NCBI GenBank assembly: GCA_033439295.1
Contig: JAVTLE010000011.1
Coordinates: 2,511,095 to 2,575,094 of the forward strand
Length of the DNA: 64,000 nt
Source: Deuterostichococcus epilithicus
Lineage: Eukaryota > Chlorophyta > Trebouxiophyceae > Prasiolales > Stichococcaceae
Direction of reading: 5' to 3'
Under the pieces are notes generated by a model that saw only the letters and a program-made list of their open reading frames with translations, did not search any database and was not told where the DNA came from. Every line of letters begins with the position of its first letter. Within the stretch, counting starts at the first letter, position 1. A program made the position numbers and the translations under genes. Shown here piece after piece: positions 1-64,000 of the stretch.

Positions 1-101
1 CGTGTCGCGCCATCCAGTCGGGCAGCCAATGTTGGAGGAGTGTCAGGCCTGGGAGGCATGTAATTAACATCCTGTGCGGGTTTCATTATGAGCGGTCATA
101 C

Positions 102-696
102 CTTCACTGCAGGGTTGTCCTCATCTCCTTTGCGAGTGATGGTCTTGCCTTTGCTCTGAATCTGAGCATCATCCGGCACAACCTGCATGCCAACAGGGAG
201 GCTTGTGTATGGCCACTACGTGCGGCGCAAAGGTGGCTATTGTATGTGGTTGGTGGGTGGTTACATGCTTGGACTTCCGAGTGGACCAGAGGATGCAGCT
301 GCCAGCAGTAGGTTCGGACCTCTTCAACCTCGCCCTCTGCATGGCTCTTGCCCTGCATTCAAACCGTGCAGCAGAAGTGAGCATGTCATTCGTTTCTGAC
401 GCTGGCACCCAGTAGCAAAACCAGCACTGTAAGTCATGTTATGCATTGCGCCTGTGCAAGATGTTGAATGATCACGGGGCAGAGCAAACACACAGCTGGA
501 ACAACGCATCACCCAGTTCCATCTGCATGAGTACACGACTAGAGTTAACAGCAGACTAGACGCGAAAAGGTGACACATGAGACAGTCCAAGGGATCGTGT
601 GGTGTACAGCACCGATGTGCAAGGCAGGTCGACGAGTCTGCACCCGACTTTGTCGCCCTCCTCAGGAATGACCTCAGGCGCCTTCTTGGGTGCCAT
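102..696 (-). CDS. TUDOR-domain (DUF2945, hypervirulence-associated type) small protein, 3' end off window
   Basis: Four exons read on the minus strand: 696-644, 522-513, 352-320 and 182-102, joined by GT-AG introns with phases that fit. The ATG at 696 opens MAPKKAPEVIPEEGDKVG; the second exon is only 10 bases and supplies the aromatic WNW step; exon 3 gives GKSHAEGEVEE and exon 4 gives SKGKTITRKGDEDNPAVK before a GTATGA donor. The pattern GDKVxWxWG, GxVxEV, SKGxxITR, DNPAV is the layout of the short TUDOR-like domain called DUF2945 (hypervirulence-associated protein TUDOR domain), normally 60-80 residues. The last exon should lie in the first 90 bases or beyond the left edge; I did not find a convincing one. 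The biochemical role of this family in algae is unknown to me. The micro-exon makes this gene easy to miss or mis-predict. Confidence 0.72.
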
Positions 697-1440
697 TTTG
701 CTGATGTGTCTGCTAAACCTCGTCCGCAAGCTGCACTTGCCAACAGGCTGCACGTGCCTACTCCGAAAGAAAACCGCTCCGAACTGCGACAGCTTGCAAG
801 TCGTTGGGCAAGTCAGTCCGAGAAAGATACTTTGATCTGCTGCGGCAGCTGGGAATCGCAGTGGTCTCAGACTCAGAACTGTCGATGAGGATCCGTGACG
901 TGTGAAGTCTCGGAAGGGCCACGCCCCCCGCCGCTGGAAGCCCAGCCGAAGTTGCATTATTATTTGCCCTCTTCTGATGGGGTCTACTCCATTGTGTCAG
1001 GCGTGTGTTCTTGGAAACTTATTGCTAAGGATATACAAACACATCATGCAAAGTCCTCGATCAGCATGAGACGAAAGGACACATGAGGGTAATCAGCAGC
1101 ACTCGTAGAGTCGCAGCTGCGGACGCAGACGCTGCATAGAGACGATCCGTCGTTGGGCCATCGCGCGGAGGGATGTCGTGAGTGCGGCCAGTGGTGCAAT
1201 CGTTGTCAAAATGGCTGCCTCTCGAGCAGCTTCAATCAAAGAATCTGAAGCCGCTGCTCGCTGCTGTGCCTCGTACTTGCATCGCGGCTGCGCGGGACCT
1301 GGTGCCGGGCGTGCACGCGGAGCATTGCTGCCGCCGCGGCGCCTTCCCAGCACTCAGAGCAGGCAGTATCCCAGGGATTCCTTTCTGCAGTATCCCAGGG
1401 ATTCCTTTCTGCCAGGCCCAGCCCACACCCAGCCACCGAG
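697..1440. other. Intergenic stretch, no convincing gene
   Basis: Upstream of the TUDOR gene. A minus-strand reading ending at 1093 (…SLIEAAREAAILTTIAP…) is open for 86 codons with protein-like composition, but no splice partner or family could be found, so it is not called. It contains the 24-base direct repeat listed separately. Confidence 0.4.
1363..1410. repeat. Perfect 24-base tandem direct repeat, two units
   Basis: Units 1363-1386 and 1387-1410 are identical (each starts GCAGTATCCCAGGG). Because 24 is a multiple of three, the repeat is also an eight-codon repeat in any open frame. Confidence 0.95.
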
Positions 1441-1557
1441 TCACTGGTCGTCCTTGCCGCCCTGCTGCGTCTCCAGCTCCATGTTCAGGTCCGACTGCTC
1501 CGGCGGCTCTGCCGAGAGCCCCTGCCGGTCCTCCCGCAGCCTGTCGCCCGTGAACTC
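1441..1557 (-). CDS. Orphan terminal exon of an unknown gene
   Basis: A 117-base open segment follows a good acceptor (ATGACAG at 1564-1558) and ends in TGA at 1441. It encodes 38 residues starting EFTGDRLREDRQGL and finishing ETQQGGKDDQ, strongly acidic and hydrophilic, unlike random GC-rich translation. It lies 251 bases beyond the stop I assign to 2-oxoglutarate dehydrogenase. It could be the last exon of a small gene whose other exons sit between 1560 and 1800, or an alternative 3' exon of the dehydrogenase reached from a donor inside its last exon (GTCGTC or GTACAT). The family has no such acidic tail, so I favour a separate gene, but cannot prove either. Confidence 0.4.
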   Translation of the reverse strand, partial: EFTGDRLREDRQGLSAEPPEQSDLNMELETQQGGKDDQ

Positions 1558-1807
1558 CTGTCATTGCATGGAACACAACACCGTGACACCATGGATCGGG
1601 CGTCTGTTTTGTTGAACGCGAAAACACCTGTCGCCCGCAAGGTCCTGCGCAGAAAGCCAGTTCGCGCGAGGTCAGGGTTTGAGGAAATGCGGGGCCGCAG
1701 CAGCAAGCCAGGTGGCCCACAGCAAGCATATACAAGAACAAGGGGAGCGGCAGTCTGCATATTGCCTCGATCCACACAGTGACAGGACATTCAGGGAGGC
1801 GAACACA

Positions 1808-4800
1808 TCACGCAGCGGTCAATCCCAACTGCCTTGTGCTATTCTGCATGGAAAGAAGGGCTTGCACCACTCCAATCAGAATGTACAAGGCGACGACCGG
1901 TCCATGTCCAAAGGGTGGAAAGCGTGCCAGGTTGAGGGCGTCGTCAACGAGTGCTTTCTGCTCCTCGGCGTGCACCGAGGCGAAGCCGGCGGCGGGCGAC
2001 GCCGAGGGCCCCCGCCCAGCGTACGGCAGGTGCGGCGGGATCTTCCAGCCCTTCAGCAGCAGCACGGGCACAGTCGGGACACAGCAATGCAGCAGGCCAG
2101 CAGCTGCAGCCGCCATCGTTCGGAGCGCCAGCATCGCTCAGAAGCAGGCAACCCTGGAGCCGCGAACACTTCATGACGCACGCCTATGCGGGAGGACGAC
2201 CGCGACAGCGATGGACCCTACCATCCACCCTAAACCCAGTATAGCGCACTGGGATGCGCTGCAGTGGAGAGCATCAGCCGCAACACAGGTCAGGATCCCA
2301 GACATGATTGCAAGGTTGAACTGCGCCGCACCTCGTGGCGCATGCAGGTCTCGATGCGCGGCGACACATGGTTGAAGGCGCCCATGTTGAGCGGCTCCTC
2401 TTGCACCCACATCAGCTGTGCGTTGGGGTACCGCCGCAGCTCCCGCATCATCAGGTCGAAGGGGAAGGGCGCCAGCTGCGGCACAGGACGCTGCGTGTCA
2501 GTGCACATGCGGCGGGTGCGCTGGTCTCTGCTCCTCACAGGGGGTGCCAGAGCACCAGACGCAACAGGGTTGGGGGGGGTTTGGTGCAGCGAGCGCCACC
2601 ACACCCTCATCCCGCAGGTCCGTCGCAGGGGCATGCGGCCAGCAAGAATAGTGCTTGAGAGGTGCAGCAGAGCATTGCTGATGCGTGTGCAGGCTTGGGG
2701 CGCGCACACAGGGCTGTGGCACAGATGGCTCACCTGCTCGAAGCGGATGATGGCGATGTCTGACTGCAGCCCCTTCTCGGCGCGTGCCTTGTTGAGATCA
2801 TAGTACACTTTGCCGCTGCACATAAGTAGGCGCTTCACGCCCGGCTCCTGCGGCGGGTTGGGGCTCCTGCAACAAGGTAGAGATGTTGAAGAGGCGCCAG
2901 GGATATCCGGGTGGGTTAAGAGCACGGCACCTTGCCACTGCATGTGAGCCCACAACATGCCCGGCTCCTGTGGACAGCCCTACGACCCTCCGATTGGGGC
3001 TCACATGGCTCCTGCACTGGATGAGGCTGAGCACATGCAGCACTGAGGCACCAGCGGCGCTCTTGCTTACACGAAGGTCAGGCACATGGTTCTGGCTCCG
3101 ACTCCTGTCAGCACCAAGTAGTGGAGCACCTGGGCAACACGCCAGGGGCGCCTCGGGCGTACACGGTGCCCTCACTGGCATGAGGCTGGGGTCACACCAC
3201 CTGAATGACCGGCCCTGAGCATGTTCCCCACCTGTCGCAGACGGCTTCGTCCATGATGAGGCGCTTGAAGCGGACGCCGATGATGCCCTTGTCGTCGGGC
3301 ACCTCATCGAACTCGGCGAGCGGCGACTTGCACTCCGGGTGGCGCAGCAGGTTCTTGGGCGACATCACGATGAGCGGCTTGCGGAATTGCCGGTGGATCT
3401 GCCCGGGGACAGGGCGGGCAGCGGCTTCAGAGGGGCACATCGCAGCACAAGGTGCCGCGGCATCGAGGGGCTTGCTGCCAGGTGCAGAATGCGACCCGGG
3501 TGACATCGCGCAGGCTGACTCCGCATAAGCATGCCGCCTGGCTGCAGAGCCTCGCAGCATCTGTGCGCAGGAGCCCACGCCATGCAAGTGAAGCAGCAGA
3601 CACACGAGACCTCACCTGGCGGCGCAGGACATGGAAGTAGTTGGCGGGCGTCGTGCAGTTGACGACCGCCCAATTGGTGGTCTGCATCTGGGAGCCGAGG
3701 TGGCCGCCGGACAGCCACTTGGACTCATCGATGTCCGGCAGCTGGTAGGGGTCCTCGTCGACGGCTTGCAGGAAGCGCTCCAGGCGGCCGCTGCTGTGCT
3801 CCGGACCCTGCAGCAGGGGTGGCGGTCAGACATATGAGTCAAGTTGCAAGCAAGAGGGGGGGCTGTCAGTGGCAGCGGTCCTCGCCGCAGTCCTGCAGGA
3901 GACGCATCAAACAGGAGCTGGATGGTGCAGTAAACCCTGCGGCGGCGGGGTTCATGTACAGGAAAAGACCTCAAATATGCGGCATGCAGAGTTGGCTGGG
4001 TCGCCATTCAAGCACTCTGGCTTGAAGGTCGCTGAACCGAAAGTGCGACAGCAAGTTCCACTCGCATAGTTCAGCAGGCCGACAACAACGGTCAGGCTGC
4101 AGCCCTGCCGTGGGCTTGCAACTTGTGCTCTACCAATGGCAGACACCAGGATCAGTGGCCGGATGCGGGCATGTTGCGGCAGGCTGCATGCAGCCTGCTT
4201 CCTATCGGTGTCGATATCTGACGGGCAGGGCTCACTGCCGCCAAGTCGCATCACTCCCGTCCAAGGATTGGAGGGTCCATGAACCAAGCGGAGATTCACG
4301 CGCAGGAGCCTTGTGTTTCGCACAAACTTATCGACACAGTTTTGCCGGCTGGCGCTGTTCTGCTGCTCTAGCTTGGCCGACACTCAAAAGGCAGCACGAC
4401 ATCTGGAGCCTCGTGCGCGCTGGATGCGACTGGCAAGACTTGTGTATCTTGAAAATCGCACCTGGCCGTCGTAGCCGTGGGGCAGCAGGCACACCAGGCC
4501 GCACTGCCTCATCCACTTGCCCTCGCCGCTGGACAGGAACTGGTCGAAGATGACCTGCGGGGCGCATAAGGTGTTGCGTGCCGGGCGCATGCAGGTTTGG
4601 ATGGTATACAACCAGGCGCCTGCCCTGTTGCTGCCGGCACACGACTCTCGACTTGCCTGAGGCATTCAAGCACTTGCGGTATGCTGTGCGAACAGCATCA
4701 CTGAATCCTGGCACGGTTTCACCCAACCCATCGCTGCAGAACTTTCGTGGGCATGCACCCACAGACTGAACAAAGTGGACAGCGACTTCCTCACTTGTGC

Positions 4801-7800
4801 GGGGACTACCCCCGGCACCATAACAAATCCTTCAAAAACAGCCCAGCAGCAGCACCGCTCACCTGCGCGCCGTTTGCAAAGTCGCCGAACTGCGCCTCCC
4901 ACAGCACCAGGCTGTTGGGGTTCTCCAGCGCGTAGCCCAGCTCGTAGCCCAGGACGCCAAACTCCGACAGAGGGGAGTTGGACACCGTGAACTGGCCGCG
5001 CGGCTGGTCTGGGTACACGTGCTGCAGCGTGCAGTACGGCTCCCCCGTCTTCTGGTCGAACACCTGTGTGTGGATGGAACGCCAAGGTGTCAGGCCCTGA
5101 GCTGCCGGGTGCGGGGCCTTCGAGCTGACTCAAAGGTTGTTATGGAGGGCGGGCGAAGGCAGCCGCGGCAGACTCCATATCAGTCTGGCAGGCGAGTTGA
5201 GTTCCAACACCATTCTTGACGAGCCTGTGCTGTCAAGCATGCCGTTAGCATTTAGTGTGACTGCAGCCACGGAATGGTCGGCATGCTGATATGAGCGTTC
5301 AACTGGGCGTCCCTGCACGTCAAAACGAGCAGGGCAGCCCTTGGCCTGGCTTGCGGCACGGCCTGAGAGCTGCAAGACGGGCGGAAGAGCTCCACAGCGC
5401 GAGGAGAAAAACGACAGGCACAGCCAGCGCCATCAAGCAGCAGGCGCAACATGGAGGAGCCTAGCCGGTGCCACTGTTTTTGAGCGCATGTCCTCTCCAA
5501 CCGAGCCCCAGAGCAAGCGACAGCCAGACGCACCTGGGCATGGCGGTGGCTGAAGGTGCCGCGCTCAACGTCCTGCCCGCTGAGCCGCACATGGTTGCCT
5601 GCAGCAATGAGAGGAAGTGAGCCTCACTGTGACAATGGCCGGCAGGAACCCGAGATGGATCTCCTGCTGCTGACCAGACGCGCCACCGTTTCCTAAGTCA
5701 TCCGGTATAAGGAAGTAAAATCGTCGTTCCGAAAGTTTTCTCTTCGTGCTGCCCAACCGTGGCTGCAGCTGGCCCGCGGCTCAGAGGTGGGCAGTGGGCA
5801 CGTTTTGGGGGGAGGCTGCACTTTGCACTTGACAGCCCGGGTGCGGCGCACCCTCGGAGATGAGGGTGCCAAAGGCCATGGCCTCCGCCATGCCCCAGTC
5901 CACCAGCGGCTTTCGGGCGTCGGAGGTGATCATCTCCCGCCGCGTCGCATACAGCTTCTTGATGAGGCGGTGCGCGGAAAAGTCCTTTGGCAGCTCCGTG
6001 ATGGCCTTGCCCACCTCCTGCAGCACGTCGTTGGGCACGCCTGCGGCAGCACGGCGGCGGCACTTCTGCTACAGCAATTTTGAGTTTGCACAAAGCGGGC
6101 ATTTCGTGATCCCTGCGGGCGCCCTGCCGCAGCTGGGACCCGGAAAACCGTTCAGCAAGCAGGGAAGCACGCACCCGTGTTGCGGATGCGCGCCTTCTGG
6201 TGCGGGCTCATGAAGCCGGACCAGTAGGAGGACAGCCAGTCTTTGGCGGACGGCACGTACTCCTTGGAGGCCTCGAATTCGTGCTGAAGGATGCTCGTCA
6301 CATTGTCCTTGATGGACTTGGCCTGCAGGAGCAGACCCGCCTGTAGGATCCGCCTTGAAAGTCGGGCTCGTGAGCATGTTCCGTGTCCCTCTCCACGCCA
6401 GGCTCTGAGCTCGCATGGCCTGGTGCCTGGTGTGGAGTGTGTGGGCAGTCCGAAGCTGGGAGAGGATCAGCAAGGGGCGCGTGCGGCTGACATGGCAGCG
6501 GAACCAGGGCGGCAGTGACGTCGAACGGCGCCTGGTGAGACCACGACTAGCAGCCGCACCTGCTCCGCTGAGATGCTGCCCTCGGACACCAGCTTCTGCT
6601 CGTACAGCTGGTGCGCGTTGGGGTGGTCCTTGATTTTCTGCGTGCAGGGAGGCAGCCTCGTGTCAGGGCGTGCTGGGCGATCGCCCTCACAGCACGCTGT
6701 ACAGCGGCAACCGCCGGCAGCAACTGGCGCGTCGTCACTTTGAACAGCAGGCCCTGCAGACGTTTGTGTTTCGGCATGCACGACTTGGTCGAGTTTGGAG
6801 GCACTCCTGATGCTGCCGAGTGCAGCAGCCAGCACCCACGCATGCAGCGCAGGACAGAAGGCTTGATTTGCGCAACACACAATACTGCACCTTGTACATC
6901 TTGGGCTGTGTAAACATGGGCTCATCGATTTCGTTGTGTCCAAAGCGTCGGTAGCACACGATGTCGACGACCACGTCTGTGTGCCATTTCTGGCGCCACT
7001 CTGCCGCAAGCTCGCACGCCCTGCGGCGCATTTCGATCGCGGTGTGCGGGTTGCATTTGGGGGTGGCGCAGGCAGTGTTTTGATCAAGTGACCCAACTGA
7101 CCAGCCTGGCACCGCCCCCAGTGCATTGCGCTGTGACGGCTTTACACATGTTGCAGCTGCTCCTGGAACGCACATACGTCGGGCAGCTGAGCAGCCTGCC
7201 TGCGTGTGCCTCGCGACCATGTTCGGAAGAGCCACCTCGACAGCGAAAACGAGAGTCGGACTTCTGCATCTAAATTTCGTGGTCTCCGCATCAGGGACAG
7301 AGAACGCACCTCACGACAGCCTCGACGTCGTCGCCGTTGACGTGCAGGATGGGACACGCCAGCGACTTGGCGACGTCAGTGCAGTAGGGGCTGGAGCGAC
7401 TCTTCCGCGGGTCGGTCGTGAAGGCCACCTGCCATGTGTGAGGCAGCAGCACATGGGGTGACGCTTGGCAGCACCGGAAGACACCTCGGCTGACATTCTG
7501 GCTGGGTTCCCAACTGAGTGGACCCAGTGCCAGGGCAGCACATATTTGAAACAACCCACGCCCTTCCTGGGCAGAAGCCCAGCAACAGAGTAGGCAGTCC
7601 AGTGCGCCGCAGTGCAGACAGGCACAGCTTATGGTGGATGCCGGGCGGACGGTGCCAAAAAGATGGTGCAGACCTGTGAGCTAGGTGCCCTTGAGCCACT
7701 GGAAAAAGCTGGGTAAGGAAAAACCCTCTTCTGATGCATCGTCACCTTCAGCCTGGATTCTGGTGCGACCATTTGGCAGTGTCGCTCGAGAGAAGATGGC

Positions 7801-10800
7801 AGCGGAATCCTGTCAAACGGACCGCCAAGCCGCACCTGGTTGTTGACGACAATGTGGATGGTGCCGCCGACGGTGTAGTCCGGCAGGTCGCTCATGGCCA
7901 GCGTCTCGTACACCACGCCCTGCATTTGGGGCCAAGTCTTCAAGCACAGCAGATGAGACAGTTCCAAGCAGACCCGGCCTCATCAGCACTGGCAAGCTTG
8001 ATACCAGCGTGCATGCCGTCCCGCCCACCGGCGGCACAGCACACAGGGCTGGAACCTGGCAGGTAGGGTCTCAGCAAACGATGCAAAGGAGACCACACAA
8101 ACCGGTTGGCACCCCGGAAGCGAAAGTTTATGAGGGAGCACGCGCCTGACCGGAGAAGGCGCCGTCGCCGTGCAGCAGCACGCCCAGGTTCTTGGCGCGG
8201 TCGGCGTCGCGGCTGAAGTGCTGCTTCGCGCGCACCTTGCCCAGCACGATGGGGTCTACCGCCTCCAGGTGGCTGGGGTTGGCCAGCAGGCTCATGTGCA
8301 CGCGCTTGCCTGCGGCGCGGGGGGCGGGATGCGCCGTTCAGGGTGGATCAGCCTTGCTAGGGTGCCGCCGCAGCATGCGATGATGGCTCGACCGGGATTG
8401 AACGGCAGCAAGCCTCGCAGGTGTGCGCGCAAGGCGCGTGCATGCCGCTGCCGGAAGCTGGAAGCAGCCATCCTGCCTGCAGCGCCGCACGCGGCGCGGC
8501 GGAGCAACCGCACGCACTGTTGGCGGTGGTCCGACGGTAGGAGGTGCCCAGATGGCACTCATCGATGTCACGGGATGCATGGGAAGCAACGGAAGCAGCA
8601 CAAGGAGCGCATACAACAGCACCATTGGCGGTGGGCCAGTCAGAGGAGGTTCCCCACTTGGTCCTGAACGTCATGTCAGCTGTCAGGATGCACGGGAAGC
8701 GGTGCAAGCAGCGCAGTCAAAACGCACCGTTGGCGGTGGGCCGATCGTAGGAAGTTCCCAGGTGGTACTTGACGTCGCCGGTGCCGTATGCAGCCTTCGT
8801 ACCCGTGTAGATGGGCTTGCCTGTGAACTCCTTGAAGATCTGCGACAGCGGCTTGCGCACCACATTGCCCAGCACATTCAGGCGCCCTGCGCGGGCGGCG
8901 ACAGCAGATGGTGTCAGGGTTCAGGGTGATGCCGGGACTCGATGTTGTTCTCACTTTTGGTGTAGGTGGATTGGGCAACAGACACATGTTCCAAGGCTGC
9001 AGACACAAACTCCCGTGATGCACCAACACTTCGAATCCCCATGTACCATCAGCGTGCTGTCCAAGGAAGCGAGGTTGCAGTGCCAGTGCATGTAGCAGCC
9101 GATGTCATCACATTGTCGTGATCACCCCCCAGTCAGGGGCGAGTAGGAGCGGCACCTCTGTGGGGCATGCCCACGCACACAGTCTCCACGCCCAGGTCGG
9201 CGGCGTGGTCGATGAGCGCCTTCATGCCGGGGACAAGCGTCTCGCAGCCCTCCAGGCCGAAGCGCTTTGCCGCCGCGTACTTGTTGGCCAGGAACGACTC
9301 GAACCTGCAGTCAGCGACTCGGGTCTCAGGCGGGCCGCAGGCGTTCTTGGTCAGGCAAATGTCAACTGCAGCGCATCCATTGCAAATGGACGCTGATGGG
9401 CAAAGCCAGTCGCTGTTTTGCCCCGGTTAGCTGAGCTATAGCAGGCGAGTGCGCAGCAAACATTCTCGTGAGCCGGCTTCTTGCGCATGCCTGCAGGGTC
9501 AGGCAGAGCCAGGCACACCAGCCGCATCACAAAATCTCGGCGTTCCGGCCACTGGGCAGACCAGCAAAGCCGCCAGAGCACGCCCAGGCCGTGAGCCTGC
9601 GACAGCACTGAGGGGCCTCACATCTCAGACCAGGCGAGGCGGTCCAGGATGTGGGTCTTGCGCTCGACCGAGTAGGCGATCGGGTCCTTCGTCTCGATGC
9701 GCTCCCGCAGCCAGTTGCACTGGTCGCGCGACGGGATGTGCATGTACTGCGCCAAGACAGAGCGCACAGGTTGCGCCAGGCATCGAAAAGCACAGGTGGT
9801 ATGAGGACGCAAGCCTGCGTCTGTGTACACCACTCAGGCCGGCGGCCGGCGGCCGGCGCAGTCACAGGGTGAGAGGGTGCTGCAGGGTGGCGACAGCAGA
9901 GCACCAGGCAGGATGCAGCACCTGTGCTGGCACTGTGGACTGTTGGTCAGCGATTGAACGTGCACACACCTCGTAGCCGATGGATCCGCAGTAGGTCTCT
10001 TTCAGGCGGTCCAGCACCTGCCGCAGCGTCTGCACCGGCCGCTCCTCGTTCAGGAAGCCCTTCATTTTCCAAGTGCCCAGGAAGAACCTGCGATGGGCGT
10101 TGCAGGATCGGTCATGACACACACGAGCGCCCCGCCCTGCCATGGTAGGAGGCGGTACAATGAGAACCAAGGGCAAGAAGTAGGGGCGCTGTGCTCCTGG
10201 GTGGAAGCGTCAAGCAAGACGCGAGGAAAGACGGCACATCTGGCACGTCCAGCTACTCGTTGCAGCTCCGCAAGGCACAAGAGCGCTGCAGAGGTGGGAG
10301 CCCAAGCGCGAGAGGCTGCACGCACTCGCGGTCCAGGTCGCCGTCCGAGAAGCCGTACAGCGCGGGGTCCAGCTCCACTGGCGTCGGCCGCTGGTCCAGC
10401 CCCAGCGGGTCCAGCTTTGCCATGAAGTGCCCGTTTACCTACGATGCAGTCTGACGCGAGTTTCGCCACGTGGGCTGGTATCATTGTGGCTGCAGTTGCC
10501 AGTCCCCACCCCAGCGGGTCCCGCTTGGCCATGAGGTGCCTGCTGACCGGCGTGCAGGCGCGACCATCTGGCATTGATCTTCCCAGCGGTGGATATCCTG
10601 CCGTGCATCAGCCGCACTGTCCTCTCATAGAGCATCTGGTCTGCCAAGCCACGCAATGCAGCGACGTGCTCCATGCTCGTACTACACTACCACTGCCAGA
10701 TGGTTTGCCTAGATGGACCCCTGCACGCATGCCGCAGCCCTCTGCAGCTGTATCGGGTCGAACGATTTTGGAATCGAATCCCTGTCCCACCTGGTACGCG

Positions 10801-11748
10801 CGCACGAGGAGCAGCAGCCGCATCGATTCCTGTATGGTCTGGTTGGAGATGGCGGCCGCCGTGAGTGGCGCCACCCCACTACCCTGCTCGAACGCATGGT
10901 ATGCCTCAGCTACCGCCTCCGGATTGACGCCCCGTTCTGCGGGTGCAGGCGCACACTTGTCAGCGGTCAGCCGTGCCCAAAGGCTGGTGTGTGACGCACG
11001 CACGAGGGGCAGTTGCAGCCGGCGGGACCAGCTGCTGGCAGCTCTGACTCTGTGCTTGAGCCCGGAACCCTGTGCTAGAACATCCTAATGCCTGCTCAGT
11101 GAACGGCCAAAGGAAAGTGGCAGCTGTTCCACTCTCCCAGTGAAAGCCAATCGCTGATTAGTTCCGTCAAAGAATGGTGATGCATGCCAGTGGCACGCAC
11201 CCAGGTTGTTGAAGAATGATGCCCAGGTCTTGTCGACCGATGAGGGGTCATCCCGGAACCTTTCCTCCAGCTCCTCGAGGTACGTCGAGGAGGTTCCATC
11301 CAGGAAGCCGTCCTTCAGCTTGGACAGGGGCACCGGCTGCACGCCGGGCCGCGCTTAGTCAGACAGGCGCGCACAGGCTGGCGGATGCCATCGCCGCGAG
11401 AGTGATCGGTGCAGGTGCGCGCTGATGTTCGAGTTGGCATGTGCGGGCGCAGCGAAGCACGGCTGTGACGCGTCCAGACACGTTGATCGGGAGCAGGACG
11501 AACTTGCTAATGTGCATATTCAGGGTTGAGCAATTCCACACGTCATGCCGCTAAGCTGCTGTGAGCAGTAAATAGATGGATGCCAAGCATACCTGCGGCG
11601 TCGGCGGTGCTTTGGGCCCATCGCTGGACTGCAGGAAGCGCAGCTGAGAACATCCGATGGCCCCAGCGGCGACAGGGTTGTGGAGGACCTGCTGGCCGGC
11701 GGTGCGAGCACCCAGCGCTGTTCGAAGGATACCGCCCGCCCGCCTCAT
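1808..11748 (-). CDS. OGDH: 2-oxoglutarate dehydrogenase E1 component, mitochondrial
   Basis: Thiamine-diphosphate-dependent decarboxylase of the mitochondrial 2-oxoglutarate dehydrogenase complex (TCA cycle). I traced 23 exons: 11748-11593, 11336-11201, 10936-10791, 10438-10326, 10087-9970, 9746-9622, 9304-9156, 8886-8728, 8309-8146, 7919-7836, 7428-7310, 7020-6891, 6637-6560, 6322-6175, 6040-5852, 5598-5534, 5063-4863, 4554-4462, 3807-3616, 3398-3232, 2866-2734, 2475-2332, 2041-1808. They sum to 3243 bases, about 1,080 residues. Exon 1 is an Arg/Ala/Gly-rich transit peptide ([20 protein letters not shown]). The diphosphate-binding block GDGAFSGQG and IVVNNQ spans exons 9-11; [38 protein letters not shown] and [14 protein letters not shown] are family signatures. 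Intron 9 starts with GC. The C-terminus ends with a tail of about 35 residues beyond the usual end (after VDDALNLA), so the last exon may be spliced differently. An in-frame ATG at 11766 is an alternative start. Confidence 0.96.
8516..8830 (-). repeat. 105-base tandem triplication covering the end of OGDH exon 8 and part of intron 8
   Basis: Three units starting at 8516, 8621 and 8726 share the order GTTGGCGGTGG, TAGGAAGTTCCCA-like and GGATGCA-like blocks. The right-hand unit holds the genuine exon 8 end ([13 protein letters not shown]); the two others lie in intron 8 and translate, with decay, to [12 protein letters not shown] and [12 protein letters not shown]. Each copy keeps the former donor region. 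They look like degenerate exon copies. Confidence 0.85.
10391..10557 (-). repeat. Degenerate copy of the OGDH exon 4 start inside intron 3
   Basis: The first part of exon 4 with its acceptor (10391-10449) recurs at 10499-10557, about 108 bases away. The exon reads [15 protein letters not shown]; the intronic copy reads [15 protein letters not shown] and also ends at a CAG-like acceptor (CTGCACG). The copy is not needed for a complete frame. Confidence 0.8.
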
Positions 11749-13283
11749 GGCAGTAAGCTGACTCAACCGTCACAACGTGGTGTCGGAGGATTATAGAGTG
11801 CTCGATTTTCTGGCTGACATCAGCAGCTGTCCGATGCCAGGCAGCGCCACAGCACTCGGGCAACCCGCTCCGCCCCGACTGTGCCTGCTATCTGCAGGAC
11901 CCTTGTGTAGCGCGCAGATGCAGTTGTCCCATATGTCATGACGACAATTACGAAGATCTGGGATCTCAGTCTTCCCGCGAGATCCGCAAATTTTGAGCTC
12001 GTGTTTTTAAAACTCGTCCCCCTGCCTGCTGCTGCCTCACACCTTCCCCTGCATCCTGCTGCATTGCCCCCAACCTGCCGAAAATGGGGTGCAGCGTCTG
12101 TGTGCAGTAGTAGCCAGCCTGTGACTCCGCAGGGACGCTCCAGTGGTGCCTTCGGACCGTTCTACGCCGGCGTCCCCGGCTCGCCTGTGCCACCTCCCCT
12201 CATCTTGGGTAAGGCAACAGTTGTGATTCCTTGGGATGGGGCTGGCTCCGTGTTCTCGGGAGGAGGAAACGAGCGTGCGCCTGCTCAAGTGCCACGAGAG
12301 CACCTCTTGTGGTGCTATCATGCGTCGGCAAGTGGCCGCCGTTGGGCCGTTAGGCCGTTGGCCGGGTCGGCTCACACTTCAAAAGTGGGGCAAGCCGTTG
12401 AGAGTCCCCCGCGCGCTGCAACAGCCCCGCTGCGCGGCCCGGCCTGGTCACAGGCGCCGCAGCGGTCCTGAAGTAGTTTCTATCCAGTTGTTTTCGATGT
12501 CCGCTGCATCGCGCACGAAGCGCGCGCGACGATCAGGCTGTTATCGCTTGTTCGACGCTGCTCGACTCTAGTTTGGAGGGGTCCTGCCCGCACGTATCGC
12601 TCGCATGGCCGGTGATCTTCGCAAAGCCTCCTGAACTGTGTCAATTGCTTGTATCGCCTGCTGCATGCCGATTGCAGCGTGACGGATCGAATTCATGCCC
12701 GGCTCGGACATTCTTCGACAGGCACCCGCCGGAGTGCATCGCAATGTGATGCAGGCTGCACCCAAGCCAGTCGCCGCTGCATACTTTGGCTTCACTCGAT
12801 CCGATCTGTCGGCTTCCTGCAGCACGACTGTGCGGCGATCGTGGGCAATCCTGCTCTGTTTCTGGGCGGCACCACTGCCAATGACGGCCAAGTGTATGTT
12901 TCTTTATTGCAGGTGACGCATCGCGTGCAGCTCTCGAGGCCGCCCCAGAGCGTTTCAGGAGCGTCCTGCTGGAACAGAGATTGCAATGCATCTCTGAAGC
13001 CACCTGCAGCCGTCACTTGGCGGCTGACCCCACACCATGCCCGTAGCCATCAATGGCTCACCGGCAGCCGCCGTCAATGGCGGTGTCGTGCCAGGTGCAT
13101 TGCCCTTTGCAACTGGTCTGCATTGTGCACTGCATGCGGCATGGAGCCCTTCGACGTACTGCTCCACTTGCTACCCTCTGTTGTATTGTCTGCCGGGTGT
13201 TGCACCACACCATGAACCAAGGGGTGCAGCACCGAGCAGCCTGTTCCTGCAATGAACCAGGGTCCACATTGGAGCGGCAGCTC
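11749..13283. other. Divergent promoter region between OGDH (-) and the EAF1-like gene (+)
   Basis: About 1.5 kb between the two divergent starts. No conserved protein is visible. A short reading at 12497 (MSAASRTKRARRSG) is basic and could be a 5' exon of the EAF1-like gene, as could part of 13050-13260, but no splice chain was convincing. Confidence 0.5.
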
Positions 13284-16200
13284 ATGTCCATCGAAGCAGC
13301 AAAACGGGCAAAGGCGTCTGGCGAATCAGTATTGCCACACTTGGCATCTGGTAAGGCGCCCGTCCGCTCTGCGCACACAGCCCCGACCGTGCAGCGGTCA
13401 AAGTCGGCATCGGCCAGCCCGTCCGCGCCTGCGCTCGCCCAGCCGCCTCCTGTTGCGGCAGCTGCGGCGGTCCCAGCTGCGGGTGCGCTTCTGAATATTC
13501 CTGGAACTTCTGATGTCTGCACAGGTGAACTAACTATGGTGAGAAGCACCTGCGATCATCTGCATTGAGAGGTTCCAGACCTGTGCCCCCCACCCTCCCT
13601 GCACTGCCCCTATGGCTGACATCCTGCACCTGCAGAACCTGCAGATGCAGCCAGTCCGGCGGCTGCAGCGGCGCTGGACGCACGAGACGGGGCTGCAGCA
13701 GCGGCGGATGCGCCGCCGAGCGCTGAAGCAGTGGCCAGCCGGGCAGCGGAGGACGAGTTACTGGCGCGTGGCGCGGCAATCAAGGTGCAAGTGTAACAGT
13801 TTCATGGCTTCACCACGGTTGAGACTGCCAAAGCTCCTGTTAGACTCCAATACAACCATGTAGACTTGCTGAAAGGATGCGCCTGTGATGGCCAGCCTCC
13901 TGCAAGTGCCCCGAACGAGTGCATTGGGTGATGCGCTGCTGTTCCCCTGAACAGCGATTCCTGCCGTATGGCTTCATGCTTCAATCAGACATGCTGAGCA
14001 ACTATGGCCTGCCAATTGTTCTTGCGGACCCAGACTCTGCCCAGCCTGGGCTGGCGATCACGCCTCACATCCTATAACCTGCAATGCACAGGTCAAGCGA
14101 GCACAGCTGGCGCTAGCATATGCCCGGCCGTGGGAGCCGCCTCCGGCGCCGCCCGACCACAGGGCGTACCTCCTGCAGGAGGCCACCTGGCTGGCCATCG
14201 ACTTCAGCCAGGTCCGCTGGTGGCTAATATATGTCAGAGCTGTAGGTCCTTTCCCTGGCAAACAGAACCCATCTACCGGGGTCTACACAGGTCGAGAACT
14301 GGCAGCACTGCAAAGTTGGTACTGCACCTCGGTTTGGTTTATGCATGGCCATAGCCATGGCTGCATGTGAGCGTTGCCTCGCTGCAGCAGCCAGGGCCCG
14401 ACCAGAGTGCAGCGGCCGGGGCCTGATGTGCCTTGCGACTTGCACAGGAGCGTCTGTGGAAGCGGTATGCGGCGAAGTCAATTGCCTTTGCCGCCGCCGC
14501 AGCACGGCATGCCAAATCTTTGAAATCGGTACCGACACCAACGCCGAAGTGCGGCGACGAGCTCGGCAAGGTGGGCTTTTCTGGCACCGCCTCAATACTG
14601 CAGCACAAGCTTTGTGGTGGCCGATGCACTGAACCCAAGGCAGATCCAGTGTAGACGCCTGAGGACCGTCCATAGTGCTGCGGCGGAGCGGCTGTGTACG
14701 AAACCACATCTTGCCGTGGTTACAGGTCAGCAGGCCCCGAATATGCAACGAGTCGACGGTGTGTCCCTGCTGCAGCTTGACGCTGCGCCCGGACTGACGA
14801 GTGGTGTGCCGCCCTTGCAGGTCGTAGGGGAGGCCCTGGAGCGGGCTGAGTCCGGCGGGCGGCGTGGCGCCCCTGGTCGCGCCGCCAGCCGCGGCATCCG
14901 TGGGGCCAAGGGTGCCCGCGGCGCGGCGGCGGCTGCTGCCTCGGTTGCTGAGGGCGACGGCGCGGACGCGGCCGGCGCTGAATCTGATGAGGGTGCGGAG
15001 GGGATGCTCTGCGACCTGTCGCATCATTGGAAAGGGTGCCGCCGCGACCGGCTGCTGCTTTGGAGGCAAGGCCGTGGACACGGCCGCACAGCATCCCTCG
15101 AACCACACCTGCACGCGCACCTGCCGTGCATGTCATGCTGCGCTGACCAACACCATGTGCCGCCTGCAGACTTGGGCCCTGTGACGCCGCCAGGCACCGG
15201 CGAGGTCGGGCTGCTGTTCTACGGCGCCGCTGCAGGAGCGGTTGTGCCGGGCGTGGTGGCGCAGCTGCAGGCGCAGCTGGAGACACGCATTGTGAACAGC
15301 CGCCTGGTGCGCTTTTACAAGCATGTTCCCTGGAGTGAGGCTGGGGACACAAAGATGAGTGGTGCCGGTCACGCGACTGCTGTAGTGCTGGTGGCGAAAA
15401 CAACAGGACAGTCCTCCGCCTGTCTGAGAATGCATGGCCCAAGGCCTGTCAGCAGCATATAGGCAACTTGCTGCCGACTGCTCAGGTCAACAGTCAAATT
15501 GATCGATGCTGCACTTGCCACAATTCTGTGGAACCTACTCATCCTGCCTGGAGTGACGGCATGGCGCCAACCTGACTGCCCCCGCATCAACGCTGCAGGC
15601 CATCCGCGCATGGGAGGACGAATACGCCGCAGCAAAGGAGGAGCGGGCAGAGGCAATGCACGCTGCTACAGCTGACGAGGACTTTCGCGCGACGAGCGGC
15701 CTGGAGCAGCTGCCGGGCGAGCTGCTTGGCGCCGGCGACCTTGCTGCCGGCTCAGGTGATTGGAAGGGTTCAACATGTAGCGCCGCTGTTGCGCCCGGCT
15801 GGGTGCTGGTGCTGGCTTCCAACTACGGCCACAGCGCGGCAGCAGCTGCACTTTGGCGTGCTGCTCTGGTTGCCACCGTGGCCGGTGGCAATGCCAGTCC
15901 GTGCAGCCTGTGTCGATGGGCCGCCTGCAGCTGCGCTGTGGGAGGATGCAGGCAAACTTGAACCCTAGCTGCACCTCGATGTTGCCGGCCGGCCTGAACT
16001 GCGGTTCAATCTGGACTGGGAGTCGGACTAGGAGCTGACGCCTGACATGAGGCTGTGCAGGCGGCGGCGGCTCCCGAAAGGGCGGTTCGCGGCGGGACCG
16101 CAACAAGCGCAACCGGCCGACTTACGTGCCCATGGAGGAGGACATCGAATGGGACACAGAGGACGCGCCGCCGCTACGGCAACGGCTGCCGCCAGCAGCG

Positions 16201-19200
16201 CGCCGGCCGCCGCCGCTGCGTGACGACCCCCTGCCGGGGTGCGCCGCTGCCGCTGCCTGGTGCTGCATTGCCGCGGCCTCAGCAGCTGCTCAGCTGCTCT
16301 GCGATGTCATGCAGTGCAGAACACGTCCTGGTTTCGGCTCTCAGGTTGTCACGCGTGACGCCAGGACCGGCCGCGCCGATGCCTTTTCGTGTGCTGCTCC
16401 TGCTGGCCTGTCATGCCCGGCGCATCCGTGCGCTTCCTGACCGTCTGGCCCGCCGCGCTGGCCCCCTCTGCAGCACGCGCGTCAGCGAGCGGCAGGCGGG
16501 CCGCAAGCGCCGCGCGGAGGCCGCCGACCTGGACGACTTCGAGCCGGGGGGCGGGCGGCCGCACCGGCGGCCGGCGCCGCCGCAGCGTGCCGGCGGCGGC
16601 CGCGACCGGCGCGCCATGCCCGGCCGCCGCAGCGACGCGGTGCGTGTTTCCAGGGCGCGGCCCTCCTTTCTTGCTGCGGCGTCTCGACCTGCATGGCGTC
16701 GCAGCCTGTCGGCGCGCCAGCCGTCCTCGGGCCGGGCACTGGGGGGCCAGCAGACGTCGCCTCCGCATCGCCAGAGCTCAACGCCGCGGCGCGTGCACTG
16801 GCTGCAGGCCCTGCTTGCATCTGCCTGGCGTTGGTAGTGCTGCTCCTCACGCGTCCCTCGAGAGCACACGGCCCACCATTTGACTACGGCAGGCTGAGCT
16901 CTCCATGCACTGCAGGGGGGTCGCGGTGTGGGGTGGTCCGGCCACGAGGACGAGATGCTGGCGGCGGTGGTGCACGAGTTCGGCGACAACTGGCTGCTGG
17001 TGGCGGACGTGCTGAGCGGCGCCTCCCCCGTGACCGGCACCTACCGCTCCCACAAGGCCTGCCGCGAGCGCTTCAAGGAGCTGCACGTGCGCCCGTTCGC
17101 CCTAAGGCGTGATTCAGGGATTCAGGGTGACCCTGAATCCCACAAACCGGACTGGAGATACATCTGTCCCCATAGGATCCTTGCTCGTTGCAGCCGAACC
17201 GAACGTGCACCTGCGCTGCGTCTGCCGCCCCGGGTCGTCCCAACCCCCTTGGCCGTGTGCCTCCGGCCAGCCTGCAGCAGGGTGCAGCTGCCGACTTGCG
17301 CACGGTGCAGCTGATGGACACGCAGTTGCGCGTCGCCTCCCTCACGAGCAGGCCTGTATGCCGACCGCGCAGGCGCAGGGGCAGGCGGAGGGGCAGGCCA
17401 GCGAGGGCGCCGCTGCGGTGCTGGGCATGAACAAGGCCACGGCACGGGGGCTGCTGCAGACGCAGCTGCCGCTGCCGGACCGCGTCCTGCGCCGCTCCAT
17501 GGACCTGCTGCGCGACATCGGCAACCGTGCGCTTGGTCTCCCTCCGGCTGCCCCCAGGGGCTGAGCCTGGCAGACTGGCATTCTCAGGCCCCTGCGGCGA
17601 ACCCCACGGCAGGGTGTCACCCACAGCAGCACATCTGCAGGCGGCTGCTGCCCGGCGCTGCGCATCCAGCTCTCTGTTCAGGCTGCCCACATGACGCAGT
17701 GCTGCCACACGAAGGCCCCGGGGCCATCCCTTGCAACCCCATACGAGCCCCAATCCCACACCCTAAACCCTGGACCCACCGCAGGCGCGCGCGACCGGCG
17801 AGCGGCGCAGCAGGAGCAGGCGCGGCAGGCGCAGCGCACGCGGGCCGAGCCGCACCCGAGCCAGAGCGTCGCCGTCGCGCGCCTCCTGGCGCAGGCGGGC
17901 GGCCACCAGCTGGACCCCCTGCGCATCGCGGGCATCATGGGCGGCGGCCCGATGCAGCCTGGCATGGTCTTCCCCGCGGTGCGAGCCATCGTCAAGTCCG
18001 GGGCAGGCCCCTCCTGCCCGTCAGCTGCACTTGCGGTTGTGCCGGTAGTTGGCGCTCGACGTCCTGGCTCCAGTGGGCCGGGCGGTCACTGGGTCAGCTG
18101 GCGCACACGGCTGCACTCTTTGGGCTCAGAGCTCGTGCCCGAGTGCTGGCTGCTGCTCGACGCCGGCGTGGACCTGCAAGAACCCCAGCCGGCGCGGCTG
18201 GGCTGATTGGCTGAAATGCGTGGCTGCTGCGCAGGCTGTGGGCGGGATGCAGCCCAGGGCGGGTTTCCCGCCGATGGGCCCGCCTGCGGCACCCGGCATG
18301 TCCGCTCCGGCAGCCCCGCGCATGCAGGTGTGGCTGCGCCCGCAGGCCTGACCGAGTCCTGCGGTCAGTGGATGCCCCTGGAAGTGGGGGCGGGGGCCGG
18401 GGGGGGGTGGGGTGGGGTGGGGCTGGGCGGAGCGCACTGCCCGCCTGACCCTCGGGCTTGTCAGATTGCTCCGCTCGTGCGGGCGGGCTGGTGAGAGCCA
18501 CTAGGTGCCGCTGAGCGCTACTGACAGCCACTGAGATCCGCTGAGAGTTTCCCCTCGGTTCCACAAGGGGCGGCCGTCACGTGTGGGTCCCTGATCGGCC
18601 TGGGTGCTCGCTGTGCAGGCTGCGTCTGCAGGCGCGAGTGCGGCGCCAGTGCCGCCTGCTGCCGGCATGGCGCCCGGCGGTATGGCGGCGAGGCCCCCAG
18701 GTGCGTGATGATCATGCAATCCTGTGCATGGCTGACCACTTTGCAGTCGTCTGACACGCATGTCGTGTGGAGCCGTCAACCCCCGAGAGTGGCTGTCACA
18801 TGCACAACATGGGCTCGGCCTTGCGTTCCTGATCCCTGCCTGGCCGCTGTGGGGTTGTCTCAGCTTGCGAATCCTGTCCCCAGGTGTGCCAGGGGCGCCA
18901 GGCGCGGGCGGCGGTGCGCCGCGGCCGCGCGGCGTCTCGACAGCAGACCTCCAGCGCTTCCTGCAGACGGGGTTGGCGCCCAACGGCTCGCCGCTCACGG
19001 AAGTGCAGCGCACACAGATCATGCAGCAGCTGCGCCTGCGGCAGCAGCAGAGCTTCGTAAGTCCCTCCGCTTCGGCTCTGTCTGTGTGACAGCGCGCCCA
19101 GCCGCTGAGCTGTCTATGAAATGAGGGCTCGGACAGAACCCTTCTGACGTGCATCAGAAAGGCTTAGACGGCTGCACCGATACTCAAAGGTGACAGCCTT

Positions 19201-19422
19201 TGCCCTGGCAGCAGCCTTGAGCTTACCGGACCCCGTTCTGGCTGTGCAGGCGCGGCTACAGCACATGGCACAGAACGGCACGCCGCAGGAGCAGGAGACC
19301 GCAAAGCGGGCCCTGGCGGCGCACCAGCAGGCGGCGCAGCAGCGGGTAGCCGCTGCGGCAGCTGCGCAGCACCAGCGGCCGCAGACGCCCAACGGTATGC
19401 CCAACGGCATTGCGGCGGCGCC

Positions 19423-19464
<42 letters not shown>

Positions 19465-19913
19465 CGCCAGCGGAGCGTCGGGCCCTATCCCTGCTGGCGG
19501 GGGGCAGCAGCCCATGGCTCAGCAGCAGCAGCTCCAGCGGCAGCCGGGCCAGCAGCAGCAGCAGCCAGGCCAGCAGCAGCAGCAGGTGGTGCAGCAGCAG
19601 CCGGGGCAGCAGGTGCAGTTTGCGCCCCAGGCGCAGGGCATGCCGGGCATTCCGATGCCAGGCGCCGGCACAATGGGAACCATCCAGCCCATGTCCCAGG
19701 TGTGCAGCTGAGACGGCGGGACCTGTCTGCACCTTCAGGCTGGCATGCCCTTTGAGCGCACTGCTATGTGATGCACAAGGCCGTGGTGGCCACTGCCGTG
19801 AACGGCGTACACCAACGCTGTGCTTGCACGGTCCAGGATATGAGCCCAGCTGCAGCCTGTAACGCAATTTGCCTGCTTCCTGCATCCCATGCAGGCGCAA
19901 CAGATGGCGCTGG

Positions 19914-20007
<94 letters not shown>

Positions 20008-20617
20008 GCCGCCGGCACTCCAGCAGCAGCAGCAGCAGCAGCTGCCGTCCGGAGCAGCGGGGCCGCCCACCGGCGCCGCCGCAGCGCAGACAGCTCAGCA
20101 CCTGGCGGCCAATCAGGCGGCGCTCATCGCGCAGCAGCGCGCGCGGGCGGCGGCAGCGTCGGGGTCCATGCCGGCAGGGATGCCCGCAGGCGCACGGCCC
20201 GGCACGCAGGCGATGCCTCGGACAGGCACGGCAGCGATGCCAGCGGGCGACGGCCAGGGCCCGCGACCCAGTATGCCCGTGCCTCGGCAGCAGCTAGCGG
20301 GCGGGCAGCCGCAGCAGCTGGTGGGGGGCCAGCCGCGGCCCGCGGCCGGGGCGCTGCCAGGCCAGCCACAGATGGCCCAGCAGCAGATGCGGCCTGCGGC
20401 CGCAGGGGGAGCTCTGCCGCAGCCCGGCATGCCGCAGCCCGGCATGCATCCGCTGCCGATGGCGGGCAGCCCTGCGCCCATGCGCCCAATAGCGCCAGGG
20501 CAGCAGCAACTGGCTCCGCAGCAGCAGCAGCAGCTGGCGCGGCCACAGCAGCAGCTGCAGCAGCCGCAGGAGGCGCGGCAGCAGTCGGTGCAGCCGCCGC
20601 CGCCGCCCGCGATGTGA
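13284..20617 (+). CDS. EAF1-like chromatin scaffold with HSA and SANT domains and glutamine-rich tail
   Basis: Resembles plant EAF1 / Vid21, the platform subunit of the NuA4 histone acetyltransferase, without the Swi2/Snf2 ATPase. Traced exons near the N-terminus are 13284-13524, 13636-13784, 14092-14211 and 14448-14528, with matching phases. The HSA-type helix reads YLLQEATWLAIDFSQ joined to ERLWKRYAAKSIAF. Later exons give AIRAWEDEYAAAKEERAEAM (about 15597), a basic-acidic stretch RNKRNRPTYVPMEEDIEW (about 16100), RKRRAEAADLDDFEPGGG (about 16500) and a SANT/Myb module GWSGHEDEMLAAVVHEFGDN with SHKACRERFKELH (16926-17100). From 17350 on the protein is rich in Q, A, G and P, with exons joined through short introns, ending at PPPPPAM and TGA at 20617. 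The start is uncertain (first clear ATG 13284, upstream exons possible), and exons between 14800 and 16900 are only partly resolved. Nuclear location is inferred. Confidence 0.72.
18385..18425 (+). repeat. G-run cluster in an intron of the EAF1-like gene
   Basis: Seven or more runs of four to nine guanines separated by one to three bases on the coding strand, a textbook G-quadruplex pattern, lying between two Q/P-rich exons. Confidence 0.85.
19424..19462 (+). repeat. (CAG)13 glutamine tract
   Basis: Thirteen pure CAG codons in the reading frame of the EAF1-like gene, after PNGIAAAP and before PASGASGP. More interrupted CAG clusters follow to 19613. Confidence 0.93.
19916..20005 (+). repeat. 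(CAG)30 pure glutamine tract
   Basis: Thirty uninterrupted CAG codons by direct count, in frame after QAQQMALG and before RPPALQQQ. Every glutamine uses CAG, so the tract is a perfect trinucleotide microsatellite as well as a polyglutamine segment. Confidence 0.95.
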
Positions 20618-21993
20618 GACAGTCTGGGTTTTCAGCGGTTGACATGTCTTGCCACGCAGCCTGCAAGGGGCAGCGGCCACGCAGTCTGGCGTGTACTTGC
20701 CTTGGGCGTCTCGCACCAACTGGGCCTCCAGGAGGCAGCGGGACGCCGCAAGCTGTGCACTGCAACTTGCGTGCTTGCACTGCTGATCGCTATGCAACGA
20801 AGAAAATTCAGCAGGCTCTACCTAGGACACCGTTCTTCGCGGCATTCGCAAGCGTTGTTGGCGTTCGGATCTTGCGCATGGAACTGCCCCGTGTGTGTCG
20901 AATTGTGTCGCCACCATCGTGTCGTCCCGGCGTGAGTGCAGATCCCGATTACACACTCGGCCCCGTGTTTGTCGGACAGTGTCGGCAGACGTCAGCCCTC
21001 TCTCATTATCTATCGTCCCATCCGGTTGTTCAAGTGCTCAGTTGCAAGCCCTATTGCGCATCCTTCCGCCAGCGCAGCCGTCTCTGCAGCACAGGCGCTC
21101 TGCACCTGGCACAAGTGCACAGCCTGTAGCGATTACACTGACAGCCCCCACAACCCCGCCCAGCGCCACCACGCCCGCCGCGGCACTGCAATTCGATTAT
21201 GGAAGCGCCGGCGCCGGCCTTGAACGGGTGGGTCTTGCCGTCGATGGCCCGAACACTTCGTAACGAAAGGGCCTGTGAGCAACTGCAAGATATTTGCGGG
21301 CAGCAGCTATGTGCCCCTGCCTCGAGCTGTCAGTATGGCCTTCTCGGGGGATCCGTCTAGCGCGCACCCGTTCCGGCACACTTTGCCGGCCTGCGCCAGA
21401 AACAACCTTTTGCACAGCTGGCAAGGCACACAATTGAGGCGGTGCAACCCGAGCCGCTCGCAGCCCCAGAAGTTACAGTCAGGCGCCTGGGTGCGCCACT
21501 GTTGCAAGTAGATTGCAACTGCCGCTGCGGTCGAACACCTCTCCAAGAGACTAGCATACGACAGTCGGCGTCGCTGTGGTCAAGTACAAGCGAACGTCAG
21601 GTGTTGCGACGACACCTTCACCCCTGTAGGCCTTCGTCCAGAAACGCGTGGCGTGTGGCCGCGGTGTGCTATTCCGCCTGATGCAGGCAAACACCAATGC
21701 TCACTGTTCATTTGCTGGCCAGTAGCAGGCAAGCAGCGTGACTCAGCCAAAGTTCATACCCACTCACAAAGCGCTCTTAGCCAGCCTCTCCAGCCTATCC
21801 AGCCAAGAGCACGGTCCGACAGCCTAGCGACAGCGCTGATGCGAAGGAGCCAGCGGCTGGTGGCAACTACAGATTGCCAACTCGGGTGCATGTCAGGTGC
21901 CTCTAGCCTCGCTGGCAGGCGCCTGTCGTCGTGCAGTACACAGTGCGGCAGGCTAACGCCTGTCCGCTCACAACAAGCAGGGCCAACAGCAAG
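20618..21993. other. Upstream region of Hint gene A; left part of the duplicated unit begins near 20930
   Basis: No protein is recognisable. From about 20930 the sequence matches 26105 onward (for example CTCAGTTGCAAGCCCTATTG at 21035 and 26218). The shared blocks are probably promoter and 5' untranslated sequence of the two Hint genes. Confidence 0.7.
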
Positions 21994-24900
21994 ATGAACA
22001 ACAGCCTGAAGGTCGACGTGCCGGCCGGCGGTGGTAAAGACCTCTCACGCCTGCCCACACGGCGGCGGCGCGTGCAGGAGCGCCTCGCGCAACTGGACAT
22101 GGACGGCGATGGGATGGTGTCTAAGGAAGAACTGGTGGGAACTCATGCCTTTCTACATCCTGTGCGCAGGCATTGAATTGGTCTGCACTATATGTCGATG
22201 GCGCGAGTGCTCACTGCTTCTGACTGGTTCTCACCTGCCGTGCGCCATCACCTAACAGAACCTGCTCTCTTCACAATGCAGATCGGCTTTATCGAGGACA
22301 CAATTGCAACGGAGACCCAGGTGAGACTGGCGTTGCGCACAGCGTGCGCCGACATGCATGTGCAGAATGGCACTTGTTACAATGCGATGCACTGTTGCCA
22401 CCGCCTCCTGTTGAGCAGGGTAGCGCGACGCACACATGCAGGTGAAATATCTCAAGTGGGCCGGCGTCTTCGTGCTGGTAAGTCCTGTTTGTGTTGTCTT
22501 TCGTTGAACAAACAACATCATTGAACCGCTGTCGGTGCTGTCAGCCCTGGTGGGCTGCACTCCACAAGTTTGCGCCTCATTGACCTCCACAATGATCATG
22601 CAGGTGTTCACCATCATCCTGTTGGGCTGCATTGCGGGACTCATCGTCGGCATCACCAAGGCCCTGCGTGAGACGAAGTCGGAGGTGCGATTTTGATGCT
22701 TTGATCTGTGCTGCAGTCAATGGCGACCGTCCAGCATCAATGACAGGGCTCGATTCGTCGGAGGCAACTGCACAGTGGTGTGACACGCGCAGCCAGCGAC
22801 TCGACGGTTGCAGCACGGCGCTGACACTGCATCGTCCCCTGCACACAGTCGGGCGCGCTTGCCGACAACTCTTCCGGCGCGACGCTCCGCACCGCGTCCG
22901 CCAGCTACATGCAGCCCATGGTGACGGCGGCGAGCTCAACGGCTGGCCGCCGCCGGCTGCTGCAGACCGGCGCGGATCTGGTCGGCACCATCCCCACCTC
23001 CACCGTCGCGACCTACTGCAAGTACCTCCACGAAGGTGAGCTGAGGGTGATTTTGGCTTCTCTGATATACCACGGCGTTGACTGGATGGCTGTCTCCGGC
23101 ATCCAACCAATATGCTGCCTCCTGGCTGGCGTCACCCAGCTCTGATGACCGAACGTGGTCGCCACGCAGGCTACATCACCGTGCCAACATCTGCCACCTT
23201 CATGAACGGCAGTGCTGAGATCGTCGACGGCGTCTCCCCCGTCCAGGTGCGGCAGCCAGGATATGCATAGCGTACTCACGACTCAAGTAGCCCTGGGCTG
23301 AGCAAAGCTCTGTCAGGATGCAGTCCTCACAGCTATGAATTTGATTCTTGCATTGCATCACCGTCTGACAGCTGGGCAGTACTGCACTGTGGGATAGCGA
23401 AGCATTTGATCATACTGCCCTTGCACTTCCAGATCACAGGGGAGACAAGGTGCGTGGCCTGGGTGGCCGGCCTCAGCCCTGCCGACATCCAGCACGGGCC
23501 CGCGGTACCGACGGGTGGCGTCAGCGGAACTTTCATCTATGACAGCGACCAATACTCGGTGGAATGCGAGGCCGCGGCAACAAACTGCACCCTCTTCGTC
23601 ACGAGCACCTCGTCCAACAGCACTGCTACGTCCACCTCGGGCCGCCGCCTGCGTGAGCTAAAATATAATGTTGCACAGAGCAACAGCGGGCTTTGCCTCA
23701 CAACTGTGCTTGCGGCTTGGCGCGGCGCAATATCCTTGCACGATAGTTTGAGTCATTGGGAGGTGGCGGTCGACGGATGTTCTGTCTTGCGTCCGCAGTT
23801 CAAGACTACTACCAGAAATGCTGCAATGACCCTGATCGTTCCCATGCTAACATCCCAAGATGCTGCGGCGGCGGCGGCGACTGTGATGCAAATTGTAGAG
23901 ACAGAAACCCAACACCCCAACCATCTGGCGGCTGCTTCCCGGCTTCTGCGGAGGCCGTGACATCATTGGATGGTGGCGTGACAACCGTCGTGCGTCGCAT
24001 GGGCCAGCTTCGCATCGGCGACAAGGTGTGTTGCAGTCCCAGATGCATGTCGGACATTGATAGTGCATCCACTGCATTGACATGTGAGACTGCCCAACGC
24101 TGAAGCGTAGGCTCAGCGCATCAGCCATGTGTAGGTGCGCCCTGCCACAACTGTTGCGCGCAGCGTTTGCTCACGGTGCATCATACTGCATCACACTACA
24201 GGTGCTGACTCGCGATACCGCTGGCAACATGGCCTTCGAGGATGTCTACGTGTTTGGCCACCAGGACGCATCTGCCACTGCTCCCTTCGTCCGCATCCAC
24301 ACTGAGGTGCGCCCCGCTGGCATGACCATCCATGTGCCATATCTCAAAACTGTGCTAGGTCTCCCAAGCCTGGCACAGAAGACCTGGAATGTCCCTCACC
24401 AGCTGTACTCAACCTCTGCCTGCCTCACAGACACACTGCTTCTGCCCACAGGGGAGCTCCAAGGCCCTGGAACTGACTGGCGGCCATTTCGTGCCAACTC
24501 TCGACGCCGCTGGCAAGCGTCGTATGCTGCGGGCCCGTGAAGTGCGCGCGGGCCAGACCGTCTTGGTTGCCGGCGCCAGCGGCTTCCACCCCCGCACAGT
24601 CACGAAGGCACGTTCAAGTGGCCAAGTTAAAGAGGGTGCTAATGCAACCTGCTTGCACCGGTGTTTGCTTGAACGGTGCGTGGCTGAAGTGCAATTGCCA
24701 TGCGCATCAATAAGCACAGCTGCAGCAGGCTGGATTTTGACGCTCCAGGGCGCCTGTGAAACATACAGGTCACTAGCGCCACGCTGCGCGGCCTGTACAA
24801 CCCGTTCACCTTGGGCGGCAACATCGTCGTTAACGGCGTCCTGGCGTCGGCGCACAGCGAGTGGTTCCTGGACGGCGTGGTGCCGGGCGCCTGGGCGCAC

Positions 24901-25303
24901 CGCCTGCCGGCCACCTACCAGGTGCGCCCAACTATGTGATCTTGCCATCTTGGCTATGCTTCAAAGACGACTTCACGGATGAGTGTCGCATGTGCACACC
25001 TCGTGTGCACACTCTGGACGCCTTGCACCCTTAACACTCGTCGTGGTAATCCTCTCCTGCTGTACCGGTACCTTGCCACATTCATGCGGTGCTTTACATT
25101 ACTGTCTGACCTCGCAGGCTGTGCTGACGCCGGCGCGCATGATGTACCACGCCTTTGGTGTCGAGGCAGCGCGCCGCATCGATGCCGCTGTGGACTTTGC
25201 CAGCATTGCCGGCGGCGCCAAAGGTGGCTTTGGCAACTTTGCCATTGCCGTGGGCCTGGCCCTGCGCACTGGGGTTGCCGGCATGATCACCGGCAGCAAG
25301 TGA
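21994..25303 (+). CDS. Membrane EF-hand protein with C-terminal Hint (Hedgehog Hog-like) autoprocessing domain, copy A
   Basis: Twelve exons: 21994-22134, 22282-22320, 22442-22477, 22604-22684, 22849-23035, 23170-23246, 23433-23652, 23799-24025, 24202-24306, 24452-24607, 24769-24921, 25118-25303; total 1608 bases, 535 residues. Residues 35-46 form a canonical EF-hand loop (DMDGDGMVSKEE). A hydrophobic span at about 66-89 (GVFVLVFTIILLGCIAGLIV) gives one membrane pass with no signal peptide, so the EF-hand should face the cytosol and the rest the lumen or outside. An ectodomain with NST sequons and Ser/Thr-rich stretch follows, then a Cys-rich linker (KCCNDP, RCCGGGGDCDANC). The Hint domain starts at Cys306 (GGCFPASAEAV), has LRIGDKV, the T380-x-x-H383 block (LELTGGHFVP) and the Hog-like strand NIVVNGVLAS near 441-450. 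The last 60 residues are Gly/Ala-rich and hydrophobic, in the position of the adduct-recognition region. Intron 10 uses a GC donor. Self-cleavage before Cys306 is inferred, not shown. Confidence 0.85.
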
Positions 25304-25628
25304 GCCAGAAAAGACATGACCTGACATGATAACGCTGCATGCGCCCAATGTCACGCAAGAGCAAGTAAGGTCGGAATTGCTGCGACTGATTTTTCTTGCA
25401 AATCGTCGTGAGCTCGATAGTACCTCGTGGGCCTCGCCAAAGGACAGTTCGGTGTTGTTTTGTCACAGTAAATGGAGAGAACATTTGCTAGGTCGCTGCT
25501 TGTTACCTGTTCTGGTACTCTACCTTCTTGTTCGCTGTGTTGCTTTCTGCAGTTGCCAAGAGAAACACTCGGCACTGCTGACCAAAAACGACCCCCAACC
25601 CCATTGCGGTGCGGCACTGCAACATCAC

Positions 25629-25678
25629 TGAAGCTCCACCTCGAGGCATCTTTCAGCGCATCCCGTCCTTGGCCTTAT
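25629..25678 (-). pseudogene. Captured, decayed copy of the PheRS terminal exon
   Basis: Matches 30679-30729 (blocks GAAGCTCCACCT, TTTCAGCGCATCCCG-like and TTGGCC). On the minus strand the frame is broken (the original VRDALKDDL segment gains a stop after GMR). It has no upstream exons, so it is a by-product of the duplication that made copy A. Confidence 0.8.
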
Positions 25679-25713
25679 AGACACAGAAGGAGGCTTGACA
25701 ACGAGACAACAGT

Positions 25714-25741
25714 GCTTCATGCTTCATGCTTCATGCTTCAT
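25714..25741 (+). repeat. Heptamer tandem repeat (GCTTCAT)4
   Basis: Four perfect units. The equivalent place in unit B (about 30773) has a single TTCATGC, so the expansion arose after duplication. Confidence 0.93.
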
Positions 25742-27066
25742 GCTTCCCGACTGCAGTGCATGCTTGCGGCTCTGAGAAGCCGCGCAGTCAAAACAATAAA
25801 TCAATACTACTTTTGCCGAGCGCGCAGCTCATCCAAGGTCGCGGCAGCACCGTGGGTAGTTACGCATCGCAGTGGTGTGACACATGAAGCTTGCCGTGCG
25901 TCTGGAAACGCGCTGGTGCCGCACCCGAGTACCGGTAGCACAAGTAGCGCTATGCACATAACGCGCCTGATCCCATCACTCTACAGGTCCGCTGCCTTCC
26001 CCGCCCGAGGCGCCCTCAGACCAGGGCCAGGCCCTTGAGTGCGCTGAGGTGGGGCAACGTCTGGGTATTGTCCTAGGGTTTAGGGCATTTGGAGGGCCAT
26101 TTGTACGTCGTGAGTGCAGATCTCGATTATACGCATTGGCTCCTCCGGTGGTTGTCGGACAGTGTCGGAAGACGTCCAGCCTCCCTCAACATCGATCGCC
26201 CCATCCGTCTGTTCAAGTGCTCAGTTGCAAGCCCTATTGCGCACACTTCCGCCAGCGCAGCCGTCTCTGCAGCACAGGCGCTCTGCACCTGGCACAAGTG
26301 CACAGCCTGTCGCGATTACATTGACAGCCCCGCCCAGAGCCCCCAACCCCGTCGCGGCATTGTAAGCGACTATGGACGCGTCGGCGCCGGCCTTGAACGG
26401 GTGAGCTGGGCTGTCGATGGTCCGAACATCTCGTTATGAAAGGGCCTGTGAGCAATCGCAAGATATCTGCGGGCAGCAGCGATGTGCCGGCGTGCATCTG
26501 ATGCTGCCTCGAGCTGTTAGCACGGTCTTCTAGGGGACTTCGTCCCCTCCAGCGCCCACCCGATCTAGCACACTTTGCCGGCTGCTGCGCCAAACCAACT
26601 TTGTGCACAGCTGGCGAGCACCAACTTGAGGTGGTGAAACCGAGCCGCTCGCAGCCCCATAGATCACAGCCAGGCACCCTGGCTGCGACACTACTACAAG
26701 CAGAGTGCGTTTGCTGCTGCGGTCGAACACCTCTCTCAGATATTGACTGATATGACTAATTTCATACGGCGGGATCGCCTTGTCGAGTAAGAGCAGGGGC
26801 CCGGTGTGTCCAATTTTCCGACGACACCTTCACCTCCAGCTCTGCAAGCCTTTTTAGAAACCACGGGGATTGTGGCCGCGGTCTGCTGTCCCGCCCGATG
26901 CAGCTGGCGTCATCGACAGGCTGGCGAGTCTGGCCAGCGCCTGGCAGGCTGGCAGCAGGTGCATGCCAGATGCCTGTAGCCACGCTGGCAGGCGCCCGCA
27001 ATTTTGCTGTACGCATTGCGGCAGGCTAACGATTGTCCGCTCACAACAAGCAGGGCCAACAACAAG

Positions 27067-30000
27067 ATGAACAACAGCCTGAAGGTCGACGTGCCGGCCG
27101 GCAGTGGTAAAGACCTCTCACGCCTGCCCACACGGCGGCGGCGCGTGCAGGAGCGCCTCGCGCAACTGGACATGGACGGCGATGGGATGGTGTCCAAGGA
27201 AGAACTGGTGGGAACACACGCCTTTCCACATTTTCCGCCTCCGGCATTGCATTTTTCTGCACTAGTACGTGGCAATGATAATGGTGAAGTCGCTGCTTCT
27301 AGCAGCGATTTTCCCCCCTGCCATGCGGTGCGCCATCAGCCTCTGGTGTCGGCTGACAGATCCTGCTCTCTTCACGACGCAGATCGGCTTCATCGAGGAC
27401 ACTATTGCAACCGAGACCCAGGTAATGAAGCCTGGCAGGCATTGCGCTCAACTGTGCGATGGCGTGATGGATATGCAGAACCGCACCTGCTGCAGTGCAA
27501 GTATAGTCTTGTTGTCTCCGCCTCCTCATGACTCACAATATACATTTACAGGTCAAATATCTCAAGTGGGCTGGCGTCTTCGTGCTGGTAAGAATTCTCT
27601 GTATGGTCTGTCACTTGTTGAACTGTTGCTGGTGGTGTCAGCGCTAGTGGGCTGATGCACTCAATAAGTATGCGCCTCTCTTGACCATCACAAGATGACC
27701 ATCTGATAATGCAGGTGTTCACCATCATCCTGTTGGCCTGCATTGCGGGACTCATTGTCGGCATCACCAAGGCTTTGCGCGAGACGAAGTCTTCGGTGCG
27801 ATTTTGATGCTCTGACCTATGCTGCAGCCCATGATGACCGTCCAGCAACACGGCTTGAGTCATCAGAGCAGCTGCATGGCGTTGTGACGCGCGCAACCAG
27901 CGACTCGACGATGGCAGCACGGCGCTGACACTGCGTCATCCCCTGCACACAGGACGGCGCGCTTGTTTCCAACTCGTCCGGCGCGACGCTCCGCACCGCG
28001 TCCGCCAGCTACATGCAGCCCATGGTGACGGCGGCGAGCACGATGGCTTCTGGCCGCCGGCTGCAGCAGACCGGCGCGGATCTGGTCGGCACCATCCCCA
28101 CCTCCACCGTCGCGACCTACTGCAAGTACCTCCACGAAGGTGAGCTGAGGACCCCTGGCTTTGCGTGGGATCTCGCTTGCTACTCCCAATGCTCGCCATG
28201 TCATTCAATGGATGGCTGTCTGCGGCATCTAACCAATGCATTGCCTGCTGGCTTAGTTGTGTCATTCAGCTCAACCGAATGTGGCTGCCATGCAGGCTAC
28301 ATCACCGTGCCAACATCTGCCACCTTCATGAACGGCAGTGCTGAGATCGTCGACGGCGTCTCCTCCGTCCAGGTGCGGCAGCCATGATATGCGAAGCGTG
28401 CTTACTGCTCAAGGAGGCCTGGGCTGAAAGCAGCTCTGTCAGGATGCAGCCCTTGGAACGTTGCAGTCGACCCTTGCGTCCATCACCGCTTGACAGCTGG
28501 GGGGTACTGATCACGCTGTGGGATAGCGAAGCATGTGACCATCCTGCCCTTGCACTCCAGATCACGGGGGAGACAAAGTGCGTGGACTGGGTGGCTGGCC
28601 TCAGCCCTTCCGACATCCAGCAGGGGCCCGCGGTACCGGCAGGTGGCGTCAAGGGCACTTTCATCTACGACAGTAGCCAATACTCGGTGGAATGCCTGAC
28701 CGGGAAAAAAAATTGCACCGTCCTCTTCACGGGCACCTCATCCAACAGCACCGCTACGTCAACCTCGGGCCGCCGCCTGCGTGAGTGTCCATATCATGTT
28801 CGTGCAGATTCGTAGCCGGCCTGGCCTCTCTGCTGTGCTTACGGCTTGGCGCACTATCTTTGCAGAATCACATTCCGGACGGCGGCTGACACAGATTCGT
28901 TTTGCGTCCGCAGACCAATATACCCCTGGTCCATGCGACTATTATAATCAGCGAGGACTGAAGTGTCCCCAGCCAAGCTGCTTCCCAGCTTCTGCGGAGA
29001 CTTTGACGTCCTCGGATGGTGGTGTGACAACCGCTGTGAGTCGCATGGACCAGCTGCGTATCGGCGACAAGGTGCGCTGCAGTGCCAGGAGATGCATGTT
29101 AGACATCGATGGTACATTGCCATTGCAAACTCCAGACGCTGCAGGGCAGGCTCCGCGCATGAGCCTTGTGTAGGCATGCTTTGCCGGAGCTGTTGCAGCC
29201 AGCGTTCTGCTCACGGTGCATCATACTGCATCACACTGCAGGTGTTGACCCGCGACGCTGCTGGCAACATGGCCTTCGAGGATATCTACGTGTTTGGCCA
29301 CCAGGATGCATCTGCCACTGCTCCCTTCGTTCGCATCCACACTGAGGTGCGCCCGCGGGCACGATCATCCATGTGCCACACTGGGCCTCAGCAGCCTGGT
29401 GGGTACAGAGGACATGGATTGTACCTCACCAGCTACGATGCTCAACCTCGACCCGTCTAACAGACACATTGCTCCTGCCCACAGGGGAGCTCCAAGGCCC
29501 TGGAACTGAGTGGCGGCCACTTTGTGCCGACGCTCGACGCCGCTGGCAAGCGCCGCATGCTGCGGGCCCAGGCTGTGCGCGCGGGCCAGATCGTCCTGGT
29601 TGCCGTCGCCAGCGAATTCCAGCCCCGCACAGTCACGAAGGCGCGTATTTGAGTCTCAGATGCTGCATTGCTCTGATGTCGCATGGGTGCAGTGGTGAGC
29701 GGCTGCCGTGCCCGTCAAGCACAGCTTCAGCAGGCCGGATGTTGACGGTTGAGGGCGCCTGTCAAACTCGCAGGTCACCAGCGCCACGATGCGCGGCCTG
29801 TACAACCCGTTCACCTTGGGCGGCGACATCGTCGTCAATGGCGTCCTGGCGTCAGCGCACAGCGAGTGGTTCCTGGACGGCGTGGTGCCGGACGCCTGGG
29901 CGCACCGCCTGCCGGCTACCTACCAGGTGTGCCCAACTGCGTACTCAATCTCGGCTACTGGTCCCAGTGACACCTTCACGGATCAGTGGCGCGTGTGCAC

Positions 30001-30316
30001 GCCCAGCGTGCACACTCTGGGCGCCGTCCAGGTGACCCGTAGTAACGACGTCTGCTGAGGAGTGCCTGCCTGTGCCTCACTACGCCATTGCATCCCAAGT
30101 GGTGCTTTACATTAGTGTCTGACCTCGCAGGCTGTGCTGACTCCGGCGCGCATGATGTACCACGCCTTCGGCGCCGAGGCGGCGCGCTGCATTGATGCCG
30201 CTGTGGACTTTGCCAGCATTGCCGGCGGCGCCAAAGGTGGCTTTGGCAACTTTGCCATTGCCGTGGGCCTGGCCCTGCGCACTGGGGTTGCCGGCATGAT
30301 CACCGGCAGCAAGTGA
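27067..30316 (+). CDS. Membrane EF-hand protein with C-terminal Hint domain, copy B
   Basis: Twelve exons: 27067-27207, 27383-27421, 27552-27587, 27715-27795, 27953-28139, 28296-28372, 28561-28780, 28914-29071, 29242-29346, 29485-29640, 29774-29926, 30131-30316; total 1539 bases, 512 residues. Eleven exons have the same length as in copy A. Exon 8 is 69 bases shorter because the Cys-rich linker is replaced by a shorter one (PGPCDYYNQRGLKCPQPS). The presumed nucleophile is Cys283 (SCFPASAETL). The TxxH threonine is a serine (S357, LELSGGHFVP). The EF-hand loop and membrane span are kept. The frame is open throughout, so the gene is not a pseudogene on sequence grounds. Intron 10 again starts with GC. 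It converges with PheRS, 362 bases away. Same inferred topology as copy A; ligand, partners and cleavage are unknown. Confidence 0.85.
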
Positions 30317-30678
30317 GCCAGAAAAGGCATGACAAGACCTGACATGACAAGGCTCTGCATGTCATCGAAGACGTCAAGGCAAGAGGAAGTAGGGGTCTGG
30401 AATTGCGACAGATCGGCTTGCAAATTATTGCGAGTTCGACAGCTCATTGGCCTCGTCACAGGAAAGATCGTTGTTTCTTTGTCACTGTGTTGGAGCGGAC
30501 TTATCGCTACGTTGCAGCACGTTTCTTTTCTGTTGTTAGGTATATGATTGCTGTGTTGCTTCTCTAGCTGCGGTTGCAGTGACTCGATCCTAGGCTGAAA
30601 TAGGTAAGCAACAGCTGGCATGCTGGTCCAGCCGACCCCCAGCCCCATTTGCGGCTTGTGGCAAAATGTGCTGCCACA
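30317..30678. other. Convergent 3' region between Hint B and PheRS
   Basis: 362 bases between the two stop codons; both 3' untranslated regions must lie here. Nothing else is recognised. Confidence 0.7.
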
Positions 30679-33600
30679 TCATCGAAGCTCCACCTTCAGA
30701 TCATCCTTCAGCGCATCCCGCACTTGGCCCTGCAAACACGGATGGAGGGTTCAGAACGAGACTCTATGTGACTTCATGCTCGTCAACGCAGCGGCTGGAG
30801 GGCAGTGCACGCTTAAAGCTTTCAGGCGCCGCATGAACCACGATAATCACCTGGAGACTGTTGATCTCCTCGTCCGTCAAAGACCTGCAGGCAGGGAACG
30901 CGTCACGGTGTGTCTGTCTGCGCAAGTGGTGCACTGTGAATACGCCGGCTTTGCCCGCCCTGCTCTGCCGCTGAAGGGAGGTGCTTCCTGTGACGCCGCT
31001 TGTGCAGCGGCTGCAACGCTGTGCACCACACGTCAGGCGGGCGCACCGCTCGTTGGAGCGGTAGGCGATGCGGAAGCAGTTGGAGGTGCGGCCGGTCTTG
31101 GGGTTTGTGAAGTCGTCGATGAGCTTCACCTCCTCCACCAGGTCGCCTGCACTCAGGAAGGGAAGCATGTCTGGGCATCTCCATGTGCTGTTCCAGCATA
31201 TGGTTCTGCACCACGGTGTGTGCAGCACCTGCCAGGCACCCTGTCTGGGATTGTGCTGAGCGCCTGATGCAGCCACACATGCCAACGAGCTGAGCGTCAC
31301 CTGCGATGCCGCGCACCGCCTCGCACAGGTTGTTCTCTGTGAAGTCGTCGTTGGTCCAGAAGCTGACGTCCTGCAGCAGAGGCAAATCAGCTGACGCGTT
31401 ATTTGCTGCTGGATGTTGTGTCGTAATTCGCGCTGCCGGCTGCATGTACGGTCTGTCCATGTTGCGCATCACGTGTCGCAAAGCTCAACAGCATCAGGCG
31501 CTCATGCGCCTCAACCAGTTGCAACTCTGCGCACCTTGAAGCAGGGCGGAAACTTGGAGAAGGGCTTGAAACGCGCATTCAGGTTACCGGCCTTAAACTG
31601 CTTCAGAAAGCGCTGGTCCTCCGACCAAAACAGCCTGCGGGTGTTTGACAAGAGCATGATCGGGCTGAGGGACACAGCAAACAGACTGGGACCTGAAGTA
31701 TGGAGGAAGCTGCGTTGAAGTCTGTACCTGCCCAGAGATCAGCGGGGCGGAACCAGATATGCGCAGGGGCTGCATTGCTCTGACAGCCCCACGTGGACTG
31801 GGTGTTTAGTACACAGGCGCTGAGAGGCGCGGCAGGCACTTGAGTGAGTGCCTGCAGACAAGGTGCCAGCTGACCAGCTGACGCACGCACCGGATGTCGG
31901 GGATGTCGAACAGCACCATCGCAAGGCGCTCCAGCCCCAGGCCGAAGGCCCAGCCTTTGTTGCCCGGTTGCCCATTGTCCTCAAGAATGGACTGCTGCAT
32001 GACGCCGCAGCCCAGCACCTCCAGCCACTCGCCGCAGAAGAAGATCTCCAGCTCGAAGGAGGGGTCGGTGAACGGGAAGTAGGCGTCCACTGCACGGGGC
32101 AGAGGGGAGGGATGCATGTTTGGGACCTGAGCATCTGTGCTGGCCATGAATAAGGGCAGAGCAACAGATGCACTGCCGACACATGCTTTGCATGGTCTCG
32201 AGAATTGCCACGCACCTGTCCCTCTCCCAACCCGCGGTCGGCAGTTTGAAGAACGCTGTCTCGAGCAAAGGGGGGGAGGGGTGGGGGGGGGGGGTGAGGC
32301 AGGCAGGTGATGCTCTGCACGCGGACACAAGCCCGCCAGCGGTCGGTTGACGAGGCGGCAGCAGCAGCAGTGGCTGCAGGTGGCACGCACCCCAGCGGGT
32401 CTCAATCTCCTGGCCGAACAGGTGGCGCGCGAGTCCCTCCAGGGTCTCCTTGAGTTCCGCCTCCACGAACTCCACGGCACCCTTGCCTGCATGGGAGTTC
32501 GCACAGATGATCATGAATGCGGAGTGGAACGGTGCACCTTGGACCCAGGAACGACAGGGCTACAAGGCGCCCTTACGCTTCTCTGCCACTGCCTCCGGCG
32601 CAGGTATGGGCAATGAATTTGGGCATAGTAAGCAGGCTAGCATGGCTCTGCCATCTCCCTCTCTCTCAAAATGCCAGCAATGGGAGGCGGGGCAGCCGAC
32701 GCAGCCTCTCTGAAATTGAGGAGAGACTCAATGTCGGTCGAGGCTGCTCGAAGGTCCGCAGCGTCATGTGTTCAAAATTCTGTCCACGCACAATCCAACA
32801 TCTGCGGTCTCCCCCGACAGGAAGAGGAGAAGGCTTCCTCAGATGATGGGACACCTCCATGGCATAACAGGTGGAAGCCGCTCAGAATATCCAAGGGCAG
32901 GAGCCGGCCTGGCAATTCAGCTCTCATCACCTGCAGCCTCCCAGGAGGTGGGTTCGTGGATGCGGACAGCCTCCATCTGATGAAACACCGGGTAGTGCGT
33001 CGCGTCCACGGTGTCGCGTCGGTACACATCGCCCGTCACCAGAAAAGCAGACTCACCCTTGCGCAGCAGCTCCGCCTGTGTGTATTGCATGAAACCGCAA
33101 ATGTGAAGTCACCAGGTCCAGGCAGCCAGGCATCCCATCCCAAAATGCCTGTTTTGGTTGTTGCTGTGCAGGCTAATTGACTGTGGATAACAGAAAGCTG
33201 GTGCCAGCTACAATAGAGCATGTACCTGGAATCGGCCTGTGGCGCCTGCTGGTGAATGATCGGTCCCATGCCCCAGCTCGACCCCGTGTGGCAGCCTTAC
33301 AGCTAGGATGGCAGAGCTGCCTTTGCGGTCGCGGCCGCCTTGGCAGCCACGCGTGTCAAACCCACCTGGTGCGCGGAGGTGTGACACCGCAGCACAGTGT
33401 CTGCGTCCACGTAGAACGTGTCGTTCGAGCCGCGGCTGACGTGGTCCGCCGGCACCAGCACGTCGTCGAAGTTTGCCTGCGGGAAGCGCGGCGCTGCTCT
33501 AGCTGCCACACGTGACCAGAGTGCACACCACAAGCCTACACAGTTATCTGTATGGCCATAGCAGGTGCAGGCACAAGCAGGTACCCATGCCTAGAAGCAT

Positions 33601-34404
33601 GTCCATGGCCATGCCCTCGGTATTTGCACGCTCAACGGGCGACGACTCTGCATTTCTGCTAGTTTGCAGTCCACGTCAGCGCCAGCATGCTGCCATTGAA
33701 GCATGTGCCTCGCCCTCATACACATGCACATGCGTCACACCTGCGTGGTGACGATGGGGTACAGGTCGTCAAAGGTGCGGTAGGGCCCCGAGCCGGTGCT
33801 GTCCATGTACTGGTAGATGGCATTCTTGATGATGCCCAGCGGGTGGTCCGGCCGCGTGTGCAGGTTGGCGCCCAGCCGCCGGAAGATGTGGTCCGTCACA
33901 TTGTTGCCCGGCTTCCCGGTGATCACATCTGCATTGCCTCGACAGCGAGTATGAGCACGTTGGTCCTCGTGCACCACCAGAGCCAGGAGCAGCAGGCGTG
34001 CGCTGTCAGCCATGGATGCGCGGATCTGCATCATTGTGTCAGAAAATTACGCTTGCATGCTGACATGTCGAAGAGTGCAACAGTGCCAGTCACAAGGAGC
34101 CGCTACCAGCCCCGAATCTCAGCTCGACACAGCATACTGCAGGATGCCAAACTGGCCTATGATGGCAACAGCGGCGGCAGACACCCACACCTTCTCGCCG
34201 CACTGCTGCCGGCGCCTGCTCCGTCACTGCAGCTGATGTGGTGACGTCCCGCGTCCGAGCCGACCGGGCAGCACTGCCGACGCCACCGCCATTCCTGCTG
34301 CTGCATGCGACATGTGCGGGTACCGCTGCGGACGTCACAGGGGTGCACACCCGGAAGGACCGCCGGAGACAGTCTGCTAGCCTCCCCGTGACTGCAGGCA
34401 GCAC
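30679..34404 (-). CDS. Phenylalanyl-tRNA synthetase, organellar single-chain type
   Basis: Charges organellar tRNA-Phe; monomeric form with a class II catalytic domain and a C-terminal anticodon-binding (FDX-ACB) domain. Eleven exons: 34404-34191, 33928-33741, 33476-33366, 33075-32931, 32486-32391, 32089-31891, 31634-31535, 31370-31301, 31146-31047, 30884-30851, 30729-30679; total 1308 bases, 435 residues, close to plant organellar enzymes. Exon 1 is an Arg/Ala/Ser-rich targeting peptide of about 70 residues ([19 protein letters not shown]). Catalytic signatures: [78 protein letters not shown]. The C-terminal domain shows [28 protein letters not shown] and [12 protein letters not shown], ending DDLKVELR. 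Targeting to mitochondrion, chloroplast or both cannot be told from sequence. Intron 5 carries a G-run at 32265-32300. Confidence 0.95.
32265..32302 (+). repeat. G-rich homopolymer-like run in a PheRS intron
   Basis: Runs of seven and twelve guanines around 32270-32292 on the plus strand, so the transcript is C-rich here. It lies close upstream of no exon border. Length may be unreliable in assembly. Confidence 0.8.
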
Positions 34405-35265
34405 GACCAGCCTTGGTTCAACAGCGCAACTGTTCTTCTTTTGGTCCAGACATCACTATGGGATTGCAGGGTCATGAGCTCAGCAAGAGCAGTCGCATTT
34501 CTTAAAACACTCTTCAGCGTCCCAGCTCCGTCACACAAGTGCACAAGCTCTCTCTGCAGCCGCTGGAGCTGCGCACCAGCGCTGCATGGGTGCCGTGCAT
34601 GCCGTAGTAAAGGCTGCCCCGTCTGCACCAGGCCGCGCGATGCCAACGACATTATGTGCACGCAAGCCTCAGAACGACGACAGTCCAAAGACGGACAGCA
34701 CGCATATGCAGATCCGAGCTGATGTGCATGGCCGATCATGCACCTCAAGACCAAAGCTGGTCAGTCTCCACAGAGTCGTCATGCGCAGGATTGGGCGCCC
34801 CTTGCTGTCGCAAGACTCCATCTTCACTTGCAGCCGGCTGCAGCACAAAATGTGCCTGTACATTCCGTTCTTTTTAGCTATGTCCGACGTGTGTGAGAGC
34901 AGCGCCCGCTTGCATCATCGCGTCTGGTCCCACGGCCAAAACCGGCTTTGCTTCGTTGGCAAAGCAGCGGCGTGTGCAGTGCGTCAGCTTGGCGCCACGG
35001 CTGAATCGCCAAGCCAGAAGGGGCTTCAGATCAGGCTGACGACCGCAGAGAGATCACACCCGAAGCTGCGGTGCAGCAAGCGGGCTTCGGCTCGACGATG
35101 AGAAATCGAGCCAAACATTCTTCAGCTCGATGTTTCAACCTCAACCCGAAAACCAGGCAGCCACCACAATGCATCCGCAACAGTCTCGCAAATACAACCA
35201 CAATGTTGCGTTCTCGGTACATTGTGCCAGCAAAAGCAACGATGTCAGCTGCAATGATGCTGTCT
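34405..35265. other. Intergenic: PheRS promoter and 3' flank of the TFxP-motif gene
   Basis: Both neighbours are on the minus strand. Open readings here show no protein signature. Confidence 0.6.
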
Positions 35266-38200
35266 TCATGCAGCCAGGCTGGCTAGGGTGGGCCGCGCCC
35301 GCTGTCGCTCAACTGGCCGCATGCCTGTCAGTGCCGCCGTCTCCTCCATCGCTGCCCGCACCTGCGGCAGAGTTACAACCCCATGTTCAAGGGGAATCGT
35401 GTTTGACGGGTCGCGTGCATGCCTTGTACCTTTGTATGCCTGTGCCAGTCCCTTGGTCAAATAGCAGGCTCTCTGGTGAACTTGCCAGCACCGTGACACG
35501 ATGTGCAAAGCTGACCCTAGATGCAAGTCACCCCACCTGCGCCTCGAGGCTGGTGTACTTGGAGTGGTCCACGTTGCGGTGCATTGCGGCCGCCGCACTC
35601 GCCCGCGTGCTGGCTGCCGACCGCGCCGTCGCCTCATTTGTGGGCGCCGCTGCCGGCACGGTGGGCGTCTCCCGCTCCGACGACGAGGCCTCTGGCGCCT
35701 CAACGGTTGTTTCGCCATCGCTAGGCAACGGCTGCGCGGGCGTGGCGGCAGGAGGTGATGTGCCAGAAGGCGGTGGCATGCGGCGTCGGGGTGGCATGAG
35801 CGCCGGCTTGAAGGTGCACTCCTGCGGCAACAATAAGTTTTTATCGTTCGGACGTTCATGTGGCACACGGGGCGTGCCGTAGTACGGAATCAGATACAGC
35901 AGTTGGGCACACTGGCTGCCATTCCATGCTGCGCAATCTGGATCATGGACCGGGTCATCTCTGTCTGTTGACGTCCAGGTCCAGCAGCAGGTTGCCACCA
36001 GAGCTCAAAACCCAATCTTCACCTGCATCTGTGCAGCCTCAGCGGCCTGGCGGCGCGCATCGCGGCGCCCCTCCACCACCGCCGCCGTGCGGTGCAGGAT
36101 GTCGTACCCCTTCTCACCGGCCGGCCGCTGTTGCCGCGCCAGAGCCTGCGGGATGCAGACGTTGTTGAGGAGTTGAGGATGAGGCCACGGGCTGCATGCA
36201 CAAACCCTGAACAGAGGCTCAGTCGCGTTTAGCAGGACCGATGCTGCAGGCGAGCCAGTCAGGCAGGGACCATTTGCTGCTGGGCGCCGCTCGAGGACGC
36301 CTCTCTGAGGTTCAAAGGTGTGCAGTAAGGGCTCAAGCAGAATCAGTAATGCGCACCAGGGAACGCGGGTTGGTGGCGGGCCGGAAGGTGGGCTCTTCCC
36401 ACTTCTTGCGCGAGTGCTGGCTGGGCAGCAGGTACGCTCGAGGGTGGTGCGATTTTGCCAGAACCTGCGCCATCACCAGCATGCAACCTGGAGGCTGCCG
36501 GCAGGGTGGGAAAGCGATCCATACTGGTCGTGCTCCAGGTGCTGGGATTGCTCCGTGATGTGCAGCCCACACATATGCAAGCTCGACAAATCTCGCAGCC
36601 TGGGTCCGGGTGGCCGACTGCAAGAGGAATTTGCACCAGACAGTGAGCCCAAGACGGCACCTCCTCCATGAGGGCGGCAAAGTCGGGCAGGCCGATCGTC
36701 ACGGGCGCCGCATCGGCTGCGGTGGGAGGCGAGGCGTCATCCGGCGGCGCATTCTCGTCGGTGGCGGAGCTGCAGCACAGTGAAGCTCGACGTCATACAG
36801 GCGTCCCTGCTGCTGCTGGAGCAGGAAGCGTCGTCTGGGTGATCAACAACGCTGCGCTGCTGAGAGCCGCCTGCCTAGACAGCAGCACATCCTCCAACTG
36901 CCGCTCAACCAGCCACCGTCACAGGGCTGTCGGGTCCATATCGTGCGGGCTCAAACCTACAGATCAGCACACAGCCGCCAAGCAGACCATTCGGAACCTA
37001 AGCGTCAGGGCGGAGACAGCACAACACACCACCTGGCGGCGACGCGCTTGGACAGCAGCCGGGCGGCGGCCTCCACGTCGGAGCGCACCTCCGGGTCCAG
37101 CGTGTCCATCAGCGTCGCGTCCCGTCCGAATGCCTGCGCCGGGCACGTCATCAGAAGGCCTGATGCCCGGTGCCTCACATGAGTGTTATCGATTTCGGCA
37201 ACGGCACCAGCTGGCGGCTTCGCTTTGGGGTATCTGCCGAATTTTAATTACTCGCGATGTCACTGGATTTATCCTGGTGACGAGCGCTGCGGCTGCGATG
37301 CAGAGCTGGAGGGCCACCTGCTACCATCGTGCAGTACAGCGGCGGTTGAGGATGAGCCAGCAGCAGCATTACGGGTACGGCCAGGAGCCAGGCTGGACGC
37401 ATTTTTGCATACCAGGGTTATGAGGTCCAGGCTGCCGGCGCCGTCCTGGTCCAGGTAGTCGAAGATCTGCCGGAATCGCTTCGCCTTCAGCTTGCCCACC
37501 ATGGCCTGCGGGTGTTGGGCACGAGGGTGTGGGCCGACGCCGTGCAAGCAGCAGCACTGCAGGCTGCTGCGCAGCGGGCGGTGCGCGCTGCCTGTGTCTA
37601 GCTGATGTGCCCAAACGGATGCTGCACAGGCTTGCTGTGGCCAAACGGTCATCTCCACGCACTGCGACAGTACACGCCGAAGCATCGCCGCACATGCACT
37701 CAACATGCAGGCACCTTCACGATCGGCTGGCGGTGCGCAGCCGAGAGTTTGCGCGGCCAGGAAGGGTTTCCAGGGTTTGCACCTTTGATGCGGAGGTGGT
37801 GAAGGTGGCGGTGGCCTCCCGCTGCCGCTGCTGCTCCGATAGCGCGGTCAGCACCCCCTTCTTGTCTTCGTGCTCCTGCCTGCGCAGGGTTCAAGGACTG
37901 TTGTCAGCCTGCCCGGCCTGCCCTGCAGCCAGCTGGCCGCCGCCCTTTGAGACTGGGTTGTGCGCAGTCAACTTGGCGAGGCTGCGCGGCCGAGGGCAGG
38001 CATGAACGACGAGCCGCCAAGCGGCTTGCCAGTGCATCGCTCCCCAGGTGCCACATGTCACAGGCGCAGAGGTGCAGGGCAGCCAGAGGCGGTGTCCACA
38101 CCGCATGCGGTACAGGTACTCGCCGACGGGCGCGCCGGCTCCGTTGCGCGGCTGCGCGGGAGCGCGCCCGGTGGCGGGCTGGAACAGCGGCCGCCCGGTC

Positions 38201-41200
38201 GTGGCGTCCACCGGCGTTGCGGCGCGCTTCGCCTCCAGCTTGTCCGCCGTCTTGCGCGCCACCGCGTACAGCCTGCACTCGTGAGCATCCACAGATGCGT
38301 GTAGGACAGTTTGCCTGCGATGCCTGCTGAAGGGTGCTGACTGCGCTGACGCCGCTGGCAATTCGCGTTCCTGTCCAGACGCTTGCAGGATGGGAGTGGG
38401 AGCGCTCTTTCGACCCTGACAGCCATATATGTGGCTTTGTGAGCCGCGTCCGCACCCGCCGCGCCACGCAGTCTGGGCGGTACTTTGGGCTTGATTTATC
38501 GCATCTTAAGAGACAAGGGCCGCCGCACCGGTCCTGCACAGGCTCGGCTTCCGCATCGGTGCTGCTCCGGGCGCGTGGTGGGTTGACAGCGGGCTGGAAG
38601 GTGACTTCCTCCGGGTACCAGTACTCGTACTCGCTTGCGCGCGCCGACCGCCGGTTGGCGTCCTGGTACAGCTGGTCGTGCGTGCTGATGCGGTGCTCCT
38701 ACGGCCGGGCATGACAGGCCCATGAGACAGGTAGCAGGACGCAGTGTCACTCAGCACAGGCGGTTGGCGGTGCAGAGAGGCAAGGGCTGCAGCTGCCAGG
38801 CATGCCGACAGGGTAGCGTGACAAAGGGAGGTGCGCCCGCTGGCCAGACCCCTCTGACGGTCCAGGGCCGCAAGCAGGCTCGACCAGAGGAGGGCAGGCG
38901 ACATCGAAAGCAACAGCCCAGCAGGCGGGCTCACCCGCAGCACAGTGGAGCGGTCGGACATGAGGCGCTCTGAGCGTCGGTTGATGACTGGTTTGAAGGT
39001 GCAGTCCGCCACCGCCGCTTGCGCCTTCTCCTGCGCCAGCGCCGCCAGCCGCTCCTGCAGGCATGGGGCAGCATGCGAGGCATCTCACCTGTGACTCAGT
39101 GTCAGCAGAGCCATGCCTTGTGCCCAGCCCTGCACGGTCGCCCAGCCTCTAGAACAAGGTTGCACTTGCTTGGCAGCGCATTCGCAGGGCGACCCAGATC
39201 GATGGGCGCCTGTGGTTGCCTCAGCTGTGCCCTGCAGAACACGCCGGCCCGCATCTGCGTCTCGCCGGTGGCCTGACGCTGCGTCTCCGGCACACTGCAC
39301 ACCTGCGTCTTGTCAGTGCGGGTGCGCGTGAGGCGGGACCAGGAGCTGGCGCCGATGGTGTCGCCATCCTTGCGTCCGCAGCGCAGGCCACGCGACGTGC
39401 CGCCGGTGCGCGGCTGGAGAGTCACCTCTGCCAGCTCCGCCGCGGCACGCGCCGCCGCCGCCTCCAGCGCCTGTGCAGAGTGACACGTGCTGTCGGAAAC
39501 CCGGCCCGCGCCCTGGGAGTGCCTCTGACCGAGGTGCAGCGCTGCAGGCTGCCGTGCCACGCAGACTTCACAGTCGCGACAGCCCGCCTCCGGCAGTCCC
39601 CAGCCCCCACGGTACTGACAGCTTGACGGCTTGCGGGCATGGGGACGCCACAGCCAGTCGTCGGCAGTGCATCAGCAGGGCTTCGGGTCAGAGCAGCACG
39701 ACACCCGGGCGGCAGGCGGTCGTCCAGGTCATTGAGAGGGTTCATCCTCGCACCAGCTGCTGCTTGCGGCGCTGATCCAGCACCCCCTCCACATACATGC
39801 GCTCGCCGTGGTTCTTGTACTCGCCACCGCCGGCGCGCCCCGCCGCCAGCTCCCGGCTGCGCGCGCTGATCGCCAGCTTGTAGCTGCTCTGCATCGCCGT
39901 CGCTGCCTGGTCCCTGCGCACGTGTGGGGGTGCAGCCTCCAGGCGTGCGGCCACTCGACAGCCGAGGTCTGCTGGTATTGAAAGATTCGGACGGTGAGTA
40001 GCGGCTCCGGATGCCCATCGCCAACCTCCCGCCCACTTGCTTGGTGCAGCGATGTCCAGTTGAGGATTACATGTTTCGACCGGCGGACGAGCATCACCAC
40101 TCAAGTGAAATACCGGCAACAGCAAGGCGCACCGCAGGCGGCGCTCCTCCTCCAGGTGCTGCTCGCGCGTGCGGCCGTGGCTGTACAGGCGCTGGAAGAC
40201 ACCGGCGCGGGTGACGCGCGTCTGGCCCACGAGGCCGCCGCCGTCGCCGCCGCCCCACATGCGCTCTGCACAGACTGGGGGTATGGTCTGGGGACAACGG
40301 GCGAATGCTGAGGTCGTGCGTGTTCGTGAAAGCGCTGCTGCTGCAGACAGTACTTGCAGCCCGTGCATCGGTGCAACTTTGTGGGTCCACCTCAAGACCC
40401 GCCAGGTGCACTCAGCGACCAGCTAGCTGCCAGTGACAGGCGCGCTGACCTTCCTCGGCGTCCGCCGCGTCCGCCGTGTGTCTGGCCACCCTGTCTGGGG
40501 CGTGGTCAGCGACAGGCTCCGCGCCGCCGCCGCCGCCGCCAATGCCGCCGCGTGCCTGCCGCTTGGTGGGTGATGGCGGCGCAGTGTAGGTTCGCCCCTC
40601 CGCCAGCCTTGCGGCCGCCTCCGGCAGCGGTGCATGCGCCACGTAGCCGCCCTCGCTGCCGAACATGCTGCTGCCGCCCATGTCACCCAGCGCATCATCG
40701 CCGCTGCCGTCGCTGCCGAAGTCCAGACTCCCGCTGCGGCTGTGCGGCTGCGACACGGGAGCGATGCCGCTGGCGCTGCCGTCGCCTTGTTCGGAGGCAG
40801 GCGGCATGGCCTCCGGCGAAAGCATTGCGCGGGCGAGGTTGTCCGCAATGTGCGCTGCTAGCGGCTCCATGACCTCGTCCGGCAGCCCGTGCTTGGCGCA
40901 GAAGGCGGCCGCTGCATCCTGCGTCAACAGGGTGCGAGCTTTGCGGCGGTTGTCAAATTGCGCCCGGCTGCCAGGCATGGAAACGTTGCAACGTCAGGTT
41001 GCAGCGGTCGGTGTGCAAACTGTGCGACATGGCCTGGCGCGAGGAACCTCACAGGCTCACCATGGGACTGTCACCCTGGCGCAGCTGGATCTGGTCCGAC
41101 TGATTCTCGCCGAGATCCACGGTCGTCACCAGGACAGGTGGCGGCGAGGATGCCGCTGCAGACGAAAGCACAGGTCTGAAGCTTTGACATTGCACCCGCT

Positions 41201-41371
41201 GGTTGCGGGATGGCACCGCCGGGCCCAGGGGGGTCCCAGTGGCGCAATTGTGAACAGTTCATGTTGGCGGTGCGGTGCGCGAATTGGGGAAACATGCCCC
41301 TCAAGTCACCGACCTTCATCGTACGCCTCAGCCTGGAAGCCATCATCGTCATCCATGCTGTTGCCCTGCAT
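35266..41371 (-). CDS. Large protein with repeated TF(K/R/Q)P motifs, flagellar-associated character
   Basis: Many-exon gene. First exons: 41371-41314 (MQGNSMDDDDGFQAEAYDE), 41155-41061 (VDLGENQSDQIQLRQGDSP), 40918-40450 and 40265-40133; last two 35821-35537 and 35361-35266. The N-terminus has a ubiquitin-like beta segment followed by AAFCAKHGLPDEVMEPLAAH, an arrangement common in algal and protist flagellar or cytoskeletal proteins. Then come TRAGVFQRLYSHGRTREQHL and, along the body, the motifs EVTLQP (about 39420), CTFKPVINRRSERL (38990), EVTFQPAVNPP (38600), LFQPATGRAP (38170), EPTFRPATNPRS (36390) and CTFKPALMPP (35810). A degenerate EF-hand-like helix pair (FRQIFDYLDQDGAGSLDL) is near 37450; its position-12 residue is Thr, so calcium binding is doubtful. 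I know no gene name. The internal exon chain is only partly resolved; the start may extend upstream. Confidence 0.65.
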
Positions 41372-42167
41372 GCTGTTGCCTTGCACCTGCGCGGGTCACG
41401 TGAAAGAATGAAACCAGCACGACTGGTAGAACGCAACTCAGCCTTGTACTGGCTTCGTCCAACAGCCGCTGAACCTCCTTCGGTGCCTCTTGCGAAATGC
41501 GCTCTGGCCGAAACGTGACGCTCCAAAGCGAGCCAATCTGCCCAGAAGCACGGTGCGGTCACGGCAGGACAGGCATCACTACTGTGCCACGAGCACGACC
41601 CATCCTACATAGAAGAATCCAAGCAGCGCTAGCTGTCCTGGACTGTTCACGAGCGCACGAGCTCCCACCTACTCCCTAGGTGGGTGCACCTACGACTGGC
41701 GATGAGTTGACCGTTCCAGCGGGAAGCTCTTGCGCACAGTTGATCCGGTGACACACGGTGCAGGTTTATGATGCGTGCCGGCCACTGTCAAGTCCACAGC
41801 GCCCGGAGTCACGTCGCCGCAAAGTGTTGCCGAGCGCGAGCTGCGCCTGACGAGTTTGGATCCCGGGAAAACCTACCGTCACGAGACATGAGAGTCCACC
41901 TCCGACACGTCACGTGGACACTGTGCACGTGAGCTGCACAGGAGAGCTGTGCTGAACTTTTGCAGCGCTTGCAGACTTGCTGCGCAACCCAGCAACTGAG
42001 CTTTGCACCTTGGATCGCTGCTGCAAGGGTGTAGTGCTTCCGCCAGGTGATGAGTGACTCAGGGATGAGGATTTGACAGGAGGTCGAGCCCTCCGACACC
42101 AAAGGCTCGGGACGATCCTGACCAACATTCGTCCAAATTGGCCTCTGGAAGTCCTTGATCAGCTCGA
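41372..42167. other. Divergent promoter region between the TFxP-motif gene (-) and hexosaminidase (+)
   Basis: About 800 bases with no recognised protein or RNA. Confidence 0.6.
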
Positions 42168-45100
42168 ATGCGGGCAGACAAGCAGCTGCATGCAGCAGGC
42201 TTTCTGCTGGCGTTCCTGCACGCCGCCGCAGCGGCCGAGCTGTGGCCGCAGCCTCAGCACCAGGTGCACCTGCTGCAGTGTCTTAAGAAGTGAGGTCAGC
42301 AGAATGTGATCAGACAGAATCCTGACACTGGCTTGCGATCGCAGTCAGGCGAGCTGATCTGCTCATGCATGCATTGTGCAGATGCCCAGCCGGCGAGTGT
42401 TGTACCTCGTGCCAGACGACTTCGAATTCCGCATCACCGGACGGGGCAGCGATCTGCTGCAAGAAGCTCTAGAAAGGTGTGATCGCAGCTTGCTCCCTGG
42501 AACCATGCAGATGCGCGCCTTGCCAGGCCATCTTGCCGGTTGCATGTCAGCTGGGCATATGCCTGTGTGCCACCCGACACGGAGCGCTGCCCTGAATCGC
42601 GCAGGCCCCTTCACTCAGAGAAAAACTACTGCGTTGCGCGAAGCGTGCCACGTTGCACAATTCGCCGCACAGGCATGGCACGAGTCTGAGGGAGACACCG
42701 GTGTACGTGCCGGACACGGAAAGGACGGTGCAGCAGCTGGATGCGCTGGTGGGCCGGGTGCACAACCTGAGCGTCTACGTCAAGTATTCGGACCAGTCGC
42801 TGAACCTGGGCACTGATGAGGCGTACGAGCTGCACGTGAGTTGCCTGTATACATAGTTGCCTGACAGCGGCTGCTCTTTAGGGCAAAACACATGTAAACG
42901 ACGAGATGCTGCTAGCTGCAGGACGGTGGTCAAGGCAGCGGCTGGCAACAGCCTGCTGACCCTGACAATGACTGATCAACCGCATCGTTCACACATGGAC
43001 GTAGGCGGATCTTGGATTGCAGCGGACAAATCTGTGCAGGTGGACACGCCGGAGGCAAAACTGGTGGCGGACACTGTGTTTGGCGCGCTGCGGGGGCTGG
43101 AGACCTTCTCGCAGCTCGTGGACCGCGTCGACCTGCCGCCCGACCTGCTGCCGGGCGCCGCGCTCGCGGCGGCGCTGTCGAATACTGCAGCTGGTGCTTC
43201 AGGCTGGCAGGTGCGCGCGGTACAGCGAAAGCAATGGAATACAGGACTAAGGGGCGATCTGCTTGAAAGCGCAGTCACCGCTGTGCACCTGCATCACGAT
43301 CAACGAACAGCAGCAAGTCTGGGCACCAGTACCTCGAGCATCGCGCATCTCGGAAACTTTTGGTGCCTTGCACAGGGTGGCCGTCTGCGGTCGGTGCTGG
43401 GCCTCTTTGGCAGTGCGGCGGACGCGCTGCTGTGGAGGCACAAGAAGCACCGCCACAGCAAGCACCACAAGCATGGCCACAGCAGGCATGGCCACGGCAA
43501 GCACGGCCATGGCCACAAGAAGAAGCATCGCCACCACCATGGCGGCGGCGCTCGCAGCCTGTGGATCATCAATGCCACCATCGTCAAGGACGCGCCTCGC
43601 TTCCAGCACCGCGGCCTGCTCATCGACACCGCGCGCCACTACCTGCCCGTCTCCATCATCAAGGTGTGGCGACGCTCGAGCTTCTGACACCAAGAGGCTC
43701 AGACGAGTGGCACTGTAATCAGTGCTGTGCTGGAGTACATGGGTGTTGCCTTTGTTTCGCTCCTACTTGTACCTCATTGATCAACCTGCTTGCGCAGGCA
43801 CAACTGGACGCCATGTCCTGGGTCAAGCTCAACGTGCTGCACTGGCACATCGTGGACGACCAGGTAAACCTTCTGTCTCTATTAGATTTGAAGTTACCAA
43901 CGTTGGGCTTCTGCAGCACACCAGCAGATGGTCGCCCCAACNTGCCCCCCCTGGAACCACACAAACTGCCGCGCAATCACTGGCCGCCTCCATGTGCATC
44001 GCACTGCAATCTGGTATGCAGCGGTCTGTGCGACAATCAGGCTGGAACAAGGCGTCATCCCCCAGGGTCGTTGCCGTTCAACGATAATGCGGTTCTTCTG
44101 GCCAGCAGTATGAAATAAATATGTTTGATTGCGTGCCGCAGTCGTTCCCCTACGTGAGCACCAAGTTGCCGGGGCTGTCGCGGGAGGGCGCCTTCGCGCC
44201 CGGCGCCGTCTACACGCCTGAAGATGTGGGGGAGGTGGTGGCGTACGCCCGCGCGCGCGGCATCCGCGTCATCCCAGAGCTGGATACCCCAGGTACGAAG
44301 TGTCGGCTGGCCGCACGGACTGAACTCATGTAGGAGGCTGCTCGTGGCGTAAGCATTGCCCTGTTTGTGCGGATCGACGTCAATGAATCCTGCTGCCAAA
44401 GTCACCACATCTCAGACTCTCACTCTCCTCAGGCTGTCAGTCTCTCGTCTCCTGACGCCAGTGCCGCCCCCGCCTGTCCGTGTGCTGCGGGGCTCTCCGA
44501 AGCCCTGACCCCACGAACCTGCCGCAGGGCACACGCTGTCGTGGGGGCGCAGCGATCCGAGGCTGCTGGCGCAGTGCTACGACGAGCACGGGCCCACCGG
44601 CACCCCAGGGCCTCTGGACCCCACCCGCAAGCACACGTACACGGTGGTGCGACACTCTCACATCCTGGTCGGCAGGGTCACGCAAACGTGGGAGGGACCC
44701 ACTCTTGGCTCCTGGCCTGCCTCGCGCTGCTGCACTTCGCCAGAGCGCGCAGATTGCTGGGGGTCACGCATTCCGGGACCTCTGGCAGGTGCAGGGCAAA
44801 GCGGACCAGTCCTGCATCGACAGAGTGCCGGACGGCTCACGTAACGAGCCACGAGTTTGGCGCCAGATTGCACCTGCACATCTTCTTTGTTTCATCGTTC
44901 TTCTGAAGCCAGGCCAGCCTGCGCCAGGCTGACGCCGGCACTCGTCGATCAGGTCTCTTGCCTCGAGGCTGGCTGGTAGAGGAGCTGCTGCTGGGGCTGA
45001 CGTCGGCAATCGCCGAGCTGTTGCAATGGCAACATGCTTGCCATGCCCGACACCAGCATGCAGCAGGCCAGCAGTAACGATCTCACCTGTAGTTGTGTCG

Positions 45101-47217
45101 TGTCAAAGGTGTGGAAGCTACTGCGCGAGCTGGCGGCGCGGTTTCCGGACTCCTACTTGCACCTGGGCGGAGATGAGGTGCCGCTCGGCTGCTGGCAGGT
45201 GCGCGGCTGCAATACAACACAAAAATGAAACAGCTGTTGCGCTTCGCATGTGAGCTTTTTCCTCTGCTCCAGTGTCACCTTCGGACGGGCATGCCAGCCC
45301 TGATCCCTGGCTGAAGCCGCCACTGCCCAGCACACACTGCGCTGGTACCCTCTGCGCACCTGCTCCACGTAGTGCCATGGCGCGCCGCCTGAGCCCTTGC
45401 CCACTGTTGCCGATTGTCTCCTTGCAGCACAACCCGCGCATCCAGGACTGGATGAAGGCGCAAAACATCAGCGACGTGCGAGCCCTGGAGCAGCACTACA
45501 TCCGCCGCCTGTTGCAGCTGGCCGCCGCTGCGAGTGCGCCCTCGCGCCTGTCCTCACGGCCCAGCCCGCTGATGTCAAATGCGCGCTGGTTTCCACCCCG
45601 CCATGATGTTTCTGAGCTACTGCTGCCGCCACCCAGGTTGCACACTCGCTCGTAGATGATGATGGTTGAAAGCCGCCCCCGACGCATGGGCCAGGGCCTG
45701 ATTGGCACTTCCTGACTCACCTTGAAATCGCTGAACCCGTGTCGCTGTGGGTGCTGCGCGCAGACAGGTCCTACATCGTGTGGCAGGAGGTGCTGGACAA
45801 TGGCGCGGCGGTCGCCAACGACACCATCGTGCAGGTCTGGAAGTGGTGGTGGCCGGGGGCGCCGGCCGGCAGCAGCGGCGTGGCGAGCGGGGCAGCGGCC
45901 AGGAACAGCGGCGGAGACGCCATCATGGCGCCCAGCCGACGGCAGTGCAGTCTGCCGACGGGCTGCAGGTGCGGCGCACACGAACTGAAGACGCATCACA
46001 CGCTGCCAGAGCCGCGCTGCTACAGGGTGGCTGCTGATTCCCGGGCGGTGGCGCCCGGCGGAAACCCCTGAACCCTGACCACGATTACGTCAGCAGCAGG
46101 GTGCTTCAGCATCGTGATGCTCAATGTGCCATTGCGCAGGTGGGTCGGCGGCGCTCAGCGGCTGCAAGCGAAGCCAGAAGGATTTGTGCCGGAGCTCGAG
46201 CGCGTCACAAAACAGGCGCGCCTCCTTGGTTGACGAAATTCGCACTCGACTCCTCTACACCTCTGGCGCCAGAAACCGGTGGATGCCATCATTGTTGTAT
46301 GCATTCAGCACCTCTGCAGCTGCGAGACTCTAGCAGCGAATCGTGGTGATCGGTATAAGCAGATCGAGAAGTGCCGGCATCTGCGTGGTGCGGATTTTAA
46401 GCATGACCCGCCGCCACCGCTGCCCTCTGCGCAGGGCTTCCGCACGCTGCTGTCATCGCCCTGGTACCTGAACCTGGGCGCCTACGGCGAGGAGAATTGG
46501 CAGCGCTACCACGCGGTCGAGCCCCTCGCCTTCCAGGTGGGATTTGCTGCTTCAAGTCTGAGACGCTGCGGTTTCGGAGCTGACCAGCGGCCCGCCATGT
46601 GCGCTGGCGGCCGAGCCAGGTGCATGCGTGTGCCACTGATGTACCGGTATCGGCTGCAAAGCTGCACGATCAAGGCTCCATCCACCTCTGTGCAGGGCTC
46701 GGAGGAGCAAAAGGCACTGGTGGTGGGCGGCGAGGCGGCGATGTGGGGCGAGTTCGTGGACGCCTCAAACGCGCTGGCCAAGACATGGCCCGACGCCGCC
46801 GCCGTCGCGGAGCGCCTGTGGTCGCCGCCCGCCGACGGTCAAACCCCGCAGTGAGTTCTCACGGCTCTCTTTGCTGGTCTAACTCCAGCGCTTTCCGCGG
46901 CAGGCATCCATGGACGCAACACGGCAATGTAACGGCAGGCTTGTGTCATCATGCAATGCCGCCCATTGTTTGGCCTGCTGGTGTGGCCGGCCCTACGATG
47001 TCGACTACTGGCACTTGAAGACCTCGACTGTGCTGCTTTTGCATCGTGCAGGGAGCCAGCAGCCGCGAAACGGCGGCTCATTGAGCACCGCTGTCGGATG
47101 CTGGCCCGCGGCGGCGTGGCGTCGCCCATTGGCCCGGGCTTCTGCCCAGCAGACGCTGGGGTCTCACGTCAGCACATGGCAGACCATTTGCACTCGAGGA
47201 GCATTGCCAGCACTTGA
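42168..47217 (+). CDS. Beta-hexosaminidase, glycoside hydrolase family 20, secreted or vacuolar
   Basis: Removes terminal N-acetylhexosamines from glycans or chitin oligomers. Fifteen exons: 42168-42263, 42382-42476, 42673-42835, 43040-43210, 43376-43663, 43798-43863, 44142-44292, 44528-44643, 45109-45198, 45428-45533, 45764-45968, 46140-46215, 46435-46536, 46696-46850, 47052-47217; total 2046 bases, 681 residues. Exon 1 is a signal peptide ([20 protein letters not shown]) followed by ELWPQP. Family marks: [43 protein letters not shown], the catalytic Asp404-Glu405 in [61 protein letters not shown] and [10 protein letters not shown] near the end. Residues 197-230 are a histidine-rich insert not typical of the family. 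Intron 12 has a GC donor. One unresolved base (43942) is in an intron. The 3' end converges with the phosphatase gene 301 bases away. Confidence 0.94.
43439..43540 (+). other. Histidine-rich insertion inside the hexosaminidase
   Basis: Thirty-four in-frame residues with 16 His and most of the rest Lys, Arg, Gly or Ser (for example [18 protein letters not shown]). It precedes the conserved [17 protein letters not shown] strand. It could bind metal or charged glycans; this is inference. Confidence 0.9.
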
Positions 47218-47518
47218 TACAAAGGTTTGTCAGCTAGGCAGCACATATATATACATGCGGACAGTATTACAGCAGCTATGGTGGGACTTCAGATGAGCGA
47301 GGCGCAATTGCATTTCAATGTAGGGAATTCATCAGCATTGGCGACAGATTCTGAAGGGTTTCTACATGCAATAGGCAATTTCAGAGTTGCAAAAATTCGA
47401 TTGCGCTGTCTGTCCTGCTCATCAAAACTGGCGGCTTCGAAACCTTGCATCAAATCCTGGCTTGCGGTCCAGACATTGGCGACATGCCTTCGGTTTGGAC
47501 CCGCAGTGGTGTAGATAC

Positions 47519-49515
47519 CTATGCCAGCTTGAAGTTTTCGAGCGCCTCGACAATGCCGCCCGCACACCGCTTCGTGGCCTGCGCCAGAGCATGGAGGGTG
47601 TGTTGAATCGAGCATAAGCATTTGCCAGGATGCCTTGGGCGTTCGCCAGCTGGATGCGGCAGCATGGCTTCGCCCGGAAGCAGTAGGCAGCCTGTAAAAT
47701 GGTTCAGGGCCTGCTGCAGGTCGCATCCCAGCGGCACACCGCTGTTGCCAGCAGGTGGCTGTGCGGCATTTGCGCACGAAGTGCGAAGGGCTCACTTGGA
47801 AGATGCTGGGCGATGCGTTGCTCTCGCAGTACTTGCGCAGCTCGGGGTGCGCATTGGAGACCATGCACCCCCGCACGCCCGGCACTGCGAACAGCTCAAT
47901 GTCGTTGCCGCTGTCGCCGCACACCATCACGCCGTCGATCGGCAGCCCCGCGCCCTTCTCGATCTGCGGCGTACAGTGGGGGAGCTTTGCGTCCTGGAGG
48001 CTGCTTCCGTCAGGTCCCAAACGTTAACAGATGTGCGCAGACATGCAGCACCACAGACATGACCCCGCAGCAGCAGCTGCAAACTACAGAACACAACACT
48101 TCTGCTTCAAACCCCAGTGCATAACGTTGCAGCTGGACCTGGCTGAGCAGGAACTGGAGGCCAGCGCCCTTGGACGCCTTGTTGGCAAGGATGTCGACGT
48201 CAGCGCCGCCGCTGTAGATAACCTTCGCCTTGATGCCCTTCGCCTCCAGTCCCTCGTTCAGCTTCGCAATCACCTTGCAGGGCAGGCAGTGCTGCACCGT
48301 GGAGCTGCGGGCAAGACTCGTGGCCTGTGTTTTGTCGAAGGCAGCGGCGCTGTCCGTGCTGGCAGGATGCAGCTCGAAGGACTAGCAAGGAGCGAGAGAT
48401 GCAGGGAGGCAGGGAACCGAAAGAGAAGCAGTGTCCATCAGCAATGGCGAGCACCTTTTCAGCCTCATCACCCTTTGCCGAGAGGTGGTAGCTCAGCTTG
48501 TGGGGCCGCTGCTCCGACGCGTCCTGCGCATGTCAGGGTTGAAAGCGTTGGCTCCCTTGATGCCTCGTGGTGTGTCAGGGCAGCAGACACTGCTCAAGAA
48601 GACATGTGGAGCCGGACGTAACTGCAAGCTGTCAGCAACCCGATGCTCAGGCTTGATCTTGCGCGCATCACAACAGATTCTGCCACCAGGGCCAGAGCGC
48701 GCCCTGCTTGTGAACGCAACCCGCCTGCGGCTGCAGCTCAGAGATGCCGGCGGCGACATCCAGAGCCCCCTGCCGGTCCCACCCCTGGTCCAGCTCAGCC
48801 GCCCACTCCGCGTCGGCCTCGCCTGCCGACTCGAAGAAGATTTCCGTGCCCACAGAGCACACCAGCACGTCCGGCACCAGCAGCGGCGCCTCTTTCTGCG
48901 CACACGGACCTGTACACGATCATGCATCAGCAGGCCACGGTCGGCGCCATGGGGCGCATGACATTTCGTCAAGGCACGCGCGCACCGGCGTCGAGCCTGG
49001 GGCGGGCCAGAAGGACTTGATCAGCATGTGAGACGACTGACTCGTGCTGCCTGAGTGCCTGTCGTGGCCGCGGTGCTTTGTGGCATGTTGCAGCGCCTTG
49101 CGGCGAAGCCTTTGGAATGTGCAGCGCATGCCGACGTGCAGCATGGCACCAGGGCAGAGACGAAGCGAATCACCCGCAGCTCCTCGTACAACGCGTGTGA
49201 GCGGCCGGTGGAGAAGACCAGCAGGCTATCGGACGCGAAGTTGTCCTTCCACAGCTGGCCGAAGCGGTTCAGCGCCGCATGCTCTTTGTCGTCGTGATCC
49301 ACCTGTGGCGAGGGACCGTACTCTGTATCAGGTCGGTCACAGCTATCAGCACCACGAAGGGCCAGGTCATCGGCGTGACAGCATTGATGCTGCTAACCTT
49401 CCGCTGTCAGAGCAGCGCTGCCTGCAGATTTGCAGAACGTGTGACCTACCATCGTCCAATCCAGATCGCTCACGAGGATGAACCGATGCTTCTTCTGCAG
49501 GATCTCTGCCGCCAT
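47519..49515 (-). CDS. Sucrose-6-phosphate phosphatase (single HAD domain)
   Basis: Dephosphorylates sucrose-6-phosphate, the last step of sucrose synthesis, in the cytosol. Seven exons: 49515-49450, 49302-49174, 48895-48725, 48523-48455, 48273-48139, 47963-47796, 47578-47519; total 798 bases, 265 residues. HAD motif I is FILVSDLDWTM (Asp17, Asp19); then LLVFSTGRSHALYEELR, VPDVLVCSVGTEIFFES, EQRPHKLSYHLSAKGDEAEK, VIYSGGADVDILANKASKG (motif III Lys) and motif IV MVCGDSGNDIELFAVPGVRG, ending CAGGIVEALENFKLA. The length matches the bare catalytic domain as in cyanobacteria and lacks the C-terminal NTF2-like extension of land-plant enzymes. Intron 3 begins with GC. I see no sucrose-phosphate synthase beside it; the next gene upstream is a different glycosyltransferase-like protein. 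Confidence 0.9.
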
Positions 49516-50116
49516 GGTGCTGCAGCTAGATCGAAACGCCCTGCTCGAGCTGTGATCGTCCTGCGATCTGAAACTCCGAATGCAGCTACGACGCGCGGCT
49601 GCACAGCGCAGACGAAGCAGCTTGTTGTGGATATTATCTCGCGACGGGAAGATGCGACAGGTGCGCTACATGCAAATTTGGATATGCTCTGAATTCTGAA
49701 CTGAGCGGTGGGTGTGGGAGCTGGGAAGAGCGAGCGCCACCGGGAAGCTGAGGCTCGCAGGCGTTGATCGGTTCGACGTTCGTTTTACATTCAGTGATGC
49801 AATCAGGCACCAGACGTAATTCGGCACGCTGTTGAAAAGTACCGGTAGGTTGGCCTGTCAGCTATGCGGCAGCGCAGCGGGAGGGCGCACGCGCCGCAGC
49901 ATCCTCAAGCCTTCTTCAAAATGTCCATCAGCTCCACAACACGTTCAGAAACATCAGATCCCTCGACAGCCAAATGCCTACACAGCAAGCCATTGACACG
50001 GTGCAGCAGTGCAATCTGCTTCAGCAAAATGCTGACCAAAATGCTGACCAATGCGCACCGCCACCGGTAGATGCATGCCTGAGACCCCAAGAACGATGAA
50101 AAGCAGCAGATGCCCC
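49516..50116. other. Intergenic, upstream of the phosphatase gene
   Basis: 600 bases between two minus-strand genes; nothing recognised. Confidence 0.6.
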
Positions 50117-53100
50117 TCAGTCGAGATACGTGATCAAGTCTGGGTTGTCCGCCTCGACGATGTCCATCAGCGTCTCGGCAATGTCCTGTGCGACCGGCCG
50201 CTCCTGCATGCATCGGCGGCAAGCCAACACCTCAGGGACCAAATACGGTATTCAAGCATCCAGCCTGCAGAGATGCTATCACTCACCGCGACATGTCATG
50301 GCCTGCAACACGGAGGATGCTGGCACACGTTGCCGGCAGGCGGAGGTGCTGTCGACACGCAATGACCACAGCAGCGCCCGACAATGTCTGGGAGCAATAC
50401 TGTCGCACGGGCGCACATACCGAGGAATGGGACAACAGCCGCTGGTAGGCGGTGTCCGCGATGCGCTGCATGCGGTCCGGGTCGCCCAGCAGGCCCTTCA
50501 CCACCGCCTCCAGGTCCGAGTAGTCGGACTTGACCTGTGCGCGGCCAGAGGAGCGGGCGGTTGCATGGGAGAAGCGGTATTTGAAACTTGAGCGGAGGGT
50601 TTCGGGAGCTTGCAAGTGCTGGGCGCGGGCTGGCCCCAGGCCGAGGACAGGCAACTTTGAGGCTGAGGCATGGATGCATCAACCGCTGGGCTGAGGCTTG
50701 GGTCCAGCTGGTCGACTCGGTCCTCCAAAGCCGGCAGCCAGCGATTGAGCCGGATCCGGCGCGTCGTCCTGGGTGCTGCTGACAACCGCTAACGCACCTC
50801 CACGCAAGTCACGTCAACCTCGTAGATGTCGGGGTAGCTCTTCAGCATGCCGGCCAGCGGCTTGATGAGCACCGCGCGGCTGATGATCGCCTCATAGTCC
50901 TTGCCGCTTGCCTCCGCTTTCCTGTCAAACATTGGCGGCACCGCTGAGAGTGATGTGGGTTGTGCTGCGGATTCAGCTTCTCGCAGTACAAACCAGAAAG
51001 ATACGCATGAGGTGCGAGTCTTCTCCAGCATGCTGTGGCCAATTGCGAGTTCTCGTAATGGGCCCGGCAATGGCGAGCAGCATACAGGGCGAGCCGCACC
51101 CCAGAGGGCTGATGAACAGCTTGGCATCGCGCAGCCCCTCGGCAAAGGCCTCGTAGTCCACTGTCTCCGACACCACCACCTTCACCTCCGGCGCATCCTG
51201 CTCCAGCTTCGTCATGCTGTCTGCGGGCGGCGCAGGAGGAGCACTTCGCGACGTTCTTAGGAGCAGAGGTCATGTCAAAGCACAAGGGTGAGTTGGTAGA
51301 GACAGCCTACGATCCACAACCAGCGCTGAAGCGCGCACATGCTTGTACCGTGAACGGCTGCTGTTGTCTGAATCACAGCTCATGACCACCGTCTGGCATC
51401 TTGCGGCACGTGTACCACTGCGGCGGGTCGGAAACCGCTTGGAAATGCAACCGTTGAGCAACATCGTTGACATAGGTGAACCAAACAGACTCACCGAACA
51501 GCTGCTGGCGGTGCAGCTTGAAGAGCTCGTCCGGCAGCTCCTCGCCCTGCTTCCACGCCTTTGGCGGCGTCAGTCGCCTGCGCACGGCAAGGGACACGAG
51601 CCGTTCACCAGAGTCGATCAGACGTATACAGCCAGGATGCACAGCAGACATTCGACTTGCGGTTTCCTGCGCTGCTTCCCATGCAGTCTGGGCAATCCCC
51701 GCAAATGTGCCAGTGTGAAGAACAAGCGCTGCGACATCCCCGGCCAGAAGGCGGGCGCATGTGTGTAAAGGAGCCGGTGCTTCAGACACGCTCGCACCCG
51801 TAGAAAGCGAGGTCCACGGAGCGCTCGTGCAGGGGCCGCAGGAAGGGCGGGAAGTCGCCGGCGCCGCCCTGCAGCGCCTTCATCATCGACTCCACGAACT
51901 CTGGGCGCCCCTTGCAGGTGATGGGGAAGCGCCACCTTGCACACCGCAGCAGGCCCAAACTCGGTGCCCAAGTGCGAGATTGCCTGTGAGACTCTATCAC
52001 CACAAAAACAGCGAGCAGAGACAACGGGCTCTGCGGCGTGTGACGAGGTGCACGACGAGCACACTGCGCCATACAGGTATCTGACATTATGTGTCAAAGC
52101 AGACGAGCCTGGCTGGCAGACCAGCACTATGCAGCCGCCTGCGTGAGGTGGTGCCACCAGCAGCAACAAGGACGACAAAGTAGAGTTGATCTGCTGGCAC
52201 CAAGCGAGCTCCGACACAACGCACCGCCAGACCATGGGCACGATGGTGTACACCTTGGCCAGCGCCTTCGCCGAGAATGGCTCCTCATCCGACAGCGGCT
52301 CCATGGCGACCTCCTCCACAGGCCGGCCTTGCTTGTGCACCAGGTCCAGCAGGTTGTAGTGCACTGTGTCCTTCACCCTGTGAGCGCGGCAATGCAGTGG
52401 CTAGTGAGGTGACAGGGTTGAACTCGATAGGATCTGACATTGCAAGAGGACTGCAACCGTTTCTGGTTGCAGAAACGTGGCAGGTTTGCGGTGCAAGTTC
52501 TGTGCGAGAGTGCTTCGACCACAGACAGCTGCACCACTGCAGTGCGTCGGCTGCGGTTGTTGGGGGCCCTTGAGCCCAGCACCGACATGCGGCCATGGTA
52601 GTTTGACAGAAAGCGAAAACATGTCGGAGGGGGAACGAGGTGAGGCAGCAGGTCGCGCATGCATTTTCAAAACCAGCCTTGCTGTGAGCAGAGCCACGCA
52701 CCGGCGCGCATTGTTGCGTGTCAGCGGCACCAGCGAGGTATGCTGCAGGTACCCGAGCAGCCGGTCCTGCTTGAGGATGTTGGATGCACACCTGCAGCAG
52801 TTACACAAAGGCTTCGAGCCTCATACGCAGCACAAGCATTGATAATGATGACTGCGCGGCAGCGGTTCCGCAGTTCTGGCGGCATCAAAATTCCATGCAC
52901 AGCTGCCAGGCTGCAGCGACGGACGCCAACTGTAGGCAGGCTCAGCTCTGCACTCAGACCGCCCATTCATGTCTCCTATCTGAAGAGCTGTTCGACGGAG
53001 GCTGCAGGTGAACACACTGCCCAAATGAGCCGGCGGGGCAGAGGAAACGCACACGCCGGTGGCGCAGGTGCGCATGCTGGCGGCCGCGTCGTGCTGCAGC

Positions 53101-55709
53101 GCGATGACCTTCTTGCCGTCCACCTTGGCGCCCAGGTACAGCAGCGCCAGCTCGTCCATGATCAGCACGTCTGCGCCGTCGATCTTGGACAGCCACTCTG
53201 CACGCGCCTCCTCCGTGCTGCCGTCCCACACCGGCGCCACCTGGTGCAGGCGTCACGGCCGGATGGCGGTGAACAGGTGCCGGGCGGCGGTGCAGATGTC
53301 TTCACGCGTTATGGGAGTGAGTAGCTTCCTGGCAAGACTCCTACACGCGCTGTGCTGTTTGTAAAGCGCAGCATTCATCGTTTGCACCTGCTGACCCGCA
53401 GCTACATGCAGATGCCCTGTCCAATACATATCTAGGCGCAAACCGACTGCGGGAAAAGGTGAGCTGCACAGGGCAAGGAGGCGCACCGAGTACTTGCGAG
53501 GCCCGTACTGGGCGATGTACGGCGCAATGCGCGTGAACGCGGGCATGTACGAATTGCTGGTCTGCCCCTTGGTCGCCTCTGCAACGAGGACGGACAGCAC
53601 GATGGACAGACAGCGCCGTGTGGCAAGCGAATTGGCACCTCGAGAGGCTGTCGAATTGGACGGTTGACACCAGAGTCGGACAGCAAGCGCCAGCCCAGGA
53701 ACCACCAGTCGAGACTGGCCCGAGCACTCCTGAGCAGCGCCGTGCGCAGAGCACCGCCGGCTAGCAGAAGGGCACCACATGAGCGGTAGCAACAAGAACA
53801 GCATGCTAGGCAGAGGAGACCAGCACCGCGGCACTCGGGGCTCTGCGCCTCCTCCAGCCCGCCATACATGCACGCATTGGCCAGCGGGTCGTCCAGCAGC
53901 TGGCACTTGTGCGCGGGCACCACCACGAACTTGACGTCCGTCTTCCGCTTGCGCGCCGGCCGCGCTTTTGCCTCCGGCTGTGTGTCCACCAGAAAAAGCA
54001 ATCAATGGTGCATCAGCAGCATTGCAGCAGCAAGGGGCTTCACTAGCAGATGGAAACTCTCACTTCAGTGCAGCACGCATCGTCTGCTGGCCAGCGCCAG
54101 CGGCTGCGGCTTGATCAGGGTCACTGAGTCCGTGTGCCAGCGAAGCGACGGGCACCTTTACGGACATCATGGTGGCCTTGGTGCGCTCCTCATGGTCCGT
54201 CGGCAGGGCCGCAGGCTGGCTCCCGCTTTCGCTGCTACTGCTGTCACCGCTGCTGCCGTCGTCGTTGCCGCCGCTGTTGCCGCCGTCGCCGCCTGCGCCG
54301 CCGCTGCCTGCGTCGCCGCTGCCTGAGCCGCTGTCAGTGCCCTGGCCCCCGTCAGCCTGGCTGCCGCTGACGGTGCCATCGCTATCGCCGGCGCCATCTG
54401 AGACATCGCGGCCGCCATCACTGTCGTCCGGCTTGTCTGCGTTGCTGCCGTTCAATGCATCGAAACCGCCCTTTTCCAGGTGCTTCTCGCTGGCCACGCC
54501 GCTCTCCTTCGACTGTTCTGGCGCCTTGGTCTTCTTGGCCGGCGCCTCTGGCGCCGCTGTCACCTCTGCTGCAGACTCCTCCGCGGCAAGTGCAGGTACA
54601 TCCTGCTCGCCTGCTGCCGATGTCTCCTGCTGGGGCTGCTGCTGCTGCTGCTCCTCAGGGTCTCGAGCCTCTGGCTGCACATCTGCCGCGGCCGGCTCCG
54701 GCTGCCCGCCTGCTTCCGGACCCGCCTCCTGTTTGAGCGACGTGTCCTGGCTGCCGCCGTCGCCGCCGCCCAGCTGCTCGCTGCCAGCTAATTGCTCGTC
54801 GGCGTCGCCGCTGCCAGGGGTGCCAGCGCCCTGTGTGGACTGCTTCGTTGTCTCCAGCTCCTCCCCGGCCGCCCGCGCCGCCTTGCTTTTCTTTGAGCCC
54901 TCCGTGCGCTCCACCTTAGCAGCCGCCTCTTTCAGCTTGCCCTGTGGATGTGTCCAAGACTCTGCCTGAGGCGGGTGCGGGCTCATGGTGTCATCAGTTT
55001 GCACGCGCACATGTTTCCTTGAGCCGCAAACAATGAAGTCGGTGGCAGGGCATGAAGTTTTCTTGTGCAACCGCGACGGTTTGGCAGTGCAAATGCATCT
55101 GTGATGGCTGTGGGCGGCCAAGCCTTCTCCTGCCTGTTTCCAATCAGAAGCCTGCGAGTCTTCTCCTTGAGCTGCAGGTCCGCACCTCTGCTTTGGCCGC
55201 AGTGTCGGCCTTGATGCGGGCGGCGTCGCCCTCTGGGTCGAATGCCGGGTCCGTGTCCGGCGGGTCGGCGGTGCGGTTGAACACCTGCGCCGCCCGATCA
55301 AAGCGCAGCGCCCGCGCGGAGGACGTGCCCAGCCCCCACCGCGACGTCCGCGAGCGCACCTGCAGAGGCGGACAATGCCGCTGCGAATGAAGGGAAGGTG
55401 GCGGTTTTCTTTGCCAAGTTGCCCGTGCACAATTGCATGTGCACGCCAACATACATACAGGATTACATACTCAATTGCATGTGCATGCATCACCGCGATG
55501 CCCGGCCTCATTGCCCAGCAGCATCTTGCGAGCGCCACAGCTACGAAACACGAGTTGGGGTACGCTCAGAGAAGCGCTGGACGCACCAACAGGACGACCA
55601 CGATGGCGACCGGAATGACGAGCCACCAGCAGACGGCACGCGCGTCGCAGAAGCGGAACAGGCCACCGCCGACCTGCCGCTCGTCGGTCTTCTTCTTGTC
55701 CTGCCGCAT
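50117..55709 (-). CDS. Type II membrane glycosyltransferase-like protein with acidic low-complexity stem
   Basis: Exons at 55709-55587 and 55359-55186 are well framed; a third starts at 54941 and runs to about 54150. The N-terminus is short and charged (MRQDKKKTDERQ) followed by one hydrophobic span at about residues 23-41 (VCWWLVIPVAIVVVLL), the Golgi type II layout. A long stem of Glu, Gly, Ser, Asp and Gln follows (54060-54941). The globular part includes TDVKFVVVPAHKCQLLDDPL, YMPAFTRIAPYIAQYG, DVLIMDELALLYLGAK, RWRFPITCKGRPEFVESMMK, DLAFYGCER, LFGESVWFTYV and, near the end, DAKLFISPLG, KDYEAIISRAVLIKPLAG, YPDIYEVDVTCVE and KSDYSDLEAVVKGLLGDPDR. The last blocks resemble the nucleotide-sugar-binding half of GT-B proteins of the group 1/CgeB style, which is why I call it glycosyltransferase-like. 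Stop at 50117. Donor, acceptor and linkage are unknown; several mid-gene exon borders are unresolved. Confidence 0.6.
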
Positions 55710-56523
55710 GCTGTCGGGCAGCGGCTGCACAGGTGCAGTGCCCCGCCCCGCCCGCGCGCGGCCCTGCCGATGCGGCCACCGGTGACGGGAGCCGTACGGG
55801 CCGGTTGGCGGCAGCTGACACTGTTGCTGCCGGCCTGCACTGGCTGCGGCCGCTCGCCAGGCCGAGTGCGACGAGGGTGGACTCGCCCCTCAGCTGCGCT
55901 GGCGGCCCACCCCCGGGTTGTCAGCGTCGCCTGCGGCGGTGGCAGCACAGCCATCAGCAACAATCAGCCAGCCTCCTCGTCAGAACGACAAGGCAAAGCC
56001 GGTGACAACAGGCTTTCGTCCCTCAAACACGGAGCTGCCTGCAGGTGGTTGTGGCACGTTTTGAAGTTTGAACTGGATGGCCCGGCCCGAGCGGATCCTT
56101 TTCTAGGCATCAATAAGGAATGCTCTGTGATGATCCGCGTTTGCCGCAGCCGACACACACCAGAGCTCCTAGTGCACAGATGGACGTACGTAGCGTTGCA
56201 CAGCAGCACTGCGATCGGACGAGTACTGGGTGCTGACCGCCAGGCGACGCAAGGCCCGGGCGCAGGACTGACCGCTGGCGATTGGCGACTCGCGACTTGA
56301 GATGTGATGGAGCGCTGGCTGCTCGAAACATCGGAGTATCTGTGCACCAACAAAACCACCTTGGCAGGAAGCCAGCCTCACACTCCCATTCTCATCTGCA
56401 GCGCATTTGCCGTGGAGCAGGACCAAATTGAAATGGCTGTCACTTTCAAGCAGCCCTTCCGCACGCTTTGCCTGGCAGCTTCTTGAGAGCAACTCGCCTC
56501 CAGGTCTCGATCTCGAACAGCAC
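55710..56523. other. Divergent promoter region
   Basis: Between the minus-strand glycosyltransferase-like gene and the plus-strand small protein; nothing else recognised. Confidence 0.6.
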
Positions 56524-56784
56524 ATGTTCAATCCCAAAAGCCCGCTGTCCGCTGCAGCCATATTTCTTGCCGGCATTGCCGCTATAGCTTACACGACCCT
56601 GGACATTCAGCGCACGCTCAGGACGAATGAGGAGCCCATGACGCCGGAGCAGCTGGAGGCGCTGCGGCACATGGTCGACCACCACGACAGAAGGGCTGCC
56701 GGTGCGCTGCTCCAGCATCGGAGCTGGGATGACATCACTGCAAAGAATATCTTGCGCCTCATCGCGCTGACGCAGGCTGATTGA
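56524..56784 (+). CDS. Small hypothetical protein with N-terminal membrane helix
   Basis: Uninterrupted 86-codon frame. Residues 8-23 (LSAAAIFLAGIAAIAY) form a likely membrane helix after a short MFNPKSP start; the rest is soluble and helical with EEPMTPEQLEALRHMVDHHD and SWDDITAKNILRLI. The composition is far from random GC-rich translation. The frame stays open upstream to 56407, so an earlier start is possible, but the internal ATG gives a better membrane-anchor layout. No family recognised; might be an organelle membrane or complex-assembly factor. Confidence 0.5.
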   Translation: MFNPKSPLSAAAIFLAGIAAIAYTTLDIQRTLRTNEEPMTPEQLEALRHMVDHHDRRAAGALLQHRSWDDITAKNILRLIALTQAD

Positions 56785-56920
56785 CTCGCAGACAGCGTTC
56801 TCCGCCACCTCAGCGGCGAGGACCGCTGACCTGCTGGCGCAGCAGCACAGCACAGCGGGCCTGCTACGACACTTGGCCGGCGCAGCGCTCCCCACTGCAG
56901 CTGGCGTATGACCTTGCAGC

Positions 56921-58193
56921 ATGGCGATGGCCGTTCTTGGCATCCTTTGTCCGCAAATACAACAGCACAGCTGCTGGCAGGTGGGATAGCAATATGTCTC
57001 ACTTTTGCTGTATCATTGTAGACACCTGTCTGGCTCTGGATGCAGGTGCTGCCTTGAGCTTGGAACATTTTCATAAGGTCGGGGCAGTCCAGCGCTGCTC
57101 AGTTCTGAAATTTTTGCTGCATCAATGCATGCAGGTGACTCAACGGCCAGCGCCCAGCCGCGGGCGCCGACATGCCTGCTGCGCCGCGGCTTTCGGCACG
57201 CCTCATGAGCCAGACTCGCACGTGGTGCTGGGCGTGCCGCGCAGCGCCAGCCGGGTTGAGATACGCTCTGCATACTATGCGCGCCTCCAGGAGATTCACC
57301 CAGACGTGTCGGGCCGCGACACCACCGCCGAGACGGTGCAGCTGAACTTGGCCTACACCCAGCTGCTCGGGGTAAGCACCAGTGAATGCGTTTGCCACGC
57401 CGACACCTGGACCTGAATCTAGAACACATTCATGTGCGGCGTCATGCGGCGCGTGGCCGCGGCCACCTTTAGGCTCCACCTTCGTGCTGACCTTTCCGGT
57501 TTGCTGGATGCAGGGGGAGTGTGCATTCGTCAATCGAGAGCCTTATGCAGGAAAGGTGTTCAACGTGTTCTGACATCGACTTGTGCTGCAGGGCTCCCGC
57601 TCGCGATTGCACGATGCCGCGGAGGAGGATGAGCGCCCCAGCGTCTTTGATGCGCCGGAGGCAGAGCCCTCCTGCATCTTCGTCAACCCTTTCGCCTGCG
57701 GCGTCAGCCCGCTGGACTGGCGCGAGCTGCAGGTGATGCAGCATCGCGCAGGGCAGTACATGCTGTTTGCCTGCGCAGCATGGGAGCCTTCCGCAGATGC
57801 TGCAGCCTAGTGCGGCCGCGTGGCATGCTGGACTGTGACTGAGTGTCGGCTCACACTGGCAATTCTGTCTCCTTGTTTGAGCTGGGTTTGTTACAAGCGT
57901 GGCCGACCGAGGTCAATGCGCGCCTGCTTCATCTGCAGGAGCTCGTACAGGACACGGAGGAGCCGGAGGCGGCGCTGCAGGCCGCCGGGCTGTATTTCGC
58001 CGTTGACTCTGCTGTGTGCTGGGTGACGCCGGGGCAGCTGGCGGTGCTGCGAGAGGAGCTGGAGGCCATGGAGGCGAGCCTCAGCTACGAGCTGAGCGCC
58101 TACTACATCCAAGACTGCCTGCTGCGCGCGCGGTTTGCGAATGACAGGGTGACGTATGTGCGCACTGCCCGCGGGGTGGAGGTGGATTACTGA
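56921..58193 (+). CDS. J-domain protein with degenerate ferredoxin-like C-terminal region, probably plastid
   Basis: Exons 56921-56980, 57135-57371, 57592-57732 and a last exon from about 57890 to 58193. The N-terminus is a possible targeting peptide (MAMAVLGILCPQIQQ, then RGRRHACCAAAFG). The J domain runs through SHVVLGVPRSASRVEIRSAY with the HPD triad at residues 75-77 and LNLAYTQLLG. Downstream, CIFVNPFACGVSPLDW and ALQAAGLYFAVDSAVCWVTP align in order with the two halves of the 4Fe-4S ferredoxin module found in plant plastid DnaJ-ferredoxin proteins, but the CxxCxxC cluster ligands are missing. It is probably an Hsp70 co-chaperone that has lost the cluster. The start of the last exon is not certain. 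Tail ends ARGVEVDY. Confidence 0.75.
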
Positions 58194-58554
58194 GACGGTT
58201 GCTTGGTATGGCACGCTGCGTCGATAGTTACTTGACCCTAGTAGAATCGTGTATACCAGTATTGAGCAGTTAGCGAGGGAGCAGCGTGTTAGTCCTGAAC
58301 TGAAGCAGCTGGAAAGTTGCGACATGTCATGTCAGACATCTGTCAGACGGTTTCAGGGTTTCAGAAGCAACCTCATCCTGCGCCCGACGAGTCACAGGTG
58401 CAGGCTGTCAATTGTGTCGCAGCTGAGAACATTTTCGCCAGCTACAGTCCTTCGTGGAGGCTGCAAGCCACTGCTTTGGCCCGCACTTCATCTTGCTTTG
58501 CAAACCCCTGCAATCACCCACCACAACCCAGTCCCACATCCCGCAATAAGCACA
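58194..58554. other. Intergenic, promoter side of the rhodanese gene
   Basis: About 360 bases, nothing recognised. Confidence 0.6.
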
Positions 58555-60060
58555 ATGCGCACCGTGTCACTGTGCAAAGGCACTGCCGCAGCTTCCTCAC
58601 CATGCAGTCACACTGCTGCACCGCGAGGGCGACCCTCCCGTGGCGATTCTGCTCCTTCCAGACGGGCGGCACAGCGGCAGCCATGCAGAGCAGCCCCGGA
58701 GAATGAGAGCGCATCGCAGCCGCCGCAGGAGAAGTTCATTGACACGAGGAGCCTTGTGCGAGAGGTGAGACTCTGGCCGGTCGGTGGGTCAGGTCACGTT
58801 TTGCGGCCAGGTTTTGCATGAGAAATCCTGTAAGAGAAGCAGCAGCCACGTCCGATGTAAACCGTGCCCAGACATCGGTTTGAGGAAACTGCTGATGCGC
58901 ATGATGCTGCTCGGCGCAGGCCATGAGCAAGTCGCCGGATTTCGTTTTCGAGTACGACTCTGCAGATGATGATGAGCCTGCAGGCCCTGCCTCGCTGTTC
59001 GAAGAAAGGATGGCCGCACAGGCCGACGCAGGTGTGAATCCATGCTTTCCTAACATGCGCCAGTGCAACTCATGGCATCATGCGCATCCGTGAGCGTCCC
59101 AGGCGCATGAGCTGATGGACTCGCCTGACGGAGGCTATCGGCACCCACTCGCCAGGCGCCATTGACCAAAGCGGCGCGCGGGGCGACGCTCCCTCTGTCG
59201 CTGAAACCGTGGACGTGCTCAGCGCGTACAGCCCGGACCAAGGTGCACTGTGCTTGCTCGTTTCGTGCTAGATGTACATCCTGCGATGTGCCTCTTGCGC
59301 TGGCGTGCTTGTGGCATGCTTTGGTGGCACAAAACAGTCGGCGTTAGAGCTCGTAACATCGGTCGTTGTTTCAGGCTTCAAGGAGCTGAGTGTGGAAGAG
59401 TTGGCGGCGCTGCGTGCCGATCCCGCCGATGGAACCTACTTGTTGGATGTGCGCACCACGGAGGAGTTTGGTGAGTGGTTTTGTGTCCGAGGAGGTGGCC
59501 TTGAACCTGCTCGCTGCTGCTCGGAGTACTCACTGTCATGCCCATTGCCTGCACTGCACGTGCATGCTCCACAATATGCGGTCTTTGTGTTTCCGGGTTC
59601 CCCTTTGTCGGCAGCGCGCTGACCGCTGACAAGCTGCCATTTTGACTTGGACACAGGCTATGGGCACGCCGAAGGTGCCGTGAACATTCCTTTGGACCAG
59701 CTGACCGAAGCGGTCAAGGGCGGCAGGCTGCCGGACAAGGGAACGCAAATTGCGCTCATTTGTCAGAGTGGACGGCGCTCGGCACAGGCGGCCGTCAAAC
59801 TGGGACGTGTGCACGGATTCGAGAACGTGGTGAACATCAAAGGAGGTGAGCGGTGCATAAGGATCTCCTGCTGCCGCTGGATCAGGTCAGGAGTCCTGTT
59901 TGGTATCTAGCTGTAGTCATTTGCCGCTGATGCAAGCATCACACAGACTCCTGTTCTATTTCCATATCTATGATCCCACGTCATGAGCATGGCGACATTC
60001 CAGCTGCCTGCTGCAGGCACGCTGGCGTGGATGGCTGCTGGGCTGCCAACCGAGACGTAA
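58555..60060 (+). CDS. Rhodanese-domain sulfurtransferase, organelle-targeted
   Basis: Six exons: 58555-58764, 58920-59031, 59156-59242, 59375-59470, 59657-59845, 60017-60060; total 738 bases, 245 residues. The first 60 residues are Ser/Ala/Arg-rich (MRTVSLCKGTAAASSPC), typical of plastid or mitochondrial targeting. An acidic linker (FVFEYDSADDDEP) follows. The rhodanese domain starts at LSVEELAALRADP, has TYLLDVRTTEEF, GHAEGAVNIPLDQL and the active loop with Cys204 in CQSGRRS, and ends GGTLAWMAAGLPTET, the usual close of single-domain rhodaneses. The Cys and following Arg are kept, so it should carry persulfide. Substrate unknown. Confidence 0.92.
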
Positions 60061-61392
60061 GAGGAATTCCAGGCAGACCGCATCAGCAATATCGTGGTGA
60101 TGAAGCGCTGTGCCACCGAGCCATTGGTTTGACCCGGTGCAAAACGGTTCTGCTGAAACTGAAACCCAACAGCTCATTGATCTTGCTGAAAAGCTGTACG
60201 CCTGGGAACAAACCGAACCATCTTCTTTCCACAGCACCGACAAGTGGACATGTGTCACATCATGGCTTGCCAATCTGCAACATGCTGCACGAGGATGGCA
60301 GACGTAGGAGTTGACATCCGGTATAACAATAGTCTCCAACCCGATGCTGACCGGGCAGTCACCCTACTGCCTTGTCGAGCCTGAGCACCCGCGTTAAGTT
60401 GCCCGCGGCGCCTGCGGAATAGGTAGTGAGACGCACGGCGTCTGCCGTCTTGGCCGCCATGGGCTGCACTTGCGCCGGTAAGCCCGATGCAAGCTCCTGA
60501 TGTCTCCACTCCTGACGTCCTCAGCCGCAAATGCTGTGGACCAGAAGATGCATGCCTGCACTACACATGCATGCCGCCCGTCTGGGCTATTCGTACGGTA
60601 TTGGCCGCTCACAACCCACTGAAACGCCGTTGTTTCCGCTGCCTGGTGGACCGCTGGTGGGTGTCCACCCCGCCGCCGACTTTGCCGCCAGGTGGCCCCA
60701 CTCTCTCGTCGTGTACTCTCACCGCTGCAGCGCCACCGCCCACCGGTGCGGTGGTAGCTCCAGCAGCCGCGCCCGCCGCGCCCGTCGCCGTGGCCTCTGC
60801 GGCATGGCTGCAATCGCGCCCTGCGGCGGCCGCATACGGTGCGGTGCTGGCAAACCGACACGCAGCGGCTGTCATGGTGTGTGCGACTCGCAGCATCACA
60901 CGCGCTGCTTGTTGCGCCTCGGCGGCGGTCGGCGCGGTCGGCGCGCGCCTCAGCGACGGCGGCGTCGCGGTCGGCGCGTACCTCTGCTGCGTCGGCCCGA
61001 GCTGAGGCGAGCTGCAGTAGCAGTGTCGCGCATCGGCGGACGTCGGGTGCGCGCCCCGCGCTGACTGCGCGTCTGTCCCCTTGCCCCAGCCTGCTGCGCC
61101 GATCAGTGCCTGCGTGCGCCCGCGCCGCGGGGAGAGGAACCCCTTGCACACAGCAGGCTCCAGCACGCCTGCAGCATCGATGCAGACGCACACCGGCAGA
61201 CCCTCTCCGCGTCCGACCGACTGTTGCATCGCCTTTGCACGCAGGCGCGGCAACGGACTGTGGTGGCGAGGACGTCTACGACTTCGACCCAACGACCCCG
61301 CCGCAGAGATTTCACACGCCGATTCCGACGACACCTACAGGCCATGATCTCACGCCGCGGACGCCGCCCCGCACGCCATGCAGCAGTGCGCC
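60061..61392. other. Region with uncertain coding content
   Basis: On the minus strand around 60900-61030 a frame reads LLLQLASARADAAEVRADRD, a coiled-coil-like stretch; on the plus strand near 61260-61370 another reads DVYDFDPTTPPQRFHTP, a Thr/Pro-rich tail. Neither could be linked to other exons and they overlap, so at most one is real. The region ends where the repeat element begins. Confidence 0.3.
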
Positions 61393-63069
61393 AAGGGTTT
61401 AGGGTGGGTGCATGAAGAGCACTTGCCCATTGTGCGCCTCATAGCTCGGCTTGTAGGGCGAGGATGGCGGGGGGTGGGGTATCAAAATGAAGCTGCACAC
61501 TCAGGGTACACGTCTGGAGTGGCGCTCGTGGTGTCGCGCCCCACCCCTTGCCATGGTGGCACTTGCAAGAGGGTGCGGTGGTTGTGCTAGGGACCCCCTC
61601 ATTGAACTAGTTAGGTGGGAGGCGTTGTGGCCCCACCTAGGGCGCCCACACCCTCGTGGCACCTCAGTAGGTCGTGGGCATGCCGTGTGTCAGAGGGCCG
61701 GCCTTGCCACCGCCGTGGGCGCATGCAAGGGCACCAAAGGGGGGGCACTCCCCCGCCGGATTTTCCAGGAAATCGGGTGTTTCTGGGTATATAAATGTGC
61801 TTAAGTATTGAGGTGCCGGGGGGTGTGGTCGCACACGGCGTGCAACACACGGCGCGCGCACGGCAGTGGTGGGGGGGCATGCATGCACACCAAGGTGTGG
61901 CAAGCACATGCATGGGCCCCCTACCTCGCGCGGCGCACTCAAGCCAACTCCCCAACATGCATGCACACGTCTCCACCCCATGGTGGGCCGCGCCACGCGC
62001 CGTGGGGCGGTCTGACCACCATCAAACACAGTTTCTATGCGTTGGAAAGGCCACGCGACAGGTCTCGTCGCCCACGCGCCAGCTTGCGCGACTTACCCCC
62101 CCACGATCGTAACACATCCCGGGAGCCAAGTACCTCAAACCGGCACGCATGGCGCGGGATCTTTGTCAAACGTCTCCTGTGTGCATGAGAGGCCCACCTT
62201 GAGGTCGTCCGGCACGCCGCCGCCCGCACGGCGTAGGTGCACGTCAGATCTTCCCCTTGTGTGCCACGTGAACCGAAAGCCCACCTCAATGCCACACAAT
62301 GCGGCCGTGGCTCTTGGAAAGTGAGTTTTAATGGAGCAGAGCGTGGGAGGGGACACGCACCGCACGGCGGGTGTGGTGCGTGCATTTGGGGGGGTCGGAA
62401 GCATGGTCGGCAGTCGGGTGGGCCGGCGGCTCAATGGGCGGACACATGGCGGGCTTCCCCATGGCACGGGAATGGCCATAACCTTTGCGTCTGACCTCGG
62501 ATCTGGACGCGGCGACGGGCAGCGGCACCGCAGAGGCCTCAGCTAGGCGCCTGGCCAAGTTTCCTTTCGAATACACCCCGTTTGCGCACAGCAACCTCAT
62601 CTCAAAGTCCACGGGGCCCAAGGGGTGCCAACCTCAATCCACCACCCCCCCATAGTTGGGCCCCTTGACCCAGCCACGCACGGGAGGTCCGCCGCCACGT
62701 GAGGGTGACGTGACATGGCCGTCAGCCACGCGCAAGGCCGTTACATGGTGTTCCTGGTCGCTACAGTGCCTGATTTTCATTTTATATTGGTAATATATAG
62801 GCATACACGGCTACTCCGAGTCAGAAAATCATAGCTCTCGATTCCATGGGCGGAATCCAGATCTGATTAGCTCCAGATGCTCGTCGTGAAATGGCGGAGG
62901 CAACCACGGCGCGAACCTTGAGCCACAAGTGCTCTGCATTCTGAGCTGTTGGCCGCCGAAGGCAAGGGGGTCCGTGACACACAATGCCTTGATGGAGGGT
63001 GGCTCACCACCCTAAAACCCCACATGTGGTGGCTTGCCAATGGGCTGAGGCACACCTGGTGTCCCACCA

Positions 63070-63660
63070 TCAGTCACTATCAAGGTCGATCTCGATGTCA
63101 TGCTCCACATCCTCACCACCCCCCTCCACCTCCTCTCCACCCACACCAACTCCCGCCACATTGCCTCTCATGGCACCCCTCAATGCTTTCATGCCATCCA
63201 CGGCCCTTTGGGCATCCCGTTGGGGCTTGGTCCGATCATAATGCTTCGTGGCCGTGGAGGGGGCATGCCCCATGGCCGTGGCAAGCTGATCCTTGGTGGG
63301 TGCTCCCTCAATTGGGCGAATTGCCCCATGCACCACACCAATGGTGATGTGCCTTCACCACACAAACGAAAAGAAGGTGAGCCTCTACCTATGAAGAGCT
63401 TGGTGGGCATGCGTGGGGTGTCATCAACACACATTGCATTGCATTGCATTGCATTGCATTGCATTGCATTGCATTGCATTGCATCGCATTGCATGGGGAT
63501 TTGCACCCCTACATTGAGAGCCCACCTTGCAAGGTTGGGAGCCATCCTCTTGCCACATATCTTCTCACATAGATCCCCAAACATCACCCTCCATTGCTTG
63601 CTCGTGAAGCCCACGCTTGTGATTGGGTCAAAGAAAAGGGGTAGTGCCTCCTTGTCTCCC
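63070..63660 (-). pseudogene. Tyrosine-recombinase-like C-terminal remnant (Crypton/DIRS style)
   Basis: Minus-strand pieces read FFDPITSVGFTSKQWRVMFG and GKRMAPNLARWALNV (63500-63655), then, in another frame after the satellite, VHGAIRPIEGAPTKDQLATA joined to MGHAPSTATKHYDRTKPQRD, ending in an acidic tail with stop at 63070. The GH…T…Y spacing resembles the last catalytic His and Tyr of tyrosine recombinases, but the rest of the fold is not visible and the frame is split by the satellite (or by an intron). It could be a different repeat-encoded protein. Confidence 0.4.
63433..63492 (+). repeat. Pentanucleotide satellite (GCATT)n
   Basis: About eleven units of GCATT with one GCATC variant, interrupting the recombinase-like reading. 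Confidence 0.93.
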
Positions 63661-63736
63661 TATGCAATGAAGCACCCACACACTTGAGGCCTTGCTTGGG
63701 GGCTTTGCATGTGCATGGCTTGCACCCAAACACTTG

Positions 63737-63772
63737 GGTTTAGGGTTTAAGGTTCAGGTTTAGGGTTTAGGG
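63737..63772 (+). repeat. Degenerate plant-type telomere repeat (TTTAGGG)
   Basis: Contains GGGTTTAGGGTTTA, then GGTTCAGGTTTAGGGTTTAG. The unit matches the plant/Chlorella telomere heptamer, imperfectly. A single short version is at 61394. Confidence 0.8.
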
Positions 63773-63828
63773 TGGGTGCATGAAGAGCACTTGCCCATTG
63801 TGCGCCTCATAGCTCGGNTTTTAGAGAG

Positions 63829-63852
63829 TGGANGGTTGNNNGNNNANNNTTN
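63829..63852. other. Cluster of unresolved bases
   Basis: Scattered N residues; the assembly or consensus is unreliable here and may join two copies of a repeat. Confidence 0.95.
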
Positions 63853-64000
63853 GCCAGGCGCCTAGCTGAGGCCTCTGCGGTGCCGCTGCCGGTAGCCACG
63901 TCCAGATCCGAGGTCAGACGCTCGAGCTATGGCCATTCCCGTGCCATGGGGAAGCCCAACATGTGTCCGCTCAATGAGCCGCCGGCCCGACTCCAGACCA
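63853..64000 (-). repeat. Inverted copy of 62396-62557
   Basis: The last 148 bases are the reverse complement, with scattered differences, of the segment around 62396-62557 (shared blocks include GAGGCCTCTGCGGTGCCGCT-like and GCCATTCCCGTGCCATGGGG). It starts immediately after the N cluster. Confidence 0.88.

Follow-up and report, generated by a model that had tools for sequence, protein, structure and literature searches.

Tandem HOG1 and HOG2 Genes

The window, a stretch of 64,000 nucleotides from the green alga Deuterostichococcus epilithicus, contains two adjacent genes arranged in tandem, designated HOG1 and HOG2. All gene features described below are on the forward strand, and the splice models were made from the sequence. 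HOG1 (21994..25303) encodes a protein of 535 aa, and HOG2 (27067..30316) a protein of 512 aa. Each predicted gene has 12 exons with matching phases. The exons of HOG1 are located at 21994-22134, 22282-22320, 22442-22477, 22604-22684, 22849-23035, 23170-23246, 23433-23652, 23799-24025, 24202-24306, 24452-24607, 24769-24921, and 25118-25303, and those of HOG2 at 27067-27207, 27383-27421, 27552-27587, 27715-27795, 27953-28139, 28296-28372, 28561-28780, 28914-29071, 29242-29346, 29485-29640, 29774-29926, and 30131-30316. The frames are open throughout and stop at the same codon, in agreement with the twelve exons mentioned in an earlier note on this DNA. Ten introns of each gene are of the GT-AG type, and intron 10 is GC-AG in each. 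Read-through of intron 10 instead of the GC-AG splice was rejected, as its 161 bases break the frame of HOG1 and HOG2 runs into a stop. In a splice-aware alignment of the HOG2 protein to the HOG1 DNA, 10 of the 11 introns are identical, and the acceptor of intron 7 is moved by six bases.

The two genes lie in tandem units (20928..25723 and 26106..30780), which match each other with blastn in three blocks of 76-79% identity with gaps in between. The window forms the end of contig C10, and degenerate TTTAGGG units are found close by.

Both proteins show the same domain order: an EF-hand loop, one membrane span, an ectodomain with Cys residues and N-glycosylation sites, and a C-terminal Hint/Hog domain.

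The Family in the Genome

At least seven loci besides HOG1 and HOG2 were found from the genome, making at least nine in total. Six of the further loci keep the EF loop and the membrane span, one of these six being decayed and lacking the exon for the nucleophile, while one locus has a different N-terminus. Not every one of the other family loci is close to the end of a contig. The EF loop, membrane span, ectodomain, and Hog domain are present in all six models that were drawn at full length by alignment to HOG1, and the copy on contig C5 also has the EF loop, membrane span, and Hog domain. In the decayed copy on contig C11, no match was found between the neighboring exons for the part of HOG1 with the Cys (residues 163-335), and TSGR replaces TxxH. 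This relic was excluded from the Hog alignment and tree, and C18:3282k was excluded from alignment A1. The C-termini of the C18 copies past MHRI were trimmed from the full-length alignment. Judged by sequence, HOG1 and HOG2 are two tandem members of a green-lineage algal family of predicted Hog-domain precursors.

The Ka/Ks ratio between HOG1 and HOG2 is 0.37 for the whole protein, 0.06 for the N-terminus with the EF-hand, 0.22 for the Hint part, and 0.16 for the C-terminal region (HOG1 residues 454-535). These values indicate purifying selection on the Hint part and strong purifying selection on the C-terminal region.

EF-Hand, Membrane Span, and Ectodomain

The EF-hand loop is DMDGDGMVSKEE (residues 35-46) in both proteins, encoded at 22096..22131 in HOG1 and at 27169..27204 in HOG2. 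The canonical EF-hand loop pattern is present at eight of the nine family loci and absent from C18:741k. The Pfam model EF-hand_5 matches the loops below its cut-off, with e-values of 2.1e-4 (HOG1) and 1.9e-4 (HOG2). The Pfam EF-hand scores of the scanned family proteins are 12.1-21.2 against cut-offs of 25-30, and all four scanned proteins with the tail fall below the cut-off (at best 21.2 vs. 25.9 bits). Of the canonical EF-hand proposed in the earlier note, the loop pattern stands in both copies and the profile score stays below the cut-off. A scan of HOG1 against NCBIfam gave a single match, below the threshold and located in the EF-hand stretch (e-value 0.0079; 16 vs. 120 bits), which we put down to chance or a general likeness to EF-hands. 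The single predicted EF-hand may plausibly bind calcium, and no result supports the suggestion that calcium controls the ectodomain from the cytosol.

The membrane span is encoded by exons 3-4 (22442..22684 in HOG1, about residues 66-90; 27552..27795 in HOG2). The Kyte-Doolittle hydropathy over 19 residues from residue 69 is 3.07 in HOG1 and 3.19 in HOG2, and neither protein has a second hydrophobic segment above 1.6. The single membrane helix described previously was therefore recovered in both copies, as one strong span near residue 69 preceded by a hydrophilic tail. One model on contig C18 has a further stretch of mild hydrophobicity (1.81, at residue 227). The HOG1 span is preceded by two Lys and followed by three Lys/Arg within 15 residues on either side, and under the positive-inside rule these charges lean slightly against an orientation with the N-terminus in the cytosol. 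Given the sequons, the cysteines, and the fact that Hedgehog is processed in the lumen, HOG1 and HOG2 are nevertheless probably type II membrane proteins, with a cytosolic N-terminus and the ectodomain outside.

The ectodomain is encoded by exons 5-7 (22849..23652 in HOG1 and 27953..28780 in HOG2). In HOG1, it has four family-conserved cysteines (C156, C194, C232, and C239) and the CxxLHEG motif. Four sequons are found per ectodomain and one per N-terminal tail, at residue 2, and none in the Hog part. No Pfam match for the ectodomain was found at e-value 1, and a profile built from five of the six available ectodomains found no PDB match at e-value 0.1 or better.

The ectodomain is flanked by a pair of dibasic RR-L sites in all six full-length models. 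In HOG1, the first RRLLQ (residues 134-138) is encoded at 22951..22965, where all six aligned full-length models have RR-L, and the second (residues 258-262) is at the end of the ectodomain and split across exons 7 and 8. HOG2 has RRLQQ and RRLHQ only, and the sites of the C5 copy are weaker. In the genome, DNA coding for RRLLQ in one codon choice occurs at 150 sites; permuting the order gives 100 sites and reversing it gives 19. This excess is too weak, and RRLLQ was rejected as a genome-wide processing signal.

The C-Terminal Hog Domain

The Pfam Hint model (PF01079) matches HOG1 with 101.5 bits (e-value 6.4e-29) and HOG2 with 95.7 bits (3.8e-27), far above the cut-off of 29.7, and three scanned paralogues score 82.4, 97.3, and 98.7 bits. 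The best solved relatives of the Hog part in PDB are the Drosophila Hedgehog structures 6tyy (9e-14) and 1at0 (1.9e-12). A profile of seven family Hog domains matched Hedgehog chains with e-values between 7e-26 and 2e-19; one chain from an archaeon, MJ0781, which we take to be an intein, was matched at 0.0018. The hhalign comparison with 1at0 gave a probability of 99.0. These profile results support the assignment of the C-terminal domain to the Hog/Hint domains with a predicted Hint fold, as the earlier note had proposed. Among the PDB chains, Hedgehog is nearer to it than any intein is. No Hedgehog N-terminal (Hedge) family appears among the Pfam matches up to e-value 1.

The putative nucleophile is Cys306 in HOG1 (GG/CFP; 23933..23935) and Cys283 in HOG2 (PS/CFP; 28979..28981). 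Cys at position 1 followed by Phe is found in all eight aligned algal Hogs. The residue at position -1 is Gly in HOG1 only, and Ser, Asp, Asp, Glu, Gln, Asn, and Ala in the other seven. The TxxH motif is TGGH in HOG1 (residues 380-383; 24476..24487) and the Ser variant SGGH in HOG2 (29509..29520); among the eight Hogs, the His is invariant and the first residue is T in six and S in two. Exons 11-12 of HOG1 (24769..25303) encode motif J (IVVNGVLASAHS), a C-terminal region like the adduct-recognition region, and a motif K-like WAHR; those of HOG2 (29774..30316) encode motif J and the C-terminal region. WAHR is aligned to Drosophila AHW, and its His is invariant in alignment A1. The region after the Hint core shows weak resemblance to the sterol-recognition region of Hedgehog. 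The motifs reported before (CFPASAE, TGGH/SGGH, and IVVNGVLAS) are all present in the window copies. The animal motif had been quoted inexactly as VVDGVLAS; it is IVVNSVAASCYA in Drosophila and TILINRVLASCYA in human SHH.

His356 of HOG1 (24259..24261) and His333 of HOG2 (29299..29301) are aligned with Asp303 (D46), the general base of Drosophila Hedgehog. His is found at this position in all eight aligned Hogs and in the decayed C11 copy (nine of nine loci), and Asp in none. It is constant although the copies beyond the tandem twin are 27-36% identical to HOG1. Nematode Hogs may differ from Asp at this position. The structures 6tyy and 1at0 differ solely at D303, and 6tyy scores higher with the three algal queries tried. 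In Drosophila, the D303H variant is described in PMC9163320 as keeping the structure and cholesterol transfer and gaining activity on other sterols. By alignment, the algal His is the natural counterpart of this laboratory variant. The Cys of the SCYA motif (Cys400) is swapped for Ala, Val, or Ser in all eight undecayed copies; according to PMC2362128, Hogs of mosses, red algae, and several protists also carry another residue there. Four findings go beyond the earlier note: the exchange of Asp for His, the missing SCYA Cys, a family with nine or more loci, and the RR-L sites in pairs.

Proposed Mechanism and Alternatives

It seems rather likely that these proteins are precursors held in the membrane, which cleave themselves at the Hog Cys and transfer the C-terminus of the ectodomain to a sterol-like alcohol. 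For the topology, cleavage, sterol, RR-L cleavage, and any calcium effect, we infer the following course. The short N-terminal tail with one EF-hand would be in the cytosol, followed by the signal anchor, and the small, Cys-containing, N-glycosylated ectodomain and the Hog domain would be in the secretory lumen. The Hog Cys would attack the preceding bond in an N-S acyl shift assisted by T/S-x-x-H. A lipid alcohol, for which an algal sterol is the likeliest candidate, would be activated by the natural His at the Asp303 position and would then displace the thioester. The ectodomain would depart from the Hog domain with a C-terminal lipid, its N-terminus held by the membrane span, and later RR-L cleavage could release it. 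Cleavage before the Cys, as previously suggested, is the likely chemistry given the intact nucleophile and T/S-x-x-H; a tethered ectodomain as its product is one of several possible outcomes because of the paired RR-L sites.

It is possible, though on the unlikely side, that the Hog domain only cuts itself off, through thioester hydrolysis or a small thiol and with no lipid, to leave a tethered or shed ectodomain. D303 is reported in PMC9163320 to be dispensable for the DTT-driven cleavage of Drosophila Hedgehog, so the His need not imply sterol transfer, and both the lost SCYA Cys and the weak resemblance of the post-Hint region to that of Hedgehog fit such a reaction. However, plain hydrolysis would seem to need neither the His, invariant among such diverged copies, nor a post-Hint region with a Ka/Ks of 0.16. 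It is doubtful that the RR-L sites are the main processing sites, at which a lumenal protease would free the core of the ectodomain along with a short peptide rich in Cys, the Hog cut only setting the C-terminus of this peptide. The bracketing of the ectodomain in all six models and the linker from the second site to the Hog Cys, which contains Cys and is highly variable, agree with such processing, which is also compatible with sterol transfer by the Hog domain. The coding DNA of RRLLQ is, however, only modestly commoner than the permuted order, and the sites of HOG2 and the C5 copy deviate from it.

It is quite improbable that the Hog domains are relics without catalytic activity or that the genes have become pseudogenes. 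The C11 copy indicates that decay does happen in this family, whereas HOG1 and HOG2 have open 12-exon frames with an overall Ka/Ks of 0.37, and the Cys, T/S, and His are kept in all eight copies. An intein, or a bacterial intein-like domain, either splicing or recently gained from bacteria or a virus, is scarcely credible. The Hint fold is common to both and MJ0781 is weakly matched, but the matches to Hedgehog chains are better by 16 to 22 orders of magnitude. The C-terminal signature of inteins is a His-Asn end, and on reading the sequence, no such end was found after IVVNGVLAS; nothing but its own C-terminal region comes after the domain, and an intein-type splice junction is absent. Viral contigs were scanned with the HOG1 Hog domain and again with alignment A1, and neither scan confirmed a relative.

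Going beyond sterol transfer, it might tentatively be imagined that a calcium-sensing anchored precursor yields a sterylated, Cys-rich surface or secreted ligand, and that the His evolved to suit algal sterols over cholesterol. If the reading with algal sterols is true, evolution has arrived by itself at D46H, the exchange that was introduced into Drosophila Hedgehog by engineering and broadened the range of sterols used there. PMC7242414 calls Hedgehog proteins singular across life for the covalent ligation of cholesterol. A green-lineage family with the kept Cys and TxxH, a His base, and a membrane anchor would, if the transfer is true, place Hedgehog chemistry beyond Hedgehog signalling. 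The algal Hogs would be a natural set of enzymes with which further sterols could be joined to proteins, and they would allow a direct test of what Hog domains outside animals attach, a long-standing question.

Comparison with Known Systems

The algal domains share with animal Hedgehog Hogs (Drosophila Hh 1AT0/6TYY and human SHH) the Hint fold by sequence, the Cys-Phe start, TxxH, the motif J-like IVVNGVLAS, and AH in the motif K region. They differ in that no Hedge domain was detected with Pfam up to e-value 1, in having a signal anchor and EF-hand instead of a cleaved signal peptide, and in the His and Ala/Val/Ser in place of Asp303 and Cys400. The His at the general base is shared with Drosophila D303H (6TYY), in which it is engineered, whereas the algal His is natural.

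Hog domains are described in PMC2362128 (Burglin 2008) from red algae, mosses, alveolates, haptophytes, and jakobids. As in the algal family, they are located behind a lineage-specific, often Cys-containing N-terminal part; where the start is reliable, the proteins described there have a signal peptide, in contrast to the signal anchor here. In the portion of PMC2362128 consulted, no green alga is named ("Chlamydomonas" and "Chlorella" occur 0 times), EF-hand occurs 0 times, and the one mention of "transmembrane" refers to a Nematostella protein. The same portion describes choanoflagellate Hoglet and Glomus GIN1, which likewise combine Hog with an unrelated N-terminal domain; their N-terminal domains differ from the algal one, and GIN1 is without signal peptide. 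Hog genes of the red alga Cyanidioschyzon merolae are reported in PMC5405695 to lie near chromosome ends, like the window at its contig end. Hog domains themselves are already known; the predicted architecture of signal anchor and EF-hand and the fixed His appear to be new.

Gene Models and Genomic Surroundings

The genome comprises 46.8 Mb in 21 contigs, and the window is the terminal 64 kb of contig C10. Its photosynthetic, green-lineage-like character is seen in two RuBisCO small subunit matches lying close together on C11, a contig of 3.1 Mb, and in 39 matches to chlorophyll a/b-binding proteins spread over eight contigs. The two tandem 12-exon genes with a Hog-like domain reported in the earlier note were confirmed by splice models and by Pfam Hint matches far over the cut-off in both copies (HOG1 residues 303-454, E 6.4e-29; HOG2 residues 281-431, E 3.8e-27). 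HOG1 (21994-25303, plus strand) has a predicted product of 535 aa and HOG2 (27067-30316, plus strand) one of 512 aa. Exons were joined by hand at canonical splice sites, and in these models exon phases are equal and the stop codon is identical. GT-AG borders are present at 10 of 11 introns in each gene, and the GC-AG intron 10 is conserved in both (HOG1 24608-24768; HOG2 29641-29773). In a custom splice-aware alignment the HOG2 protein recovers 10 of 11 HOG1 introns; the sole discrepancy is the acceptor of HOG1 intron 7, six bases off, within the variable linker between the ectodomain and the Hog Cys.

The tandem arose from a unit of about 5 kb (20928-25723 versus 26106-30780), whose two copies align in three blocks with 76-79% identity. 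Among the introns, identity across the aligned bases is 63-85%. Overall Ks is 0.21, Ka 0.077 and Ka/Ks 0.37. By part, Ka/Ks is 0.06 for the N-terminus including the EF-hand, 0.36 for the membrane span and adjoining stretch, 0.78 for the ectodomain, 0.22 for the Hint part and 0.16 for the C-terminal region; the linker was omitted, having indels and an undefined Ks. These values therefore indicate that both genes are under selection, strongest at the two ends and weakest in the ectodomain.

Long GCA/CAG repeats (19423-20600), which could encode glutamine or alanine runs, lie just 5' of the tandem unit. Just downstream of the genes is a phenylalanyl-tRNA synthetase-type class II core domain (PF01409, about 31887-32096, minus strand, E 1.2e-19). 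The contig end (63400-64000), about 34-42 kb from HOG1 and HOG2, is accompanied by a CATTG pentamer array (63432-63494) and degenerate TTTAGGG telomere-like units (63739-63772). The window contains 13 scattered N bases.

Hog Domain and Active Site

The top PDB-sequence matches of the Hog domain are Drosophila Hedgehog (6tyy, 9e-14; 6td6, 1e-12; 1at0, 1.9e-12), followed by human SHH (5.3e-11); the next match, at E 0.08, was taken as chance. A profile built from seven of the eight available family Hogs, omitting the C18:3282k copy, matched Hedgehog chains at 7e-26 to 2e-19. An intein identity was rejected, as the archaeal chain MJ0781 was matched far less well by this profile (0.0018). With hhalign the probability against 1at0 was 99.0, and the Drosophila Hint shares 38-45 identical residues of 142-145 aligned with the algal Hogs. 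By sequence comparison, the C-terminal domain of both proteins is thus assigned as a Hog domain.

In Drosophila numbering, the nucleophile Cys258 and His329 are conserved in all eight algal Hogs, while Thr326 is Thr in six and Ser in two (HOG2 and the C5 copy). Cys400 of the SCYA motif is replaced throughout (Ala in two, Val in five, Ser in one), a replacement also recorded in Burglin 2008 (PMC2362128). The residue preceding the Hog Cys is Gly in HOG1 alone. The position of Asp303 is His in 8/8 algal Hogs, and the decayed C11 copy has the same His, in VFGHQD; therefore His is present at nine of nine loci. The alignment here is ungapped and identical by phmmer, MAFFT and hhalign. The crystal proteins 6tyy (D303H) and 1at0 differ at residue 303 only. 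Each of the three algal queries tested scores higher against 6tyy than against 1at0, with a margin of 5.2 bits for the profile.

Asp303 of Drosophila Hedgehog is the general base activating cholesterol, and D303A keeps DTT cleavage while full cholesterol transfer is not achieved (PMC9163320); comparable statements are available for vertebrates (PMC13060885). In D303H, structure, pKa and cholesterol transfer are preserved, while activity rises >200-fold on coprostanol and >300-fold on epicoprostanol (PMC9163320). Most simply, the algal Hogs would use His as the base, perhaps for non-cholesterol sterols. The cut may instead be thiol-only or hydrolytic. A partial literature search, covering text without figures, found no report of a natural His at this position; the alignments of Burglin may show one.

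N-Terminal Tail, Membrane Span and Ectodomain

The N-terminal tail includes a helix-loop-helix-like stretch containing DMDGDGMVSKEE. Of the canonical EF-hand claimed earlier, the loop pattern is kept in 8/9 loci with changed residues around it, while Pfam EF-hand scores were under the cut-off in the scanned proteins. The single membrane helix per copy was borne out by hydropathy in both proteins; one of four C18 models has a further segment of mild hydrophobicity (1.81 at residue 227). In HOG1, counting 15 residues to either side, two Lys precede the span and three Lys/Arg follow it; by the positive-inside rule this gives no support to a cytosolic N-terminus and speaks slightly against one. 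An orientation with a cytosolic tail and an outside ectodomain is suggested by ectodomain sequons and cysteines. Ectodomain sequons number 4, 4, 3, 3, 3 and 3 in six models, and none is present in their Hog parts; each window copy has one at residue 2. Four Cys and a C-x-x-L-H-E-G motif are kept in ectodomains 25-27% identical to that of HOG1. The ectodomain had no PDB match at E 0.1 and no Pfam match at E 1. Dibasic RR-L sites flank it in six of six models; genome-wide support for RR-L is weak.

The Family in the Genome

Searches of the genome with Pfam Hint, HOG1, one C18 copy and one further Hog revealed nine loci including HOG1 and HOG2, the counts being lower bounds. Just two of seven Pfam Hint rows (C18:3281918 and C18:740742) reached the cut-off because the search reads single exons. 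Four C18 copies (2.010, 2.281, 3.277 and 3.282 Mb) share the architecture of HOG1 and HOG2, and the C5 copy (2.117 Mb) has EF loop, span and Hog, with the ectodomain found in part. HOG1 and HOG2 pair in the tree and the four C18 copies cluster, both groupings starred; deeper forks are unsettled.

The decayed relative (L038, C11:199000-201400) keeps EF-hand and membrane-span exons, and TSGR replaces TxxH. Its flanking exons are 142 bases apart, and between them nothing corresponds to the Cys-bearing part of HOG1 (residues 163-335), a pattern that shows loss of the autoprocessing core. A further Hog (L043, C18:740700-741500; Pfam Hint, 98.7 bits) has an Ala/Pro-rich upstream context, unlike other members, and neither an EF loop nor a strongly hydrophobic segment appears in the three coding-strand frames over 8 kb; its N-terminus was apparently exchanged within a single genome. 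N-terminal-module matches at E ≤0.01 are confined to family loci; the same searches missed the C5 tail, and therefore a tail without Hog may be present elsewhere.

Proposed Processing

Synthesis of the HOG1 precursor would take place at the ER, with the span as signal anchor and the Hog part folding in the lumen. A thioester would form between Cys306 and residue 305, and a sterol-like alcohol activated by His356 would displace it, after which the Hog part would be discarded. The ectodomain would then have two anchors, the span and the lipid, unless proteolysis occurs at RR-L. The earlier interpretation of self-cutting membrane-anchored precursors controlled by calcium is partly supported, by the Hog identity and the catalytic Cys kept in all eight aligned Hogs; calcium may act on the N-terminal tail, but none of the present results links calcium with the cut.

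With the Patched-family profile (PF02460), three matches over the cut-off on C19 (1990182-1990726) and C14 (309911-310030) could represent sterol-sensing transporters of sterols or lipids, possibly NPC1-like. The profile also responds in 3 of 14 controls, all of them archaeal genomes, and therefore these matches prove no pathway.

Comparison with Known Hog Proteins

The Hog domain itself is already known and widespread, and green-algal "Hint-domain protein" entries are probably present in sequence databases. Hog domains were described from red algae, mosses, alveolates, cryptophytes, jakobids, haptophytes and others (Burglin 2008, PMC2362128); the sections covered name no green alga as a bearer. 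The paper postulates that the ancestor was secreted and that its Hog domain added a sterol or a similar group. Hint proteins are known in one brown alga and one diatom (PMC3879662), and Hog genes of Cyanidioschyzon are close to telomeres (PMC5405695). Signal peptides are the rule among Hog proteins with sure starts (PMC2362128), whereas HOG1 and HOG2 have a predicted signal anchor and a putative EF-hand. Within the literature searched, three traits appear new: this combination of signal anchor and EF-hand, the His kept in every copy, and the expansion into paralogues. The chief interest of the family is its natural general-base swap.
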